Source: Myroides oncorhynchi
GTDB lineage: Bacteria > Bacteroidota > Bacteroidia > Flavobacteriales > Flavobacteriaceae
Length of the DNA: 64,000 nucleotides
Assembly: GCF_020905415.1 (NCBI RefSeq)
Contig: NZ_JAJJMP010000001.1
Coordinates: forward strand, 649,501 to 713,500
Reading direction: 5' to 3'
Shown here one piece after another: positions 1 through 64,000 of this stretch; positions within the stretch are counted from its first letter, which is position 1, and each line of letters opens with the position of its first letter. The notes below the pieces were generated by a model, which did no database searches, was not told the origin of the DNA, and was given only the letters and a program-made list of their open reading frames with translations. A program made the position numbers and the translations under genes.

Positions 1-157
1 TATTAATACACTTAAAATTAGAATGATAAAATTAATAATAATCAATACGAAAATCATATAATAATCAAACATATCAACTGCTACTAAACAAATAGAAACT
101 TTAAAGCACTTGCTAGAGTATTAAGAACCCTCTTTCTGTATACTCCAAAACCGCTAA

Positions 158-1234
158 TTAATCTAGAGAATCTGGTAATAACAGATTAAACTGACTTGCA
201 GTAAGAATATCACATACTATTTGGTTCATCTCTGTTGTATAGTCCATAGCCGCCATACCTAAATAAGGAACAACTTTAAGTACAGAGTTACGACCTTTAT
301 ACACTAAGCCCTTACACATCTCTTCTATTTCCCTAAGCATCTTTTCAGAAAGAAAACCGTTAAGTAGTACTTCATCACTTGCACTTTTAGCTAAAGCATA
401 AAAAGCAACTCTACGCTCTAAAAACTTCTCTTCATACTGATGAAATATCTCATCTTTAAACTCAAAATATTTATTATATAACTCACCTGTGAAGTACTTC
501 CTAAGTTCATCCATAAAGTGCTCTTGCATTCCCATATGATTCGCTGTTAAAGTAAGTAGAGAAAACTGTTCGAACGGAAATTGATACGTCTGATCATTGA
601 TAACGGGATTAGTACTATCTATTTCAAAAGCACGATTAGTACTAACTCTAAAATTGTTCACTTTCACACTATGACTTGCCGTAGCTTTAAGTCCTATAGA
701 CCTCCAGTCCTCAACAATAGTCACCTCCTTAGGAAAGAAAAAGAAAGTCTTAAAATAAGGTGATCCGTCTGCTTTATATAGTAATTTGCCTTTATCTTCT
801 ATATGACAATTAAGTGTTAGTACAGTACAATGTGGTAATCCAACGATATAATCCCATATTCCATTAACAACATAGCCATCTTTAGATACAGTAGCTATAC
901 CATCTATTTGACCACTACCCCCAAAACACACTTTACTGTCTTGAAAAATCATCTTAGCCATAAAGCTCTCTAGGTAGCCTACGAACATATTAGCACCCGC
1001 TCCCATCGTTACCGTCCATCCAAGACTTCCGTCTATCCTAGCCAGCTGCTCTTCTACCTGTAAAGCTTCTATTAAATGAAGTCCTAATCCTCCAAATTCT
1101 TTAGGCACAAACATATTAAACAACTTATTACTAAAAATTACTTTCAATTGTTTCTCTGTAAGTGTACCGACTTTCTTTGCTTCCTTAACTTCATTTCTTA
1201 GGATATCTAAATCCTCTGATACAATCTCTAACAT
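158..1234 (-). CDS. Acyl-CoA dehydrogenase-like flavoprotein
   Basis: 358-aa protein with the acyl-CoA dehydrogenase fold. Residues about 10-110 resemble the helical N-terminal domain (FVPKEFGGLGLHLIEA, then QLARIDGSLGWTVTMGAG), and residues about 115-215 the middle beta domain. The pattern is closest to the HsaA/flavin-dependent monooxygenase branch rather than fatty-acid beta-oxidation enzymes; the canonical catalytic glutamate region is not obvious. Substrate cannot be told. The gene stands alone, divergent from the M3 peptidase across a 281-bp gap. No signal peptide, so cytoplasmic. Start is the first ATG of the ORF. Family sure, function not. Confidence 0.8.
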   Translation of the reverse strand: MLEIVSEDLDILRNEVKEAKKVGTLTEKQLKVIFSNKLFNMFVPKEFGGLGLHLIEALQVEEQLARIDGSLGWTVTMGAGANMFVGYLESFMAKMIFQDSKVCFGGSGQIDGIATVSKDGYVVNGIWDYIVGLPHCTVLTLNCHIEDKGKLLYKADGSPYFKTFFFFPKEVTIVEDWRSIGLKATASHSVKVNNFRVSTNRAFEIDSTNPVINDQTYQFPFEQFSLLTLTANHMGMQEHFMDELRKYFTGELYNKYFEFKDEIFHQYEEKFLERRVAFYALAKSASDEVLLNGFLSEKMLREIEEMCKGLVYKGRNSVLKVVPYLGMAAMDYTTEMNQIVCDILTASQFNLLLPDSLD

Positions 1235-1281
1235 ACTATTGATTGATTAATTATCTATTAAAACAAACATATTAATTTAAC

Positions 1282-1293
1282 TACCTTAAGGTA
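1282..1293. promoter_or_regulatory. 12-bp perfect palindrome, possible operator
   Basis: TACCTTAAGGTA is a perfect palindrome in the gap between two divergent genes, flanked on each side by ATTAAT. It could be an operator for one or both, but no regulator can be assigned; this is inference from symmetry alone. Confidence 0.25.
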
Positions 1294-1515
1294 CCATTAA
1301 TATGTGATTATTCTCATATAGTGCAAAAAACATTCCATAACTGTATTAAATTACTTTAAAGTTTAAAATAGGCATATATCATACTAAAACAAGGGGTTGT
1401 CTTAATTTAGACCATAGGTAAATGCTATAAACTAAATTTTAAACTATCCCTAACACTGAATTCTTTTAAAAAATCTTACTTTTATAGTATTAAATAAATA
1501 GAGAAATTAAAACTT

Positions 1516-3543
1516 ATGTCGACATTAAATAATCCATTTAACACAGTACACGGCACTGCACCATTTACTCAAATTAAAACGGAAGACTATATACCTGCTT
1601 TTCAAAAAGCAATACAAGATACAAAGAACGAAATAGACGCTATTACTTCTAATAGCGCTACTCCTACCTTTGAGAATACACTAGAAGCGCTAGCTTACTC
1701 AGGGATGGAATTAGATGTATTATCTAACATCTTCTTTAACCTCAACTCTGCAGAAACAAATGATGAAATGCAAAAAATAGCACAGGAAGTAGCTCCTATG
1801 TTATCAGCACTAAGCAATGATATCTCACTTAATGAAAAGTTGTTTAAACGCGTAAAAGCAGTTCACGAACAAAAAGACAGCTTGAGCTTAAATACTGAAC
1901 AAGAAACTCTGTTGACAAAGAACTATAAAAGTTTTGTACGCAATGGTGCGTTGTTATCAGAGGACAAGAAAGAACGTTTAAGAGCTATAGACTCGGAATT
2001 ATCGACTACTGCTCTTAAGTTTGGAGAGAACGTATTAGCAGAAACACATAAATACCAACTACACATCACTGCTGAACAGGACTTGGCAGGATTACCAGAA
2101 GGTGCTATAGAAGAAGCGAAAGCACTAGCTGATCAAGAAGGAAAAGAAGGTTGGGTATTCACATTAGACTATCCAAGTTATATTCCATTTATGACGTATG
2201 CTGATAATCGTGAATTGCGCAAGGAAATGGCGATTGCTTCAGGTAAAAAAGCCTTTCAAGACAATGAACACAACAACGAGGGAAATGTATTAAACATCGT
2301 TAACCTACGTCACGAAAGAGCTAATCTATTAGGTTATGCTACACACGCACACTTCGTATTAGAAGAGCGTATGGCACAAAGTCCTGATAAGGTAAATGCG
2401 TTCTTAAATGAGTTATTAGCAAAAGCGAAGCCTGCTGCTGATAAAGAGTTTGTGGAATTAACTGCATTTGCAAAGAAGTTAGACAACATAGACCGCTTAG
2501 AGAAATGGGATGGTTCTTACTACTCAGAGAAGTTAAAACAAGAGCGCTTTAGCTTAGACGATGAGTTATTAAAACCTTACTTCCAATTAGAAAATGTACT
2601 AGATGGTGCTTATCAAGTAGCAAATAAGTTATATGGATTAGTATTCACAGAAGTACACAATATAGAGAAATACCATGCTGACGTACGTACTTTTGAAGTT
2701 ATGAATGAGCAAGGAGAGTTTATCTCTATCTTCTATACTGACTTCTTCCCACGCAAAGGAAAGAGAAATGGAGCTTGGATGACTTCATTCAAGAATCAAT
2801 ATATTAAAGATGGAATTAATGAAAGACCACATATCTCTAATGTGTGTAACTTCACTAAACCAACGGCTACTAAGCCTTCGTTACTTACGTTTAATGAGGT
2901 GACGACTTTATTCCACGAGTTCGGACATGCATTACATGGAATGTTAGCTAACACTACTTACCCATCACTATCAGGTACTAATGTATTCTGGGACTTCGTA
3001 GAATTACCAAGTCAAGTAATGGAAAACTGGTGTTATGAGAAAGAGGCTTTAGAGCTATTCGCTAAACACTACCAAACAGGAGAGACTATCCCTATGGAAT
3101 TAGTTGAAAAAATTAAAGAGAGCGCAAGCTTCTTAGAGGGAATGGCTACAATGCGTCAATTGAGTTTCGGATTATTAGATATGGCTTGGCACGGACAAGA
3201 TCCTACAGCTATCAAAAGCTTAAAAGAGTTCGAATCAACACAGTTTGCTTCAACTCAACAATATCCTGATGTAGCAGAAAACGCAATGAGTACTTCATTC
3301 TCTCATATCTTCCAAGGTGGATATTCATCTGGATATTATAGCTATAAATGGGCAGAGGTATTAGATGCTGACGCATTCGCTTACTTTAAAGCTAATGGTA
3401 TCTTTAATAAAGAGATCGCTACTAAGTTTATGAACAATGTATTGTCTCAAGGAGGTACAAATCACCCAATGACATTATACAAAAAGTTCAGAGGACAAGA
3501 ACCTACACCTGACGCTTTACTGAAAAGAGCAGGGTTACTATAG
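1516..3543 (+). CDS. dcp: M3 family zinc metallopeptidase (peptidyl-dipeptidase Dcp-like)
   Basis: 675-aa cytoplasmic oligopeptidase of the thimet/M3 family, degrading short peptides. Zinc site: HEFGH at residues 467-471 inside LFHEFGHALHGML, with third ligand Glu496 in the segment DFVELPSQVMENW about 25 residues on. The GHALHG and SGTN...DFVE.PSQ wording is closer to E. coli Dcp (peptidyl-dipeptidase) than to oligopeptidase A. Length is normal for the family and there is no signal peptide. The gene is monocistronic: a palindromic extragenic repeat follows immediately, then a Crp-like gene. Dipeptidyl carboxypeptidase specificity is inferred from similarity only. Confidence 0.92.
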   Translation: MSTLNNPFNTVHGTAPFTQIKTEDYIPAFQKAIQDTKNEIDAITSNSATPTFENTLEALAYSGMELDVLSNIFFNLNSAETNDEMQKIAQEVAPMLSALSNDISLNEKLFKRVKAVHEQKDSLSLNTEQETLLTKNYKSFVRNGALLSEDKKERLRAIDSELSTTALKFGENVLAETHKYQLHITAEQDLAGLPEGAIEEAKALADQEGKEGWVFTLDYPSYIPFMTYADNRELRKEMAIASGKKAFQDNEHNNEGNVLNIVNLRHERANLLGYATHAHFVLEERMAQSPDKVNAFLNELLAKAKPAADKEFVELTAFAKKLDNIDRLEKWDGSYYSEKLKQERFSLDDELLKPYFQLENVLDGAYQVANKLYGLVFTEVHNIEKYHADVRTFEVMNEQGEFISIFYTDFFPRKGKRNGAWMTSFKNQYIKDGINERPHISNVCNFTKPTATKPSLLTFNEVTTLFHEFGHALHGMLANTTYPSLSGTNVFWDFVELPSQVMENWCYEKEALELFAKHYQTGETIPMELVEKIKESASFLEGMATMRQLSFGLLDMAWHGQDPTAIKSLKEFESTQFASTQQYPDVAENAMSTSFSHIFQGGYSSGYYSYKWAEVLDADAFAYFKANGIFNKEIATKFMNNVLSQGGTNHPMTLYKKFRGQEPTPDALLKRAGLL

Positions 3544-3596
3544 GTTAACGGTGGACGGTTTACAGTTAACAGCTGTAGACCGTTAGCTGTTAGCTA
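3544..3596. repeat. Palindromic extragenic repeat R1
   Basis: The two arms ACGGTTTACAG (3555-3565) and CTGTAGACCGT (3573-3583) form a hairpin with one mismatch, right after the M3 peptidase stop. Closely related sequence follows the DinB gene (R2, 4696) and occurs beyond the IS (R3, 6641). There is no U-tract, so this is a dispersed repeat rather than a standard terminator. Confidence 0.6.
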
Positions 3597-3609
3597 AATT
3601 ATTTTATCT

Positions 3610-4122
3610 ATGAGCATACCTCCTTTAATGACTGACAAGGCAAAGAGCATCACACTTAAAAAGGGAGATTACCTCTTTCAAGCAGGTGATGTAAATAAGT
3701 TATTATACTATGTCGTAAGTGGATGTCTACAACTCTATATCTTAGATCAAAGTGAGGAACGCATTATCCGTTTTGGATATAAAGGAAGTTATATCTGTGC
3801 TTTAGATAGTTTGATAACTCACCAATCTACCGTGTATTACCTCCAAGCCATTAGACAGACCGAAGTTATGGTTCCTTCACTTGAAGAAACAACAGCATTA
3901 CTAAATGATATGGAAGGACTAAAGAAGCTTGTAATACAGTTTCAAGAAAGAGAAATAGACTTGTTGACAGATTCACCAATTGATAGATACAGAAGGGTTC
4001 TACATCGTTCTCCTACATTATTTCAAGAAGTACCACAGAAATACATCGCTCGCTACTTACGAATGACACCTGAGACGTTCTCCCGATTGAAAAAGCTTGA
4101 TTTGAATCAAGATTTGCAATAA
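3610..4122 (+). CDS. Crp/Fnr-like transcriptional regulator
   Basis: 170-aa protein with a cyclic-nucleotide-binding (cupin) fold: KKGDYLFQAGDVNKLLYYV at about residues 18-37 and continuing to about 110. The C-terminus holds a reduced helix-turn-helix with KYIARYLRMTPETFSRLKK (about residues 143-162), the pattern typical of Bacteroidota Crp-family regulators. It is somewhat short for the family (about 190 aa). No ligand-specific residues are recognised, so effector and targets are unknown. It precedes a DinB gene by 36 bp and may be co-transcribed with it. Confidence 0.85.
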   Translation: MSIPPLMTDKAKSITLKKGDYLFQAGDVNKLLYYVVSGCLQLYILDQSEERIIRFGYKGSYICALDSLITHQSTVYYLQAIRQTEVMVPSLEETTALLNDMEGLKKLVIQFQEREIDLLTDSPIDRYRRVLHRSPTLFQEVPQKYIARYLRMTPETFSRLKKLDLNQDLQ

Positions 4123-4158
4123 AGTATTATTGCATCTTTGCTATAAATATGATAAGCT

Positions 4159-4695
4159 ATGACAAACCAACAAGTATTAGATGATTTACGTTTACTTACG
4201 GAGAAACATATAGAGCAATTACAACGAATAAAAGAACTTCCTATAGCACAATTAGAATATACTCCTACTTTAGAGCAATGGAATATTCTACAATGTGCAG
4301 CACATCTCAACCATTACTTCGATTTCTACTTGCCTCAGTTTACTGTTGCAACTAAGCTACATATAAGCACTTCTAATCAAGAGTTCAACCCTGGTATTGT
4401 TGGTAATTACTTTGCTAATGTACTACAGTATAAAGAAAACCAAAAGAAGATTAAAAGCCCAAAACATACTAATCCTATTAATAACAACAACTTATCCATC
4501 GTTGTTCTCTCTGAGATGGAGAACAATCTAATTACCCTAAAAGAGATTATAAGTATAATACCAATAGAAGTATTAAATAAAAAGGGAATTACTACAATGT
4601 TTTCTACTTGGTTTAAACTAAAAATAGCTGATGGTCTACGCATAGTGGTTTATCACAATGATAGACATTTTCATCAAATAAACAAGTTACTATAA
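4159..4695 (+). CDS. DinB family protein
   Basis: 178-aa four-helix-bundle protein of the DinB/DUF664-like superfamily. The metal-site histidines are in CAAHLNHYFDFY (about residues 46-57) and YHNDRHFHQI (near the C-terminus), the usual H...HxxxH spacing. Members include bacillithiol/mycothiol-type thiol transferases and damage-inducible proteins; the activity of this one is unknown. It sits 36 bp behind the Crp-like gene, with CATCTTTG, one base off the -7 consensus, in that gap, so it may also have its own promoter. Confidence 0.8.
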   Translation: MTNQQVLDDLRLLTEKHIEQLQRIKELPIAQLEYTPTLEQWNILQCAAHLNHYFDFYLPQFTVATKLHISTSNQEFNPGIVGNYFANVLQYKENQKKIKSPKHTNPINNNNLSIVVLSEMENNLITLKEIISIIPIEVLNKKGITTMFSTWFKLKIADGLRIVVYHNDRHFHQINKLL

Positions 4696-4763
4696 GTTAA
4701 CAGTGACGGTTTGCAGTTAACAACTGTAGACCGTTAGCTACAGCCTCAACCATTAACTAAATA
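4696..4763. repeat. Palindromic extragenic repeat R2, adjoining the IS
   Basis: Related to R1, with the arms ACGGT...ACCGT and a second segment CAACCATTAACTAA that also recurs in R3 on the far side of the IS. The repeat ends at the IS left end, so the IS inserted in or beside this repeat tract. Confidence 0.55.
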
Positions 4764-6581
4764 AGGGGCTGTCTCATAAAGACAGCTTCTTTTTTTAGTC
4801 ATATTTAGTATATTTACACTCTTATTATTTGTTTATTTAGTTGATTATCAGTATTTTTAAGTTGATAAATCAATGTGTTTATGGCAAAACAATCCCCTAG
4901 ATTTAAATACTACGCTCAGAATCAAATGAGCTTAATTCCTCATTCCTTAGATGATTTTATCCCTAAGTTACATCCTGTACGTATTATTAATACAGTAATA
5001 GATAAGTTAGACTTAGAAAGCTTATATGATAGCTACTCTAAATGTGGTGGTATCAGTTATCATCCAAAGATGTTACTAAAGGTTCTAATTTATGGTTACC
5101 TAAACAATGTGTACAGTAGTCGCAAGCTTGAGCAAGCCTGTTTAGAGAATGTTCATTATATGTGGTTAAGTGGTATGTCCTACCCAGACCACAATACAAT
5201 TAATCGTTTTCGCTCTTCAAAACTTAAGGATTATATAGAGCAAATCTTTACTCAGATTGTTGAGTTATTCATAGCGGAAGGTTTTATTAGTATTGAAGAG
5301 GCTTATATTGATGGAACTAAAATCGAGGCCAATGCTAATAAATTCACCTTTGTTTGGAAGAAAGCTATTTCAAATTATAAAGAAAAGATGGTTCAGCAGA
5401 TTCTAGAAATATGGGGTTATGCAGACTCTATTGCCAGACAAGAAAGTGAACTTCCACCACCCCCAGACTTTAAGAAAATAGATGCAGAGACTATAAATCA
5501 AGCCATTGACACATTAAATGCAGCGTTAAAAGACAATCCAGATGTTGACCAGAAAGTAAAGAACAAACTTAAGTATATCAGCAAAGAGTACCCTACAAAA
5601 ATTCAAGAGTACCAAGAGCATGAAGCTATACTAGAAGATCGCAATTCTTATTCTAAAACAGATAAGGATGCTACTTTTATGCGTATGAAGGAAGATCATA
5701 TGAATAGTGGTTTTCTAAAAGCAGGCTACAATGTTCAAATATCAACCAACAATCAATATATCCTTGCCTATAGTATACATTCAAACCCAACTGATACAAC
5801 TACATTAATACCTCACTTAGAAAAATTCAAAGAGAATTATGGCGAATATCCAAAGTCTGTTATAGCAGACGCAGGGTATGGTAGTCAAGAAAATTACACC
5901 TATTTAGAGGATCAACAAATTAAAGCTTTTGTGAAGTATAATACTTTTGAGCAAGAGCAAGAACAAGTAGAAAAAAAAACCAGGAAGAATGCTAAGCAAA
6001 GTACAAAGCCTTTTGCAACAGATAAATTATTTTACCAACACAAAGGTGATTATTTTGTATGTCCTATGGGACAAGAAATGCACTATATTGGAGATACAAC
6101 AAAAGCTACAACTACAGGCTTTATCCAAACATTAAGGCAATATCAAGCTAAAAATTGTCAAGGTTGTCCTTTAAATGGTGTATGCCATAAAGCAAAAGGC
6201 AATCGGACTATAGAAATAAACTTTGAATTACAACGACACCGAAAAAAAGCAAGTAAATTACTCACTACAAAAGAAGGTGTTGACAAGCGTACACAAAGGT
6301 GTCACGATGTAGAAACAGTTTTCGGAAACATTAAACAGAACCATGGGTTCCGCCGATTTATGCTTCGTGGTAAGGAAAAAGTCGCAATAGAATGGGGATT
6401 ATTGGCAATTGCACAAAATATTAGAAAGAGAGCTGCCTAAAAAGGCTCTTTTAGTTCCTTTTTTCTTTAATATCCTTTTTCAATCCTCTGAGGTTTGCAT
6501 ATTTTAAGAAAATCCTCTAAAAACAATATCTAAAATATCAGAACAAAGAGAGCTGTCTCTTTTTGCAATGAGACAGCCCCT
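4764..6581. mobile_element. IS1182-family insertion sequence, complete (1818 bp)
   Basis: The ends carry matching terminal inverted repeats starting AGGGGCTGTCTCAT (14 bp exact at both ends). Each tip also folds on itself: GCTGTCT-cataa-AGACAGC on the left, followed by a T-run, and GCTGTCTC...GAGACAGC on the right. One intact transposase gene fills the element. No clear target duplication can be seen next to the inverted repeats, which is tolerated in this family. The element lies between two convergent genes and disrupts no gene. Confidence 0.88.
4881..6440 (+). CDS. IS1182-family transposase
   Basis: 519-aa DDE transposase, apparently intact. The N-terminal DUF772-type domain (about residues 20-100, YHPKMLLKVLIYGYL) is followed by the catalytic domain. 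Likely catalytic residues are Asp144 in AYIDGTKIEANANK, Asp330 in VIADAGYGS and Glu478 in DVETVFGNIKQNHGFRRF. A cysteine pattern CPMGQ...CQGCPLNGVC lies between the second Asp and the Glu, as in IS1182 relatives. The frame also opens with a GTG two codons upstream (4875); the ATG at 4881 is preferred. It is the only gene of the element and its context says nothing about cargo. Confidence 0.93.
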   Translation: MAKQSPRFKYYAQNQMSLIPHSLDDFIPKLHPVRIINTVIDKLDLESLYDSYSKCGGISYHPKMLLKVLIYGYLNNVYSSRKLEQACLENVHYMWLSGMSYPDHNTINRFRSSKLKDYIEQIFTQIVELFIAEGFISIEEAYIDGTKIEANANKFTFVWKKAISNYKEKMVQQILEIWGYADSIARQESELPPPPDFKKIDAETINQAIDTLNAALKDNPDVDQKVKNKLKYISKEYPTKIQEYQEHEAILEDRNSYSKTDKDATFMRMKEDHMNSGFLKAGYNVQISTNNQYILAYSIHSNPTDTTTLIPHLEKFKENYGEYPKSVIADAGYGSQENYTYLEDQQIKAFVKYNTFEQEQEQVEKKTRKNAKQSTKPFATDKLFYQHKGDYFVCPMGQEMHYIGDTTKATTTGFIQTLRQYQAKNCQGCPLNGVCHKAKGNRTIEINFELQRHRKKASKLLTTKEGVDKRTQRCHDVETVFGNIKQNHGFRRFMLRGKEKVAIEWGLLAIAQNIRKRAA

Positions 6582-6640
6582 ATTTGTTTTATAAGATTAT
6601 CCATATTGTGGTTATTACGTGCTAAACGCAATCTATTGCC

Positions 6641-6680
6641 GTCTCTACTAACCGTCAACCATTAACTAACAACTGTAAAC
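6641..6680. repeat. Palindromic extragenic repeat R3 (partial)
   Basis: ACCGTCAACCATTAACTAAC and following bases share words with R1 and R2. The piece lies between the IS right end and the lipoprotein stop codon. It is shorter and more diverged than R1 and R2. Confidence 0.45.
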
Positions 6681-6682
6681 CT

Positions 6683-7228
6683 TTACAGAAAACACTCTTC
6701 ACTATATGTATAAGCATCTAATGTAACAGGTATTTTATTAGCTTCTTTCAGATCGTGCTGTGCTTCATTATAACGCTCAGCATCAGAAGTAGCCTTAGGA
6801 TCTTTTATACTACCTAATATTATATTGATACGGTCAAACTCACGTTGTTGATCTGCTTTCAAATAACCTTCAGCTACTACGCAGACTTCTTTAAATGTTT
6901 TGTCTCCTACTTGCTTTAAGAATGCGGCATCAGTTTTGTCATGGTCTATTCCATCATCTTCTGCGTAGATCACATTCAGATTTCCAATAATCTGAACTGC
7001 CTTTTGAAGGCGTAACTGATCTGCTTCACCTAGAGACAACATCATCTTGTTCTCTGACTCTAGATAGATATCCATATTGTCACCAGATAACTTTAATTCT
7101 GTTACTTGTGGTTGTTCTTGTGGAGTTACTACCTGAGTCTCTTCTACCACTGTTGTTTCCGCTTCTTTATCCTTACAACCAACTGCAAAAAGAGATAGTG
7201 CTAATACTATTATACTAAGTTTTTTCAT
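6683..7228 (-). CDS. Lipoprotein of unknown function
   Basis: 181-aa protein with a lipoprotein signal peptide and lipobox ending at Cys18 (FAVGC), followed by an acidic linker rich in Glu, Thr and Val. The remainder (about residues 50-181) is predicted helical and soluble, with two late cysteines (about 113 and 179) that could form a disulfide. I recognise no family with certainty. Localised to the periplasmic face or outer membrane. Monocistronic, with a recognisable promoter at 7246-7277. Confidence 0.7.
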   Translation of the reverse strand: MKKLSIIVLALSLFAVGCKDKEAETTVVEETQVVTPQEQPQVTELKLSGDNMDIYLESENKMMLSLGEADQLRLQKAVQIIGNLNVIYAEDDGIDHDKTDAAFLKQVGDKTFKEVCVVAEGYLKADQQREFDRINIILGSIKDPKATSDAERYNEAQHDLKEANKIPVTLDAYTYSEECFL

Positions 7229-7245
7229 ACCTGTCTATTAAAGCA

Positions 7246-7277
7246 CAAATGTAAAACCATACTTACTAAATATGCAA
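7246..7277 (-). promoter_or_regulatory. Promoter of the 181-aa lipoprotein gene
   Basis: On the minus strand a -33 TTG (7275-7277) lies 21 bp from a perfect -7 box TACATTTG (7246-7253), matching the Bacteroidota housekeeping consensus. The start codon is 18 bp beyond the -7 box. Confidence 0.55.
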
Positions 7278-7302
7278 TAGCTATAAACAGCTATTTTACA
7301 TA

Positions 7303-7337
7303 CAAAAAGAAAAGGAGAGGTAATCAACTCCTCTCCC
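7303..7337 (-). terminator. Terminator of the pirin gene
   Basis: Stem GGAGAGG / CCTCTCC with a 9-base loop, followed on the minus strand by a T-rich run (TTTTCTTTTT). Confidence 0.75.
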
Positions 7338-7395
7338 TTAACCAAAACAAAACCACTATAAAAATATAGCCTCACTACTTATTATGACATTCTAA

Positions 7396-8268
7396 TTATA
7401 TTAAGTCCCCGAATTTCCCAGAATTAAAATCATCCACTGCTTGTACTAATTCATCTGATGTATTCATTACAAAAGGACCATAGTGTGCAATTGGTTCATT
7501 TAACGGTTCTCCAGAAATCACAAGTACTACAGCATCTTTAGTTACCTCAACAGAGAACTCTTCTCCTTCTCTTTCCATAAGTGCTACGTGATCTGTTAAG
7601 ACCACTTCTCCATTTACTTTTACTTCCCCTTCTAACACTAATAATAAAGTAGTATATCCACTAGGGAAAGCAAAGTTAGTACTTGCACCTGCTTTTGCTT
7701 TTAAGTTGTACATATGGATAGGTGAGAATGTAGTCGCTGTACCTTTAGTGCCATTATACTCTCCTGCTATTACTTCCACTACTCCCATATTATTTTCTAA
7801 AGGATACTTGGCTACGCTTTTATTCTCAATCGCTTGATATTTAGCAGGTCTTTTCTTATCTTCTCTCTTAAGATTAACCCAAAGCTGTACCATCTGAAAC
7901 TCTCCACCTGTTTTACTCCATTCAGTTTCGTGAAACTCTTTGTGTAATACTCCAGAGGCAGCAGTCATCCACTGTACATCACCCTCACCGATAATTCCTC
8001 CACCTCCACTACTGTCTCCGTGCTCTACACGTCCTTTATAAGCGATAGTCACTGTCTCAAATCCCTTATGTGGGTGTACACCTACTCCTCTAGGTATTTC
8101 TGATGGACCGAATGTATATTTTGAATTGTAATCAAACATAATGAACGGATCCATTTGTTGCATATTCATATTTGGCATACTTGGTATAAAGTTATGCACT
8201 CTAAAACCATCCCCTACAAAGTGTGCAGGCTGTGGTGCTACGATCTGTTTAATATTTCTTGTTTTCAT
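7396..8268 (-). CDS. Pirin family protein
   Basis: 290-aa bicupin. The N-terminal cupin holds the metal site His65, His67 (VHPHKGFETVT), His109 and Glu111 (VLHKEFHETEW), all conserved with pirins that act as quercetin 2,3-dioxygenases. The C-terminal pirin domain covers about residues 185-285 (GEPLNEPIAHYGPFVMNT). Function in this organism is unknown; pirins elsewhere include a quercetinase and redox-sensing partners. Soluble and cytoplasmic. It has its own promoter and terminator. Confidence 0.93.
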   Translation of the reverse strand: MKTRNIKQIVAPQPAHFVGDGFRVHNFIPSMPNMNMQQMDPFIMFDYNSKYTFGPSEIPRGVGVHPHKGFETVTIAYKGRVEHGDSSGGGGIIGEGDVQWMTAASGVLHKEFHETEWSKTGGEFQMVQLWVNLKREDKKRPAKYQAIENKSVAKYPLENNMGVVEVIAGEYNGTKGTATTFSPIHMYNLKAKAGASTNFAFPSGYTTLLLVLEGEVKVNGEVVLTDHVALMEREGEEFSVEVTKDAVVLVISGEPLNEPIAHYGPFVMNTSDELVQAVDDFNSGKFGDLI

Positions 8269-8288
8269 ATCTCTTTGTTTTTGTATTA

Positions 8289-8296
8289 CAAATTTA
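8289..8296 (-). promoter_or_regulatory. -7 box of the pirin gene
   Basis: TAAATTTG on the minus strand, a perfect TAnnTTTG, 20 bp before the ATG. No good TTG lies at the expected distance. Confidence 0.45.
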
Positions 8297-8369
8297 CAAC
8301 CTCATCAAGCCTTAAACACTTAATCTACAACAAGAAGAACACTATGCTATATCTGTATAGAGTAGATAC

Positions 8370-8401
8370 AAAAAAAGAGGCTTGCCTAAGCAAACCTCTT
8401 C
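8370..8401 (-). terminator. Terminator of the alpha-2-macroglobulin gene
   Basis: On the minus strand AAGAGGTTTGC-ttag-GCAAGCCTCTT forms a stem (one mismatch) running into a T-run, just after the stop codon. Confidence 0.8.
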
Positions 8402-8420
8402 CTATAAACTCTGTTACATA

Positions 8421-11400
8421 TTAATTCTTAATCTCTACTCTAGCACCCTCGCTATGAGCACTCATCTCAGGAGCGTACATATTCTGCATAGTAGTAATAC
8501 CATTAGAGAAGTCACCTCCTACATTCGCTCTTAATTCATATTCGAATACATAGTTTCCTTTTCTCAGTCTATTAATAAAGAAGTTCGTTGAAGCATCTCT
8601 TGTTTCTTCATAATAACCAAACTCTCCTTTCCATCTATATCCTGACAATACATTCGTTGGTTCAAATCCACTAGCGCGCATATCTTTTAAGTGGATATAA
8701 TCCATATCTCTATCTACGCTAATCTCTAGTCGTACTGTTACTAAATCCCCTACTTTAATCGGAGTGTCTTTCGCAATCTCACGAAGAGTTTGCCCCTTAT
8801 CTGTATTTACCTTTATATAAAGCTTCTTAGCCATTTTGATACTTGTGTTAGCAGAATTAACTGCATCTATATCTTCAAAATACTGCCAATACATCGCTCC
8901 ATAAGCAACACCCGGAGATGTCTTCGTTATTTCAACAATACCTTTCTTAGCTGTCATTTCTGCTTTAGACCAAGTCTGCTTAATATAACCACTACCTAAC
9001 TGAGCATCTTTAGTCAAGTCAACAGGATAACCGCCTACTTTTACTTCTAGTCCTTTCTCAGCATCAATCCAAGACTTCCCTGTATACATTAAAGCATACA
9101 CAGCCTTAGTAGTCGCTTTCGTAGAAGACCAGCCAGTAGTTTGTTTATTCTTAAGCAACCAAACTTTCATTTGCTCAATATCATTAGCATACTTGTCTTT
9201 ATCGACTTCATTAGCAGCTTCTATAATTGCCACTTGCGTTTCTATAGGCGCTTGATACCATAACCATCCTGGCACATTATGCTTCCAATACATTCCCTTC
9301 TCATCAGATGATACGGCTGTCTCCATAATATTCTTGATAATAGTATCTGCAGTCTTAACCAATCCTAATCTCTTCGCTACTACAGCACGCATAGCGTCTT
9401 TATACAAGTTTCCTGACGGCTTCGCACTCTCTATTCCCTTGCGAATAGAAGCTACCATCGGAGCGTACTTCTCATTGATACCATACTCTCCAATAAAGAA
9501 ACTACGTGCATACAGATAATGCGTATTAATACTCGTCACCTCATTAGGGTTGACCTTCTTATCTCTGTTTAGATAATCAGCGTATTGAGTAGCATCTATG
9601 TACTTAATCGCATCTGATAAAAGTGTTTTATAACCTAGTTCATTAATCCAATCCTCTTCTAACACACCTATTTTCTTCAAGTTTCCAAAACCTTCTACGA
9701 TAGTCTGTGTAATATATAAATCAGACTTTCCTCCTTTAAACCAAGTGAATCCTCCATCACTATTCTGCTGTTCTGCTAACTTCTCTAATGCTGTCTGTAA
9801 ATCCATACGCATTTTATTCAAGTCAAACAGGATAGTGATACGCTTCATTTGTTCTTCTTCACTTACAGTCTCTCTCACCCACGGTGTCTCCGCTAATAAG
9901 ATACTCTTCAATTCTTGGTTTTGCTCAAGCTTAGAGGTTACTTGTCCTTTGGCATTCCATTGATCAAAAACAGTCTTAATCTTAGGATTGTCATTCATTA
10001 TTTTTGTAGCCACTGCATTAGCAAATACTTTGCTAAACAACTGCTCTGAACAATCATAAGGATACTCTTGCAAATAAGGAATAGCAAATACAGCATTCCA
10101 TATCGGATTAGCTGTTAACTCTAGCGTCAACTTGTGATTCTGTAGTGTATTGCTAATTTCCTTTTCGTATGCTTTAAACGAGAATAGCTTATTCTGTCCC
10201 TCTTTCACATAGATAGGCATTGTCTCAGTCACGAGTATTCTATTAGATAGTACAGGTAATGCAGACTCTTCTCCATCACTGAAGTTATCAGATACTGCCA
10301 CTACTCTACACGTCACGACATCGACACCATTAGGCACTTCTATATCCCAATTAACTGCAGTTGACTCAGATTTATTAGCAGAGAACTCTCCTGACTTCTC
10401 TAAGATCAACTCATTTGTATAAGCGTTAAACAACTGTAATGTTGCTTTCCCTTTACGTGTAGTATCAGATAGGTTTATCACCTTAGTCGATAAAGTCAAC
10501 TTATCTCCTTGACGTAAGAAACGAGGCAAGTTAGGTACTACCATTAATTCCTTCTGTGTTACTACAGTTTGCTCTGCATACGCCTGACGTAAGTTCTTCG
10601 TATGACCAACAGCCATAAACTTCCACTTAGTCAATGCCTCAGGCATCGTGAACTCAAACTTCACATCACCGTTCTCGTCAGTCTTTAACGTAGGATAGAA
10701 GAACGCTGTCTCTTGTAAGTTCTTACGAACTGTTGGAGTCGGTGTGGTTTCTTTGTTATCACTTGCTCCACCTACTGCTTTAGTCTCTGTTACAGCGTTT
10801 TCTTCCAAAACACTTACTCCTGCTGCTTGACCTTGTAGAGCACTAGGCGCACCTGTCATAGCTACTTTGGATACAGATTTCTCAGAATCATAACTAAGAT
10901 CCTTTTTAAGACTTACAGACATTACTCTTTGACGTCCATATCCATTATTAAATATACTAAGTCCAAACGTATTTAAAATAACAGGTCTATCTACTGTCAG
11001 CGTAATCTGATCTATCCTTTCACTCATTAACGAACTAAAGTATCCTGTACTGCGCAGTGTACCGAAGTTATATTTATTAAATGAAGGTGAGTTATAATAA
11101 TACTTTGGTTCTTTTAACCCAACATTCAAGTTGTGATAAACGAACTCATCTAATGAAGCATCATACATAGTTGCTAATAACTCCGCTACTACTTGCTCTT
11201 TCTCTTCCCCCTTCACTTTTAGAGACCACTTCTCTTTCGCTCCCGGCTCTACCTTATCTCTAAACGATTCTATTACTATCTGTAGTTTATCTGCATCTTC
11301 TTTTAAAGCTATTTCAGCAGCATCTTGTACCGCCATATTATGCTTTAAAGCTAGTGCATATACATTTACCTTTTTATACTCTAGTTTGATAGGAATATCT

Positions 11401-14327
11401 ACTTTCGTTCCTTTCTTACTGATCTTCATTACTTTTTGAGAAACAGTCTTTCCATTAGCCATTACCTCAACGAAAGCATACGTATTATCCTCAGCACTTC
11501 GTACTTCTACCGTAGCTTTATCCCCTACCTTATACGTTTTTTGTTCTGATTTAAGTTCTACTAATGCCTTTGGTGCTTCTTTAAGCTCTTCATTTCTTAA
11601 GATAAAAGTCTTCTCTATCTCATTCTTTATACCATTCTCTAGTACATACCCTTTTACGATATAGTTACCGGAAGTCAATTGTTTTGCTCCGTTATATACG
11701 ATACTATTTCCTTTAGCAGTATCAAATGAAGTATTAAACACAGATACTCCTTCTTTCCACTTAGAACTATCTTTCTCTTCACCATATACTAGATTAGGGA
11801 ATAAGGCTACGAACTCATCATAGTTATACAACTGATAATCTCCTGTAACCAATCCGAACTCATCAGTAATACGATTAGGATTAGGAGCTAATAACGGATA
11901 GATAGTTAACTCCCCTTGAGAAGCATAATCTATACCGTTTAAGTTTCTTGTACTAATAGTAAAATTACTTAAATCTTTAGCAGTCGTTATCACAGGCAAG
12001 TTGACACTTAGCTCTATATTCTTCTCTCCTACTACTACACTATGATTCTGACTATGTGTCTCCCCATTCTGATCAGTCACATCCGCATATACAGTATAAG
12101 TGAATGTACGAGGCAATGTAGAAGTCGCTTCTCCTTTAGGCAATGCTTTAAAGCTCACAGTGAACTTACCTAAAGCATCTGTCACAGTCTCACCCTGTAT
12201 CATCGTTTCCCCCTTATCGTATCTATAAGGAAATGAAGTACCACATATCCATCGAGGCCATATCTCTTGGCGTACTACACGGTACACTACTTTCGCTTTA
12301 TCTATATTCGTTCCTAAGAAAGCCTTTGCGCTACCTGTAACAGCTACTTCTTCGTTTAGCTTATAAATACCTTTAAGCTCATCAAAGGCTACCTCAAACT
12401 TCGGACGTTTATATTCTTCCATTCTTACACTACTCCATCCTATCGACTCTTCGTTTAGCTTCACTTCTAGACCATAGTATCCCAACTTTCCTGATGAAGG
12501 TAATATAAACTGCCCATTAACAGAACCAAACTCATTCGTCGTCAGCTCCTGTTTAGATACCTCAGTGCCGTTTGCATCAGTTAGTAGTATTGTTACTTTT
12601 GATTTACCTACTACTTGTTCTGTAGTCAGTGTTTTCTTACCTACGATAGACTTAAAGTACATCACTTGAGCAGGTCTGTATATTGCTCTATCAGTAAGGA
12701 TAGTTGCTTTATACGAAACATCGGCTTCCTCTGTTTCGTTATCTCCATAATAACTAGATGCATAAGGAGAGTAGTATACTCCTTCTCCTTTTACATTCAT
12801 ATATAGATAATGTCCTAACTTAGATATATCTATGCTAGCTTGACCATTAGCATCCGTAGTGATGACAGTTTCCCAATAATTATTATTGTCACGTCTCTCG
12901 TCTTCATTTGCTATGTGAATCTTGGTATTGCTAAGAGGCTTACCTGATTTGCGGTTATATGCTCTTAGTTTACCATTGTTTACCTCTATAATATTAGGCG
13001 TTACATTGATATGACTGATCTGTACATCCGTTTTATCTGCTTCTACCTTATTAAAAGGCACACTAGATATTAACACATAATATCTACCCGTCTTTAAAGG
13101 CTTAAGAGCTGCTATCGTTCTGTGCATCTCATAGTCTTTAAACGCACTCAAGTTTAGCTCATACGTATCTACAGCAGGATAATCCTTTAGTAGCTTCAGA
13201 TAGCGTTCTTCTCCTGAATAGAAGTGCTCATCTGTGCTCTTAAGATTACTTGTGTTCTTTAAAATCTTCACATATACTTTATCCGTATTCTGATGCCCTA
13301 TACTTAAAGGAATAGCCTGCTCATCTAACACATAAGCATTAAGCGTATAGTTTAATCGCTTAGCTTCAGCATACTGTTTCATTGTTAACAAGTCCTCTGC
13401 TGTATCTGTATTAGGGAATAGCTTTACAGCTTTATCTACTAAAGCGATTAACTCAACTCCTCTAAGATGATTAGCATATCCCTCATACACTAAGGGTTCT
13501 TTAGGAAACTCTTCTAATAAAGAAGCATATGTTTTCTTGATTACAGCTTCATCACCCTTTGACTCTGCGAGATACATCTGTACATAAACATACATAGAAG
13601 TATTCGCTCTAGCCTTTAAGTCCTTTAATAACTCCGTCTCTAGCTGTTCTTTCTTATTCTTAACCAATACACTTTCTTCGTCTGATAAGTCAAACGAGTT
13701 ATACTGTAAATTCTCTATGAAGTTTAATCTTAGTGCATCATATACAGTAAACTTAGTCCAATCTATCCCTAAGTTCTGATTCGAAAGGTAAAACACATCA
13801 GCCCAACTACCGATAAGCGCCTGCTGATCTTTTGCTGCTAGAGTTAATCCTCTGTTATACAGTTTATCTATTTCGCGTTTAAAATCTGCTTCTGTCCAGT
13901 ACTCAATAGAAGAAGAGGTTCCTCCTTCTATAGCAGTTCTATTTCTCAGTTTATATCTATTGGCATCGAAGTACAACTTATATATTTCAGCTACATAAGT
14001 ATCTAATATAGCTCTTGTAGAACCTGTCGCAGTATTACTTTCTTTTTTAAACTGATCTATAATACTATTAATATCATACTTCTCGTCTTCTTGAATAATG
14101 ATATTAACCTTTGCTTCATAGAACATCGCCTTCATCATACTCGGATAATCTTTATTCTTCTTAGATAAAGACAATACTTCCCTAATATTAGGTAACATAC
14201 TTTTTACCTCAGCATTCACTTCTTGCTTCTGAATAATATCCCATAACGCTTGTATGCGATTATCAGGCTTCTGACCAAACCCTATAAGTGGAGCAAGTAT
14301 CATAAGATATAAGCTAGTTTTTTTCAT
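8421..14327 (-). CDS. Bacterial alpha-2-macroglobulin-like protein
   Basis: 1968-aa secreted protein. I start it at the ATG giving MKKTSLYLMILAPLIGFGQ, a classical signal peptide; the frame extends five codons upstream. It has no lipobox. After a helical N-terminal region come macroglobulin domains with MG2-like sequence around residues 540-640, an A2M domain near 1210-1300 (TDENGDVKFEFTMPEALTKW), a thioester motif CSEQ at residues 1426-1429 inside YPYDCSEQ, and a helical thioester domain plus the C-terminal MG10-like domain. The intact Cys-x-Glu-Gln suggests covalent trapping of proteases, as in bacterial YfhM-type proteins. Between about 1155 and 1175 an insert contains SALQGQAAGVSV, resembling the SusC-type plug motif. 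Monocistronic. Confidence 0.93.
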   Translation of the reverse strand: MKKTSLYLMILAPLIGFGQKPDNRIQALWDIIQKQEVNAEVKSMLPNIREVLSLSKKNKDYPSMMKAMFYEAKVNIIIQEDEKYDINSIIDQFKKESNTATGSTRAILDTYVAEIYKLYFDANRYKLRNRTAIEGGTSSSIEYWTEADFKREIDKLYNRGLTLAAKDQQALIGSWADVFYLSNQNLGIDWTKFTVYDALRLNFIENLQYNSFDLSDEESVLVKNKKEQLETELLKDLKARANTSMYVYVQMYLAESKGDEAVIKKTYASLLEEFPKEPLVYEGYANHLRGVELIALVDKAVKLFPNTDTAEDLLTMKQYAEAKRLNYTLNAYVLDEQAIPLSIGHQNTDKVYVKILKNTSNLKSTDEHFYSGEERYLKLLKDYPAVDTYELNLSAFKDYEMHRTIAALKPLKTGRYYVLISSVPFNKVEADKTDVQISHINVTPNIIEVNNGKLRAYNRKSGKPLSNTKIHIANEDERRDNNNYWETVITTDANGQASIDISKLGHYLYMNVKGEGVYYSPYASSYYGDNETEEADVSYKATILTDRAIYRPAQVMYFKSIVGKKTLTTEQVVGKSKVTILLTDANGTEVSKQELTTNEFGSVNGQFILPSSGKLGYYGLEVKLNEESIGWSSVRMEEYKRPKFEVAFDELKGIYKLNEEVAVTGSAKAFLGTNIDKAKVVYRVVRQEIWPRWICGTSFPYRYDKGETMIQGETVTDALGKFTVSFKALPKGEATSTLPRTFTYTVYADVTDQNGETHSQNHSVVVGEKNIELSVNLPVITTAKDLSNFTISTRNLNGIDYASQGELTIYPLLAPNPNRITDEFGLVTGDYQLYNYDEFVALFPNLVYGEEKDSSKWKEGVSVFNTSFDTAKGNSIVYNGAKQLTSGNYIVKGYVLENGIKNEIEKTFILRNEELKEAPKALVELKSEQKTYKVGDKATVEVRSAEDNTYAFVEVMANGKTVSQKVMKISKKGTKVDIPIKLEYKKVNVYALALKHNMAVQDAAEIALKEDADKLQIVIESFRDKVEPGAKEKWSLKVKGEEKEQVVAELLATMYDASLDEFVYHNLNVGLKEPKYYYNSPSFNKYNFGTLRSTGYFSSLMSERIDQITLTVDRPVILNTFGLSIFNNGYGRQRVMSVSLKKDLSYDSEKSVSKVAMTGAPSALQGQAAGVSVLEENAVTETKAVGGASDNKETTPTPTVRKNLQETAFFYPTLKTDENGDVKFEFTMPEALTKWKFMAVGHTKNLRQAYAEQTVVTQKELMVVPNLPRFLRQGDKLTLSTKVINLSDTTRKGKATLQLFNAYTNELILEKSGEFSANKSESTAVNWDIEVPNGVDVVTCRVVAVSDNFSDGEESALPVLSNRILVTETMPIYVKEGQNKLFSFKAYEKEISNTLQNHKLTLELTANPIWNAVFAIPYLQEYPYDCSEQLFSKVFANAVATKIMNDNPKIKTVFDQWNAKGQVTSKLEQNQELKSILLAETPWVRETVSEEEQMKRITILFDLNKMRMDLQTALEKLAEQQNSDGGFTWFKGGKSDLYITQTIVEGFGNLKKIGVLEEDWINELGYKTLLSDAIKYIDATQYADYLNRDKKVNPNEVTSINTHYLYARSFFIGEYGINEKYAPMVASIRKGIESAKPSGNLYKDAMRAVVAKRLGLVKTADTIIKNIMETAVSSDEKGMYWKHNVPGWLWYQAPIETQVAIIEAANEVDKDKYANDIEQMKVWLLKNKQTTGWSSTKATTKAVYALMYTGKSWIDAEKGLEVKVGGYPVDLTKDAQLGSGYIKQTWSKAEMTAKKGIVEITKTSPGVAYGAMYWQYFEDIDAVNSANTSIKMAKKLYIKVNTDKGQTLREIAKDTPIKVGDLVTVRLEISVDRDMDYIHLKDMRASGFEPTNVLSGYRWKGEFGYYEETRDASTNFFINRLRKGNYVFEYELRANVGGDFSNGITTMQNMYAPEMSAHSEGARVEIKN

Positions 14328-14622
14328 ATATATATATAGCACCTTTTTTTTGCTGTTTCTAAATTACTTAAAAGAATTTTAAAAGTCTCTATTATCTCAA
14401 TAAATTAACTTCACTATTACCATACTTTACTAATTAACTTAGATTTTATATCTAGATTTATCTTAACACAACAGCATATTTTATTTCACAAATAACATAT
14501 TTACTTCCAATAAATACAACTTTCAATTATTCTATAAACAGTACGATAACTCAAGCTTTATAAGAGGATAACATTTAAAAAACATATTCACTGTTTCTTT
14601 GACTCAATAAAAAAAAACAAAT

Positions 14623-15573
14623 ATGAAACGAATTATTTTTAGTCTATTACTTTGTGCTTCATTAGTATCTTGCTCTAATGACGATAATAAAGATGATAAA
14701 AAAGAAAACAAAAAATACCAAACAGAGAATGTGGTATTATTGGTAATTGACGGACCTAGGATGTCTGAAACATGGGAAGATAAAACGAAGAAGAATATCC
14801 CTAACCGGGTATCATTGCTAAAAGAAGGAGTATTTATTAACAACTTTCAAAACAACGGATTGACAAATACCAATGCTGGTCATACAGCTTTAATTACAGG
14901 AGTCTATGACAGTATACAGAATAATGGGAAAGAACTTCCTTCAAATCCTTCTGTATTACAACAATGGCTTAAACACTCTAAAAAAGACAATAGCAAAGCT
15001 TGGGTTATCGTATCGAAAGACAAACTAGAAGTGCTAAACAATACGAAAAACAAAGAATGGAATGGCAAGTTTATGCCTAAAGCAGATGCTGGTATATCAG
15101 GTAACCCATCTGGATATAGAGAGGATGCTGTGACCATCGCTAATTTTAAAAAGGTAATTACATCTGACAAACCTAACGTGGTTGTAATTAACTTAAAAGA
15201 TGTAGATAGCTATGGTCATGCTAACAAATGGAATGAATATATCCAAGCAATCAAAACTACTGATCAAAGTATTAAAGAGATTTGGGACTTTTTACAAACT
15301 CAACCTAACTACAAAGGCAAAACAACACTAATGGTTTCTAATGATCATGGACGTCACTTAGATGGAGTGAAAAATGGTTTTATAAACCACGGCGATAGCT
15401 GTAGAGGTTGTCGCCATATAGAGTTTTTCGCTATGGGACCAGACTTTAAGAAAAATGCTACCATTACAACAGGAAGTTATGAACAGATAGATGTTGCAAA
15501 TACAATGGCTGAGTTATTAGGTGTAAAATTAGAATACAGCAAGGGAAAAGTAATAAAAGATATTTTTAAATAA
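14623..15573 (+). CDS. Alkaline-phosphatase-superfamily lipoprotein
   Basis: 316-aa lipoprotein, lipobox ending at Cys17, then an Asp/Lys-rich stretch (CSNDDNKDDKK) of the kind that directs Flavobacteriaceae lipoproteins to the cell surface. The alkaline phosphatase/phosphodiesterase/sulfatase superfamily pattern is visible: metal ligand Asp43 (LLVIDGP), probable nucleophile Thr near 81-83 (LTNTNAGHTALITG), then DVDSYGH, VSNDHGRH and GCRHIEFFAMGP supplying the other metal residues. It could be a phosphodiesterase or phosphatase acting outside the outer membrane; substrate unknown. A bidirectional terminator follows. Confidence 0.85.
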   Translation: MKRIIFSLLLCASLVSCSNDDNKDDKKENKKYQTENVVLLVIDGPRMSETWEDKTKKNIPNRVSLLKEGVFINNFQNNGLTNTNAGHTALITGVYDSIQNNGKELPSNPSVLQQWLKHSKKDNSKAWVIVSKDKLEVLNNTKNKEWNGKFMPKADAGISGNPSGYREDAVTIANFKKVITSDKPNVVVINLKDVDSYGHANKWNEYIQAIKTTDQSIKEIWDFLQTQPNYKGKTTLMVSNDHGRHLDGVKNGFINHGDSCRGCRHIEFFAMGPDFKKNATITTGSYEQIDVANTMAELLGVKLEYSKGKVIKDIFK

Positions 15574-15593
15574 ATAATCTTTCACAGATAATA

Positions 15594-15615
15594 AAAGGAG
15601 CCAAGCGGCTCCTTT
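15594..15615. terminator. Bidirectional terminator
   Basis: AAAGGAGCC-aagc-GGCTCCTTT perfect hairpin between the convergent phosphatase-like and 146-aa lipoprotein genes, serving both strands. Confidence 0.85.
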
Positions 15616-15616
15616 C

Positions 15617-16057
15617 TTATTTACTTTCTCTCCATCTAACAGGTAAATTAGGAATAGGATTATTCATAAAACCTGGTATTCCTTTATTAGGAAATGCAGG
15701 ATTCAAATTGACAGGTATAGCATAGACCTTATAGCTTTTGATATAATCTTTACTCACTATAACTCCCTCCTTCTTAATAGAGATTTCTTTCGTCTCTCCT
15801 AAACTTAGCGAGAATCTTTCTGTCTTTAGTTTTTCATTCATAGTAGTTATCGCCTCTACATATCCTTCCATAGGAGTCTTTACCTTAGACTTCACAGTAA
15901 AGTAGAAATTCGTGTACTCTTTCTCACTTCTGTTTTCTACGGACGTACCTGTGTATTGAACATTTATATCTCTATCATTAGCAGGCATATCCTCTTTAGA
16001 ACAACTAGCTAATAACACAGTAATCAACATCACCACAACCAAACTCATATTTTTCAT
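15617..16057 (-). CDS. Small lipoprotein, unknown function
   Basis: 146-aa protein with a signal peptide and lipobox ending at Cys19 (LLASC). The mature part looks like one immunoglobulin-like beta-sandwich domain (YTNFYFTVKSKVKTPMEGYVEA), but no family is recognised. It is convergent with the phosphatase-like gene and shares its terminator. Confidence 0.7.
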   Translation of the reverse strand: MKNMSLVVVMLITVLLASCSKEDMPANDRDINVQYTGTSVENRSEKEYTNFYFTVKSKVKTPMEGYVEAITTMNEKLKTERFSLSLGETKEISIKKEGVIVSKDYIKSYKVYAIPVNLNPAFPNKGIPGFMNNPIPNLPVRWRESK

Positions 16058-16239
16058 ATTTCTATTATTTTAAGTACGCAATGTAAAATAACAGAATAAA
16101 AGTATATGTTATAAAAACATTATTTAACTAAAAATAAAAACATAAAACAATAAAATTAAGATTATAATAAATACTACATTTAATTTAACCCCAAATAACA
16201 AACATAAATACCAGAAACTAGTACACAAGAATCTATTAC

Positions 16240-16267
16240 AAAAAAGGATGCTCTCTCGAACATCCTT
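16240..16267 (-). terminator. Terminator of the M28 peptidase gene
   Basis: Stem AAGGATG / CATCCTT followed on the minus strand by a six-T run, just after the stop codon. Confidence 0.8.
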
Positions 16268-16275
16268 CTACTATA

Positions 16276-17841
16276 TTAATTACTTGTACGTTTAGGTCCT
16301 TTTGACTCAGGCCACTCTTGACGTTCACCCTTATTGTTTAGAGGAAGTACTATCTTCTCTCTAGATACTAACTCTGCTTCTTCACTAGCTTTATAAGCCA
16401 TAATAGCGATTAAGATAGCGTTATTCTGTACATCGTCATACACGATCTTATCTGCTGTATCTCGGTTAGTATGCCAAGTGTAGTTACCATACCCCCAACT
16501 CAAAGAACTCATCATAAATCCAGGGATATCTTTACTCACGAATGATACGTGGTCAGAACCTCCCCCTGATGGAGAACCAGGAAAGCTAGTCTTAATCTCT
16601 TTCTTATATTTTTCAGGCACCGCATATAACCAATCTGTAATATACTGGTAAGAGTTTAAGAATCCTTGGCCTGAGATATTAGCCACACGACCTGTTCCAT
16701 TATCTTGGTTAAACACTACTTGTATTTTATTGTGTAGTTCTGGATGATCAGCTACGAACGCACGAGACCCATTAAGTCCTTGCTCCTCACTTCCCCAATT
16801 ACCGATAAGTATCGTACGCTTAGGATTAGGCAATACTATCTTTAAGATACGAGCAGCTTCCATCATTGTGATAATACCTGTACCGTTATCAGTAGCTCCT
16901 GTACCACCATCCCAACTATCTAAGTGAGCTGATAAGATAACATACTCATCTGCCTTAGCTCCTCCTTTTAATTCTGCTACTGTATTATACGTCTTAGCAG
17001 TACCTAGATCTTTAGACTGAGCATTAACTGTAATTCTTGGTGCTTTCCCATTCTCCGCTAATCTATATAGCATACCATAATCTTCCACAGCAATATCAAT
17101 AGTCGGTACCTTCTTAGTCTCAGCACCGAAGATTCTATTAGATCCCATGATACCAGTCCAGTATGACATCACTACACCTGCAGCACCTGCATCTTCTAAT
17201 ACTTTTGGCAACTCTTTAGCTGTATACCCAGTATTCTTAATACGAGTAGCCCAAGCTTTTTCAGCTACAGCTTTCTCTTCTGTCATTTTCGTATATGATT
17301 CTTCTGTTGCAAACGTTTTCCATTGGTAGTCTGGACGACCTGTAGGCTGATGCATAGAGATTAATACATACTTCCCTTTTACAGATGGCAACCAAGCTTC
17401 AAAGTCAGCCTTAGTCTTTGCATCTGTCAGTACTACTACTTCGCCATCTACTCCACCTTTCTTAGAAGCTGGACTCCAAGCTAGCTGCATTCCTTCCATT
17501 GATTTAATACGAGGAGAAGTCATTGTGATTTGTGTAGTACCGCGTTCCCAAGCTTTCCAAGTTCCATACTCTTCATTGCGTGCTTCAAATCCCATAGATT
17601 GGTACTGATTCTTTACCCAGTTATGCGCTTGCATCATCTGTGGTGTACCTACTAAGCGAGGCCCTATCACATCCATTAGTTCGAATGCATAGTTTCTCAA
17701 CTGTGAGTTAGTCGTTCCTTCTTTTACTATAGCATCTACTATAGGGTCTTGTTTTTGTGCGATAGCTAATGAGCTAGAGAATATTGCTACTCCCAATACC
17801 CCTTGTGCTATCGACTTCGTAATCGTAGTGGTTAATTTCAT
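16276..17841 (-). CDS. M28 family zinc aminopeptidase with PA domain
   Basis: 521-aa secreted peptidase. An N-terminal signal peptide (ends near ALA) is followed by a PA-like insert (about residues 140-260) and the M28 catalytic domain. Zinc-site residues: His306 and Asp308 in AHLDSWD, bridging Asp318 in GATDNG, catalytic Glu352 and ligand Glu353 in NWGSEEQG, an Asp in NQDNGTG, and a His in GSDHVSF. It resembles plasma glutamate carboxypeptidase/aminopeptidase Q-type enzymes, which act on dipeptides and N-terminal residues. Probably periplasmic or outer-membrane associated. Monocistronic. Confidence 0.92.
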   Translation of the reverse strand: MKLTTTITKSIAQGVLGVAIFSSSLAIAQKQDPIVDAIVKEGTTNSQLRNYAFELMDVIGPRLVGTPQMMQAHNWVKNQYQSMGFEARNEEYGTWKAWERGTTQITMTSPRIKSMEGMQLAWSPASKKGGVDGEVVVLTDAKTKADFEAWLPSVKGKYVLISMHQPTGRPDYQWKTFATEESYTKMTEEKAVAEKAWATRIKNTGYTAKELPKVLEDAGAAGVVMSYWTGIMGSNRIFGAETKKVPTIDIAVEDYGMLYRLAENGKAPRITVNAQSKDLGTAKTYNTVAELKGGAKADEYVILSAHLDSWDGGTGATDNGTGIITMMEAARILKIVLPNPKRTILIGNWGSEEQGLNGSRAFVADHPELHNKIQVVFNQDNGTGRVANISGQGFLNSYQYITDWLYAVPEKYKKEIKTSFPGSPSGGGSDHVSFVSKDIPGFMMSSLSWGYGNYTWHTNRDTADKIVYDDVQNNAILIAIMAYKASEEAELVSREKIVLPLNNKGERQEWPESKGPKRTSN

Positions 17842-18014
17842 TATTGTTTGGTGTTTTGTTTAGCTGAGCAAATTACACATTTAACTCAAATAACCAAACC
17901 TTATAATTCACATTCTACCTTAAGATACTAGATTATACAAATGATTTCACAATAATCACCACTCAAAAGAATCTATTATACAAAACTCACTTCTTTTTAT
18001 TATAACAATCACAA

Positions 18015-18713
18015 TCAATAATACTCATAACTAATCACCTTCTCCTGAAACAACACTCCTTCATTTGTATAAATAACTTGTTGTGTAACATTGCCAAAAC
18101 TATCAAAGGCATTATTCTCTACCACATATTTCTCTTCTTCCTTTAGTATAGCGTCCTTCTGAACTAATCCGTTCTGATAACTATTTCCTTCATAGGTCAT
18201 TGTACTCAAAACGTTTAACTGTTCTTGATTATCCGCCTTAAGTTTACTGATTATTTGTATCGATAATAGCAATCTTTCCTTATTACTCTTTCCTTTTAAA
18301 GTAGTGATGACATCAGGAGTAGTGATATAGGTAGTTGTCTGTGTATACTCATTAAGAGTAGACCACTTTTGTTTGCCTTCACTTAATTGTTTACCCTCAT
18401 AGTCATAACTAGTTACTTTGCGCACCATATTAATATAGGGCTCATACTTAACGATACCATTCGTGCTAAACTCTAATACTTCAGGGTCTAGTTCGTTATC
18501 TAATGATTCTAGTGATGTTTTATATCCATCTATCCCATAAGTACTCACCTGCTGAGTCACTACAGCTGTATTTGGCATACGAGTAACCTCGGTTAATTTC
18601 TTCACTTCACCTCTTAATCCCTCAAGTTGCAAATCTGTAGGAGGAGTATTGTTCACCTCTGCCTTACATCCTTGCAGCCCTAATAGTAACACTAAAAATA
18701 ATATCTTTCTCAT
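18015..18713 (-). CDS. Lipoprotein, paralogue of the next gene upstream
   Basis: 232-aa lipoprotein with lipobox at Cys16 (LGLQGC). I take the ATG at 18713, since the frame's first Met five codons earlier would put non-signal residues in front of the signal peptide. It shares the opening pattern LQLEGLRGEVK and the later YEYY ending with the gene at 18732-19427, and is separated from it by 18 bp, so they form a duplicated two-gene operon. Short YD-like segments (YDYEGKQLSE, FDSFGNVTQQ) recall RHS-type beta-hairpin repeats. No function known. Confidence 0.75.
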   Translation of the reverse strand: MRKILFLVLLLGLQGCKAEVNNTPPTDLQLEGLRGEVKKLTEVTRMPNTAVVTQQVSTYGIDGYKTSLESLDNELDPEVLEFSTNGIVKYEPYINMVRKVTSYDYEGKQLSEGKQKWSTLNEYTQTTTYITTPDVITTLKGKSNKERLLLSIQIISKLKADNQEQLNVLSTMTYEGNSYQNGLVQKDAILKEEEKYVVENNAFDSFGNVTQQVIYTNEGVLFQEKVISYEYY

Positions 18714-18731
18714 CTCTATTCTAAACATTCT

Positions 18732-19427
18732 TTATTCATAATACTCATATGTATACTCTACTTCATAATTAGCATCTATGTCCTCACTAGATATTTTTTG
18801 CCTTACTATATTAGCATACTTATCAAATGTCAAATTAGTTACTTTAATCTTACCATAAGACTCAGTCATAAAACTTGATTTCTCCAACACTTTATACCCC
18901 TTATCATCATACTCATATATATTTTTAGAGATAATATCCACTTGACTTTTGCCTATATACTCTCTTAATACTACTTTATAGGATTGCCTCCCCTTATCAT
19001 CTGTCTTTACTACCTCCTTATGCATCTCTCCTTTTTCTTCTTCATTATCTATAGTTGTCATATACTCATCTCTAGTAAGCCATTTAGTCGTTGTCACATC
19101 ATATAACTTGTGGTCTGCCCCATACGTTTTACTAATTCTAGTACTATCTTGATATGGTGTATATTCCATTCTAGCCAATAAAGAATATTCTCCTGTCTTA
19201 ATTTCATCTAAGAGTACCTCTTCTGATATCTTATATCCTTGCTCATCATACAGAGTGATTTGCTTACTTGCTGCTCCTAATAAAGCAACAAAACTAGTAG
19301 CCACTCTACTCTTCACCTTTCCTTTTACCCCTTCTAATTGTGTATCTGGTACAGGGATAACCACTCCCTGCTCTTTACATCCTGATAGAGAAAGTATCAG
19401 AATAAACAACATTATTGTTTTTCCCAT
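18732..19427 (-). CDS. Lipoprotein with YD-like repeat segments
   Basis: 231-aa lipoprotein, lipobox at Cys17 (SLSGC). The body has repeated YD-type segments such as YDEQGYKISEEV, YDDKGYKVLEKSS and FDKYANIVRQK, which suggest a beta-rich repeat fold. Paralogue and probable operon partner of the following gene. No enzyme motif is visible. Similar style proteins are found at 23327-25202. Confidence 0.75.
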   Translation of the reverse strand: MGKTIMLFILILSLSGCKEQGVVIPVPDTQLEGVKGKVKSRVATSFVALLGAASKQITLYDEQGYKISEEVLLDEIKTGEYSLLARMEYTPYQDSTRISKTYGADHKLYDVTTTKWLTRDEYMTTIDNEEEKGEMHKEVVKTDDKGRQSYKVVLREYIGKSQVDIISKNIYEYDDKGYKVLEKSSFMTESYGKIKVTNLTFDKYANIVRQKISSEDIDANYEVEYTYEYYE

Positions 19428-19608
19428 ATCGAATTTTATGTTAAAGATACACTATTCCTTAATTATCTTATTCTAAAACAATTACGAAAAACGTTATCAT
19501 CTTGACTTTTCTCTACCAAATCCCTTGTCAAAACAAACAGTCCTAACCTAGCTAAAACAAGAGTTTAACAATAATACACACTGCTCACAATAGCCAATAA
19601 TGAAATCT

Positions 19609-19616
19609 TACCTTTG
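19609..19616 (+). promoter_or_regulatory. -7 box of the EamA transporter gene
   Basis: TACCTTTG, a perfect TAnnTTTG, 21 bp before the ATG. No clear -33 TTG at the right distance. Confidence 0.45.
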
Positions 19617-19637
19617 CGCAGATTTTAATTTAAAACA

Positions 19638-20531
19638 ATGAAAAACCTTAAAGGAATTCTATTCGCTTTGATTTCTTCAGGTACATTTGGCTTGGTACCT
19701 TTATTTTCCCTGCCGATGATCTTACCTAATTTGCGACCAGAAGGAATGGTAGCAATTGGTATACCGACCATTCTATTTTACCGATTTTTGTTTTCATCTG
19801 TTACGATGGGTGCAGTGTGTTTATACAAAAAAACGAGCTTAAAAATATCTATTAAAGACCTTGCAGTCGTCTTTTTCTTGGCGCTACTATATGCCGCTAC
19901 AGCTAAGTTTTTAGTTGATGCGTATGAGTATATAGATAGCGGACTAGCTACCACAGTGCACTTTCTATACCCAATATTCGTCAGTATAGTGATGATTATG
20001 TTTTATAAAGAAAAGAAGTCGATGGCGCTTATCATAGCTTCTGTATTATCATTAATAGGAGTTGGAATGATGTGCATACACGGAGAGGCTTCTCCCTCAC
20101 TATTCACAGGATTAATACTATCAGCATTAACGATATTTACCTACGGATTATACATCGTAGGGCTTAATAAAAGTAGAATAGCAGAGATGAACTTCGATTC
20201 ACTGACATTCTACGTTCTACTAATGGGGTGTTTGATCTTCTTATTTTACTGTTTATTCACTTCAGGAATACAGCCTATATTACTAAGAAGTGATTGGATA
20301 AATCTGATATTACTAGGAGTATTCGCTACATTTATTTCTGACTTATGTCTAGTACTAGCAGTGAAGCACGCAGGATCTACAGTAACCTCCATCTTAGGCT
20401 CAATGGAACCAGTAGTAGCTGTATTAGTAGGTACGTTGTTTTTTGCTGAGCATTTTGATTGGATGTCAGCACTAGGTCTAGCATTCGTACTAGGGGCTGT
20501 GACATTAGTTATCATATCAAAAAAGAACTAA
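19638..20531 (+). CDS. EamA/DMT family transporter
   Basis: 297-aa inner-membrane protein with about ten hydrophobic helices arranged as two EamA repeats (about residues 5-140 and 150-295). The second repeat shows the family signature KHAGSTVTSILGSMEPVVAV followed by a final helix pair. Exports small metabolites in characterised relatives; substrate here unknown. It is followed by a strong bidirectional terminator shared with the convergent 118-aa gene. Confidence 0.9.
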   Translation: MKNLKGILFALISSGTFGLVPLFSLPMILPNLRPEGMVAIGIPTILFYRFLFSSVTMGAVCLYKKTSLKISIKDLAVVFFLALLYAATAKFLVDAYEYIDSGLATTVHFLYPIFVSIVMIMFYKEKKSMALIIASVLSLIGVGMMCIHGEASPSLFTGLILSALTIFTYGLYIVGLNKSRIAEMNFDSLTFYVLLMGCLIFLFYCLFTSGIQPILLRSDWINLILLGVFATFISDLCLVLAVKHAGSTVTSILGSMEPVVAVLVGTLFFAEHFDWMSALGLAFVLGAVTLVIISKKN

Positions 20532-20562
20532 AAATATAAAACAGTCATCTGTATAAATATAA

Positions 20563-20601
20563 AAAGCCTGCTAGCAATATCTTACTAGCAGGCTTTTATA
20601 T
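20563..20601. terminator. Bidirectional terminator
   Basis: AAAGCCTGCTAG and CTAGCAGGCTTT form a perfect 12-bp stem with a 10-base loop, between the EamA gene and the convergent 118-aa gene. Edges may be off by a base. Confidence 0.85.
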
Positions 20602-20629
20602 TTTATCTTCTAACTCTAGATCTGTATGA

Positions 20630-20986
20630 TTACTGATCTCCTCGTTCTAAGACATCATCAAGACTCTCTTTGCGAACATCCACTAGCTTCATCTGTGGAT
20701 AGACGAATAGTTGTTGCTTATCATATATCTCTCTGATGATCTCTAGACACTGTGCCTTATCAGCATACATCTGCGCGTTAATAAGTGTAGAAGGATTAAT
20801 CACCTCTACTAAGATGTGATCCTCATCACAGTGAAACTGCATCGTGTGCTTCCCTACCTGAATACCAACTAAGTTATCTACTAAGTTTATAGTCTCATCG
20901 AACAACTCAAGGCATTCTTCTAACGTTAACTCAAGATTCTCCTCTGAGACATGCTCATAATAATCTGTATAAAATACTGTAATCAT
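20630..20986 (-). CDS. Hypothetical protein, 118 aa
   Basis: Acidic soluble protein with no signal peptide, membrane segment or recognised motif. The first half is a Glu-rich helix (LELTLEECLELFDETINLV) followed by a short beta section (TMQFHCDEDHILVEVINPS). Convergent with the EamA gene and sharing its terminator. Codon use and the clean ATG start make it a likely real gene. Confidence 0.6.
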   Translation of the reverse strand: MITVFYTDYYEHVSEENLELTLEECLELFDETINLVDNLVGIQVGKHTMQFHCDEDHILVEVINPSTLINAQMYADKAQCLEIIREIYDKQQLFVYPQMKLVDVRKESLDDVLERGDQ

Positions 20987-21032
20987 AGTCTGTTTTCTTT
21001 ATAAAACTCACTGGTGTAGCGTAGTCATGATC

Positions 21033-21389
21033 TTAACCCAGTAAGGACACAAAGGTATTGTTTTTTTGATTGGCAGAGGGGTTCTTGTTGAGATCAACTA
21101 TTCCATACCTCACAGATATTCCTCTTTTATGTAACTCTTCTTTTTCCTTCCTAGAACAATAGCTCGAGTATAAAAGGAGATTTATTCGACAAACTGCCTC
21201 TCTAGCCCACCATTCTCTACTTATTCTCGAGGAATACTCGAAGGAATACTCGAAGGAATGCAAAACAAAGCACGTATTTACTAGGGTTAAGAGCAGTATA
21301 GTCAAAATAGCGAATAGGACAAATAAACAACAAACAACTAAATACCAATAACTTAATCGTTTTTCTAGTTCAAAAAAATTGACACTCAT
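21033..21389 (-). CDS. Small membrane protein, unknown function
   Basis: 118-aa protein with one strong hydrophobic helix near the N-terminus (YLVVCCLFVLFAILTILLL, about residues 16-34) and a basic, cysteine-containing rest. An in-frame 12-bp tandem duplication (21231-21258) gives SFEYSFEYS. No homology recognised. It may be a real small gene or a decayed one. Confidence 0.45.
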   Translation of the reverse strand: MSVNFFELEKRLSYWYLVVCCLFVLFAILTILLLTLVNTCFVLHSFEYSFEYSSRISREWWAREAVCRINLLLYSSYCSRKEKEELHKRGISVRYGIVDLNKNPSANQKNNTFVSLLG

Positions 21390-21534
21390 TTTTTGTTTAA
21401 AGTATTGAATACCTTTAAAAGCAGGTTATTTCATAAAAAAATGAGATAGAAATGGTTGAAATGCCTTTCAAGAACATTGATTTGGCTTTGAAAAGAAAAA
21501 AAACATTTATCCTTTTTTGACAAATGTTGTGCTC

Positions 21535-21563
21535 TAAAAAATGACAATAGAAAATTGTCATTT
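21535..21563 (-). terminator. Terminator of the zinc-ribbon/membrane-protein pair
   Basis: AAATGACAAT-tttct-ATTGTCATTT on the minus strand with a T-run, right after the stop of the 120-aa gene. Confidence 0.75.
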
Positions 21564-21571
21564 GTACTAAA

Positions 21572-21934
21572 TCAATGTTGAGTTGTCAATAAATACCTTT
21601 GGTTGAGATAGAATATAATTCCTCCTAGACTGTAACAACCGATATCTAGTATATCGGCAGTATATCGAGGGTGGTACATGGGTAAATAATATTCAAAATA
21701 GATAGCATAATACGCCACAACACTTATGATCATAGGAACAGATAATAGATAAGCCTTACCTCTCCACGTGCGAACTACACCTAATATAATAAATAAGGTT
21801 ATAGGAATAGACAGCATATCATTAAGGTAGTTATTGATAATCGAAGGCAATGGTATCCCTAATCGCTGGAGAATGTAGATAAGCATCCCTACTAATGCCA
21901 TCGCTACAAAAGTCCAATGTCTTAACACCCTCAT
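21572..21934 (-). CDS. Small membrane protein
   Basis: 120 aa with about four hydrophobic helices (for example VAMALVGMLIYILQRLGI and ITLFIILGVV). The frame is open further upstream, but the ATG at 21934 overlaps the TGA of the upstream gene as ATGA (21931-21934), which fixes the start as translationally coupled. No family recognised. It probably works with the zinc-ribbon protein encoded just upstream. Confidence 0.65.
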   Translation of the reverse strand: MRVLRHWTFVAMALVGMLIYILQRLGIPLPSIINNYLNDMLSIPITLFIILGVVRTWRGKAYLLSVPMIISVVAYYAIYFEYYLPMYHPRYTADILDIGCYSLGGIIFYLNQRYLLTTQH

Positions 21935-22245
21935 GCTACTATCATTCCGATTAACCACGCTAAGAACATAGCTATCGCCATAACGGCAAACCATACTCCA
22001 TAAATGACTTTAAAAAATAAGCGAACGACTAACCAAGGATGCTTCGTCATCTTTAATAAGAACTTCTCTATCACGTTTGGTTCTTCTGCTAGAACTTTAG
22101 CGATACGTTCTCGCTCAGCAGCTTTGCGTACTTGTTCTCTTTGTCTTACCACATTTAAAGAATGACCGCACGTAGCGCAGATCTCTACATCTACATTAAA
22201 TGTTCCACAACTAGAGCAACGAATATGAACTTGACCTTTAGACAT
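21931..22245 (-). CDS. Zinc-ribbon membrane-anchored protein
   Basis: 104 aa. N-terminal zinc ribbon with Cys10, Cys13, Cys23 and Cys26 (HIRCSSCG, ICATCGH), a charged middle rich in Arg/Glu, and a C-terminal hydrophobic segment (VIYGVWFAVMAIAMFLAWLIG, shown as part of about residues 76-103). No enzyme signature. Overlaps the next gene by 4 bp, so the two form an operon. Confidence 0.7.
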   Translation of the reverse strand: MSKGQVHIRCSSCGTFNVDVEICATCGHSLNVVRQREQVRKAAERERIAKVLAEEPNVIEKFLLKMTKHPWLVVRLFFKVIYGVWFAVMAIAMFLAWLIGMIVA

Positions 22246-22292
22246 GACAGGGTTTTAAGCTTAATCTTCAAAGCTACTGCTTTCTAATACAA

Positions 22293-22333
22293 TAAAAAAA
22301 AGCCTCCACTCCCTAAAAGGGCTTAAAGGCTTC
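22293..22333 (-). terminator. Terminator of the HugZ-like gene
   Basis: On the minus strand a stem starting GAAGCC and closing GGCTT runs into eight Ts, with a smaller AAGCCCTTTTAGGG-type internal stem. Confidence 0.6.
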
Positions 22334-22356
22334 TTCCGTTAATAAAAATATACTTA

Positions 22357-22902
22357 TTATTTTTGCTCTACGTTATGTTGACCATGAGCACCTCTTCTGT
22401 GTTCCATTACTTCAAGGTTTTCATCTACGAAGTATGCACTACCGAATCCGTTTACATATGATCCTTTGATAGGTTTAAAGTTAAACATGATGAAGTCTTC
22501 AAGATTATCTAATATCTCTACTACTTTACCGTGTCTCACTTTTAAATCTGCAATAGCTTGCTCATATAGTGGACTGTCTTTCTCTACTAATTCTGCTTGA
22601 GTATCTAATGTAAGGCGGTGTCTAGCATACAACTGTTTTGAAGCAGCCTCATCTTCTACAAACATAAACGATACTTGTTTGCGATCGCGTAAGTTCTTTG
22701 TGTGTTTTGCCATAAAAGACACTAGTATCTGAAACTCATTCCCTACTCTAGAGTATGGAGCAGTACTTACTAGTGGTGTACCATCTTCACTGATAGTAGC
22801 CATCATCACTGACTTGCATGAATCAACTAACTCTGCAACCTTAGGTGCTTTTGGCTTTACTTTATGTTGGTCAAAATTTGGGTTTATTGTATCTGTACTC
22901 AT
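22357..22902 (-). CDS. HugZ/pyridoxamine 5'-phosphate oxidase-like protein
   Basis: 181-aa protein with the split-barrel FMN-binding fold. Residues about 22-150 match the PPOX family (SVMMATISEDGTPLVSTAPY, then RDRKQVSFMFVEDE) and the wording is close to the HugZ heme-utilisation group, which degrades or binds heme. The C-terminus has GSYVNGFGSAYFVDE and a His/Gly/Gln-rich tail (HRRGAHGQHNVEQ) that could bind metal or heme. No signal peptide. No heme-uptake genes are adjacent in this window, so the role is inferred only from family. Confidence 0.85.
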   Translation of the reverse strand: MSTDTINPNFDQHKVKPKAPKVAELVDSCKSVMMATISEDGTPLVSTAPYSRVGNEFQILVSFMAKHTKNLRDRKQVSFMFVEDEAASKQLYARHRLTLDTQAELVEKDSPLYEQAIADLKVRHGKVVEILDNLEDFIMFNFKPIKGSYVNGFGSAYFVDENLEVMEHRRGAHGQHNVEQK

Positions 22903-22984
22903 CTCTTATATATTTTATGTAGCGAATATAATAAATTATTTAAACTAAATAAAAATAAGAATGTTGTTTAACATGATTATAGAA

Positions 22985-23075
22985 CTTAAATATTGAATAT
23001 TGAGATAGACAACTATTATGAAATAGAATTGCTTAGTGTATTTAGTTAATACATAATGTGAGTTAAAACTATCCC
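22985..23075. repeat. Partial copy of the 150-bp intergenic repeat (C4)
   Basis: The stretch around TATGAAATAGAATTGCTTAG and TTTAGTTAATA matches the 3' half of the copy at 23152-23303, with more mismatches. Presumably a decayed copy. Confidence 0.4.
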
Positions 23076-23151
23076 ACTGTATAATATGTAATAATCACAG
23101 GGAATTAACTTGACTACAACTTTTGTTTTTTGAAATTAATTGTATTTTTAG

Positions 23152-23303
23152 CCCAGAATCAACATTGGGCAGATAAACGAAAAAGAAATATACTAGATAT
23201 TTCTAAATTAGCGATTTAAGCATACAATAGCATAACTATAGAGCAAATAAAATAACTATGAAGTAGAATTGCTGTGTAGTATTTGGCTAATGTTGATTCT
23301 GGG
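23152..23303. repeat. 150-bp intergenic repeat, best copy (C1), with inverted termini
   Basis: 152 bp with near-perfect terminal inverted repeats: CCCAGAATCAACATT at the left and its complement AATGTTGATTCTGGG at the right. The interior has no ORF and shares AGATAAACGAAA, an internal TTAGCGATTT, TATAGAGC.AAT and AAGTAGAATT.TG.GTA.TATTTGGCTAATG with the copy at 48384. This layout (short, non-coding, inverted ends, several copies) is MITE-like. It occupies most of the 424-bp gap before the 294-aa lipoprotein, whose start lies 23 bp beyond it. Confidence 0.7.
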
Positions 23304-23326
23304 TTTAATACCAAGTCAAAACAACA

Positions 23327-24211
23327 ATGAGAAAAATATTTATACTAGCCCCACTATTCTTAATACTAGCGAACTGCGGTACTTCTAATACTGCACGCAA
23401 TGCAAAGAAAATCAAAACTAAAAAGGTAACTGTATTAGACTATGCCATAGAGAAAAGCCATCTCTTAGTGACAGAGACAATATTAGATCCTAAAAAAGTT
23501 AACAGCTCCAAAGAAAATATCACTACTGAAGTAGAAGAGCGCAAATTCTCATTTACTTATAACCAAAAAGGTCAAATAATCAATACTTATTCGTGTAATA
23601 TCCAACAAGATAAAGAGATTAATCCTTCTAATTTAGGAGTAGAACTAAATACTAAAAAGCAGATAATAGCATTATCATTAGATGATGATACAGATAAACT
23701 AAAAGTAGTGTATGACAACAATTTACTACACCAGATTTCACATTATGAACCAGAGTTTAAAGAGTTAGTACTTACTACGTACAGTTATGATAAACAGAAG
23801 CTACCCATCAGAGCACAGTTAGGTAATGCTACTAAACCAAATCAAGTAATAGAGTTGAGTTTTAAATATGATGAGAAGTACAATGTAAAAGTAAGTACTT
23901 ATGCTAATGAAGTAATGACACTGTCTTATGATGATAAAAAATATCTACTAAGTGGGCAGCCATATTATAATAATCCATTCTATTATTTATCAATAGATTG
24001 GTTGACTTTTACACATTACAGCCCTAAGAATAATATCATCAAGGCAGAGGATAATGACTACATTATTACTATTGACTATACATATAATGAAGAGGACATG
24101 CCACTAACTGCTAAGATTACTAAGTCATCCAAGTCAAACGATAAAGATAGTAGAGTGACTGCCGAACAGGAGTTTTACTATAAAGAGATAGAAGTTCCTA
24201 TCACTAAATAA
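23327..24211 (+). CDS. Lipoprotein of unknown function
   Basis: 294-aa lipoprotein, lipobox at Cys17 (FLILANC). The mature part is beta-rich with several YD-type segments (YNQKGQIINTY, YDKQKLPIRAQ, YNEEDMPLTAKITKS) similar to the protein encoded just downstream, so the two are paralogues. No enzyme motif. The start lies 23 bp after the 152-bp repeat, which may therefore carry its promoter. Confidence 0.75.
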   Translation: MRKIFILAPLFLILANCGTSNTARNAKKIKTKKVTVLDYAIEKSHLLVTETILDPKKVNSSKENITTEVEERKFSFTYNQKGQIINTYSCNIQQDKEINPSNLGVELNTKKQIIALSLDDDTDKLKVVYDNNLLHQISHYEPEFKELVLTTYSYDKQKLPIRAQLGNATKPNQVIELSFKYDEKYNVKVSTYANEVMTLSYDDKKYLLSGQPYYNNPFYYLSIDWLTFTHYSPKNNIIKAEDNDYIITIDYTYNEEDMPLTAKITKSSKSNDKDSRVTAEQEFYYKEIEVPITK

Positions 24212-24221
24212 CGTAAAGTAT

Positions 24222-24256
24222 AAAAGGCATCTGCGTATCTGTACACAGATGTCTTT
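24222..24256 (+). terminator. Terminator of the 294-aa lipoprotein gene
   Basis: Stem GCATCTG...ACAGATG followed by TCTTTATATTTT, 11 bp after the stop codon. Confidence 0.55.
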
Positions 24257-24344
24257 ATATTTTATACACAACATATCCTAATTTATCAGTACTTTTACTA
24301 TAGCCAAAGAAAAACTAATCTATTGATATATAATAAAAAGCGCT

Positions 24345-25202
24345 ATGAAAAGAAGGTTGTTACTAATTCCTGTATTACTACTAACAGTAGGAAATGCACT
24401 CGGTCAGATACATAAAAAAATGACTGTTGTAAGTCAAATAATAGAAAAGACTCACGTACCTATTTACGAAACAGTATTAGAAGGTGATATGAATGTAGTA
24501 TCAGGATCGAGTAGTCAAAGCCAAACTTCTATCACCAAATATGATTTCGCTTACAATACTCTAGGTCAATTAACTTCTATCAAATCATATTTAGTAGAAA
24601 ATGGAAATGCCACTGATTCCTTTACAACAACAATGGAATTAAACGAGAACAACAAATTAAACAAAGTGATTTTTGGCGAAAAAAAGATGACTTTAGACTT
24701 AGTATACGAAAAAAACATACTACAAACCACCGAATTTAAAGATCAATATTATGATGAATCAAGAGTAAGTGAGATTACCTATAACAAACTTGATTTACCA
24801 GGAACAATTGAAAAAAAATCTCTCCCTCAATATTCTGATCCCGAAACAACTAACTTTATCTATGACCCTAATAACAATGCTAAACTTGTAAACTTAGACA
24901 ACAACAAGACAACTTATACATACGACAAAAAGAAATACCCTTTTTCTTTCCTTCCTTATGCCTTTAATATTTCTAATGATTTAAGTCCTGATGACCTAAT
25001 GTACACGAACTACATCCAACAGAACAATGTAGTCCAAATAGATACTAGAGAATTAATGACGACAATAGACTATACTTATAACACTAAAGATTTGCCTATA
25101 ACTGCACAAGTCAAAAAATTAGTAAAATTAGATCCTTCCGATCAAGCTAGTACAACTTATGATTATGAATTCGTGTATAAGGAAATTGATATAGTAGAGT
25201 AA
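24345..25202 (+). CDS. Secreted protein, paralogue of the preceding lipoprotein
   Basis: 285-aa protein with a classical signal peptide (LLLTVGNALGQ) but no lipobox cysteine, unlike its upstream paralogue. It shares the motif DYTYN..DLPITAQVKKL and the general YD-segment layout. Function unknown; probably periplasmic. Ends at a strong bidirectional terminator. Confidence 0.75.
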   Translation: MKRRLLLIPVLLLTVGNALGQIHKKMTVVSQIIEKTHVPIYETVLEGDMNVVSGSSSQSQTSITKYDFAYNTLGQLTSIKSYLVENGNATDSFTTTMELNENNKLNKVIFGEKKMTLDLVYEKNILQTTEFKDQYYDESRVSEITYNKLDLPGTIEKKSLPQYSDPETTNFIYDPNNNAKLVNLDNNKTTYTYDKKKYPFSFLPYAFNISNDLSPDDLMYTNYIQQNNVVQIDTRELMTTIDYTYNTKDLPITAQVKKLVKLDPSDQASTTYDYEFVYKEIDIVE

Positions 25203-25237
25203 TAAGAAAGGTTAGCCCATAAGCTAACCTTTCTTAT
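25202..25237. terminator. Bidirectional terminator
   Basis: AATAAGAAAGGTTAGC and GCTAACCTTTCTTATT form a perfect 16-bp stem with a tight loop between convergent genes. It overlaps the stop codons at both ends. Confidence 0.88.
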
Positions 25238-25758
25238 TATAAATCTAACTGATAAATATAGTCATCCATCACATATCCCTGTCCGATATCGAAAGTCTTA
25301 GAGTCGATACACTTCATATTACTGCGAATATAGAAGTCTATGGCACGTTGGTTATTCTTATTTACTGTAAGATATACCGCAGTAGCACCTTCTCGTCTAG
25401 CATACTCTACTACGTGCTCAAACATAAACACACCTAATCCCTTTACTTGCTTATACACATTCGTGTATAGTTTAGAAAGGAACACACGGTTGTCTTCCAT
25501 AAGCTTATAGTTCGTGTAGCCTAATAACTCCTCCCCTTGCATTAACAGTTCCCACTTATACCCTTCTTTTAATTCACCTAAGATACGCTCAGTACCATAC
25601 ATCATCGGTAGCATATAATCTATCTGCTCTTGTCCGATAATATGAAGGTATGTATCCTCCCATATCTTCTCTGCTAAAGGTAGTATTAAGTGTATATTAC
25701 TTTTATCTACAGTCGTAAAAGTCGTTGTTTCTGCTAAGTTATTCATTGTTTTAGTCAT
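25237..25758 (-). CDS. GNAT family N-acetyltransferase
   Basis: 173 aa from the ATG at 25758. The frame is open to 25821, but that Met lies inside the terminator of the upstream peptidase gene and would add a hydrophobic stretch not seen in soluble GNATs; another ATG at 25746 is also possible. Motif A is recognisable in KLYTNVYKQVKGLGVFMFEH and motif B near VNKNNQRAIDFYIRSNMKC. Acceptor substrate unknown. Confidence 0.82.
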   Translation of the reverse strand: MTKTMNNLAETTTFTTVDKSNIHLILPLAEKIWEDTYLHIIGQEQIDYMLPMMYGTERILGELKEGYKWELLMQGEELLGYTNYKLMEDNRVFLSKLYTNVYKQVKGLGVFMFEHVVEYARREGATAVYLTVNKNNQRAIDFYIRSNMKCIDSKTFDIGQGYVMDDYIYQLDL

Positions 25759-25800
25759 TTTATAGAAACACGAAAATACGATAAAACTTAAAACAAGAAT

Positions 25801-25836
25801 AAAAAAAACGAGGATAGTCAAAACTACCCTCGTTTA
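25801..25836 (-). terminator. Terminator of the leucyl aminopeptidase gene
   Basis: ACGAGG...CCTCGT stem with an inner GTAG/CTAT pairing and an eight-T run on the minus strand. It overlaps the longest reading of the next gene's frame, which argues for that gene's shorter start. Confidence 0.75.
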
Positions 25837-25860
25837 TATTATTTTATATCTATAAGACTA

Positions 25861-27252
25861 TTATCCTTTATAGTTAGTCAAGAAGTCAACTAGAGTACGT
25901 ACTCCACTTCCTGTACCACCATTACCTTTATAATCTCTAGGTGCATCCATCCAAGCTGGACCTGCGATATCCATATGTACATAAGGCGCTTTAGCGAAGT
26001 GCTCTAAGAATTTACCTGCTGTGATAGTACCTGCATAACGTCCACCGATATTCTTCATATCAGCCACATTAGATTTTAGCAAATCCTTATAGTCATCCCA
26101 GAAAGGTAACTTAGCAAGACGCTCGTGTACATTATATCCTGAAGCGATGATAGCATCCATCGTTTGCTCAGCATTCCCCATAATACACGCAGCCATATCT
26201 CCAGCTACTACTAATGCAGCACCCGTAAGTGTAGCCGCATCGATGATTACCTCAGGCTCATATTGATTAGCATAAGCAATAGCATCCCCTAAGATCATAC
26301 GCCCTTCAGCATCTGTATTTAATACCTCGATAGTAGTACCATCATACATCGTGATAACATCTCCAGGAGCATACGCATCACCACCAGGGCGGTTATCTGT
26401 AGCAGGGATTAACCCGATCACATGTACATTTACTTCATTTAAAGCAGCAGCATAGATAGTACCAGCCATACAAGCAGCACCTCCCATATCACTCTTCATA
26501 GAGTCCATAGAACCTGCAGTTGGTTTTAAGCTTAATCCTCCTGTATCATATACCACACCTTTACCTACTAATACGATAGGTTTTTTGTTGATAGGGTTAG
26601 CAGGTTTGTACTCAATAATAGTGAAAGTTGCTTGCTCGATAGAACCTTTGTTCACGGCGATTAACCCACCCATCTTCAATTCGTTTATCTCTTTGCGTCC
26701 TAATACTTTTACAGAGAAGTTAGCCTCTTTACCTAATAACTCTATCTCTTTAGATAACTGTGTAGCAGTTAAGAAACTTACTGGCTCGTTTACCATAGTA
26801 CGCGCCCAGTAGACAGCTTTTACTGTATTATTTAAATCACTGATTTGCTTCGCTGTGAAGTCACCTTTTACCTCAACATTTGATAAAGTGAACTTCATAT
26901 CTTCCGCCTCTTTGAAATACTTTAAGAATTGGTAGTTAGACAACATTAATCCTTCTACTAAAGCTAATGTAGAAGCACCGTTACCTACGATAGTCAAGTT
27001 ATCAGCCTTTTTGTCTAATTGTTTGCGGATATTGTTACCTGCTAAACGCATTTTCTCCAAAGTCGCGTTCTCTTTCACAAAGAAGAAATACTGACTCCCT
27101 ATTTTAGCGAAATCCTCTTCTTTCTTTCCTTCTTCAAATGCTTTTACGAAGTCATTTAGAAGTGCAGGAACCTCAACAGTTCCTTTATTGTCATTACTCA
27201 AAACGAAAACTACATTTCCGTTTACCTTAATGTTATTTACTAATTGTATCAT
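25861..27252 (-). CDS. pepA: Leucyl aminopeptidase (M17 family)
   Basis: 463-aa cytosolic two-metal aminopeptidase that removes N-terminal residues. The C-terminal catalytic domain carries GKGVVYDTGGLSLKPTAGSM, MKSDMGGAACMAG and the signature NTDAEGRMILGDA, which contain the metal ligands and catalytic Lys/Arg. The N-terminal domain (about residues 1-165) is divergent and shorter than in E. coli PepA. A -7 box lies upstream and a terminator downstream, so it is transcribed alone. Confidence 0.93.
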   Translation of the reverse strand: MIQLVNNIKVNGNVVFVLSNDNKGTVEVPALLNDFVKAFEEGKKEEDFAKIGSQYFFFVKENATLEKMRLAGNNIRKQLDKKADNLTIVGNGASTLALVEGLMLSNYQFLKYFKEAEDMKFTLSNVEVKGDFTAKQISDLNNTVKAVYWARTMVNEPVSFLTATQLSKEIELLGKEANFSVKVLGRKEINELKMGGLIAVNKGSIEQATFTIIEYKPANPINKKPIVLVGKGVVYDTGGLSLKPTAGSMDSMKSDMGGAACMAGTIYAAALNEVNVHVIGLIPATDNRPGGDAYAPGDVITMYDGTTIEVLNTDAEGRMILGDAIAYANQYEPEVIIDAATLTGAALVVAGDMAACIMGNAEQTMDAIIASGYNVHERLAKLPFWDDYKDLLKSNVADMKNIGGRYAGTITAGKFLEHFAKAPYVHMDIAGPAWMDAPRDYKGNGGTGSGVRTLVDFLTNYKG

Positions 27253-27273
27253 CTTTGTCGATTTATGTTATGG

Positions 27274-27281
27274 CAAATATA
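27274..27281 (-). promoter_or_regulatory. -7 box of the leucyl aminopeptidase gene
   Basis: TATATTTG on the minus strand, a perfect TAnnTTTG, 21 bp before the ATG. -33 TTG is not at the canonical distance. Confidence 0.45.
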
Positions 27282-27402
27282 ACATTTTTAGACTCAACTA
27301 AAAAAGAGCTACTCTTAAATGTCTGTCAATATATCTAAAGTATCTCAAAAGGATATATTTACTGTAATTAGACTATTATTTATCGAAAAACAATAAATAT
27401 TA

Positions 27403-27433
27403 TTTGTTTATTAAAAATTATCAGCTACTTTTG
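27403..27433 (+). promoter_or_regulatory. Promoter of the DUF2975 operon
   Basis: TTTG (27403-27406), 19 bp, then TACTTTTG (27426-27433): the full Bacteroidota consensus. Transcription should begin near 27440, so the 24-codon ORF at 27466 and the DUF2975 genes are on one transcript. Confidence 0.7.
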
Positions 27434-27465
27434 GAGAACTATTTAACCAACTAACATTATGTACT

Positions 27466-27540
27466 ATGATTAAAATATTAATACAACTAGGTTCTCTATT
27501 AGTAGAGTTATGCGAAAAGATATTTAATGTCTTATTTTAA
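27466..27540 (+). CDS. Possible 24-aa hydrophobic small protein
   Basis: ATG to TAA, 24 codons (MIKILIQLGSLLVELCEK, then six residues), between a consensus promoter and the DUF2975 gene, whose ATG is 11 bp beyond its stop. The peptide is an amphipathic to hydrophobic helix. It may be a leader peptide or a small membrane protein. No homologue recognised; evidence is position only. Confidence 0.35.
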   Translation: MIKILIQLGSLLVELCEKIFNVLF

Positions 27541-27551
27541 AACTAAACACT

Positions 27552-28169
27552 ATGAAACTGAAATTACTTACAGTTATATTTATTGTATTATATATAGCCA
27601 ATCTTTGTGTACACTTTAAAGATTTTCAACAAGGGTATAATGAAACAGAATGTCATGATGATAAAGCGTATACTACTTTGGTCGTTAAACAGACTCCTAG
27701 TGATACCTCTGACCTTCATTTATCTCTAACAGATAAAAAAACTACTGATATACAAATACGTGAAATAAAAGAGACTATTGAAGTAGAAGTTCCTAAACAA
27801 CATTTAAACGGGATTAGTAATTTCTTCATAGGTTTATTAGGTATCCTTACTATACTCCTTTCCCCAGTTATCATTGTTGTATTTATAAAATTCTTTAAAA
27901 ACTTATATAACGGTAACATAGTATCTAATAGTCAAATAAGACGACTACAAATTCTAGCTTATTTTCAACTACTTCTACCTGTATTAGGGAATATATTTAT
28001 TTATTATTCAAACAAAGAACAACAAGAAGTAGCTAATATCTATAACCTCGACCTAGCTAAGTATGACTATGATTTTTCGTTATTTATTATTCCTCTAATT
28101 CTGTTATTGATTGTTGAAGTATTAAAGCAACATTTAACTTTAAAAGAAAATGCTGAACTAACCATATAA
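27552..28169 (+). CDS. DUF2975 membrane protein, first copy
   Basis: 205-aa inner-membrane protein with four predicted helices (about residues 3-20, 83-112, 137-155 and 170-190) and the family ending FIIPLILLLIVEVLKQHLTLKE. DUF2975 genes are typically followed by a small YozG-like Cro/CI regulator, as here. Paralogue of the next gene (both open MKLK.LT). Function unknown. Confidence 0.85.
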   Translation: MKLKLLTVIFIVLYIANLCVHFKDFQQGYNETECHDDKAYTTLVVKQTPSDTSDLHLSLTDKKTTDIQIREIKETIEVEVPKQHLNGISNFFIGLLGILTILLSPVIIVVFIKFFKNLYNGNIVSNSQIRRLQILAYFQLLLPVLGNIFIYYSNKEQQEVANIYNLDLAKYDYDFSLFIIPLILLLIVEVLKQHLTLKENAELTI

Positions 28170-28178
28170 CTTGATCTT

Positions 28179-28793
28179 ATGAAACTAAAATTTCTAACTA
28201 TATTATTAATCATTGCTTATTTATTTTCCTTTAACAATCATTTTAAGGATATGAAAAGAGGTTTTAATGAAGGTTATGACAGCGGGAGCACTACTTTGAC
28301 AAATCCTTACTATATAACAATCAAAAACAGTATAGAATACAATGCAAAACTAACGACTAATCATAACTCACCTAAAATAGCTGTAACTGATTCAACAAGT
28401 AGAATTCGTGTAGACGATGTTCCTTTTAGTTATTCACTTCTTAGAACTGTTATGATAATGAGTTCATTTATTTTTATCGTTTTTATAGTCTATGCCTTAT
28501 ACAATAGCTTTATTATTCTAAAGTTTTTATACAAAGGAGAAACTGTTAGCCGTATTCAAATTAAACGTATAAAAGTACTAGCTTCTATACTTTTAGGTCT
28601 TGCTATTTACGAGAACATACTCGAATATCTATCTACCTACGAAGCATCGAGAATAGCATCTTTATATAACCTAGAAGCTGTAAAAGGTGACTTTAATTTT
28701 ACAATCTTCTTTATTCCCTTAATTTTGCTAATGATAGTAGAAGTGCTTAAACAGCACTTAAAGTTAAAAGAAGAAGCTGACTTAATCATATAA
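28179..28793 (+). CDS. DUF2975 membrane protein, second copy
   Basis: 204-aa paralogue of the upstream protein, with the same four-helix layout and the ending FFIPLILLMIVEVLKQHLKLKE. The 9-bp gap makes a tandem duplication in one operon likely. The region between the first two helices (about residues 25-80) differs most between copies. Confidence 0.85.
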   Translation: MKLKFLTILLIIAYLFSFNNHFKDMKRGFNEGYDSGSTTLTNPYYITIKNSIEYNAKLTTNHNSPKIAVTDSTSRIRVDDVPFSYSLLRTVMIMSSFIFIVFIVYALYNSFIILKFLYKGETVSRIQIKRIKVLASILLGLAIYENILEYLSTYEASRIASLYNLEAVKGDFNFTIFFIPLILLMIVEVLKQHLKLKEEADLII

Positions 28794-28803
28794 CCCCCAC
28801 GAT

Positions 28804-29013
28804 ATGCCGATAATAGTAAACCTTGATGTAATGATGGCTAAGCGAAAGATATCGCTTAATGAGTTGGCTGAGCGTGTAGGTATCACAGTGAGTAATCTAT
28901 CCATACTCAAGACCAATAAAGCGAAAGCCATACGCTTTAGTACATTAGAGGCAATCTGTAAAGAATTAGATTGTCAACCAGCTGATATATTAGAATATGT
29001 AAATGAAGACTAA
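28804..29013 (+). CDS. Small Cro/CI-type HTH regulator (YozG-like)
   Basis: 69 aa made almost entirely of one HTH domain: MMAKRKISLNELAERVGITV then NLSILKTNKAKAIRF and ending LDCQPADILEYVNED. This wording is that of the YozG-like regulators found after DUF2975 genes, and it probably regulates this operon. Its stop codon lies in a hairpin terminator. The last 37 bp are duplicated 496 bp downstream (see 29473). Confidence 0.9.
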   Translation: MPIIVNLDVMMAKRKISLNELAERVGITVSNLSILKTNKAKAIRFSTLEAICKELDCQPADILEYVNED

Positions 29014-29031
29014 GCTAAGCGCTTGGTCTTC
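29005..29031 (+). terminator. Terminator of the DUF2975 operon
   Basis: GAAGAC...GTCTTC with inner AAGC...GCTT pairing, followed by TTACTTT. It includes the HTH stop codon. Confidence 0.55.
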
Positions 29032-29044
29032 TTACTTTAAATAA

Positions 29045-29386
29045 TTACCACTTAACAACTATTATCCCGTAACCACCACTTATCAACAATCCCATAATTG
29101 AGATAAAATAATAAACTAGATCTGGATAACCTTGCCAACTAACCTCTTTAATCACATAACTTAACAAACAATAAGCTCCAATAAAAATAAGTGTCATAGC
29201 CACTACAGTTACGACATACAAAAGAATACCTATTACTCCTTTTAATCCTATCCATACGATTTCACCTGTAAGGAATTGCACTATAAGCTTACTGAATAAA
29301 CAGAACAGATGTATCAAACCACTTAGCAGTACAAGCCCTAATATGAATAAGCCCCTATAATTATGCATTAAAACAATATCAGACAT
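29045..29386 (-). CDS. Small membrane protein
   Basis: 113-aa protein with about three hydrophobic helices (GLFILGLVLLSGLIHLFCLF, LYVVTVVAMTLIFIGAYCLL and a C-terminal one with LLISGGYGIIVV). No family recognised. Just upstream lies the rearrangement scar at 29428-29509, so its promoter may be altered. Confidence 0.55.
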   Translation of the reverse strand: MSDIVLMHNYRGLFILGLVLLSGLIHLFCLFSKLIVQFLTGEIVWIGLKGVIGILLYVVTVVAMTLIFIGAYCLLSYVIKEVSWQGYPDLVYYFISIMGLLISGGYGIIVVKW

Positions 29387-29427
29387 ACACTCTATTTAGT
29401 TTTAATATACTCTACATTTACTCCAAT

Positions 29428-29459
29428 ATAGGAACGCTCTCCACTCAAAATAAGGTAAA
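29428..29459 (-). pseudogene. Fragment duplicated from the UbiA-like gene
   Basis: 32 bp matching 29998-30029 with about four mismatches; in the intact gene this segment encodes the Phe-Thr-Leu-Phe-Trp-Val-Glu-Ser stretch near the C-terminus. Too short to code, and adjacent to a piece of the HTH gene. Confidence 0.5.
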
Positions 29460-29472
29460 AGCATGACTACCG

Positions 29473-29509
29473 ACCAGCTGATATATTAGAATATGTAAAT
29501 GAAGACTAA
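29473..29509 (+). pseudogene. Exact 37-bp duplicate of the HTH gene 3' end
   Basis: 37 bp identical to 28977-29013, the last 12 codons and stop of the Cro/CI-type gene. No upstream HTH sequence accompanies it, so it is a remnant, not a gene. Confidence 0.75.
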
Positions 29510-29529
29510 ACTATATCCTTAATCTTATT

Positions 29530-29889
29530 TTACAACATATTTCTAATCATACTACTAGACACTGAAATCGAAACAAAAAGACTACATACCCCAAATACAC
29601 AAAAGTATATCCATCTATATCTTTTCTCTCTACAAAGTAAAACACCAAATAATGTTCCAAATGACAGATAGGCAAAAAACAAGACTAAAACAACTGAAAA
29701 ACTTAAAACAAGATAAAAAACAGACTTTAATATATCAACTCCTTTATATTTTTCAATACTTAATCTATCAATTAAATCTACACATAAAAAAAAGAAGAAT
29801 ACTGACAAAAGTAATGCTAATACAATACTACATATAAACAAGAATTTCTTGTTCTTCAATAAACTTCTTAATATTTCAATATAATGCAT
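29530..29889 (-). CDS. Small membrane protein
   Basis: 119 aa with about three hydrophobic helices (FLFICSIVLALLLSVFFFFL, FYLVLSFSVVLVLFFAYLSF and a C-terminal one). It differs from the 113-aa protein at 29045 in sequence. No family recognised. It sits 56 bp downstream of the UbiA-like gene on the same strand and may share its transcript. Confidence 0.55.
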   Translation of the reverse strand: MHYIEILRSLLKNKKFLFICSIVLALLLSVFFFFLCVDLIDRLSIEKYKGVDILKSVFYLVLSFSVVLVLFFAYLSFGTLFGVLLCREKRYRWIYFCVFGVCSLFVSISVSSSMIRNML

Positions 29890-29945
29890 ACACGTTTTCT
29901 TTAATATCTAAGATACTATAAATTCAGTAAACAAAATTAGTCTTG

Positions 29946-30782
29946 CTACTTTAATATAGAAGCATTACCCTGAATAACAACAATTAACCACCATATAATA
30001 GGAACACTCTCTACCCAAAACAAGGTAAAGAACTTGGTGCGTTTGGGAGAAGCATATACAATAAAAAACAGCGTTAATGATACAATCAATAGATTATTCC
30101 ATGCCTGTATAGGCTGATATCCTACTTTAAAGAATTCAATCACATAAAAAGGAATTAGCAACAATCCTAACAACCATTTGGTATTAGCTATTCCTAACAT
30201 CTGAGGTAAGGTCTTCAAATACTTATCATCATATTGTAAATCAACGACTTCAAATATCCCAATTAGAATAAATACTAAGATAAAACGCTGTATAAACTTA
30301 ACTACAATATCCCAACTGATTGGGATATCAGCATTCATCACTGGTACTATAAGCGTTACAGTAGCCCAACACAAACACACTATATAGACCTTTAGCCCAG
30401 CGAGATTACGCAAATTACTAACATTACTACTCACAGGTATTGCATAGAGTATCGCCAATACCAAAAGTCCTATGGTTACTAATTGTGCTTTAAGATTTAG
30501 TAAAAAGAAACTAACTACTCCTAACACCAAAGCGACAAGACTCATCCCTATTATTACTTTTAGCCGAAAGGTAAATGAATTCTTATGTCTATAAATTACT
30601 TCTGCATACTTAATGAAATTATAAGAAAACAATGTTCCACTAAAAGCTAAAAGAGAAACTATTCCATCAAAAGGAAGGTGACAAAAATAAAAAGTCATTT
30701 GCACCAAAGCGAATACCGCTAAGGAAACGTGAATACTTCCGTTTAAATAAAGTGCAACTATTCTATTTTTTAACAAATCCAT
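29946..30782 (-). CDS. UbiA-like prenyltransferase-family membrane protein
   Basis: 278 aa with about nine hydrophobic helices. The second UbiA motif is recognisable as DLQYDDKYLKTLPQMLG (about residues 193-209), which fits the D..D.....TLP...G pattern. The first Asp-rich motif is not convincing (FSYNFIKYAEV at the equivalent place), so catalytic activity is uncertain. Flavobacterial homologues are usually annotated as hypothetical. Divergent from gcvP. Confidence 0.65.
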   Translation of the reverse strand: MDLLKNRIVALYLNGSIHVSLAVFALVQMTFYFCHLPFDGIVSLLAFSGTLFSYNFIKYAEVIYRHKNSFTFRLKVIIGMSLVALVLGVVSFFLLNLKAQLVTIGLLVLAILYAIPVSSNVSNLRNLAGLKVYIVCLCWATVTLIVPVMNADIPISWDIVVKFIQRFILVFILIGIFEVVDLQYDDKYLKTLPQMLGIANTKWLLGLLLIPFYVIEFFKVGYQPIQAWNNLLIVSLTLFFIVYASPKRTKFFTLFWVESVPIIWWLIVVIQGNASILK

Positions 30783-30823
30783 ATTACTTATTCCTTCTAC
30801 TACTGTTATGCTTATTCACTTTT

Positions 30824-30831
30824 CAAAATTA
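30824..30831 (-). promoter_or_regulatory. -7 box of the UbiA-like gene
   Basis: TAATTTTG on the minus strand, a perfect TAnnTTTG, 41 bp before the ATG. Confidence 0.4.
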
Positions 30832-30865
30832 ATCGATATAAATATACAATTGTCAGATTAATGGT

Positions 30866-30873
30866 TATTTTTG
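30866..30873 (+). promoter_or_regulatory. -7 box of gcvP
   Basis: TATTTTTG, a perfect TAnnTTTG, 33 bp before the gcvP ATG. The only upstream TTG is 13 bp away, shorter than consensus. Confidence 0.45.
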
Positions 30874-30906
30874 TGTGATTAAACACAACTTTTATTTATT
30901 GTCCAA

Positions 30907-33756
30907 ATGAAAACAAACGCATTTGCATTAAGACACATTGGTCCTCGTCCTGAGGACATGGCAGCAATGCTTAAAACAGTGAAAGCTGACAGCATTGATC
31001 AATTAATCAACGAAACTTTTCCAGACACTATTCGTCTAAAAGAAGACTTAAATCTTGCTCCAGCTATGACTGAGTATGAGTATTTATCTCATATCCAAGC
31101 ATTGGGAAACAAGAATAAAATATTCCGTACTTTCATCGGGTTAGGATATAACGAGGCGGTAGTTCCAGCAGCTATTATCCGTAACGTATTTGAAAACCCA
31201 GGATGGTACACAGCTTATACTCCTTACCAAGCTGAAGTAGCTCAAGGTCGTTTAGAAGCTTTATTAAACTTCCAAACTACTGTAATCGAACTTTCAGGTA
31301 TGGAGATTGCAAATGCTTCTCTTCTTGATGAAGCTACTGCTGCTGCTGAAGCAATGATCTTATTATTCGATGTTAGAACAAGAGATCAAAAGAAAAATAA
31401 TGCTGTTAAGTTCTTCGTATCTGAAGAAATCTTACCACAAACTTTATCTGTATTACAGACTCGTTCTACTCCGTTTGGTGTTGAATTAGTAGTAGGTAAC
31501 CACGAAGAATTTGACTTCTCAGAAGAGTTCTTTGGAGCTATCTTACAGTACCCAGGTAAACACGGTGTAGTTGCTGACTATGCTGACTTTATCAACCAAG
31601 CAAAAGCAAAAGATATTAAAGTAGCTGTAGCTGCTGATATTATGTCATTAGTACTATTAACTCCTCCTGGAGAAATGGGTGCTGACGTAGTAGTAGGTAC
31701 TACTCAACGTTTTGGTATTCCACTAGGTTTTGGAGGTCCTCACGCTGCTTTCTTCGCCACTAAAGAAGAGTACAAGCGTAGTATGCCAGGTCGTATCATA
31801 GGGGTATCTAAAGATGCTGATGATAACTTCGCTCTACGTATGGCTTTACAAACTCGTGAGCAACATATCAAACGTGAAAAAGCGACATCTAATATCTGTA
31901 CTGCTCAAGTATTATTAGCTGTTATGGCTAGTTTCTACGCAGTATACCACGGACCTAAAGGATTGACTAATATCGCTTCTTTAATCCACGCTAAAGCTGT
32001 AACTGTAGCTACTGAATTAGGTAAATTAGGTATTGAGCAAGTTAATGCTAACTTCTTCGACACTATCTTAGTGAAAGCTGATGCTGTTAAAGTAAAAGCT
32101 ATCGCTGAAGCAAATAATATCAACTTCAACTATATCGATGCGAACACTATCTCTATTTCGTTAAACGAAACAGTAGAGGTAGCTGATGTTAATGCTATCG
32201 TGAATGTATTCGCTCAAGTAGTAGGTAAGCCTGCTACAGAAGTTACTGCATTAAGCACTGAAGTGAAATACCAAGCGAAGTTAAAACGTACTTCTAAATT
32301 CTTAGAGCACGCTGCATTTAACAGCTACCACTCAGAGACTGAACTAATGCGTTATATCAAAAAACTAGAGCGTAAAGACTTAGCTCTTAACCACTCTATG
32401 ATCTCTTTAGGTTCATGTACTATGAAACTAAATGCTGCTGCTGAGATGTTGCCTTTGAGTAACGCACAGTGGAACAATGTTCACCCATTCGTTCCTGCTG
32501 ATCAAGCACAAGGATATTTAGAGATGTTACACGCTTTAGAGCAACAATTAAACGTGATTACTGGTTTTGCTGGTACTACATTACAACCTAACTCTGGTGC
32601 TCAAGGAGAGTATGCTGGTCTTATGGCTATCCGTGCTTACCACCACTCTAGAAATGACTTCCAACGTGATATCGCGCTTATTCCTGCATCTGCACACGGT
32701 ACTAACCCTGCATCTGCGGCTATGGCTGGTATGAAAGTAGTTGTTACTAAAACAACTCCTGAAGGAAACATCGACGTGGCTGACTTAAAAGCTAAAGCTG
32801 AACAATATAAAGACAACTTATCTTGTCTTATGGTTACTTACCCATCTACACATGGTGTATATGAGTCTGCTATTATGGAGATTACTCAAATCATTCACGA
32901 TAACGGAGGACAGGTATATATGGATGGTGCGAATATGAACGCGCAAGTAGCAATCACTAACCCTGCTAATATCGGGGCTGACGTATGTCACTTAAACTTA
33001 CACAAGACTTTCGCTATCCCTCATGGTGGTGGTGGACCTGGTGTAGGACCTATCTGTGTAGCGAAGCACTTAGTACCTTTCTTGCCAACTAACCCTGTGG
33101 TTAAAGTAGGTGGAGAACAAGGTATCACTGCTATCTCTGCTGCTCCTTATGGATCTGCATTAGTGTGTTTAATCTCTTACGGTTATATCACGATGTTAGG
33201 TACTGAAGGACTTACTAAAGTAACTCAACAAGCGATCTTAAACGCTAACTACATGAAGTCTCGTCTTGAGGAGCACTATTCTATCCTATATACAGGAGAG
33301 AAAGGACGTGCTGCACACGAGATGATCGTTGATGTACGTGAGTTTAAAGAAAAAGGTATTGAAGTAACAGATATCGCTAAGCGTCTTATCGATTACGGTT
33401 TCCACGCTCCTACTGTTTCTTTCCCTGTTGCTGGTACTTTAATGATCGAACCAACAGAAAGTGAAAGCAAAGAAGAGCTTGACAAATTCTGTGATGCAAT
33501 GGCATCTATCCGTCAAGAAATTGAGAATGCAACACTAGATAACCCTGTTAACGAACTTAAGAATGCGCCTCATACATTAGCTTTATTAACAGCTGATAAC
33601 TGGGATCTTCCTTACTCTAGACAGAAAGCAGCTTACCCTCTTCCATACGTAGCTGAGAACAAGTTATGGCCTACTGTACGTCGTATCGATGACGCTTATG
33701 GTGACAGAAACTTAGTGTGTTCTTGTGCTCCTATTGAAGTTTATATGGAGAACTAA
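30907..33756 (+). CDS. gcvP: Glycine dehydrogenase (decarboxylating), P protein
   Basis: 949-aa single-chain P protein of the glycine cleavage system, which decarboxylates glycine and hands the aminomethyl group to lipoylated H protein. Both halves are present: residues about 1-430 (N-terminal, non-catalytic lobe) and about 440-949. The PLP lysine is Lys700 in HLNLHKTFAIPHGGGGPG. Full length with no frameshift. Codon use is rich in GCT/GTA/ACT, typical of a well expressed gene. Partners gcvH and gcvT are not in the window. Followed by a strong terminator. Confidence 0.98.
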   Translation: MKTNAFALRHIGPRPEDMAAMLKTVKADSIDQLINETFPDTIRLKEDLNLAPAMTEYEYLSHIQALGNKNKIFRTFIGLGYNEAVVPAAIIRNVFENPGWYTAYTPYQAEVAQGRLEALLNFQTTVIELSGMEIANASLLDEATAAAEAMILLFDVRTRDQKKNNAVKFFVSEEILPQTLSVLQTRSTPFGVELVVGNHEEFDFSEEFFGAILQYPGKHGVVADYADFINQAKAKDIKVAVAADIMSLVLLTPPGEMGADVVVGTTQRFGIPLGFGGPHAAFFATKEEYKRSMPGRIIGVSKDADDNFALRMALQTREQHIKREKATSNICTAQVLLAVMASFYAVYHGPKGLTNIASLIHAKAVTVATELGKLGIEQVNANFFDTILVKADAVKVKAIAEANNINFNYIDANTISISLNETVEVADVNAIVNVFAQVVGKPATEVTALSTEVKYQAKLKRTSKFLEHAAFNSYHSETELMRYIKKLERKDLALNHSMISLGSCTMKLNAAAEMLPLSNAQWNNVHPFVPADQAQGYLEMLHALEQQLNVITGFAGTTLQPNSGAQGEYAGLMAIRAYHHSRNDFQRDIALIPASAHGTNPASAAMAGMKVVVTKTTPEGNIDVADLKAKAEQYKDNLSCLMVTYPSTHGVYESAIMEITQIIHDNGGQVYMDGANMNAQVAITNPANIGADVCHLNLHKTFAIPHGGGGPGVGPICVAKHLVPFLPTNPVVKVGGEQGITAISAAPYGSALVCLISYGYITMLGTEGLTKVTQQAILNANYMKSRLEEHYSILYTGEKGRAAHEMIVDVREFKEKGIEVTDIAKRLIDYGFHAPTVSFPVAGTLMIEPTESESKEELDKFCDAMASIRQEIENATLDNPVNELKNAPHTLALLTADNWDLPYSRQKAAYPLPYVAENKLWPTVRRIDDAYGDRNLVCSCAPIEVYMEN

Positions 33757-33778
33757 GCTTAATCGCTTTAACTATACA

Positions 33779-33810
33779 GAAAACGCCATCATCACGATGG
33801 CGTTTTTTTT
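33779..33810 (+). terminator. Terminator of gcvP
   Basis: AAAACGCCATC and GATGGCGTTTTTTTT form a strong stem with an eight-T run, 23 bp after the stop. Confidence 0.9.
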
Positions 33811-33875
33811 ATGTCATTCCATTTATACTTTATATCTAATCGAAATATGCTCAGTCTATAAACAACACATCACAC

Positions 33876-34071
33876 TTATCAACAATATTGTTAACAACAT
33901 TTAAACCTATTATCAACAGTTACAAACAATAAAAACACATTTAAAAACAAACTTATATCCCTATAATACAATTAATTAAAACAAATTAATCTAATATTCA
34001 CCCACTATTAAACATATAGTTATCAACAATGAATTCTACAATAGCTCCAGTTATAAACAGGGTTATCAACA
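33876..34071 (+). other. Cluster of TTATCAACA boxes with AT-rich core (candidate DnaA-binding region)
   Basis: Exact TTATCAACA at 33876-33884, 33910-33918, 34020-34028 and 34063-34071, all in the same orientation, plus the one-mismatch TTATAAACA at 34051 and nearby GTTAACAACA. The word differs by one base from the DnaA box TTATCCACA. Between boxes 2 and 3 is about 100 bp of nearly pure A/T, like an unwinding element. The cluster fills the gap between convergent gcvP and the helicase gene, 337 bp in which no other gene is visible. Confidence 0.5.
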
Positions 34072-34093
34072 CAGTTACTAACAATAGCATTAA

Positions 34094-37000
34094 TTACTCT
34101 AAACTATTCAAATCATAATATCCCTCTTGCTCCTTTATAAAAGTGATTAAGTCTTTATATAGTGGGTTATAACTAAGCACACTAGCGTTACCGATAATAA
34201 TCATTTGCTCTTTAGCACGTGTTAGTGCTACGTTGAGTTTTCTATCTACAGTCTTATCTTCATTAAAGCTAACGACACTATCTAGTTGCAACACCTCATT
34301 GACTGTAAAAGAGTAAATGATAATATCTCGTTGCCCACCCTGAAAGCGTTCTACTGTATCCACTACGATATCATTTGCATTTTCTAATCCACTCTCTTCA
34401 AGCTTGTTCTTAATTAGAGCGATCTGATTTTTAAATGGGGCTATAATACCTACCTGTTTACTCAGATCTATATCCTCGCCTTTAGATTGATATAACATCA
34501 CTATCTTCTGAAGAGCTTTGATAACAAACATTGCTTCACTAGTACTCGTTTTCTTTTGAAGCCCTAGCTCTTGTTCTTCTATATTGATAAATAATACCCT
34601 ATTATGTCCTAACACATTACCTAACAAATCATTCTCTAAACTCTTAAATGCTAGAGGCACTAACTGTCTGCTCAGTCCTTTTTTTGCTTCAGGAGTCAGA
34701 TTCTCTAAAGTATACGCTTCTTTCAACCTTCCCTCATAAAAAGCAATATTCGGAAACGCCGCTATCTCTCTATGCATACGTCCTTGATACGTTAGTGTAT
34801 CGTAGGCATAGTGTAGGTTATGTAGCTCACAGAAGTTATATATACGCTCAAATAGTGAATTGCGTCTATCCTTCAGTCCCATTTGTTCTAAGAGTGGGTT
34901 ATTCGTTTTAGACAGTACTTCACTCTGTACTACGATAGCAGGCAGTTGTTTATGATCTCCTATCATAATCACTCGTTTGCACTTAGGCAATAAGCCTATG
35001 ATTTGAGGCTCTAATATCTGAGATGCCTCGTCTATAATTACAGTATCAAACTGCTTTAGCTTAAACACATCATTCTTACCAGACATCGTCGCTACAGTAG
35101 ATAAGAAAACTCGGTTCTTGCGGATAATATTTGACAATACATTACGAGTAAATTTGCGCCCTGACAACTCTAATGTCTCACTCTCTCTACTGATAATCGT
35201 ATTTAATAATCTATGCTCATATTTGCTACTACTAGATAGCGGACTACCGATGCGCACATATTTATCTATATTTTCTATATCAACAAGTGCCTCTTCTACA
35301 GCACCGCATAGTTCATCTACTGCTTTATTCGTATAAGCTAATAGTAGTATATTTTGCTTTGTATTTGTATATAATTCTTTTACTAGTTCCTTAATGATAT
35401 GAGAAGTCTTCCCTGTACCCGGAGGACCATTTAGTACATAATAGTCTTCTGTAGATAATGCATTATTAAGTATTCTATTTTGCTCAGTAGATAACGTCGG
35501 TTTATAATACCCATAATCTACACCTTGTTTAGGAGGAAGTACATTTAGTATTACATCGCGCTTAGACTTCGGAGCACTCATGAAAGCATACAGACTCCTA
35601 TACATACTCGTAAATGAAGAATCCATAGAGTCGCGTTCTAATGCCCATCGATTATACTGATTAAAATATGCAATTCTTCTCTGTTTATGTCTAAATACTA
35701 CTGTCACACTCTCTTTAGTAATCTGCTGTATAGTACACTTAAATATTTGGTGATTAGCTGCTGTATCTTTTTCATCTTTACGAGGATATAAGACACATAC
35801 ATCACCCTTTCTGAAATTGACAAAGTCATCTGATAGCGTACGGTTAAAGCAAATCATCTTCTCATGTTCAGATATTTTATTCTCTCTAATCTCAAGATCA
35901 CTTAAGATACTATACTTATCCCTCTTCACCTCATCAGAGTCTATCCATAGACTCGCTAAGCCGTGACTTCCCTCTTGATTACCCGCGCCAAGTTTACTGA
36001 TATACTGCTCCCTTGCGATAAAACTCACAAACGAATAAAAGTAGGTTCGCTCTAAGGATGTACAACGTTCTAATACTTGAGTAAACTCGTTTATCTGCTT
36101 ATACAGCATGGCCTTAAACTTTGTATTTACATTAGGGTCACGTACTATATACTCCCCCTTTATATAATCAAGTCTTGACGCTATCTTCTCTAGATCATCA
36201 GACTTTAAGACTTGTTCATTGATTATAATTTTATTGCGAAGTTCACAGATCTCTTGTACTCTACTTAAGTTAATTCGGTCAGTACGTAGATTACCTGTCC
36301 TTGTCTTACTGTAAAAGATAAAACCACTTAGATATTTCTCATTACCGATATCTTTGTAAGGTATGTTATTAACTACAGATAACATCAGATGGTATAAATA
36401 TAACTGTACAGCGTGATTAGGCTTCACTCCTACACCATCATCAGGATACACAGTTCCTCCTGATTTAAGTTCTACGATCGTTGTCTTTAGATGATCTGTC
36501 TTTACGTTATGCAGCAAATCTAGTCGTCCCTGTACACCATATACATTACACATAAAGCTAGGCTCTAGACTTATATCTCCCTCTTTAGTAATTCCGTAAT
36601 AAACGAACTCCTCTAGATACACTCTTTTGATAGTATTAAAGTGTGTCTCACAGTCTAGTGTATATTGTTTGAAGTTCTTTATATCTAAGATATCTGGGCA
36701 AGCGGTATGTTCGAAAGGATAGTTCTCAAAGTGATTAATGAAGACTGTATTAAACAGTACGGTGGATGCATCCTCCGCACCTACCAACTCATCCATCACA
36801 GCATTGGCAAAATTCCCTAATAACAAATGCTTATTATTAGGAATCTCATCAAACTTTGACTTGATAAAGCTTAGAGAAGACGTTCCATAGTCTTGAAAAC
36901 ACTCTGCTATAGCAGATACATCTATAAGATAGTCTGGTTCTAGTATAAATATCTTGGGATGGTAAATTTGTTGATTATCTACCCCTATATTGATTAAGTG

Positions 37001-37573
37001 AAGTGTAGCCCCTGCCCACACCTGATCTATGGTATTAAATGCACTGTTCACCCCTTCTTCCATAATCTGAACTTTGATAGGTATATCATCAGCTGTATCC
37101 TCCACCTCACAGATAAGGGTATTCCCCTTTAAGTCGATGACATTCACACGAAGTTTATCGATTACTTGTTCAAACAAGATATGCTTAACCTCTAATCGAA
37201 GTATGTTAAATGGAAAGTGTTGTCTATTCTCATCAGGGATGGGAACATCATATATAAATGAGATGAAGTTATTCACATCCATCCAGTAGGTAGCGAAGTA
37301 TCGATCTAAATCAGCAGAATCATGCTTCCCTAGTTCGTTGCTAATCATCCTAAAGTTATGGATCACACGACTAGCCTTATATTTATTACAAATAAAAGAC
37401 ACACGAGAGAACAGATTAGAGAACTGCACCACCTCATCTTTCGTAACATACTTACATATCTTCTCTAATAACCCTCTTAACAACCTGTATCTAGAACGTG
37501 TAGTTACATCCTTACTATTTATGATGTTTACTAGAGAATTAAAGTATAGTGAAGTATGTTTATTATCTAGCAT
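34094..37573 (-). CDS. RecB/Cas4-type nuclease fused to SF1 (Upf1/Dna2-like) helicase
   Basis: 1159 aa. The nuclease domain around residues 280-420 has the PD-(D/E)xK residues Asp352 (GRLDLL), Glu368 and Lys370 (IVELKSG), then QLYLYHL, the QxxxY motif of the RecB family. The helicase occupies about residues 690-1135: Walker A GPPGTGKT with Lys722, Walker B VIIDEASQ, DHKQLPA (motif III), then ERFQGGQRD and LNVALTRAKEQMIIIG. Such fusions resemble Dna2. They act in DNA-end processing, recombination or defence. The cysteines of a Dna2/Cas4 Fe-S cluster cannot be placed with confidence. Monocistronic; the convergent neighbour is gcvP. Confidence 0.88.
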   Translation of the reverse strand: MLDNKHTSLYFNSLVNIINSKDVTTRSRYRLLRGLLEKICKYVTKDEVVQFSNLFSRVSFICNKYKASRVIHNFRMISNELGKHDSADLDRYFATYWMDVNNFISFIYDVPIPDENRQHFPFNILRLEVKHILFEQVIDKLRVNVIDLKGNTLICEVEDTADDIPIKVQIMEEGVNSAFNTIDQVWAGATLHLINIGVDNQQIYHPKIFILEPDYLIDVSAIAECFQDYGTSSLSFIKSKFDEIPNNKHLLLGNFANAVMDELVGAEDASTVLFNTVFINHFENYPFEHTACPDILDIKNFKQYTLDCETHFNTIKRVYLEEFVYYGITKEGDISLEPSFMCNVYGVQGRLDLLHNVKTDHLKTTIVELKSGGTVYPDDGVGVKPNHAVQLYLYHLMLSVVNNIPYKDIGNEKYLSGFIFYSKTRTGNLRTDRINLSRVQEICELRNKIIINEQVLKSDDLEKIASRLDYIKGEYIVRDPNVNTKFKAMLYKQINEFTQVLERCTSLERTYFYSFVSFIAREQYISKLGAGNQEGSHGLASLWIDSDEVKRDKYSILSDLEIRENKISEHEKMICFNRTLSDDFVNFRKGDVCVLYPRKDEKDTAANHQIFKCTIQQITKESVTVVFRHKQRRIAYFNQYNRWALERDSMDSSFTSMYRSLYAFMSAPKSKRDVILNVLPPKQGVDYGYYKPTLSTEQNRILNNALSTEDYYVLNGPPGTGKTSHIIKELVKELYTNTKQNILLLAYTNKAVDELCGAVEEALVDIENIDKYVRIGSPLSSSSKYEHRLLNTIISRESETLELSGRKFTRNVLSNIIRKNRVFLSTVATMSGKNDVFKLKQFDTVIIDEASQILEPQIIGLLPKCKRVIMIGDHKQLPAIVVQSEVLSKTNNPLLEQMGLKDRRNSLFERIYNFCELHNLHYAYDTLTYQGRMHREIAAFPNIAFYEGRLKEAYTLENLTPEAKKGLSRQLVPLAFKSLENDLLGNVLGHNRVLFINIEEQELGLQKKTSTSEAMFVIKALQKIVMLYQSKGEDIDLSKQVGIIAPFKNQIALIKNKLEESGLENANDIVVDTVERFQGGQRDIIIYSFTVNEVLQLDSVVSFNEDKTVDRKLNVALTRAKEQMIIIGNASVLSYNPLYKDLITFIKEQEGYYDLNSLE

Positions 37574-37962
37574 AAGGCAACTGAATTGGGATTTAAAAAC
37601 TCAAAGATAAACTAGATTTCACAGTTTAAGAAACATCATGTAAATACAAAAAAAAAGAATTGCCTAGCACTAAGACAATTCTTTCTGAATAAAAACATTT
37701 AATAACTATGAATAACTTCTAACACCTCATGACAAATATACTTTCCTAAAAGCAAAGACAGTAATAACAATTCAAACTAATAACAGAGATTCATTTTAAA
37801 AATCAAACATTAATGAAAATTAAAAACAATTATGAGCAAACTGATAAGTATCATAAAACATACCGTCCTTCTTTAGTAATTTTATACATGCCAATAATTC
37901 GTATAATTTTATACAGTTGTTTTTTAACGGAAAGAGAAGTATACGGATATACTTCTCTTTTT
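37574..37962. other. Intergenic gap holding two hairpins
   Basis: 389 bp between the helicase gene start and the 205-aa gene. Besides the hairpins at 37647-37686 and 37931-37965 I see only AT-rich sequence. A 61-codon frame at 37813 runs through the second hairpin and looks accidental. Confidence 0.5.
37647..37686 (-). terminator. Hairpin terminator
   Basis: AAAGAATTG...CAATTCTTT stem with a long T-run on the minus strand. It lies between the 205-aa gene and the helicase gene and would protect the helicase from read-through. Confidence 0.65.
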
Positions 37963-37965
37963 TTA
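37931..37965. terminator. Hairpin terminator at the 205-aa gene stop
   Basis: AGAGAAGTATA-cgga-TATACTTCTCT perfect 11-bp stem. The T-run is best on the plus strand, although the only clear gene here is on the minus strand, so a plus-strand transcript ending here is possible. Confidence 0.65.
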
Positions 37966-38580
37966 TTTCTTCACTATAGGTACCTTATTAGATGCTAAAG
38001 GTTCATGGTATATCTTATATCCTAGATTATTTACTTCATTTAATAATTGAGGACTCAATGCTTGATCTACTGCTTTTTGATTATAATTATAAGTAACATA
38101 ATACTTAAATCCCCCCTCATTTATTTTTTCTTCAGCTGCATACCATGCAGGTGACATTTTTTGGACAATTTTGAAGGGCAATCTAAGCTGTACAAAGCTT
38201 TTAGGTTTAACAATAACATAATCCTCAACCTTTTTACTTGCTAGTTTATCATTCCATCTTTTTAAAACTCCTTCCGAATCATAATCTCCACTCATTAATG
38301 TAGGTTCATCTGAACGCGTCTTTTCATTGTAAACTTTTTGTCGCAAAACATATACTTGATTCTCATATGTACTACCTATACTTGCCGCATAGGCTAACTC
38401 TGAAGTATCCCAAGGAAACCAGTATATATCATTAGAATTATTCATAAGCACAATAGTAACCATACTGTTATCAATAATTTTAGAGTCTAAAACCTTAATC
38501 TCTATTTTCGGTTTACTAACTTGACCAAACGACATAATAGTACTTAGTAATACTATACAAAAAACAACTAATCTATTCAT
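37963..38580 (-). CDS. Secreted protein of unknown function
   Basis: 205 aa from the ATG at 38580, giving signal peptide MNRLVVFCIVLLSTIMSFGQ; the frame begins nine codons earlier. The mature part starts with one immunoglobulin-like segment (IEIKVLDSKIIDNSMVTIVL) and looks beta-rich. No lipobox, no family recognised. Probably periplasmic. Confidence 0.65.
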   Translation of the reverse strand: MNRLVVFCIVLLSTIMSFGQVSKPKIEIKVLDSKIIDNSMVTIVLMNNSNDIYWFPWDTSELAYAASIGSTYENQVYVLRQKVYNEKTRSDEPTLMSGDYDSEGVLKRWNDKLASKKVEDYVIVKPKSFVQLRLPFKIVQKMSPAWYAAEEKINEGGFKYYVTYNYNQKAVDQALSPQLLNEVNNLGYKIYHEPLASNKVPIVKK

Positions 38581-38836
38581 TCTCAAAACGTATTTTTTAG
38601 TTTGCACAATATAATAACAACAAATTATTAACCTTCAAAAAGTATTTATAAATTTTTAAAATAGAATTATTTTAAATAATTAATTGACTAAAAGCATAAA
38701 AAACGTTTACTTTCTATCCTAAACAATCACTATTGACGTTCTAATTTTTACAATACCTCAAAAAATAAAACAAATCATTATCATTAACCAAAAGAAAATC
38801 ATAAGTTTACTCTATAATTAACCAGAAAATGATCCT

Positions 38837-39895
38837 ATGAATATTAAAATAATTAGTTCAGGTAGTTACATTCCTACTAAAGTTATAAATAATACAACCT
38901 TTGATCAATTTGACTTTAGGGATGAGCATGGTAATCCTCTAAAAGACAGCAATGCACGAACTGCATATAAACTTCAACAAATAACTGGGATAGAAGAAAG
39001 AAGATATGTAGAAGACAATCTTGTAAGTAGCGATATCGCAACTATTGCTTCTGAAAATGCTATTAAAAAAGCTGGTATAGATCGCGAATCACTAGACTAC
39101 ATCATCTTAGCACATAACTTCGGTGATGTAAAACACGGAACAATACAATCAGATAGTGTACCTAGTCTAGCTTCACGCGTAAAACACAATCTTAAGATAC
39201 AAAACCCTACATGCGTAGCTTTTGATGTGCTATTTGGGTGTCCTGGATGGTTACAAGGTGTAATACAGGCCTACGCATTTATGAAAGCAGGAATGGCTAA
39301 ACGATGCCTAGTTATTGGAGCAGAAACTTTATCTCGTGTAATAGATCTTCACGATAGAGACTCTATGATTTACGCTGATGGTGCTGGAGCTACTATATTA
39401 GAGCTGACTAATGAAGAAGGAGGTATACTTTCGGTCGAATCAGCTAGTTTCACTTTTGATGAAGCAAACTTTATACACTTCGGCAAGTCTTACAACCCTG
39501 ACTTAGATAAGGACACAAAATACATCAAGATGTTTGGTCGTAAGATATATGAATTTGCTCTTAGTAATGTTCCTTTAGCTATGAAAAACTGCGTAGATAA
39601 AAGCGGAATAGATATTACTCGTATAAAAAAGGTTATGATACATCAAGCTAATGAAAAGATGGACGAAGCTATTGTCAAAAGATTCTTTGAATTATATGAC
39701 ATGGCTATGCCCGAAAATATTATGCCGATGAACATACAGAAACTAGGGAATAGCAGTGTGGCTACCTTACCTACTCTATATGACATGATTATTAATAAAA
39801 AATTAGAAACTCATAACTTAGAGAAAGGAGATATAGTTCTCTTTGCTTCAGTGGGAGCGGGAATGAATATAAATGCTTTTACTTATCAAGTATAA
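38837..39895 (+). CDS. 3-oxoacyl-ACP synthase III family protein (KAS III/FabH-like)
   Basis: 352-aa thiolase-fold condensing enzyme. The Cys-His-Asn triad is recognisable: Cys135 in FGCPGWLQG, His in MIHQANEKMDEAI and Asn in KLGNSSVATLP. KAS III enzymes start fatty acid chains from acetyl- or branched acyl-CoA; some homologues make polyketides or quinolones. The gene stands alone, away from any fab operon, so it may be a paralogue with a specialised primer. The small hydrophobic protein gene that follows is convergent. Confidence 0.9.
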   Translation: MNIKIISSGSYIPTKVINNTTFDQFDFRDEHGNPLKDSNARTAYKLQQITGIEERRYVEDNLVSSDIATIASENAIKKAGIDRESLDYIILAHNFGDVKHGTIQSDSVPSLASRVKHNLKIQNPTCVAFDVLFGCPGWLQGVIQAYAFMKAGMAKRCLVIGAETLSRVIDLHDRDSMIYADGAGATILELTNEEGGILSVESASFTFDEANFIHFGKSYNPDLDKDTKYIKMFGRKIYEFALSNVPLAMKNCVDKSGIDITRIKKVMIHQANEKMDEAIVKRFFELYDMAMPENIMPMNIQKLGNSSVATLPTLYDMIINKKLETHNLEKGDIVLFASVGAGMNINAFTYQV

Positions 39896-39935
39896 ATCAT
39901 AAAGGGAGAGCTTTTGCTCTCCCTTTATGATTTAT
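39892..39935. terminator. Bidirectional terminator
   Basis: ATAAATCATAAAGGGAGAGC, TTTT loop, and its exact complement: a perfect 20-bp stem between the KAS III gene and the convergent 64-aa gene. Confidence 0.9.
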
Positions 39936-39946
39936 ACAGATTCTAC

Positions 39947-40141
39947 TTAATAATCCTCTTTATCTTGCTCCTTTTGTTCACAATACTTACTTAGATAAAA
40001 CAAGCCTATTCCGCATAGTCCAAGCGCTCCATAACACAAATAACGAATGATTTTATAACTAAAAAAATCAAACAGATCAATAATCAATAACAACGTAGCT
40101 ATTACTATTATAAACTTCAATAAACGATCTAAATTAATCAA
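39947..40141 (-). CDS. Small membrane protein, 64 aa
   Basis: Two hydrophobic helices (FIIVIATLLLIIDLFDFF and YLCYGALGLCGIGLFYL) and a charged tail. Placed right before a strong shared terminator, which supports a real gene. No family recognised. Confidence 0.5.
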   Translation of the reverse strand: MINLDRLLKFIIVIATLLLIIDLFDFFSYKIIRYLCYGALGLCGIGLFYLSKYCEQKEQDKEDY

Positions 40142-40475
40142 AGTGTTCTATTTTCAATTAAACAAATTACTTCATCGTATCTCCTTTAATCATTTATATG
40201 AAAGTTAAAGCAAATAACAATACTACTAAATACACATCAATAGTAATGCCATTTTTACAAAACAATCCTTAATTTAGAAGTTATTCTTTTAAAAACTAAT
40301 GGCTATACATTGTCTTTACTTTCTTTACAACTCAACACATCAAACATAAGTTGTTTCTACAGTAATAGAGTACTACTTCTAAAAGTAGAATACCCTTACT
40401 AAATAAGCAAATTAAAAATCATGCTATTTATTTGATTTTAGTAACTTTGCTCTTCATTCAGATATATGTCAAACC
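40142..40475. other. Intergenic gap before the AraC gene
   Basis: 334 bp, AT-rich. The only structure seen is the small inverted repeat CTACTT-ctaa-AAGTAG (40373-40388), a possible regulator site, and the -7 box at 40442. Confidence 0.4.
40442..40449 (+). promoter_or_regulatory. -7 box of the AraC-family gene
   Basis: TAACTTTG, a perfect TAnnTTTG, 26 bp before the ATG. No TTG at the expected spacing. Confidence 0.45.
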
Positions 40476-41387
40476 ATGAGTAAAGACTTAGAGACAATCA
40501 GTGATCACTATAGAGAGAATACAGTAAGTCATTATGCCTTTGATATATCAGACTATCAATGTGGCAAATCACACTTTAATATTAACATACGCAAGTACTG
40601 TAACTTTAATACTCCCTATAACAGACGTGATTACTATAAAGTCTGCTTAATCATAGGCGAAGGGGTATTTAAATATGGAGATCACAGAATAGTAATCGAT
40701 AAACCTGTCTTATTCTTACCTTGCCCAACGATACCTTATGAATGGGAATGCCTAAGCAATCAACAAGAAGGATACTTCTGTTTATTTAACCAAGAATTCC
40801 TTGTAGAGCACAGCACGATAGAGTTCTTCAAGAAAACCTCCTTATTCAAAGAATGGAGCAACCCCTTTATTTTCTTAAATGAAGCACAGCAAGAACTTGC
40901 CTCTACTTACTTTAAACAGATGTATGAGATGGCGCACAGTGCCTATCCATTAAAGTTTGAGATTATCAGAAACCTCTTAGCACTACTTTTACATCAAGCC
41001 TTACAACTTAAGGTAGAAGACATAAAACTAGAAGAATCTACTAGTAGCACTAGGCTGTATAGACAATTCGATGCCTTGCTAAATAAACAATTTCCACTAG
41101 ACTCACCTGCTTACCCTTTAAATCTAAAGACAGCATCTGACTATGCTACTGCATTAAGTGTACATGTCAATCATCTCAATGCATCTATTAAATTGGCTAC
41201 AAACAAGACCACAACACAGCTAATAAAAGAACGCTTATTTGACGAAGCGAAGAACCTCCTTAAAAACACCTGTTGGGATATTGCAGAAGTAGGATATACA
41301 TTAGGATTCGACCAGCCATCCCACTTTAATAACTTCTTTAAAAAACACGCAGGTATTACACCTTTGAAATATAAAAGCCCAATGTAA
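40476..41387 (+). CDS. AraC family transcriptional regulator
   Basis: 303 aa. Cupin-like sensor region (about residues 30-140) followed by the AraC double HTH at about 205-300, ending with the signature IAEVGYTLGFDQPSHFNNFF and KHAGITPLKYK. Sensor ligand unknown. The next gene, 96 bp on and on the same strand, is an efflux pump, the likely target, by the usual pairing of such regulators with Bcr/CflA-type pumps. Confidence 0.93.
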   Translation: MSKDLETISDHYRENTVSHYAFDISDYQCGKSHFNINIRKYCNFNTPYNRRDYYKVCLIIGEGVFKYGDHRIVIDKPVLFLPCPTIPYEWECLSNQQEGYFCLFNQEFLVEHSTIEFFKKTSLFKEWSNPFIFLNEAQQELASTYFKQMYEMAHSAYPLKFEIIRNLLALLLHQALQLKVEDIKLEESTSSTRLYRQFDALLNKQFPLDSPAYPLNLKTASDYATALSVHVNHLNASIKLATNKTTTQLIKERLFDEAKNLLKNTCWDIAEVGYTLGFDQPSHFNNFFKKHAGITPLKYKSPM

Positions 41388-41482
41388 TCAATCTTTGATT
41401 TTTGCAATTATCCCTTTGAGATATTTAATTGACAGAATCCTGTATCAACTTACTTTTGCTTCTGAAACAACAATTGTAATTT

Positions 41483-42694
41483 ATGCTAAGAGAAGCAAGC
41501 GAACAAAGAAAAAAACTAGCCACCATACTAGCCTTTTGTTCCATTCCCCTATCGGGCTTTGTCACTGATATATACCTACCCTCTTTCCCTGCTATGGCAA
41601 AAGGACTAGCTGTATCAGAACAAGATATTCAACTCACGCTTACCTGCTACCTATTAAGCTATGGAATCTCACAGATATTCATAGGTAGTCTATTAGATAA
41701 CATCGGTCGTTATAAACCGCGTTTAGTAGCCTTACTAATCCTAATTATTACTAATTTAAGCATTACACAGATGGATAGCATATTCTATATCTGTATAATG
41801 AGAATAATACAAGGTATGGCTATTTCTACCTTAGTAGTTGCTACACGAGCTATCTTTATTGATATCTATGATGAAACTAAGAGACAGTACTACCTAAGCT
41901 ATTTTACTATTGTATGGTCATGTGGACCTATATTAGCACCATTCTTAGGTGGATACTTAGAGAAGTTATTTAATTGGCACGCTAACTTCTACTTCCTAGC
42001 CATTTATGCAGGTGTACTACTAATCTTGGACCTGTGTATAAGCGGAGAGAGTATTCCTGAGAAGAAGAAATTTAACCTATCAGATACATTAGGTTTATAT
42101 AAAATGATGCTAAGTGAGAAGCGATTTATGATCGGTACATTGATACTTGGACTTAGTTACTCTATCGTAATGATCTTTAATATCGCAGGACCATTCTTAA
42201 TAGAAGACACCTTTAAGTTTAACTCTGTTGTTATCGGCTATTGTACACTAGTACTAGGATTCTCATGGATGTTAGGCGGAGTTATTGGCAAAAAAAGAAT
42301 GCACTTAGATCTAAAACCAAAAGCACTACACCCCTCTTTAGTTCAGGTATCCCTTATTGCCTTACTACTATGCTCTACGCTATGGATAGAAAGTTTACCT
42401 ATCTTGATCGGATTCTTATTTTTGATACACATCTGTTCAGGTACCTTGTTTAACAACTTCTTTACCTCTACAATGTTGCAGTTCCCAAATAATGCTGGAA
42501 CAGCAGGTGGATTAATGGGAGGGCTAGTATATGTCTTAACTTCATTTATGACACTGCTAATCTCTTCTACAGGTAAGATAACTTCATCATCAGAACTTGG
42601 AACACGTTACCTACTAGTCGCTCTCGCACTGCTAATAGCTATCTTATATAGCATCAAGCTATATAATAAAGAGAAAAATACAGCTGCGGAATAA
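41483..42694 (+). CDS. Bcr/CflA-type MFS multidrug efflux transporter
   Basis: 403-aa inner-membrane protein with about 12 helices. It shows TDIYLPSFPAM at residues 28-38 and the MFS loop motif GSLLDNIGRYKPR at 68-80, both in the style of drug:H+ antiporter-1 (Bcr/CflA) pumps. Drug specificity cannot be inferred. Lies behind the AraC-family gene and probably is controlled by it. A frame shift in the track's other reading is only an overlap in the same DNA. Confidence 0.9.
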   Translation: MLREASEQRKKLATILAFCSIPLSGFVTDIYLPSFPAMAKGLAVSEQDIQLTLTCYLLSYGISQIFIGSLLDNIGRYKPRLVALLILIITNLSITQMDSIFYICIMRIIQGMAISTLVVATRAIFIDIYDETKRQYYLSYFTIVWSCGPILAPFLGGYLEKLFNWHANFYFLAIYAGVLLILDLCISGESIPEKKKFNLSDTLGLYKMMLSEKRFMIGTLILGLSYSIVMIFNIAGPFLIEDTFKFNSVVIGYCTLVLGFSWMLGGVIGKKRMHLDLKPKALHPSLVQVSLIALLLCSTLWIESLPILIGFLFLIHICSGTLFNNFFTSTMLQFPNNAGTAGGLMGGLVYVLTSFMTLLISSTGKITSSSELGTRYLLVALALLIAILYSIKLYNKEKNTAAE

Positions 42695-43004
42695 TACTGA
42701 TTCACTAGCATATAAATAACTAGACACTGCACATTCGCCAACATAGCTATTACAGACTACCAAATTATGGCAGTTGTGAAAGTAAAAATATATTGTCGAA
42801 TGTGTAGTGCTTCTGTGTTTAAACTAGAAATACCCTTCTTAAAATATTACATTATATATGGAGTAAATAATTCTTATGCTCAAGTAGATTTTATTGAATT
42901 ACACACTTATTTATCTGTAATTTTGTACTCGTGTTTAGTCATGGAGAACGCTCTCTATCTCTATCTCGTTCAACTTTAAGTGTACCAAGAGTACGTTGTT
43001 AGAA
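42695..43004. other. Intergenic gap with an inverted-repeat element
   Basis: 310 bp between the efflux pump and the second EamA gene. It holds the inverted repeat at 42725-42809 and otherwise AT-rich sequence. A 70-codon frame starts inside the inverted repeat and looks accidental. Confidence 0.4.
42725..42809. repeat. 85-bp element with 16-bp inverted ends
   Basis: CACTGCACATTCGCCA at the left and TGTCGAATGTGTAGTG at the right are inverted copies with two mismatches. The interior has no gene. May be a small palindromic repeat element or a large stem-loop upstream of the EamA gene. Confidence 0.45.
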
Positions 43005-43916
43005 ATGCAATTAAATAATAAGTTTTTAGGCTTCGCATCTGCTATATTCGCAGCGATGCTATGGGGAGTTTCAGGAGCTTTTGCTCAGTTCCTTTTTAGA
43101 GAGAAAGAGTTTAACGCAGAATGGTTAGTGACCGTTCGTCTTCTTATCTCAGGTGTATTAATGTTGTTATTCGGAATCGTTAAGAAGAATCCTGATATAA
43201 CGAACATTTGGAAAGACAAGAAGTATGCTATACAGCTAGTCTTATTTAGTATCTTAGGGATGCTAACTGTCCAGTACACTTACTTCGTAACGATCTTACA
43301 CTCTAACGCTGCTACAGCTACTGTGATACAGTATACTGGCCCAGTATTTATAGCCATCTATCTTGCCTTAAGACTAAAGAAATGGCCTAAACCTATAGAG
43401 TTCTTAGCTATCGCTATGGCGATGTTAGGTACATTCTTACTTGTTACTCATGGTGACATTAACACACTAAACATCACACCTACAGCACTATCTTGGGGTA
43501 TTGCTTCTGCCATTGCTCTGGCAGTTTATACACTGATGCCTGTACACTTGTTAGATAGATATAGCCCCATCGCTATTATAGGATGGAGTATGCTGATAGC
43601 AGGGATAGCGATGAGTATCATACACCCTCCTCATAAACTAGAAGGTATATGGGATAGAGATACTTACCTAGCAGTGCTATTTATCATCTTCTTAGGAACA
43701 TTAATCCCGTTCTATATCTTCCTAATGGCAATTAAGAATATCGGTCCACAACGTGCGAGTCTTCTAGCTTGCGCAGAGCCTCTATCAGCCACATTAATAG
43801 CAGTAATGTACTTCGGTGTCAACTTTGAATTAATGGATTACTTAGGAAGCCTGTGTATTATAGCTACGATATTTCTTCTAACGAAGATTAAGAAGAAAGT
43901 TATTCCAGAGAATTAA
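43005..43916 (+). CDS. EamA/DMT family transporter, second copy
   Basis: 303-aa inner-membrane protein with about ten helices in two EamA repeats (ASAIFAAMLWGVSGAFAQF near the N-terminus; LACAEPLSATLIAVMYFGVN in the second). Start set at the ATG at 43005; the frame also opens with a TTG three codons upstream. Substrate unknown. It differs substantially from the EamA protein at 19638. Confidence 0.88.
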   Translation: MQLNNKFLGFASAIFAAMLWGVSGAFAQFLFREKEFNAEWLVTVRLLISGVLMLLFGIVKKNPDITNIWKDKKYAIQLVLFSILGMLTVQYTYFVTILHSNAATATVIQYTGPVFIAIYLALRLKKWPKPIEFLAIAMAMLGTFLLVTHGDINTLNITPTALSWGIASAIALAVYTLMPVHLLDRYSPIAIIGWSMLIAGIAMSIIHPPHKLEGIWDRDTYLAVLFIIFLGTLIPFYIFLMAIKNIGPQRASLLACAEPLSATLIAVMYFGVNFELMDYLGSLCIIATIFLLTKIKKKVIPEN

Positions 43917-43930
43917 AAACATAAAATATA

Positions 43931-43975
43931 AGCCACGCGATGTCTCTCACAAGGAACATCGCGTTGTTGCTTTTA
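43931..43975 (+). terminator. Terminator of the second EamA gene
   Basis: CGCGATGT...ACATCGCG stem, extended by AGCCA...TTGCTT pairing and ending in TTTT. Confidence 0.7.
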
Positions 43976-44058
43976 ACCCCTTCTAATTTATACACCTTAT
44001 TGGGCTAATATGCAATGTTGACTCAAGACTAGAGCAAATCTGTCATTGACAGAATTAC

Positions 44059-44127
44059 CTCAACACTTCTTTAAGGTTTCTCCACATATAAGCCCTTTAG
44101 CTGTACTAATCTTGAAGCAGTGTTGAG
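44059..44127. repeat. Inverted-repeat element with 17-bp arms
   Basis: CTCAACACTTCTTTAAG (44059-44075) and CTTGAAGCAGTGTTGAG (44111-44127) are inverted copies with two mismatches and a 35-base spacer. A small TCTGTC-att-GACAGA hairpin lies just before it. Non-coding; lies between two convergent genes. Confidence 0.45.
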
Positions 44128-44157
44128 CCACTGTTGAAATAATGAACTTACAGTTAA

Positions 44158-44305
44158 ACCTAGAATATCTAATAGACATATAACCTATAAACGAAAAAAC
44201 AACAACACAAAAAGGTCTTAATTATTGATTTTTAGCACAATATAATTAAAGAATAATGATGTAGAATTGTATCTAATATATAGCTAATACTGTTTTGCGT
44301 TTATA
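44158..44305. repeat. Diverged copy of the 150-bp intergenic repeat (C3)
   Basis: Shares CCTAGAATA, ATAAACGAAAAA, the TTAGCACAATATAA region, ATGTAGAATTGTAT and AGCTAATACTG with the copies at 23152 and 48384, in the same order. Ends are too diverged to confirm inverted termini. Confidence 0.45.
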
Positions 44306-44329
44306 CAAAAACCATTGGCTAGCATTTCA

Positions 44330-45796
44330 CTACAGCCCAAACTTGTGAAGTAATTTATCTAACATTGCCTTTACTCCTGCTACCCAATTAGTTTTAAATA
44401 CAATGATAAAGTTAAGTACTATAACTAAACCTACCTTTACAATCAAGTCTATCAGCGTATGTGAACTAGCAGGGATAAAGAATACAACTACTCCAAACAC
44501 AAGCATTAATAAGAATAATAGAAAGAAGTTCTTATCAAATGGCCACAACTTCATCTTCTGATAGATATAATAGGTCTTAGCTACATTAAACAATGTTAGA
44601 GATAACAATGATGCTAATCCTACACCGAATATCCCCAAATCTGTATAGGCAAGTAAAACATAGTTTAGTACAACATTTAAAACCATCAGGCTCAAAATAG
44701 AGACAAGGTTAAAACGATAATACTTAGAATAGGAAATAATCTCTGTACTAAAGCCCGTCGACATATTAATCACTACATTAATTCCCAATAAGTATATAAT
44801 AGGAATAGAGGGAGCTAGCTTATCATACGTTGGCAATAGTTTAAAAAGTGGATCTATACCAACTGCAACACAGCTAAACAAGAGCATCCCAATAAAGAAT
44901 AGATTACGAGCGACTTCTTTATATTTCATATTTAACGTACGCAACTCTGCTCTCTTAATCAAATCTGAAATAATAGGTGCGTATAAAGCAAATACCCCTG
45001 TAGCAGGTATAGCTAGCGTCGAAGCTAATGTAACCCCTATATTATATGTCCCATTTGCTTCATACGAGATAAAGTAAGGGATCATTAGAGAGTCTACTCT
45101 AAACGCAAAGAAAGAACCAAAACTTCCTGCAAAAGCAAACAGACTATAAGCATAGTACTCCTTCTTCCCTACATAAGCAAACAAGTCTTCATACTTCCAA
45201 TGCCAACTGTATTTAAAGTGCTTATGTATATAAATACCGATAACGATAGCTATGATATAATAAGCTATAATATAATACCACACAGCCTGATCTACTGAAA
45301 AGCTTGTATAGATCACCATTACAAACACAGTGGGTAAAGCTATCTTAGGAATTATCTTCTCAAAGAAGGTAGGAAACGATATACGTTGTAAGTTGGTTGC
45401 TTGTCTTCTAAAGAGTTCGATATATGCCATTGATATCGCTAATATGAACCCCATAATAACGTATTTCATCTCTGCTCCCTGGTATACAAAAGAACCTGCG
45501 AAGAGCAGTAACCCAACCCCTATCGTTAATTTGGACATAGAGAGCAGGCTAAAACTAAAGAGTTTACCCTTCAGGCGCTCACTAAGTTTAGGATAAAAGT
45601 TAATCAACGCATGCGTACTTCCTAATACAATAACCGGGAACATAATCTGCGCACATGCATCTACAAAACGGATAATACCAAGCAATTCTTTGTCTTGAGG
45701 ATAGACTAATACAGTCGACACCACACCTATCAATACACCAATGTAGTTGATAAGAGTAAAAAGGAATGCCTGTTTAGTAGATATTTTGTCCTGCAT
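44330..45796 (-). CDS. Polysaccharide biosynthesis flippase (MOP/MATE superfamily)
   Basis: 488-aa inner-membrane protein with about 12-14 helices, of the Wzx/O-antigen or exopolysaccharide flippase type. Opens with MQDKISTKQAFLFTLINYIG, and later LGINVVINMSTGFSTEI. It moves lipid-linked saccharides across the inner membrane in characterised relatives. A glycosyltransferase gene is divergently transcribed 136 bp away, which fits a surface-glycan function. Confidence 0.85.
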   Translation of the reverse strand: MQDKISTKQAFLFTLINYIGVLIGVVSTVLVYPQDKELLGIIRFVDACAQIMFPVIVLGSTHALINFYPKLSERLKGKLFSFSLLSMSKLTIGVGLLLFAGSFVYQGAEMKYVIMGFILAISMAYIELFRRQATNLQRISFPTFFEKIIPKIALPTVFVMVIYTSFSVDQAVWYYIIAYYIIAIVIGIYIHKHFKYSWHWKYEDLFAYVGKKEYYAYSLFAFAGSFGSFFAFRVDSLMIPYFISYEANGTYNIGVTLASTLAIPATGVFALYAPIISDLIKRAELRTLNMKYKEVARNLFFIGMLLFSCVAVGIDPLFKLLPTYDKLAPSIPIIYLLGINVVINMSTGFSTEIISYSKYYRFNLVSILSLMVLNVVLNYVLLAYTDLGIFGVGLASLLSLTLFNVAKTYYIYQKMKLWPFDKNFFLLFLLMLVFGVVVFFIPASSHTLIDLIVKVGLVIVLNFIIVFKTNWVAGVKAMLDKLLHKFGL

Positions 45797-45864
45797 ACTA
45801 ATGCGTAACTCTGTTAATCAAATACAAATATACTTGCTATTAAGTGCTTAACTACTATTTTTTT

Positions 45865-45872
45865 TAAATTTG
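45865..45872 (+). promoter_or_regulatory. -7 box before the glycosyltransferase gene
   Basis: TAAATTTG, a perfect TAnnTTTG, 60 bp before the glycosyltransferase ATG. No TTG at the expected distance. Confidence 0.35.
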
Positions 45873-45932
45873 TAAATCTTAAGCAACTTAGTTCTTTATC
45901 GTAGAGTACTATAGTTGTACAAATATTATTAC

Positions 45933-46787
45933 ATGAAATACCTAGTTATCATGCCTGCTCATAATGAGTCGGCTTTTATAGAGCAGACTTTAGATAGTTT
46001 AACACAGCAGACATTGTTACCCTCTCGTGTAATAATAGTGAATGATAATTCTACAGATAATACCGCTAACCTAGTTGAGACGAACTATGCTAGTGTACCA
46101 TATATAAACCTAATCAATAAGACTTCAGAAGCAATTCACTTACCGGGAAGCAAGGTTATACAGGCATTTAACTACGGATTAGCACAAGTAGATAATCTAG
46201 AAGAGTATGACTTCATCGTCAAGCTAGACGCTGATCTTATCTTGCCAACTGATTACTTCATGACCATCGCTAACCGATTTAAAGAAGATGAGTCTATTGG
46301 AATGGTGGGTGGCTTTGCATATATAGAGAAAGATAACCAATGGGTCATAGAGAGTTTGACAGATAAAGATCATATTAGAGGAGCATTTAAGGCATATCGC
46401 ATTGATTGTTTTAAACAGATCGGAGGTCTTAAGCCTGCTATGGGGTGGGATACTGTAGATGAACTATTATGTAGGTTCTATAATTGGAAGATAATCACTG
46501 TAGAGACACTAAAAGTAAAACACCTTAAACCTACTGGCGCAATGTATAACAAAGCTGCGCGCTATAAACAAGGTGAAGCATTCTATAGACTGCATTACGG
46601 TATCATCATTACGTCTATTGCTGCACTGAAGCTAGCTATGAAAAAGAAGAAACCTTTTCTATTCATTGATTATATAAAAGGATATTGTAAAGCCAAATAT
46701 GAAAAACAACCTTACTTAGTGACAGATGAGCAAGGTGAGTTCATCCGTAACTACCGTTGGAAAAAGATTAAATCAAAACTCATCTGA
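45933..46787 (+). CDS. Family 2 glycosyltransferase
   Basis: 284 aa from the ATG at 45933 (MKYLVIMPAHNESAFIEQ); the frame also contains a TTG upstream at 45915. GT-A fold signs: IIVNDNSTDNT, the DxD-type KLDADLI and the later GWDTVDELLCRFYNW. Transfers a sugar to an unknown acceptor. Divergent from the flippase gene; the MlaE gene follows 68 bp downstream. Confidence 0.88.
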   Translation: MKYLVIMPAHNESAFIEQTLDSLTQQTLLPSRVIIVNDNSTDNTANLVETNYASVPYINLINKTSEAIHLPGSKVIQAFNYGLAQVDNLEEYDFIVKLDADLILPTDYFMTIANRFKEDESIGMVGGFAYIEKDNQWVIESLTDKDHIRGAFKAYRIDCFKQIGGLKPAMGWDTVDELLCRFYNWKIITVETLKVKHLKPTGAMYNKAARYKQGEAFYRLHYGIIITSIAALKLAMKKKKPFLFIDYIKGYCKAKYEKQPYLVTDEQGEFIRNYRWKKIKSKLI

Positions 46788-46855
46788 TTACTTTTTTAAC
46801 TTAATAAACTTAAAACTCAATTGTAATTGGTAATTTAGCCAATATTTAAATTTTT

Positions 46856-47602
46856 ATGATAAAATCTGGATTAAGACATATAGGTCAATACTTTATAATG
46901 CTAAAGGAAATGTTTAGCAAAATGACTAAATGGAAAGTTATGAAAGTGCTTATATTTAAAGAGATAGATGATTTAATCATCGGATCTTTAGGTATTGTAG
47001 CATTCCTATCTTTTTTCGTTGGAGGTGTTGTAGCTATCCAAACTGCACTTAACTTAACTAACCCACTTATACCTAAATACCTTATCGGGTTCGCTACTAG
47101 ACAATCTGTAATCCTAGAGTTCGCTCCTACCTTTATTTCCATCATTATGGCTGGTAAGATGGGATCATTTATTACCTCTAGCATTGGTACGATGCGAGTA
47201 ACGGAGCAGATCGACGCCTTAGAAGTAATGGGAGTTAGTTCGCTTAATTACTTAGTATTTCCTAAGTTAGTAGCAGTAATGTTATATCCATTTGTTATAG
47301 GTATCAGTATGTTCTTAGGAATTGTTGGTGGATGGTTTGGCGGTGTGATGGGAAACTTCGTTAGTTCAGAACAGTTCATCATTGGTCTACAAGATTCTTT
47401 TACTCCATTTCACGTAACTTATGCCTTTATCAAAACTTTCTTATTTGGTTTCTTATTAGCGACTATACCATCTTATTTTGGATATTATATGAAAGGTGGA
47501 GCCTTAGAAGTAGGTAAAGCGAGTACCACTTCATTCGTATGGACGAGTGTAGCTATTATCTTAACCAACTATATATTAACCTCTCTACTTTTAAGCAACT
47601 AA
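46856..47602 (+). CDS. mlaE: MlaE-type ABC transporter permease
   Basis: 248-aa permease of the MlaE/YrbE family: about five helices, with ESAFAPTF-type residues here as VILEFAPTFISIIMAGKMGS and GTMRVTEQIDALEVMG. With MlaF it makes the inner-membrane core of an MCE-linked phospholipid transporter that maintains outer-membrane asymmetry. The ATPase gene begins 3 bp after its stop, so they form one operon; an MlaD-type MCE gene is not seen next to it. Confidence 0.93.
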   Translation: MIKSGLRHIGQYFIMLKEMFSKMTKWKVMKVLIFKEIDDLIIGSLGIVAFLSFFVGGVVAIQTALNLTNPLIPKYLIGFATRQSVILEFAPTFISIIMAGKMGSFITSSIGTMRVTEQIDALEVMGVSSLNYLVFPKLVAVMLYPFVIGISMFLGIVGGWFGGVMGNFVSSEQFIIGLQDSFTPFHVTYAFIKTFLFGFLLATIPSYFGYYMKGGALEVGKASTTSFVWTSVAIILTNYILTSLLLSN

Positions 47603-47605
47603 GAA

Positions 47606-48382
47606 ATGATTGAAGTAAAAAACATACAAAAGTCGTTTGATGGTACACAGGTACTTAAAGGTATTAGTACTACATTCGAGACAGGAAAAACAAACCTTAT
47701 CATCGGACAGAGTGGCTCTGGTAAGACTGTAATGCTTAAAACACTTTTAGGCATACACACTCCTGATTCGGGAATCATCAGTTTTGATGGTAGAATATCT
47801 ACTGAACTTAACTCTACAGAACGAAGAGAACTAAGAACTGAAATAGGAATGGTCTTCCAAGGAAGTGCACTATTTGATTCAATGACTGTAGAAGAGAACA
47901 TTGCATTCCCTTTAAAGATGTTCACTAATAAATCTGATGCTGAAATAGCCGAAAGAGTTAATGAAGTTATCGACCGAGTTAACCTTATCAATGCAAACAA
48001 AAAGAAACCTTCAGAGATATCAGGAGGTATGCAGAAGAGGGTAGCTATCGCAAGAGCAATAGTAAATAACCCAAAATACTTATTCTGTGACGAACCTAAC
48101 TCAGGGCTTGACCCGAAAACAGCTATCGTTATCGATAACTTAATTCAAGAGATTACGCATGAGTATGGTATCACCACTGTCATCAACACCCACGATATGA
48201 ATTCTGTACTAGAGATAGGTGAGCATATCGTATTTTTAAAAAATGGTGTATTAGCATGGTCTGGTAATCATAAAGAAATCATTCAGACAGATAATGAAGA
48301 TGTTGTAGACTTTGTTTACTCATCAGAGCTTTTTAGAATGGTTCGCCAAGCTATGAAACAAATCGGAAACGAAAAGAAATAA
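47606..48382 (+). CDS. mlaF: MlaF-type ABC transporter ATP-binding protein
   Basis: 258 aa. Walker A GQSGSGKT at residues 34-41, signature ISGGMQKRVAIARA, Walker B YLFCDEPNSGLDP, switch NTHD. Closest to MlaF, the ATPase of the lipid transporter encoded by the preceding gene. Its stop codon is 1 bp before a 150-bp repeat copy. Confidence 0.95.
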   Translation: MIEVKNIQKSFDGTQVLKGISTTFETGKTNLIIGQSGSGKTVMLKTLLGIHTPDSGIISFDGRISTELNSTERRELRTEIGMVFQGSALFDSMTVEENIAFPLKMFTNKSDAEIAERVNEVIDRVNLINANKKKPSEISGGMQKRVAIARAIVNNPKYLFCDEPNSGLDPKTAIVIDNLIQEITHEYGITTVINTHDMNSVLEIGEHIVFLKNGVLAWSGNHKEIIQTDNEDVVDFVYSSELFRMVRQAMKQIGNEKK

Positions 48383-48383
48383 T

Positions 48384-48537
48384 CCCAGAATCAGCGATAG
48401 ACAGATAAACGAAATGCAATTATACAAGATAGGTCTGAATTAGTGATTTCAACATACTATAGTATGGTTATAGAGCTAATGAAAGAACTATAAAGTAGAA
48501 TTATTTTGTAATATTTGGCTAATGCTGCTTATGGAAT
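48384..48537. repeat. 150-bp intergenic repeat, second copy (C2)
   Basis: About 75% identical to the copy at 23152-23303 over its length, with the same internal words (CAGATAAACGAAA, GATTT.AACATAC, TATAGAGC, AAGTAGAATT, TATTTGGCTAATG). Its inverted ends are degraded (CCCAGAATCAGCG against GCTGCTTATGGAA). It follows the mlaF stop by 1 bp. Confidence 0.65.
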
Positions 48538-48544
48538 GAATCAT

Positions 48545-48581
48545 AAAAAAAGAGTAATGTTCATCACATTACTCTTTTTTA
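48545..48581. terminator. Bidirectional terminator
   Basis: AGAGTAATG-ttcatca-CATTACTCTTTTTT with A-runs on the other side, between mlaF and the convergent mannose-1-phosphate guanylyltransferase gene. Confidence 0.8.
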
Positions 48582-48591
48582 CTTTCCTATT

Positions 48592-49659
48592 TTATTTAAG
48601 TTTATCAGACACGTGCTGACTCACTACCTTTATCTCCTGTTCTTTCTTCTTAGGGTATAATAGTAAGATATCATCCTTATCCACGATAATATAGTCATTA
48701 AGACCATCTACTACCACAATTTTCCCTTTTGCAGTTCTAACGATATTATTCGTAGCATTATTAAAGAAAGCAGTCGCATTCACTACAGCATTTTCATTCT
48801 CATCCTTAGGCAACTTGTCGTATAAAGACCCCCAAGTACCTAGATCATTCCAGTCAAATGTAGCTGGTTGTACATATACGTTATTCGCTTTTTCCATAAC
48901 AGCATAATCTATAGAGATATTCTCTGCCTTAAAGTAATTCTCTTCTATAAACGCCTTTTCACCATCTGTGTTTAGCAAATCATATCCTTCATTAAACAAT
49001 TCCATCATAGCAGGTTGAAACTCAGCAAAGGCTTCTAATATAGCACCTACACTCCAAATAAAGATACCTGAGTTCCATAAGAAATGACGACTTTGAACAA
49101 ACTTACGAGCTGTTACATAGTCTGGTTTCTCCCTAAACTGAACTACCTTTTTAATCGGACGTGAGTCTAATTTGTTAAACTCTATATATCCGTAACCAGT
49201 ATTAGGGAAAGTAGGTAAGATACCTAAAGTCATTAATACTTTATCTCGCTCACATACATCAAAAGTACGTTGTAGGTTAGATACGAATTGCAATTCATCC
49301 TCTATCCAGTGATCACTAGGTGCTACCACCATCACTGCATCAGGATTATTCTTTTTAATTTTCATAGCCGCATATAGTATACAGGGTGCTGTATTACGCA
49401 TATCCGGTTCTAATATAATATTATTCTCGTGTACTGCTGGTAACTGAGTCATTACCATTTCTTTATAATTCGCATGTGTTAGAATAAGAATATTCTCCTT
49501 AGGCACTACTTGAGACAGACGCTTAAACGTCTTCTGAATCAAGGTATCACCAGATCCTAACATATCGTGAAATTGTTTTGGAAACTCAGGAGTACTTACT
49601 GGCCAAAAACGAGACCCTACTCCACCAGCCATTATCACTGCATAATAATTTGAACTCAT
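48592..49659 (-). CDS. manC: Mannose-1-phosphate guanylyltransferase
   Basis: 355-aa nucleotidyltransferase that makes GDP-mannose for glycan synthesis. GGVGSRFWP at residues 12-20 is the nucleotide-binding signature, followed by TPEFPKQF. Also VVAPSDHWI and FREKPDYVTA typical of the family. It lacks the C-terminal isomerase half of bifunctional enzymes. Last gene of a four-gene operon (M28, SDR, SprT, this). Confidence 0.93.
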   Translation of the reverse strand: MSSNYYAVIMAGGVGSRFWPVSTPEFPKQFHDMLGSGDTLIQKTFKRLSQVVPKENILILTHANYKEMVMTQLPAVHENNIILEPDMRNTAPCILYAAMKIKKNNPDAVMVVAPSDHWIEDELQFVSNLQRTFDVCERDKVLMTLGILPTFPNTGYGYIEFNKLDSRPIKKVVQFREKPDYVTARKFVQSRHFLWNSGIFIWSVGAILEAFAEFQPAMMELFNEGYDLLNTDGEKAFIEENYFKAENISIDYAVMEKANNVYVQPATFDWNDLGTWGSLYDKLPKDENENAVVNATAFFNNATNNIVRTAKGKIVVVDGLNDYIIVDKDDILLLYPKKKEQEIKVVSQHVSDKLK

Positions 49660-49664
49660 ATATC

Positions 49665-50288
49665 TTATCTATTTACAACATAATGGGTAAGCAACTCTAC
49701 TTCAGCATTTGCTTTAAAAGTATAGCTACGTCCCGTTGACACCTCTAAACATTCAAACAGTTTCACTCTAATAGGTCCACGTTTAAATATCTTTCCATTA
49801 TATGTTTTAAAATGACTTCCCAAAGGAATCTCATATATAAAACATGTTTTATTATTTATATCCTGTACATCATATCGCTTCATCGCTATAGAGAGACGTT
49901 CATCTGTATCACTACTCGCTGAAGGATTCTTAAAGTGATTCGCTAATAAAGGCAATAGTGCACTAGGAAAAACTTCTGTTCTCAAAAAAGGAAGCATCAA
50001 TAACTGAAAAGTACTCTTCCACTCTACACCATGAGGCTTTATCCTTCCACCATACTTTTGATATGTCACTAAGTGAGCTATCTCGTGAATTAAGGTCATC
50101 AAAAAACGATAAGGATTCAAATTAGAATTTATCGTGATTAGATGCTTTCCATCGTGATTACGAGTATAGTCACCATGGCGAGTAACACGCTCATGTACAA
50201 TCTTTAAATGTACATGATAATGCTTTATCAACTCAAATACAGCTTCTACAGATTGCTCTGGCAAATATGGACGTAACGTTTCTATCAA
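49665..50288 (-). CDS. SprT-like zinc metalloprotease-domain protein
   Basis: 207-aa protein with His68-Glu69 and His72 in HEIAHLVTY and a His86 (IKPHGVEWK) as probable third ligand, matching SprT/Spartan-type domains that digest DNA-crosslinked proteins in eukaryotes. Bacterial function is not established. Start as annotated. Lies 5 bp before manC and 13 bp after the SDR gene. Confidence 0.85.
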   Translation of the reverse strand: MIETLRPYLPEQSVEAVFELIKHYHVHLKIVHERVTRHGDYTRNHDGKHLITINSNLNPYRFLMTLIHEIAHLVTYQKYGGRIKPHGVEWKSTFQLLMLPFLRTEVFPSALLPLLANHFKNPSASSDTDERLSIAMKRYDVQDINNKTCFIYEIPLGSHFKTYNGKIFKRGPIRVKLFECLEVSTGRSYTFKANAEVELLTHYVVNR

Positions 50289-50301
50289 TTAATTCTTTTT
50301 T

Positions 50302-50979
50302 TTAAGGGGTTGTTGTTGATACTTGCAACACTTTACCATTAAAGAATCTATTACCGTGAATACTAAAGTTCACGATATACTCTGCCATTTCGTCTGGCAT
50401 AAGTGGCGCTTGGTATCCAGGAAAAGCTTCTTCTAACATCTCTGTCTGTACAGCTCCTAAAGCAACTACATTAAAGAATATACCTTTATCCTTATATTCC
50501 TCTGCAAGCAATTCACTAAGAATAGTCACAGCTCCTTTACTTGAGCTATACGCTGCTAAGCCTCCGAATTTAAGTACTCCCTGAACTCCTCCCATACTAC
50601 TAACTGTTACCACATGACTATTTACTTTCATAAATGGTACTGTCAACTGCATTAGACGAGCTGCTCCGAATACATTCACATTGTAGACATATTGAAAGTC
50701 TTCTTGTGTAATCTCTTCAAAAGGTTTATTAACAATAGCCCCAGCATTGTTAATCAAGATATCTACATGACTCCAGTTATCTTGTACAAAAGCGACTACT
50801 TGCTGTAAGTCTTCCTCTTTTGTTATATCAACAGCTAAACAAGTAACGTTATCTAAACCTACTAATTTGTCAGATACCTTTCTAGATACAGCCAATACAT
50901 TATGACCTAATTTAGACAACCACTGCACACACTCTAGGCCTATACCTCTACTTGTCCCTGTAACAATTACGTTTTTCAT
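50302..50979 (-). CDS. Short-chain dehydrogenase/reductase
   Basis: 225-aa Rossmann-fold NAD(P)-dependent oxidoreductase. TGTSRGIG at residues 7-14, NNAG near 87-90, catalytic YSSSK at about 152-156. Substrate unknown. It starts 1 bp after the end of the upstream M28 gene, indicating co-transcription. Confidence 0.9.
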   Translation of the reverse strand: MKNVIVTGTSRGIGLECVQWLSKLGHNVLAVSRKVSDKLVGLDNVTCLAVDITKEEDLQQVVAFVQDNWSHVDILINNAGAIVNKPFEEITQEDFQYVYNVNVFGAARLMQLTVPFMKVNSHVVTVSSMGGVQGVLKFGGLAAYSSSKGAVTILSELLAEEYKDKGIFFNVVALGAVQTEMLEEAFPGYQAPLMPDEMAEYIVNFSIHGNRFFNGKVLQVSTTTP

Positions 50980-50980
50980 T

Positions 50981-51913
50981 TTAATACATTCTAATTTCTC
51001 CCGGAGCTAAATTAACAAGTTTAGCTACAACTGGTATTATATCTTGTGTAAAAGAAGTCATAAAGTTTAAGTCCATTAAATGAGCTTCATCTTTTACATG
51101 GTGATAATATTCATAATTTTCAAAATCAAAAGAACTGAACGTTTGACATGGTACTTTAAACATTTGATAGAATGGATAGTTATCAGATCTTTTAAACAAC
51201 TGAAACTCCTCTGCCTTCTCTAGTTTACCCACGATTGACTTACCTGCTAATTCATTTAGCTTAGTTGCCATAGTAGATAGATCATATCCTGTCAAATAAG
51301 TAGTGTAATCCCTCTTCATCGCCAATCCTAGCATTTCGAAATTTAGCATAGATACTACATTCACATTTTCAGCCTTTAGACGTTCTGCCAAATGCTTTGA
51401 CCCCCATAATCCTTTCTCCTCTCCTGTGAAAAACGCGATAATGATAGTACGCTTATTATTTTGCAGCTTTAAGTTACGAGCCAACTCTAATAAGATAGCA
51501 CTACCTGCTGCATTATCATTAGCACCATTAGCAATAGAATCACCGGCTACCGGCTTCTCTATTCCTATATGATCATAATGTGCACCTAATACGACTACCT
51601 CATTCCTTAAGACAGCATCTGTACCAGGAATAACCCCAACTACATTCCAAGCCTCTTTTACATTCTTTAATGTATCATTATAACTCGTATAATACGATTT
51701 TATTTTATACTCTTCTAAATGTTTAGCCAAATAACTAGCTGCTAATTTACCTCCCTCACTACCAGTATCTCTACCTAATAATTCATCAGAAGCTAAATAG
51801 TATAACGTCTCTTTAATATTCTTTTGTTCAGCATTAACTTTAGCAACAATCGGAGCCTTAGTAGAAGCACATCCCACTAGCAACACTGTCGCCAATAAAC
51901 CTAAAAATCTCAT
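50981..51913 (-). CDS. M28 family peptidase, lipoprotein
   Basis: 310 aa. Lipobox Cys15 (VLLVGC) followed by the M28 zinc peptidase fold: His112, Asp114 and His115 in GAHYDHIG, Asp133 in GANDNAAG, Glu165/Glu166 in FFTGEEKGLWG, and a final His in YYHHVKDEAHL. Aminopeptidase type. First gene of the operon and preceded by a -7 box. Smaller than the PA-domain M28 at 16276 and lacking its insert. Confidence 0.92.
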   Translation of the reverse strand: MRFLGLLATVLLVGCASTKAPIVAKVNAEQKNIKETLYYLASDELLGRDTGSEGGKLAASYLAKHLEEYKIKSYYTSYNDTLKNVKEAWNVVGVIPGTDAVLRNEVVVLGAHYDHIGIEKPVAGDSIANGANDNAAGSAILLELARNLKLQNNKRTIIIAFFTGEEKGLWGSKHLAERLKAENVNVVSMLNFEMLGLAMKRDYTTYLTGYDLSTMATKLNELAGKSIVGKLEKAEEFQLFKRSDNYPFYQMFKVPCQTFSSFDFENYEYYHHVKDEAHLMDLNFMTSFTQDIIPVVAKLVNLAPGEIRMY

Positions 51914-51929
51914 TTGTAAATATTTTTAT

Positions 51930-51937
51930 CAAAAATA
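51930..51937 (-). promoter_or_regulatory. -7 box of the M28-SDR-SprT-manC operon
   Basis: TATTTTTG on the minus strand, a perfect TAnnTTTG, 16 bp before the ATG, implying a very short leader. Confidence 0.45.
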
Positions 51938-52007
51938 CAAAAAGGATATTAACTAATGAAAAATAAATGCTCAAGGATATCTAAGAGAAAGTATAAATTA
52001 TCAACAA

Positions 52008-52041
52008 TAAAAAAGCCCTCATTCATTATGAATGAGGGCTC
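52008..52041 (-). terminator. Terminator of the pdhA-E2 operon
   Basis: AGCCCTCATTC...GAATGAGGGCT, 11-bp perfect stem with a T-run on the minus strand. Confidence 0.88.
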
Positions 52042-52061
52042 AGTATTATATTATAAATAGA

Positions 52062-53663
52062 TTACGCCAACATAGTAACTGGGTTCTCTACATAATCTTT
52101 AAATGTTTGTAAGAATTGAGCACCTGTAGCACCGTCCACTGTTCTGTGGTCACATGCTAAAGTTACTACCATCGTGTTTCCAACTACAACCTGACCGTTC
52201 TTAACTACTGGTTTTTCTATAATAGCACCTACTGATAGAATAGCAGAGTTAGGTTGGTTGATAATAGAAGTAAATGATTGGATACCGAACATACCTAAGT
52301 TAGATACAGTAAATGTACTTCCTTCCATTTCAGCAGGAGTAAGTTTTTTAGTTTTAGCTTTAACAGCTAATTCTTTTACTTTACCACCGATGTTAGTAAG
52401 AGACATCTGATCTGTGAATGGCAATACTGGTACTACTAATCCATCTTCTACAGCTACAGCCACACCTATATTGATATGATTGTTATAGATAGTCGCATTA
52501 TCAGTCCATTGCGTATTCACTTGTGGGTGTTTGCGAAGTGCCATAGCACATGCTTTCACTACCATATCATTAAATGACACTTTAGTATCAGGTAGATTAT
52601 TAATAATCTTACGAGACTCGATAGCATTATCCATGTCTAACTCGATAGTTAAGTAATAGTGAGGAGCAGTAAACTTAGACTCAGCTAAACGACGAGCAAT
52701 AGTTTTACGCATTTGTGAATTTTTCACTTCCTCTACACTTACTTCACCAGCAGGTACAAAAGCCTTAACTGCAGGTGCAGCAGCCGTAGCAGCAGCTACA
52801 GGAGATGCTGTCTTAGCAGCTGGTGTGAAGTTTTCGATATCGCGTTTAACGATACGCCCATTCTCACCTGAACCTTTAACGTCAGTAATGTTTATTCCTT
52901 TATCTTCAGCAATCTTCTTAGCCAACGGAGAAATGAATACTCTCCCATTAGTTGAAGCAGTAGCCTCCACACTTACAGTTGCAGCAGGAGTCGCAGCTTT
53001 AGGAGCCTCTTCTACAGAAGCCTCAACAGCAAAACCACCAGCTACGATAGCAGATACATCAGTTCCTTCTGGTCCTAAGATAGCTAATACGCTATCCACT
53101 GGAGCAGATTCCCCTTCATTAATACCTACATATAATAAAGTTCCAGCTTCGAAAGCTTCGAACTCCATAGTTGCTTTATCAGTTTCTATTTCTGCAAGGA
53201 TATCACCCTCTTGTACTTTATCACCTACTTTTTTAATCCAAGTAGCAACTGTACCATCAGTCATCGTATCACTTAGACGAGGCATAGTAATGATCTTAAC
53301 TCCAGCAGGCATAGCAGCCGCTTTAGGAGCAGGAGCATCAGCTTTAACTTCTACTTGTGCAGCAGGAGCCTCAGCTACAGGAGCAGTGCTAGCACCACCA
53401 CTGATTAATGCAGAGATATCTTCACCTTCAGTACCTATAATAGCAAGTAACGAATCTACAGGAGCAGATTCACCTTCTTGTAATCCAATATATAACAATG
53501 TACCTGAGTTAAATGACTCAAACTCCATTGTTGCTTTGTCTGTTTCGATCTCTGCAAGGATATCTCCTTCTGAAATCTTATCTCCAACTTTTTTTAACCA
53601 AGCTGCAACCACACCTTCTGTCATAGTGTCGCTTAAGCGAGGCATTGTAATTACTTCTGCCAT
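52062..53663 (-). CDS. Pyruvate dehydrogenase complex E2 (dihydrolipoamide acetyltransferase)
   Basis: 533-aa E2 with two N-terminal lipoyl domains; the lipoyl lysines are Lys43 and Lys163, each within ETDKATMEFE. A peripheral-subunit-binding domain follows (about residues 240-280, SPLAKKIAEDKGINITDV), then the catalytic domain with DHRTVDG holding His506 and Asp510. Ala/Pro/Val-rich linkers separate the parts. Accepts acetyl groups from E1 and transfers them to CoA. Second gene of the pdhA operon, 12 bp after pdhA. The long frame on the other strand is a composition artefact. Confidence 0.96.
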   Translation of the reverse strand: MAEVITMPRLSDTMTEGVVAAWLKKVGDKISEGDILAEIETDKATMEFESFNSGTLLYIGLQEGESAPVDSLLAIIGTEGEDISALISGGASTAPVAEAPAAQVEVKADAPAPKAAAMPAGVKIITMPRLSDTMTDGTVATWIKKVGDKVQEGDILAEIETDKATMEFEAFEAGTLLYVGINEGESAPVDSVLAILGPEGTDVSAIVAGGFAVEASVEEAPKAATPAATVSVEATASTNGRVFISPLAKKIAEDKGINITDVKGSGENGRIVKRDIENFTPAAKTASPVAAATAAAPAVKAFVPAGEVSVEEVKNSQMRKTIARRLAESKFTAPHYYLTIELDMDNAIESRKIINNLPDTKVSFNDMVVKACAMALRKHPQVNTQWTDNATIYNNHINIGVAVAVEDGLVVPVLPFTDQMSLTNIGGKVKELAVKAKTKKLTPAEMEGSTFTVSNLGMFGIQSFTSIINQPNSAILSVGAIIEKPVVKNGQVVVGNTMVVTLACDHRTVDGATGAQFLQTFKDYVENPVTMLA

Positions 53664-53675
53664 GTTCTCTTATTA

Positions 53676-54674
53676 TTATAATCTGTGAGGTATAAAAGGA
53701 TAGTTCTCTTGTTCGTATACTACATCGTACATTACGTTTTGATCAGGGAATGGAGATTCTTCAGCGAATTTCTCACACTCAGCTACGTGATCTTTTACTC
53801 TTTGATCCATTGCTTCGATCTCTGCCTCTGTAGCATATCCTTTTTCTCTAATTACGTCTAATACTTGCGTAATAGGATCTATTTTTTTGTACTCTTCTAC
53901 TTCCTCTTTAGTACGGTAGTGTTGAGCATCTGACATAGAGTGACCTCTATATCTATATGTTTTCATCTCTAAGAAAGTAGGTCCATCTCCACGACGAGCT
54001 CTTTCGATAGCCTCGTACATAGCCTCAGCTACTTTAATAGGGTTCATACCATCTACAGGTCCACTAGGCATTTCGTATCCTAATCCTAATTTCCAGATAT
54101 CAGTATGGTTAGCTGTACGCTCTACTGAAGTACCCATAGCATATCCATTGTTCTCAACGATAAATACTACTGGTAGTTTCCAGTTCATCGCCATATTGAA
54201 TGTCTCGTGAAGAGATCCTTGACGAGCTGCTCCGTCACCGAAGTAACACATAGTCACAGCCTGTCTATCAAAAAACTTATCAGCAAATGCTAATCCAGCT
54301 CCTACAGGAATCTGTCCACCTACGATACCGTGACCTCCATAGAAACGGTGCTCTTTAGAAAAAATGTGCATAGATCCACCTAAACCTTGAGATGTACCCG
54401 TAGCTTTTCCTAATAACTCAGCCATAATACGCTTAGGATCTACTCCTAATCCGATAGGCTGAACGTGATTTCTATATGCTGTAATCATCTTGTCTTTAGA
54501 CATGTCCATTGCATGTAAAGCTCCAGCCAATACTGCTTCCTGCCCATTATATAAATGCAAGAATCCTCTCACCTTTTGTTGAATATATAAAGCAGCAAGC
54601 TTATCTTCAAACTTTCTCCAAAATAGCATGTCTTCATACCACTTTAGATAAACTTCTTTTGTAATTTCTCTCAT
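53676..54674 (-). CDS. pdhA: Pyruvate dehydrogenase E1 alpha subunit
   Basis: 332-aa thiamine-diphosphate enzyme subunit. The TPP-Mg motif is GDGAARQG from residue 146, ending with the Asn-Asn of ENNGYAMG at 175-176. Decarboxylates pyruvate with the E1 beta subunit, which is not encoded next to it in this window. First gene of the operon, with a perfect -7 box upstream and two small hairpins in its leader. Confidence 0.97.
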   Translation of the reverse strand: MREITKEVYLKWYEDMLFWRKFEDKLAALYIQQKVRGFLHLYNGQEAVLAGALHAMDMSKDKMITAYRNHVQPIGLGVDPKRIMAELLGKATGTSQGLGGSMHIFSKEHRFYGGHGIVGGQIPVGAGLAFADKFFDRQAVTMCYFGDGAARQGSLHETFNMAMNWKLPVVFIVENNGYAMGTSVERTANHTDIWKLGLGYEMPSGPVDGMNPIKVAEAMYEAIERARRGDGPTFLEMKTYRYRGHSMSDAQHYRTKEEVEEYKKIDPITQVLDVIREKGYATEAEIEAMDQRVKDHVAECEKFAEESPFPDQNVMYDVVYEQENYPFIPHRL

Positions 54675-54694
54675 ATGACTTTACTTTTCATAAA

Positions 54695-54745
54695 CGGTCT
54701 TCCGTTTAAAATACAGACTTTCTCATTTAACCACACTAATTGTGG
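54695..54745 (-). promoter_or_regulatory. Leader hairpins of pdhA
   Basis: Two short palindromes: AAACGG-tctt-CCGTTT near 54697-54712 and CCACA-ctaat-TGTGG at 54731-54745, the latter close to the predicted start of transcription. Possible operator sites; not tied to a known regulator. Confidence 0.3.
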
Positions 54746-54750
54746 AGAAG

Positions 54751-54758
54751 CAAAAATA
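54751..54758 (-). promoter_or_regulatory. -7 box of pdhA
   Basis: TATTTTTG on the minus strand, a perfect TAnnTTTG, giving a leader of about 70 nt. Confidence 0.45.
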
Positions 54759-55902
54759 ATATATCTACGTTAGACTGAAAAATTTATTTGAAGTATTTTA
54801 GATTTGATAAGTATTTAGATAATTAATTTAACAATACCTTATAATTAGACACTTTAATTAAACATCTAATTTTTACTTTCTAAACCTAAATAACCAAATA
54901 TTGCTTTTTAAAAGTACTATAACATTTAAACGATCATTATTATCTTGCTCATTTAAAAAGTCATACACCTTAAAAACATCACTTACACGGACAATAATTG
55001 TCTGAATTCTAGGTTAACTCTTCTCTCTAACCACTTGCGTTATTAATACTAAGAGAATTATACTCCAAATCACATTTACATAAATTCATTCCCCAAATCT
55101 CACCTTATTACTTAGGCTCTTGTAGTATTACAGTCAATAAAGTAGTAGAACTATTCTTTATTTAGCTAATAAATTCTACTATCTCTGAAGAATAAACATT
55201 CTTAATTCATCAAGCTAATACAATCTACAATCCACCCCTATAACACTCAATACTAAACTCTTCTTTAATATTTTAACCTATTATTTTACTTTTCCACTCC
55301 CTTCCACTTCTAAAAAATCCTTTTTAGAAGTATTTATTCCCTTGTTTTTATCTTCAAATACCCCTCTAGGCTCTTTAGCAGGTTCAGATCTAAAAAATAA
55401 CTTCAGTTTTTATTTTAGAACCAAAACTACAATAAACTAATAATCAATATATTACAATAAAAAACTGATTTATTGAAATACATCTAACACCCTATTACCC
55501 CAGTATATAAGCGTCTTCTTACCCTATCCTAGGACAATTATAGGAGAATAACAGGGGATATAGATTCTTTCTCCAAGAATTCAGCTTTCAATCTACTGTT
55601 ATTCTCCTCCTATGCTTCTTTCGTTTTAGATACAATTATCAACAGTATAAGAGGAAATACGACGAAATAACAAATTATTTCAGCCTTTTACCACTCTTAA
55701 TAAGTTCGAATTCAGCCATCAAGACAGTGTCACTAAGGGCTGAACAGCCTATGAATTTCGCTTACTACTTATGTACTAGGTATGCTGATTTTTTTATATT
55801 ACAAATACAGAAAACAACCATCTCATACACAATACCATACATTAGATAGCAGTGAATTAATCCTAAAACACAAAAAAACTAAAACACAAAAAAACATAAG
55901 TT

Positions 55903-57030
55903 ATGGCAGAAATCAAACAGAGTATACTAGGTCCAGTAAATGGCAAAGTAGGAACTGTACTTGGAGTAATGTGGAGAGGAATAAATTACATCCATGCTAA
56001 ACCACACAAATCAAGCAAAAACCCAACAATGAAGCAATTGCTTCAATGGGATAAAATGAGCTTAGTCTCTACATTTGCTAGTAAGTTTAGGGAATTCGTC
56101 AATGCGAATTGCCCGTCTGTGCTGAAGGGTAAAAAATGGATAGCAGGTAAGGAACAGATGATCTCTAGGTTAATGACTCAAGGCATTGGCTTAAGCAATG
56201 GAGAACAACATATCAAAGTAGAAGAAGCTTTATTATCTATCGGAAACCTTGCTCCTGCTGTAATCAAGAAGATCAATCGACTAAAAACAGGCAAGTTTAA
56301 AGTGCAATGGGAAAATGGGTTGATTAACGCCCTAACGCTTAATACTGATCAACTGACGATGATGCTGTATAACGAGACATTAGACCAGTTCATAGCTATC
56401 TCTAATGTAGGAAATCGCATAGATAAGTACGCTCACTTCAGTATACCTACTAATTGGGATGAGAGTACTGTTTATTTCTGGAGTATGTGGAAAGCGGCTG
56501 ATGGTAGTGTCAACAGTAGAAGCTGCTTTCATGGAATCATAGAGTTAGAGAACGGGGATCAAAACGCTGAAAACGGGAAACTGAAAGCAGGAAACGGGGA
56601 TCAAGAAACAGAAAAAACTAAACCACACAATACACATCAAGTAGAGATGCAATACATGGTATCTAACACAGAACAAGAAAACGAGAATCAAGAAGTAACG
56701 GAAGTTATCCCTATCGAACAAGCACGAGTAATAGCCTTAAAAAAGTATCTAGAAGAAGTGAATACTCCTATAGAAGGGGAAACTACCCCACCTTTAAACC
56801 AGAATAATAAAGAAAGGGAAACTACCCCGCCTTTCAGGCACCCCTTCAAAGAAGGGGAATTGAAGAGGTGGACTCCACCTGGCTATATACGCAAAGTGAA
56901 TAAAGACATTATCAAACAGTCTAAAAACACGAAATCCAAGGTACATACTGATCAATCTAATGAAGGAGTGATAGAAGAAGAGCAATCAATACTAAAGGTT
57001 TTAAACATTATGGAGGAAAAGAGAGAATGA
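55903..57030 (+). CDS. DUF6266 family protein with repeat-rich C-terminal tail
   Basis: 375 aa. Residues 1-210 match the DUF6266 family (MAEIKQSILGPVNGKVGTVL, then WRGINYIHAKPHKS), which is common in Bacteroidota; function unknown. From about 213 the sequence becomes low-complexity: a Glu/Asn/Gly-rich tandem run (ENGDQNAENGK, GNGDQE) and, from 291 to 326, an in-frame copy of a REP-like palindromic DNA repeat (TTPPL, TTPPFRHPFKEGE). The tail could therefore come from repeat insertion. No signal peptide or membrane helix. Stands alone behind 1.2 kb of non-coding DNA. Confidence 0.8.
   Translation: MAEIKQSILGPVNGKVGTVLGVMWRGINYIHAKPHKSSKNPTMKQLLQWDKMSLVSTFASKFREFVNANCPSVLKGKKWIAGKEQMISRLMTQGIGLSNGEQHIKVEEALLSIGNLAPAVIKKINRLKTGKFKVQWENGLINALTLNTDQLTMMLYNETLDQFIAISNVGNRIDKYAHFSIPTNWDESTVYFWSMWKAADGSVNSRSCFHGIIELENGDQNAENGKLKAGNGDQETEKTKPHNTHQVEMQYMVSNTEQENENQEVTEVIPIEQARVIALKKYLEEVNTPIEGETTPPLNQNNKERETTPPFRHPFKEGELKRWTPPGYIRKVNKDIIKQSKNTKSKVHTDQSNEGVIEEEQSILKVLNIMEEKRE
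56773..56880. repeat. REP-like palindromic repeats read in frame
   Basis: Two near-direct units, each GAA(G/A)GGGAAACTACCCC followed by GCC/ACC-type bases, then the hairpin CCCCTTC-aaa-GAAGGGG (56841-56857) and the palindrome AGGTGGA-c-TCCACCT (56866-56880). This looks like the intergenic REP/ERIC-type repeats of flavobacteria but lies inside a coding frame without breaking it. Confidence 0.6.
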
Positions 57031-57431
57031 GTTAGTATAGTTATAATCTAGATTAGTTTTGGGTTGTTTTAATACTGTCAACTCTCTTAATATTTCTCAG
57101 CAAGACTCTCTTTCTCAATGTAAGGGAGGATACACTAATTGCCTAAACTCAAAAATAAGGAGCTAATCTCTAACTAATAACATAAAAAAAGGAGCTCACT
57201 TACGCAAACTCCTTTCAAACATTATAAACTATATAATTCACTAAACTCCTCGTAAATAGCCTTTCACTTCTCAAATAGAATAAAAAACTACAGAGGGGTA
57301 AAACAAATACAAATGAACTATCAATTCTATCTGATTTAAATCAGGTACACTACTATTTTTACTCCTTTAGTATTCAGTGCTGAAATAATTGACAGCTTTA
57401 AAAACTCGTATTAAATATTAATAATAACCTA
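57031..57431. other. Gap between DUF6266 and susD genes
   Basis: 401 bp. It contains a minus-strand terminator hairpin (57184-57216) and nothing else recognisable. Confidence 0.4.
57184..57216 (-). terminator. Terminator of the susC-susD operon
   Basis: AAAGGAG...CTCCTTT stem with a seven-T run on the minus strand, about 215 bp beyond the susD stop. Confidence 0.6.
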
Positions 57432-58883
57432 TTATTTGCTTTGCCACCACATCTTATAATTAATATTATCTCCTCCCATCTCTGCTACTTTTTTATCATA
57501 GTTACCTTTATTCTGAGTACGTATATTGATCGGATATGGAAATCTATTAGGCATATTCCCATCGTTTAGCATTGACTCTGTCTTGGGTAGTTTAGGATAT
57601 CCTGTACGCTTATATTCGAACCACTGCTGATAATCGTTCATATACAATGCATAATATTTCTGTAGCATAATACGCTCTAATGTACCGTTATACCTAGTAC
57701 TTTCTAAAGCAAAATAATTAGCTGGCATCTCTAATCCCTTAGATGTAATAGCCTCTTTCACCGCCTGCTCATAATAGCCTTTTGCATCTGACAAATACCC
57801 TTTCTGAGCTAACTCTGCCTTTATAAATAATACTTCAGCATACGTCAGTATAGGTGCTTCTGTAGGATTAGCTGCCATAACATTATTCAATGTAGATGCT
57901 TCATAATCAAACTGTGAATCCGAACCATCATAAGCACTAGGTATTCCCTTATACCCTATATATATTTTCTTCTTTCCTTCTACTCTGTAGGCTTCTGTTG
58001 CATATAAAGGAAGTCTCGGATCTTTAAAATCATTTAAGTTATCAATAAAGAAAGAAGCCATCTTACGACTTAATGTAAAATCTTGAATACGACTCCATGG
58101 AGATATATTAGGCGTCACACCTGTTATCTTTAAGTTAGCCTGTGACTTCACATCATTAATAATAGGATACTTATCTGGATCGCTAAGTATCGTCAGCATA
58201 CGTTGATATGCATTCTTATTTTCTTTATTTGATATTCTCAGCAATAAACGCAAATGCAAGCTATTCGCAAACTTTTGCCAATCAGCCCAATATGTCTTTG
58301 AGTCTATGTATAAAATATCAGGGTTATATAATAGCTTTCTATTTAGATCATATAGGCTATTCGCTCTTTCTAAGTCAGCTAAAAGGCTGTCGTAGATCTT
58401 CTCTTGTGAATCAAATTCTGGGTAGAGGATTTTCTCTTCTCCCTTAGAAGCGTCAAAATAAGGTACATCACCAAACAAATCTGTTAAGTTAGAGGTAATC
58501 CACGCTTTTAGAGTTAGAGCCATCGCTTCATAGTTAGGATCTGCTACTTTCACAGCTTCATACTCCATATCTCTAGCATTCTTTAACCATCTGTAGTAGG
58601 CATTCCACGATGACGCTCCTACATCATCACTTAAATCATAACGTTGCATACCTGGTACATCACTATGATAAACTACGATATCTTGCATTAAATGATTGTT
58701 ATGAGACCAACTGCGGTACATATTATGACTAGCCATCTCATAGATGATAGGATTTAATAACGTAGCTGGACTAATCTGTTGTAAACGGTTAGGATCAATA
58801 TTCTTCTCTTCAAAATCAGAAGTACAACTCACTGTCAACAATACTGTTGCTGATAATCCTAAAAATATATTTTTGATTTTCAT
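57432..58883 (-). CDS. SusD/RagB family nutrient-binding lipoprotein
   Basis: 483 aa, lipobox Cys20 (LLTVSC) followed by acidic residues that fit surface export of flavobacterial lipoproteins. The body is mostly helical and matches the SusD-like 2 group (NLTDLFGDVPYFDAS, IYDSLLADLERA, TYAEVLFIKAELAQKG). It forms the lid over the SusC-like pore and binds an oligosaccharide or peptide. Directly follows the susC gene by 17 bp. No glycoside hydrolase or peptidase gene is linked, so the substrate is unknown. Confidence 0.93.
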   Translation of the reverse strand: MKIKNIFLGLSATVLLTVSCTSDFEEKNIDPNRLQQISPATLLNPIIYEMASHNMYRSWSHNNHLMQDIVVYHSDVPGMQRYDLSDDVGASSWNAYYRWLKNARDMEYEAVKVADPNYEAMALTLKAWITSNLTDLFGDVPYFDASKGEEKILYPEFDSQEKIYDSLLADLERANSLYDLNRKLLYNPDILYIDSKTYWADWQKFANSLHLRLLLRISNKENKNAYQRMLTILSDPDKYPIINDVKSQANLKITGVTPNISPWSRIQDFTLSRKMASFFIDNLNDFKDPRLPLYATEAYRVEGKKKIYIGYKGIPSAYDGSDSQFDYEASTLNNVMAANPTEAPILTYAEVLFIKAELAQKGYLSDAKGYYEQAVKEAITSKGLEMPANYFALESTRYNGTLERIMLQKYYALYMNDYQQWFEYKRTGYPKLPKTESMLNDGNMPNRFPYPINIRTQNKGNYDKKVAEMGGDNINYKMWWQSK

Positions 58884-58900
58884 CTGTCGTTTTCTTAATA

Positions 58901-61900
58901 TTAGATATCTAGTTTAATACTAAAGCCGTAAGTAGCTGCTGATGGCATCTGTCCCATCTCTACTCCTGGCATCATAGAACCTCCATTTAAGGCTGCTGTC
59001 TCTGGATCAAACAACGGGAAGTTTGATAACATCGCTAGGTTACGTCCATATACAGATACACTTAGTTTCTTCAGACGTAGTTTATTTAGTATCTGCTTAG
59101 AGAAATTATATTCGAAGCTTACTTCTCTCAATTTGATATACGAAGCATCGAATGTATTAGACTCTAGATTAGCTCTTCTATAGTATTCTTTATAGTAACT
59201 TGCAGGATCTACCTTAGTCGTATTAGGAGAGAATGTTCCATCTCCATTTCTCACTACTCCATCTCCTATGATATAACCTTGTTCTCTACCGTATAAGGTA
59301 TGTTCTAGTTTACCCTGTTCACTCATCTTATGATGAGACTGTGAATACACATTACCGCCATACTGTCCATCTATCGTAAAACTGAACTTAAATCCTTTAT
59401 ATTTAAATGTATTGGTCCATCCCATCGTCCAGTCTGCATAAGCACTACCGATATATTCTATTTCTTTAGATTGTTCTGGAAGTCCTTTATCTGTATATAC
59501 GATTTGCCCTTGATCATCTCTCACAAATTTATATCCGTATAAATCTCCTGTAGTACCTCCTACTTTAGCTATAATAGATGCTGTACCAGATGTAGCTAAT
59601 ACTTGTTGATCTCCTCCTTCGAACTCTTCTGCAAGGCTTAAGATTTTATTCTTGTTCTTAGCCCAGTTCACTGAAGTGTTCCAAGAGAAATTTTTGGTCT
59701 TAATAGGTGTACCACTTAACATTAGTTCAATACCTCTATTGCGGACATCTCCTCCATTAATTACAGCCTTATTGTATCCTGTTACATAATTTAATGGTAC
59801 GGTAATAATTTGATTTTTTGTATTAGTTTCATAGACCGTCACATCAAGACCTAATCTATTACCAAACATTTTGTGCTCATACCCGATCTCAAACGAATTA
59901 GTTCCTTCTGGTTTTAGTTCTCCATTATGTAAAGTCGTAGCAGACGTAGCAGAACTCGCGAATGCACTATTAGAGTAATACTTCAACGTTTGATATGGTT
60001 TAGTACCATTACCTACTTTTGCTATAGACACTCTTAATTTAGAATAATCAATACTGGCTGGCATTCTAAAGATATCATTTAATACAAAACTTGCATTTAA
60101 TGAAGAGTATAAAAATGACCAATTCATCTGAGGTAATGTACTCGACCAGTCATTTCGAATAGTTCCATCTAAGAACACCATATTTTTATACCCAACTGAA
60201 GCCATTCCATAGATAGAATTCACTTTATAGTCATCATCTAGAACTTCTGTGATAGGATTATTAATCCCGTTCGATAACATATATACACCAGGCGTAACTA
60301 GTCCATCTACATAAGATGTCACACTGTGATATTTAGAATCAAGCATATTCCCTCCTATAGATCCACTATATGTAAATATATCTGAGTCATTATCTGTATA
60401 GGTTAATAAGACATCCGTGTTGATCTCTTGGAAGTTAATCTGCTGTGTTCTAAAGTAACCTTTACCGAACTTAGTTGTGCTATAAGGTCTACGTTGTTCG
60501 CGTTTATCATTACGAGAGTTCAGCGCAGCACGTAACATTAATTTTAATTTAGGTGCAAGAGTAATATCAGTCGATAGGCTTCCTGTTATAGTGTTTGTAT
60601 TTACTGGATTAGTCGTCTCATAAGCGATTAGATAAGGATTCTCTATATATGAGCTAAACGGATGAATCTGTTGAGTCTGGTTATAATCTTTTTTCCAGAT
60701 AGGTCTATACCATTCTAAGTCAACATTAGGATTCTGAAAGATCATAAAATATCCTATCGTATGGTTACCATATCCTGTACCTGGTAGGTTATCACTCTTT
60801 CTGTTTGTATAACTAACATTAGCGTTTAAAGTAACTGCATCTGAGATATTATACTTAGCCTTAGTAGACAGCGTAGTTCTATCAAACCCTGTGTTAGGCA
60901 TAATCCACTCATTCTTAGAGTGCGTTATCGTAGTTCTAATATCACCTTTATCACTTCCTCCTGATAAACCTAAAGTATTAGTGGTAGTTATACCTGTACG
61001 CCAAAAGTCCTTTATATTATTTTCATACGGTCTCCACAAGGTTCTTTCCGTACCTTGAGTTTCTGTTGTAGGATCGTACTGATAATAATATTGTCCTTCG
61101 AACTTAGGTCCGAATGCACTACTCGTACTTCCGGTATTTGCACCATCATCTGATAAACCAAAAGAATAATATGGGTTACCATCCTTGTCAAAGCTATTTC
61201 CACTACCTTGACCATATTCATATTGGTATTTTGGCCATCTCTGAATCACATCAAAACTAACATTAGAATTAAATGAAATACCTAATCCTTTGTCTTTTTT
61301 TCCAGATTTAGTAGTTATCATTAATACTCCATTACTCGCTCTAGAACCATATAATGCTGCTGCACCAGGCCCTTTAAGCACAGAGATACTCTCTATGTCA
61401 TCAGGATTTATATCAGCTATACCATTACCATAATCTACAGGAGCATCAGTACCTATATAAGAATCACCTGCTCCACTGCTCCACAAAGTACTATTGACGA
61501 TCACACCATCTACCACCACTAATGCCCCATTAGCATCAGCATTTAATGATCGATCTCCACGTAGTTTAATTTGTGTCGAATTCATTGGTCCAGAACTAGC
61601 AGAGGTCATAGTCATTCCAGCCACTTTTCCTTTTAATGCATCTGACCACGTATTAGAACGAGTATTGTCTAATTGTTCACTGTTTAAAGTCTGTTGAGAA
61701 AATCCCAATTGTTTCTCTTCTCTTTTAATACCTAAAGCAGTTACTACAACTTCGTTAAGCATACTACTAGACTCTACTAAAGTCACATTCACAAAGTCTC
61801 CTTTAGTAACAATCATTTTCTTCTCTTCAAAACCCATAAAAGAAATGATGATTTCTCCTTTTAAGAAAGTATCAGGCACAGATAGTGTAAAGTTACCATC

Positions 61901-62149
61901 TAGATCAGTCGATGTGATATGCTTAGATCCAGACAGCTGAACCACTGCACCAGGTAAAGTCAATCCAAGGTTGTCAATTACTTTTCCCTTTACAATCGAG
62001 CCACTACTTTGCTCTGAAGAAGATTTAGTAGTCATACTATCTAATGCATCAGTTGAAACATTAGAAGCGAATAATGAATTTGATTGTAGCAATAAAACAC
62101 TTCCTATAATCAAACAAATTTGATGACAATTACGTCTAACTTTTTTCAT
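58901..62149 (-). CDS. SusC/RagA TonB-dependent outer-membrane transporter
   Basis: 1082 aa. Signal peptide (residues 1-29), a CarboxypepD_reg-like domain (about 50-130, VKGKVIDNLGLTLPGAVV), the plug domain beginning near VVVTALGIKREEK and containing SVLKGPGAAALYGSRASNG, then a beta-barrel ending in ATYGFSIKLDI. Energised by TonB-ExbBD, it imports nutrients held by its SusD partner. First gene of a two-gene operon. Promoter not recognised. Confidence 0.96.
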   Translation of the reverse strand: MKKVRRNCHQICLIIGSVLLLQSNSLFASNVSTDALDSMTTKSSSEQSSGSIVKGKVIDNLGLTLPGAVVQLSGSKHITSTDLDGNFTLSVPDTFLKGEIIISFMGFEEKKMIVTKGDFVNVTLVESSSMLNEVVVTALGIKREEKQLGFSQQTLNSEQLDNTRSNTWSDALKGKVAGMTMTSASSGPMNSTQIKLRGDRSLNADANGALVVVDGVIVNSTLWSSGAGDSYIGTDAPVDYGNGIADINPDDIESISVLKGPGAAALYGSRASNGVLMITTKSGKKDKGLGISFNSNVSFDVIQRWPKYQYEYGQGSGNSFDKDGNPYYSFGLSDDGANTGSTSSAFGPKFEGQYYYQYDPTTETQGTERTLWRPYENNIKDFWRTGITTTNTLGLSGGSDKGDIRTTITHSKNEWIMPNTGFDRTTLSTKAKYNISDAVTLNANVSYTNRKSDNLPGTGYGNHTIGYFMIFQNPNVDLEWYRPIWKKDYNQTQQIHPFSSYIENPYLIAYETTNPVNTNTITGSLSTDITLAPKLKLMLRAALNSRNDKREQRRPYSTTKFGKGYFRTQQINFQEINTDVLLTYTDNDSDIFTYSGSIGGNMLDSKYHSVTSYVDGLVTPGVYMLSNGINNPITEVLDDDYKVNSIYGMASVGYKNMVFLDGTIRNDWSSTLPQMNWSFLYSSLNASFVLNDIFRMPASIDYSKLRVSIAKVGNGTKPYQTLKYYSNSAFASSATSATTLHNGELKPEGTNSFEIGYEHKMFGNRLGLDVTVYETNTKNQIITVPLNYVTGYNKAVINGGDVRNRGIELMLSGTPIKTKNFSWNTSVNWAKNKNKILSLAEEFEGGDQQVLATSGTASIIAKVGGTTGDLYGYKFVRDDQGQIVYTDKGLPEQSKEIEYIGSAYADWTMGWTNTFKYKGFKFSFTIDGQYGGNVYSQSHHKMSEQGKLEHTLYGREQGYIIGDGVVRNGDGTFSPNTTKVDPASYYKEYYRRANLESNTFDASYIKLREVSFEYNFSKQILNKLRLKKLSVSVYGRNLAMLSNFPLFDPETAALNGGSMMPGVEMGQMPSAATYGFSIKLDI

Positions 62150-62360
62150 TACTTAAAATTGTGTTGTTGTTGGTTGTACTAAATACCTCACTTAATACAG
62201 TCACAAAAGAATGAAATGCCATTAGTAGACACAATGTTTAACGATTACCAAACAGTTAATCATTGTTATATAATTGTAAACAAAAAAATAACTAAATTAT
62301 TTTTTAGTCTAATCTAAATTATTAATTTAGCCACGTCTAATAAAAATAAAACTATAAGTA

Positions 62361-62954
62361 ATGAAATTCAAACTTCCTGATTTGCCATATGATAAAAGTT
62401 CTTTCAATTCTTTTATATCTACTGAGGGATTCGACTATCACTATGGAAAACATCATCAAACGTATGTAAACAATCTTAACCATTTAATAACAAACACAAA
62501 ATGGGAAGATGAATGTTTAGAGAACATTATCACAGGTACTCAAGCAGAAGGAGAAGTAGCTATATTTAACAATGCTGCTCAACATTATAATCATTCTTTT
62601 TTCTGGAAATCCATCACGTCAATCCAAGGTACTCAGCCTAGTGAAGAACTATTAGACATGATAGGAAAACACTTCGGATCACTAGAAGACCTAAAAACGC
62701 AATTCATTGACAAAGCGACTAAATTATTTGGAAGTGGATGGGTCTGGTTAGTATTAACACCAGAAAGTAAGTTGGAGCTTATGAGTCTAAAAGATGCTGA
62801 CACACCACTAGTACATGGCAATACACCATTACTAACTATAGATGTATGGGAACATGCGTACTATATAGATCATAGAAATGCAAGACCGAGCTTTATCCAA
62901 TTATTTTGGAATGCAATCAACTGGGAATTTGTCAATCAAAATTTAGTGAAATGA
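62361..62954 (+). CDS. sodB: Fe-type superoxide dismutase
   Basis: 197-aa Fe/Mn-SOD. Metal ligands: His27 (DYHYGKHH), His78 (QHYNHSFFW), Asp161 and His165 (DVWEHAYYIDH). Gln74 in the AAQHYNH segment and the DADTPL wording indicate the Fe type. No signal peptide, so cytosolic. Its TGA overlaps the ATG of the next gene as ATGA, so the pair is translationally coupled. A TTG-N21-TATTTTTT promoter-like sequence lies upstream. Confidence 0.93.
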   Translation: MKFKLPDLPYDKSSFNSFISTEGFDYHYGKHHQTYVNNLNHLITNTKWEDECLENIITGTQAEGEVAIFNNAAQHYNHSFFWKSITSIQGTQPSEELLDMIGKHFGSLEDLKTQFIDKATKLFGSGWVWLVLTPESKLELMSLKDADTPLVHGNTPLLTIDVWEHAYYIDHRNARPSFIQLFWNAINWEFVNQNLVK

Positions 62955-63319
62955 GTATAGAATGTATTATGCATATAGAGAAAAGCTGTCAACTAAAGCA
63001 AGAACTTGCTAACGAGCAGCAGCAAAAAGGGAATAACGATTTAGCCATTAACTACTATATCGAGGCCATAAGTCGATTAGAAGTATTATGTACTTCTTAC
63101 AAAGCTTATCTAAAAACAGGTCCCATACTCTATCTACAATACATAGATATATCCATTAAGTTAATTACCTTATATAGAAAAGAACAAGAAACTGACAAGT
63201 ATAAAAAATTAGTCTTTAAGCTTAACGCCTATATTGACAATGTAAAAGAGCTTATAAACAAAGATCATGAAATGTCGATTACACTAGCTAACTTCAAACT
63301 TAAGCTTGATAATATTTAA
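62951..63319 (+). CDS. Small protein coupled to superoxide dismutase
   Basis: 122 aa from the ATG at 62951, which overlaps the sodB stop (ATGA). An earlier in-frame Met would run back into sodB and is less likely. The sequence is helical and charged, with repeating heptad-like segments (NDLAINYYIEAISRLEVL, then KYKKLVFKLNAYIDNVKELI), resembling one TPR-type or coiled-coil unit. No family recognised. Coupling suggests a role in SOD production or oxidative stress. Confidence 0.7.
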   Translation: MSIECIMHIEKSCQLKQELANEQQQKGNNDLAINYYIEAISRLEVLCTSYKAYLKTGPILYLQYIDISIKLITLYRKEQETDKYKKLVFKLNAYIDNVKELINKDHEMSITLANFKLKLDNI

Positions 63320-63394
63320 AACTAAAAGAGTTTATTCCATTAATTAGTAAAGCCATAATTCTAAAATGATAAGAATAAAAAACTCTTTTTAAAC

Positions 63395-63427
63395 AAAAAA
63401 GGTCTACATAATGTAGACCTTTTTGTG
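63395..63427. terminator. Bidirectional terminator
   Basis: AAGGTCTACA-taa-TGTAGACCTT with A/T-runs on both sides, between the 122-aa gene and the convergent end of the rpoBC operon. Confidence 0.85.
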
Positions 63428-63453
63428 TTGATTACTCAACGATATTGTTTGAT

Positions 63454-63762
63454 TTAGGCTTCACCTTTAGTACCAAATTTAATAGACGATAATTCACTAG
63501 AAGCTTCCATATCAACTATAGGTCCATTACTACTTTCATAGCGTTGTACATTTTCGTGCAAAGCATTCATTAATCTCTTCGCATGTTGTGGCGTTAAGAC
63601 AATTCTAGACTTTACCTTACCTTTCGGCATTCCTGGCATTATGGTAACAAAATCAACCACAAATTCAGTATTAGAATGATTGATAATCGCTAAATTACAA
63701 TACACTCCTTCAGCTATAGTTTCATCTAACTCTAAACTAAATTGATCTTGCTCTTTCTCCAT
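63454..63762 (-). CDS. DUF3467 family protein
   Basis: 102 aa with the family sequence LTPQHAKRLMNALHENVQRYE and EFVVDFVTIMPG. DUF3467 genes regularly follow rpoC in Bacteroidota; here the start lies 4 bp beyond the rpoC stop, so it is the last gene of the operon. Function unknown; a link to RNA polymerase is a context inference. Ends before a bidirectional terminator. Confidence 0.9.
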   Translation of the reverse strand: MEKEQDQFSLELDETIAEGVYCNLAIINHSNTEFVVDFVTIMPGMPKGKVKSRIVLTPQHAKRLMNALHENVQRYESSNGPIVDMEASSELSSIKFGTKGEA

Positions 63763-63766
63763 AATA

Positions 63767-64000
<234 letters not shown>

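Follow-up and report, generated by a model that had tools for sequence, protein, structure and literature searches.

A dispersed 152-bp palindromic MITE family in Myroides that is probably mobilized in trans by a resident IS1380 element

The genome of Myroides oncorhynchi (G000; 4.16 Mb, two contigs) contains a family of 152-bp miniature inverted-repeat transposable elements (MITEs), which are dispersed along the chromosome, possess defined ends and 5-bp target duplications of the TTWAA type, are represented by an empty site in a related genome, and include copies that are nearly identical to each other. We are highly confident that these features together are best explained by a non-autonomous MITE that is moved in trans by a resident insertion sequence of the IS1380 family. 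The MITE family is new with respect to the literature searched and most likely moved by IS1380. The repeat was noticed in a stretch of 64,000 nucleotides with a GC content of 34.7% (G000:C1:649501-713500; hereafter “the window”), and an earlier note that was made from the letters of this stretch had suggested that it may be a MITE. This reading is supported by the copies, their ends and duplications, the empty site, and the matching termini of the resident insertion sequence (IS).

The features identified in the window are listed in Table 1. Copy 1, which reads CCCAGAATCAAC...GTTGATTCTGGG, is exactly one 152-bp element with the borders given in the earlier note, and its ortholog in Myroides sp. 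N17-2, which occupies the same site, has TTTAA on both flanks. Copy 2 is a second full copy, for which the earlier note had placed the end (48537) two bases too far; its left target duplication overlaps the stop codon of the ORF at 47606–48382. The copy reported at 44158–44305 was confirmed as a decayed third copy with a local alignment score of 49, compared with at most 33 in 300 shuffles, and with the mismatched flanks TTAAA and TTTAT. The segment 22985–23075 turned out not to be a full copy. It includes a match to the right half of the element with a score of 43 (shuffle maximum 30; reached by none of 300 shuffles), which was not significant by HMM alone (E = 0.16; 8.0 bits versus 7.7 bits for the best match in the reversed window) and which is lacking from the aligned N17-2 site. 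The possible further copy at 55137–55175 was not confirmed, as its score was reached by 29 of 300 shuffles in one orientation and by 130 of 300 in the other, and as it gave no HMM hit at E ≤ 10.

Table 1 Features of the MITE family in the window (positions refer to the window).
Feature	Position	Strand	Remarks
Remnant, right half of a MITE copy	23016..23065	+	local score; weak HMM
Left target duplication of copy 1	23147..23151	+	TTTAG; N17-2 ortholog has TTTAA
MITE copy 1, full length, 152 bp	23152..23303	+	HMM E 1e-39
Right target duplication of copy 1	23304..23308	+	TTTAA
MITE copy 3, decayed, about 141 bp	44159..44299	+	HMM E 6.5e-7
Left target duplication of copy 2	48379..48383	+	ATAAT
MITE copy 2, full length, 152 bp	48384..48535	+	HMM E 6e-46
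Right target duplication of copy 2	48536..48540	+	ATGAA, unlike ATAAT

The repeat is not confined to the places listed in the earlier note. A plain DNA search of the own genome, for which the best 40 of 159 candidates were scored, yielded at least 51 matches over both strands at no fewer than 40 distinct places, and a sequence model built from 20 copies, with the best 150 of 4629 candidates scored, yielded at least 155 matches over both strands. After merging of the strands, at least 108 non-overlapping HMM matches with E ≤ 1e-3 were obtained in the own-genome DNA examined, which is a lower bound based on the best 150 of the 4629 candidates and leaves out 15 weaker listed places. Full length (≥70 bits) was found for 88 copies, 47 on the plus and 41 on the minus strand. 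The median identity to the consensus was 89.5% (range 74.5–94.1%; 59 copies of 146–153 bp with clear ends). The intergenic placement seen in the window holds genome-wide, with 83 of the 88 full copies overlapping no predicted ORF of ≥100 aa by more than 20 bp and five overlapping an ORF end by 23–65 bp, where the ORFs are purely mechanical predictions. For the 79 full copies that are flanked by predicted ORFs on either side, the gene context was tandem in 43 cases, convergent in 25, and divergent in 11. Some copies, identified by eye and uncounted, are located in, or directly after, a hairpin with a T-run that resembles a terminator, as is expected for a TTWAA target.

The aligned copies have the defined termini CCCAG...CTGGG, with the terminal inverted repeat CCCAGAWTC... 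at either end. Target duplications were analyzed in the 73 of the 88 full copies that had clear ends (15 were dropped). The 5 bases outside CCC...GGG were identical in 39 of these 73 copies (mean 13.3 and maximum 23 in 2000 shuffles), and exact 5-bp duplications were found in 46 of 88 copies when none was dropped. The flanking consensus was TTWAW. Other lengths and offsets did not exceed the shuffles in the 73 copies, except for a 3-bp match at offset 1 that is nested in the 5-bp one (47 of 73; mean 28.6 and maximum 43 in shuffles). A 3-bp TNA duplication and a partner of the IS5/IS1031 type, which had been our first guess, were thus dropped because the 5-bp signal at offset 0 was the strongest. 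The absence of an exact 5-bp duplication in the other 34 copies is compatible with, and no proof of, their age.

Comparison of the flanks of the G000 copies with loci fetched from relatives revealed one clean empty site. The locus at 484031 carries the element in G000 and N17-2, whereas M. odoratimimus CCUG 39352 has one TTTAA and no element there. The element at 528876 is likewise absent in CCUG 39352, with a 1-base difference at the junction, and the alignment of a third candidate (2364493) was too poor to count. At 11 listed loci a copy is common to G000 and a relative, and many insertions are therefore old. Two copies (2450522 and 2291762) are identical at 151 of 152 bases and have different duplications (TTAAA and TTTAT); this single difference means that some insertions are recent. 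One intergenic region (L134, G000 3219470; L194) contains a MITE in both G000 and N17-2, but the two have opposite orientations and differ in their flanks, which reflects either independent insertions or an inversion.

There is no room for a transposase within 152 bp. Full-length transposons with matching termini were found in the own genome by a search with PF13701, which retrieved, besides fragments, two intact IS1380 elements of 1400 bp each. The transposase ORF of 438 aa matches the NCBIfam IS1380 model NF033539 (253 bits, cut-off 180) and Pfam PF13701. Both elements are bordered by exact 5-bp duplications (TTTAA/TTTAA and TTAAA/TTAAA), in agreement with the duplication length and the TTWAA target of the MITE, and their left and right ends read CCCACATTCCGCATTAG and CCCAGATTACGCATTAG, respectively (CCCGG... 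in one copy). Relative to the nearest IS end, the right ends of the 73 MITEs had no mismatch over 17 positions in 2 copies, one in 8, two to five in 51, and six to nine in 12. The left ends fitted worse, with two to three mismatches in 6 copies, four to six in 59, and seven to eight in 8. As a control, all 552 CCC-anchored 17-mers of the window differed from the IS ends by at least 4 mismatches. When up to 2 mismatches were allowed, the pattern of the IS ends occurred at 36 places in the own genome and at none when read backwards; four of these places correspond to the IS ends, 28 have a MITE match within 25 bp, one is beside a weaker MITE-model place, and three were unplaced. While the MITE thus shares its termini with the IS1380 copies, no similarity above shuffles to the IS interior was detected outside the terminal ~17 bp, and its descent from the resident IS as an internal deletion derivative, for which a shared interior was looked for, is therefore unsupported.

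We infer that mobilization in trans by IS1380 is the best mechanism, because two intact IS elements have similar ends and 5-bp duplications and because the right ends of 2 of the 73 MITEs are identical to the IS end at 17 of 17 positions. The IS1380-family DDE transposase from the two 1400-bp elements would bind the MITE ends in trans, excise the MITE, and insert it at TTWAA sites, which are common in AT-rich intergenic DNA and in the T-tracts after genes, and the landed copies would then decay without detectable constraint. A 5-bp target duplication, as found for the MITE, is also described for the IS1380 members ISEcp1 (PMC2887853) and IS1247 (PMC3281130). Moreover, IS1380 transposases are described to misrecognize ends and to mobilize adjacent DNA (PMC9330008), and the imperfect ends of the MITE are therefore no necessary bar to such a mechanism. 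An IS1380 element of Aliarcobacter cibarius, 42.6% identical, has CCC...GGG ends of a similar kind and is flanked by an ATAAT/ATAAT duplication; for a relative in A. faecis only the left end was seen.

Two other candidate parents were rejected. A decayed IS1380-like transposase (G000:C1:2112059-2113282), which is in pieces and without recognizable ends, has no end within 5 mismatches of 17. The other, located at 1.86 Mb with a MITE copy on either side, sits inside a duplicated segment and has no MITE ends paired in inverted orientation around it. At this locus (L071:1001-3700; G000:C1 about 1860.5–1863.2 kb), a 499-aa transposase ORF, presumably IS1634-like, lies between two direct segment copies, each of which contains a MITE and the 3' part of a gene that we take to resemble tsaB. 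Apparently, this is a large duplication around an IS.

The near-perfect terminal inverted repeats described in the earlier note are real, and the palindrome extends imperfectly over the whole element, whose halves are inverted copies of one another with fixed mismatches. Fold z-scores were −7.1 for copy 1 as RNA and −3.9 for copy 2 as DNA, in ranges shifted by 2 bases and 1 base, respectively, from the exact ends. Among 59 copies, we counted 15 compensatory double changes compared with 6.1 in a partner-shuffled null (null maximum 14, n = 300). A branch test was performed with 116 copies, for which 57 copies drawn from 79 full-length copies of relatives were added. On internal branches, pair-breaking changes were fewer than in the null (49 vs. 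68.8; 0 of 500 as low) and compensations more frequent (9 vs. 0.74). On terminal branches, breaks occurred at the null rate (264 vs. 267, and 197 vs. 196 in an earlier test), with 24 compensations vs. 7.8 and 16 restorations vs. 27 (0 of 500 as low), and this excess of compensations together with few restorations fits no simple story. Internal branches reflect lineages that were still copying, terminal branches also span the time before insertion, and all these branch counts rest on parsimony states and a short alignment. The data are suggestive of a palindrome that is kept in the active lineage, partly via template-switch correction, and that decays freely after landing.

The covariation between the arms could be mutational, with template switching copying one arm onto the other (quasipalindrome correction), and not a product of selection; we regard this as a serious possibility that falls somewhat short of an even chance. 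In 3 of 31 blocks of clustered changes, located at 3478077, at 1361944, and on one internal branch, one arm became a perfect complement of the other, compared with 0–1 blocks in eight slid controls, and such a mechanism is established in E. coli (PMC7202029). However, there were just three such blocks, all at a mismatch near the tip, and the share of changed columns that became complementary across all 31 blocks (29.5%) was not above that of the slid controls (14.3–31.4%). Template switching alone also leaves the small number of breaks on internal branches unexplained.

A core pattern of 22 specified bases was found in 67 stretches across genome contigs, all of them in Myroides, namely M. odoratimimus CCUG 39352, Myroides sp. 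N17-2, and M. albus BIT-d1; this search may omit records very near the window. The MITE model matched 6 of 121 genomes of the genus including the own one, under stricter filters with which weak copies can be lost. A DNA query of 60 relatives gave matches in three, of which that in G053, from another family of the order, covered only 39 bp, and the plasmid collection contained no match to a MITE copy. Three of the six genomes matched by the model (G128, G069, and G135) carry another palindromic element, which is 172 bp long and has the ends of the 152-bp family. This second palindromic MITE family has 5-bp TTWAA-type duplications and a different interior (L240, L241, L242, L244, L256, L257, L259, L260; hosts G128, G069, G135, G174, and G200). 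The duplication was exact at four of six places (L244, L241/L260, L242/L256, and L257) and inexact at L240 and L259, and matches to the family, some of them partial, were detected in 11 of 199 congeners (E ≤ 1e-10; best four candidates per genome).

One could combine these observations into a broader scenario, which we put forward tentatively and consider rather doubtful as a whole. The full palindrome would be needed for amplification, so that only copies with pairing arms seed new ones, through a hairpin that is recognized or formed in transposition or replication; landed copies would decay freely, template switching would help the arms to match, and unrelated palindromic MITE families of Flavobacterium-like bacteria, with 152 bp in Myroides and 172 bp in other congeners, would make use of ends of the IS1380 type.

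That the MITE is mobile but was moved by a transposase other than the resident IS1380, for instance one that has since been lost, appears unlikely. At E ≤ 1e-40, no IS1380 protein was found among the 121 genus genomes beyond the own one, which was also the only one of 10 genomes searched with IS1380 above the cut-off. Five congeners match the MITE model and lack IS1380 above this cut-off, with no match at all in G020, G128, G069, and G135 and a sub-cut-off match alone in G099, and the imperfect fit of the MITE left ends to the resident IS1380 points in the same direction. However, these congeners include drafts (although G135 and G099 are single contigs), and the ends, the 5-bp length, and the TTWAA target all fit the resident IS1380, as does the location of most IS-end-pattern places beside MITE matches. 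Furthermore, none of the 20 loci scanned out of 30 PF01609 loci was framed by an inverted pair of ends with up to 2 mismatches to CCCAGAATCAGC, in a weak scan that also missed the IS1380 ends; it gave a single one-sided match at L042, and MITE copies are located beside L065.

The earlier note had also considered a cis-regulatory or RNA role, and it had named a conserved RNA family with compensatory base changes, in place of mobile DNA, as the finding that would speak against a MITE. Compensatory changes are indeed in excess, both in the 59-copy and in the 116-copy set, but the copies are nevertheless mobile DNA, and a few of these changes resemble the correction of one palindrome arm by the other. 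Element and near flank were compared for eight of the 11 shared copies, all except L136/L212, L149/L224, and L145/L222. The element was closer than the flank in three copies and less close in five (element/near-flank identities 0.81/0.95, 0.98/0.93, 0.94/0.95, 0.95/0.93, 0.89/0.90, 0.90/0.94, 0.93/0.86, and 0.85/0.87), and these eight copies gave no sign of conservation beyond the flanks. The 589 isolated changes did not lean toward complementarity (23.4%, compared with 21.9–28.7% with a slid partner), and Rfam had no match in the window at the gathering score. Although the hairpin over the whole length, the compensatory changes, and the intergenic location of the copies would suit a conserved structured RNA or cis-regulatory hairpin, such as a terminator, an RNase III site, or an mRNA stabilizer, this role is unsupported because pair-breaking changes on terminal branches are as frequent as in the null and because shared copies diverge about as much as the sequence beside them, and it is made highly improbable also by the isolated changes, the lack of an Rfam match, and the target duplications, empty sites, and scattered positions.

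ERIC is a whole-length imperfect palindrome of 127 bp with a TA duplication, and RUP also duplicates a TA dinucleotide. The Correia elements of Neisseria and RUP of pneumococcus have a similar size, terminal inverted repeats, and a proposed mobilizer in trans, the proposed partners being of the IS630 type. By description, the Myroides element is set apart from ERIC by its 5-bp TTWAA duplication and CCCAG ends, and from Correia and RUP by its putative partner IS1380 and its TTWAA target. A TA dinucleotide duplication of the ERIC/RUP type was not found, and 5 bp is the length that stands out here, which also argues against membership in REPIN/RAYT. As regards integron attC sites, for which a cassette array would be the mark, the copies are dispersed. 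Like the MITE family, ERIC is small and has many intergenic copies, 30–711 per genome (PMC10969869), and Correia elements are described as mostly TA-bordered, with 3–5 bp AT-rich repeats as well (PMC9330008). MITEPye1 (PMC11578231) and the IS982 MITE of Cardinium (PMC9769881) are linked, as here, to a resident IS whose ends match theirs, but their partners are IS1182 and IS982, respectively, and MITEPye1 is described with 1–3 chromosomal copies. In an account of piggyBac that uses IS1380 as outgroup, a TTAA target and the terminal motifs CCCTT and CCCAT are given (PMC10813416); piggyBac, likened here by description, differs in being eukaryotic and in its 4-bp TTAA duplication.

In the literature searched, we found no report of the 152-bp element or of a MITE powered by IS1380, and the main text of a review (PMC10969869) contains no occurrence of IS1380. 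Myroides gains a high-copy MITE family that is tied to IS1380, a family without a reported MITE in this literature. Its roughly 100 copies, the sites that are shared with or empty in relatives, and the resident IS make it a natural system for testing whether whole-length MITE palindromes are kept by transposition, mutation bias, or RNA function.

The window contains additional repeated sequences. A 521-aa ORF at 4875–6440 overlaps a DDE_Tnp_1 match (genome positions 655149–655922), which belongs to a group of five transposase matches that score almost equally and have open frames of 521–523 aa. A 258-bp direct repeat with 71% identity is located inside the ORF at 52062–53663 (53034–53291 and 53394–53651). 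Finally, a 57-bp repeat with 86% identity (28977–29033 and 29473–29529) adjoins two short ORFs on the minus strand (113 and 119 aa), which may represent a tandem gene duplication.
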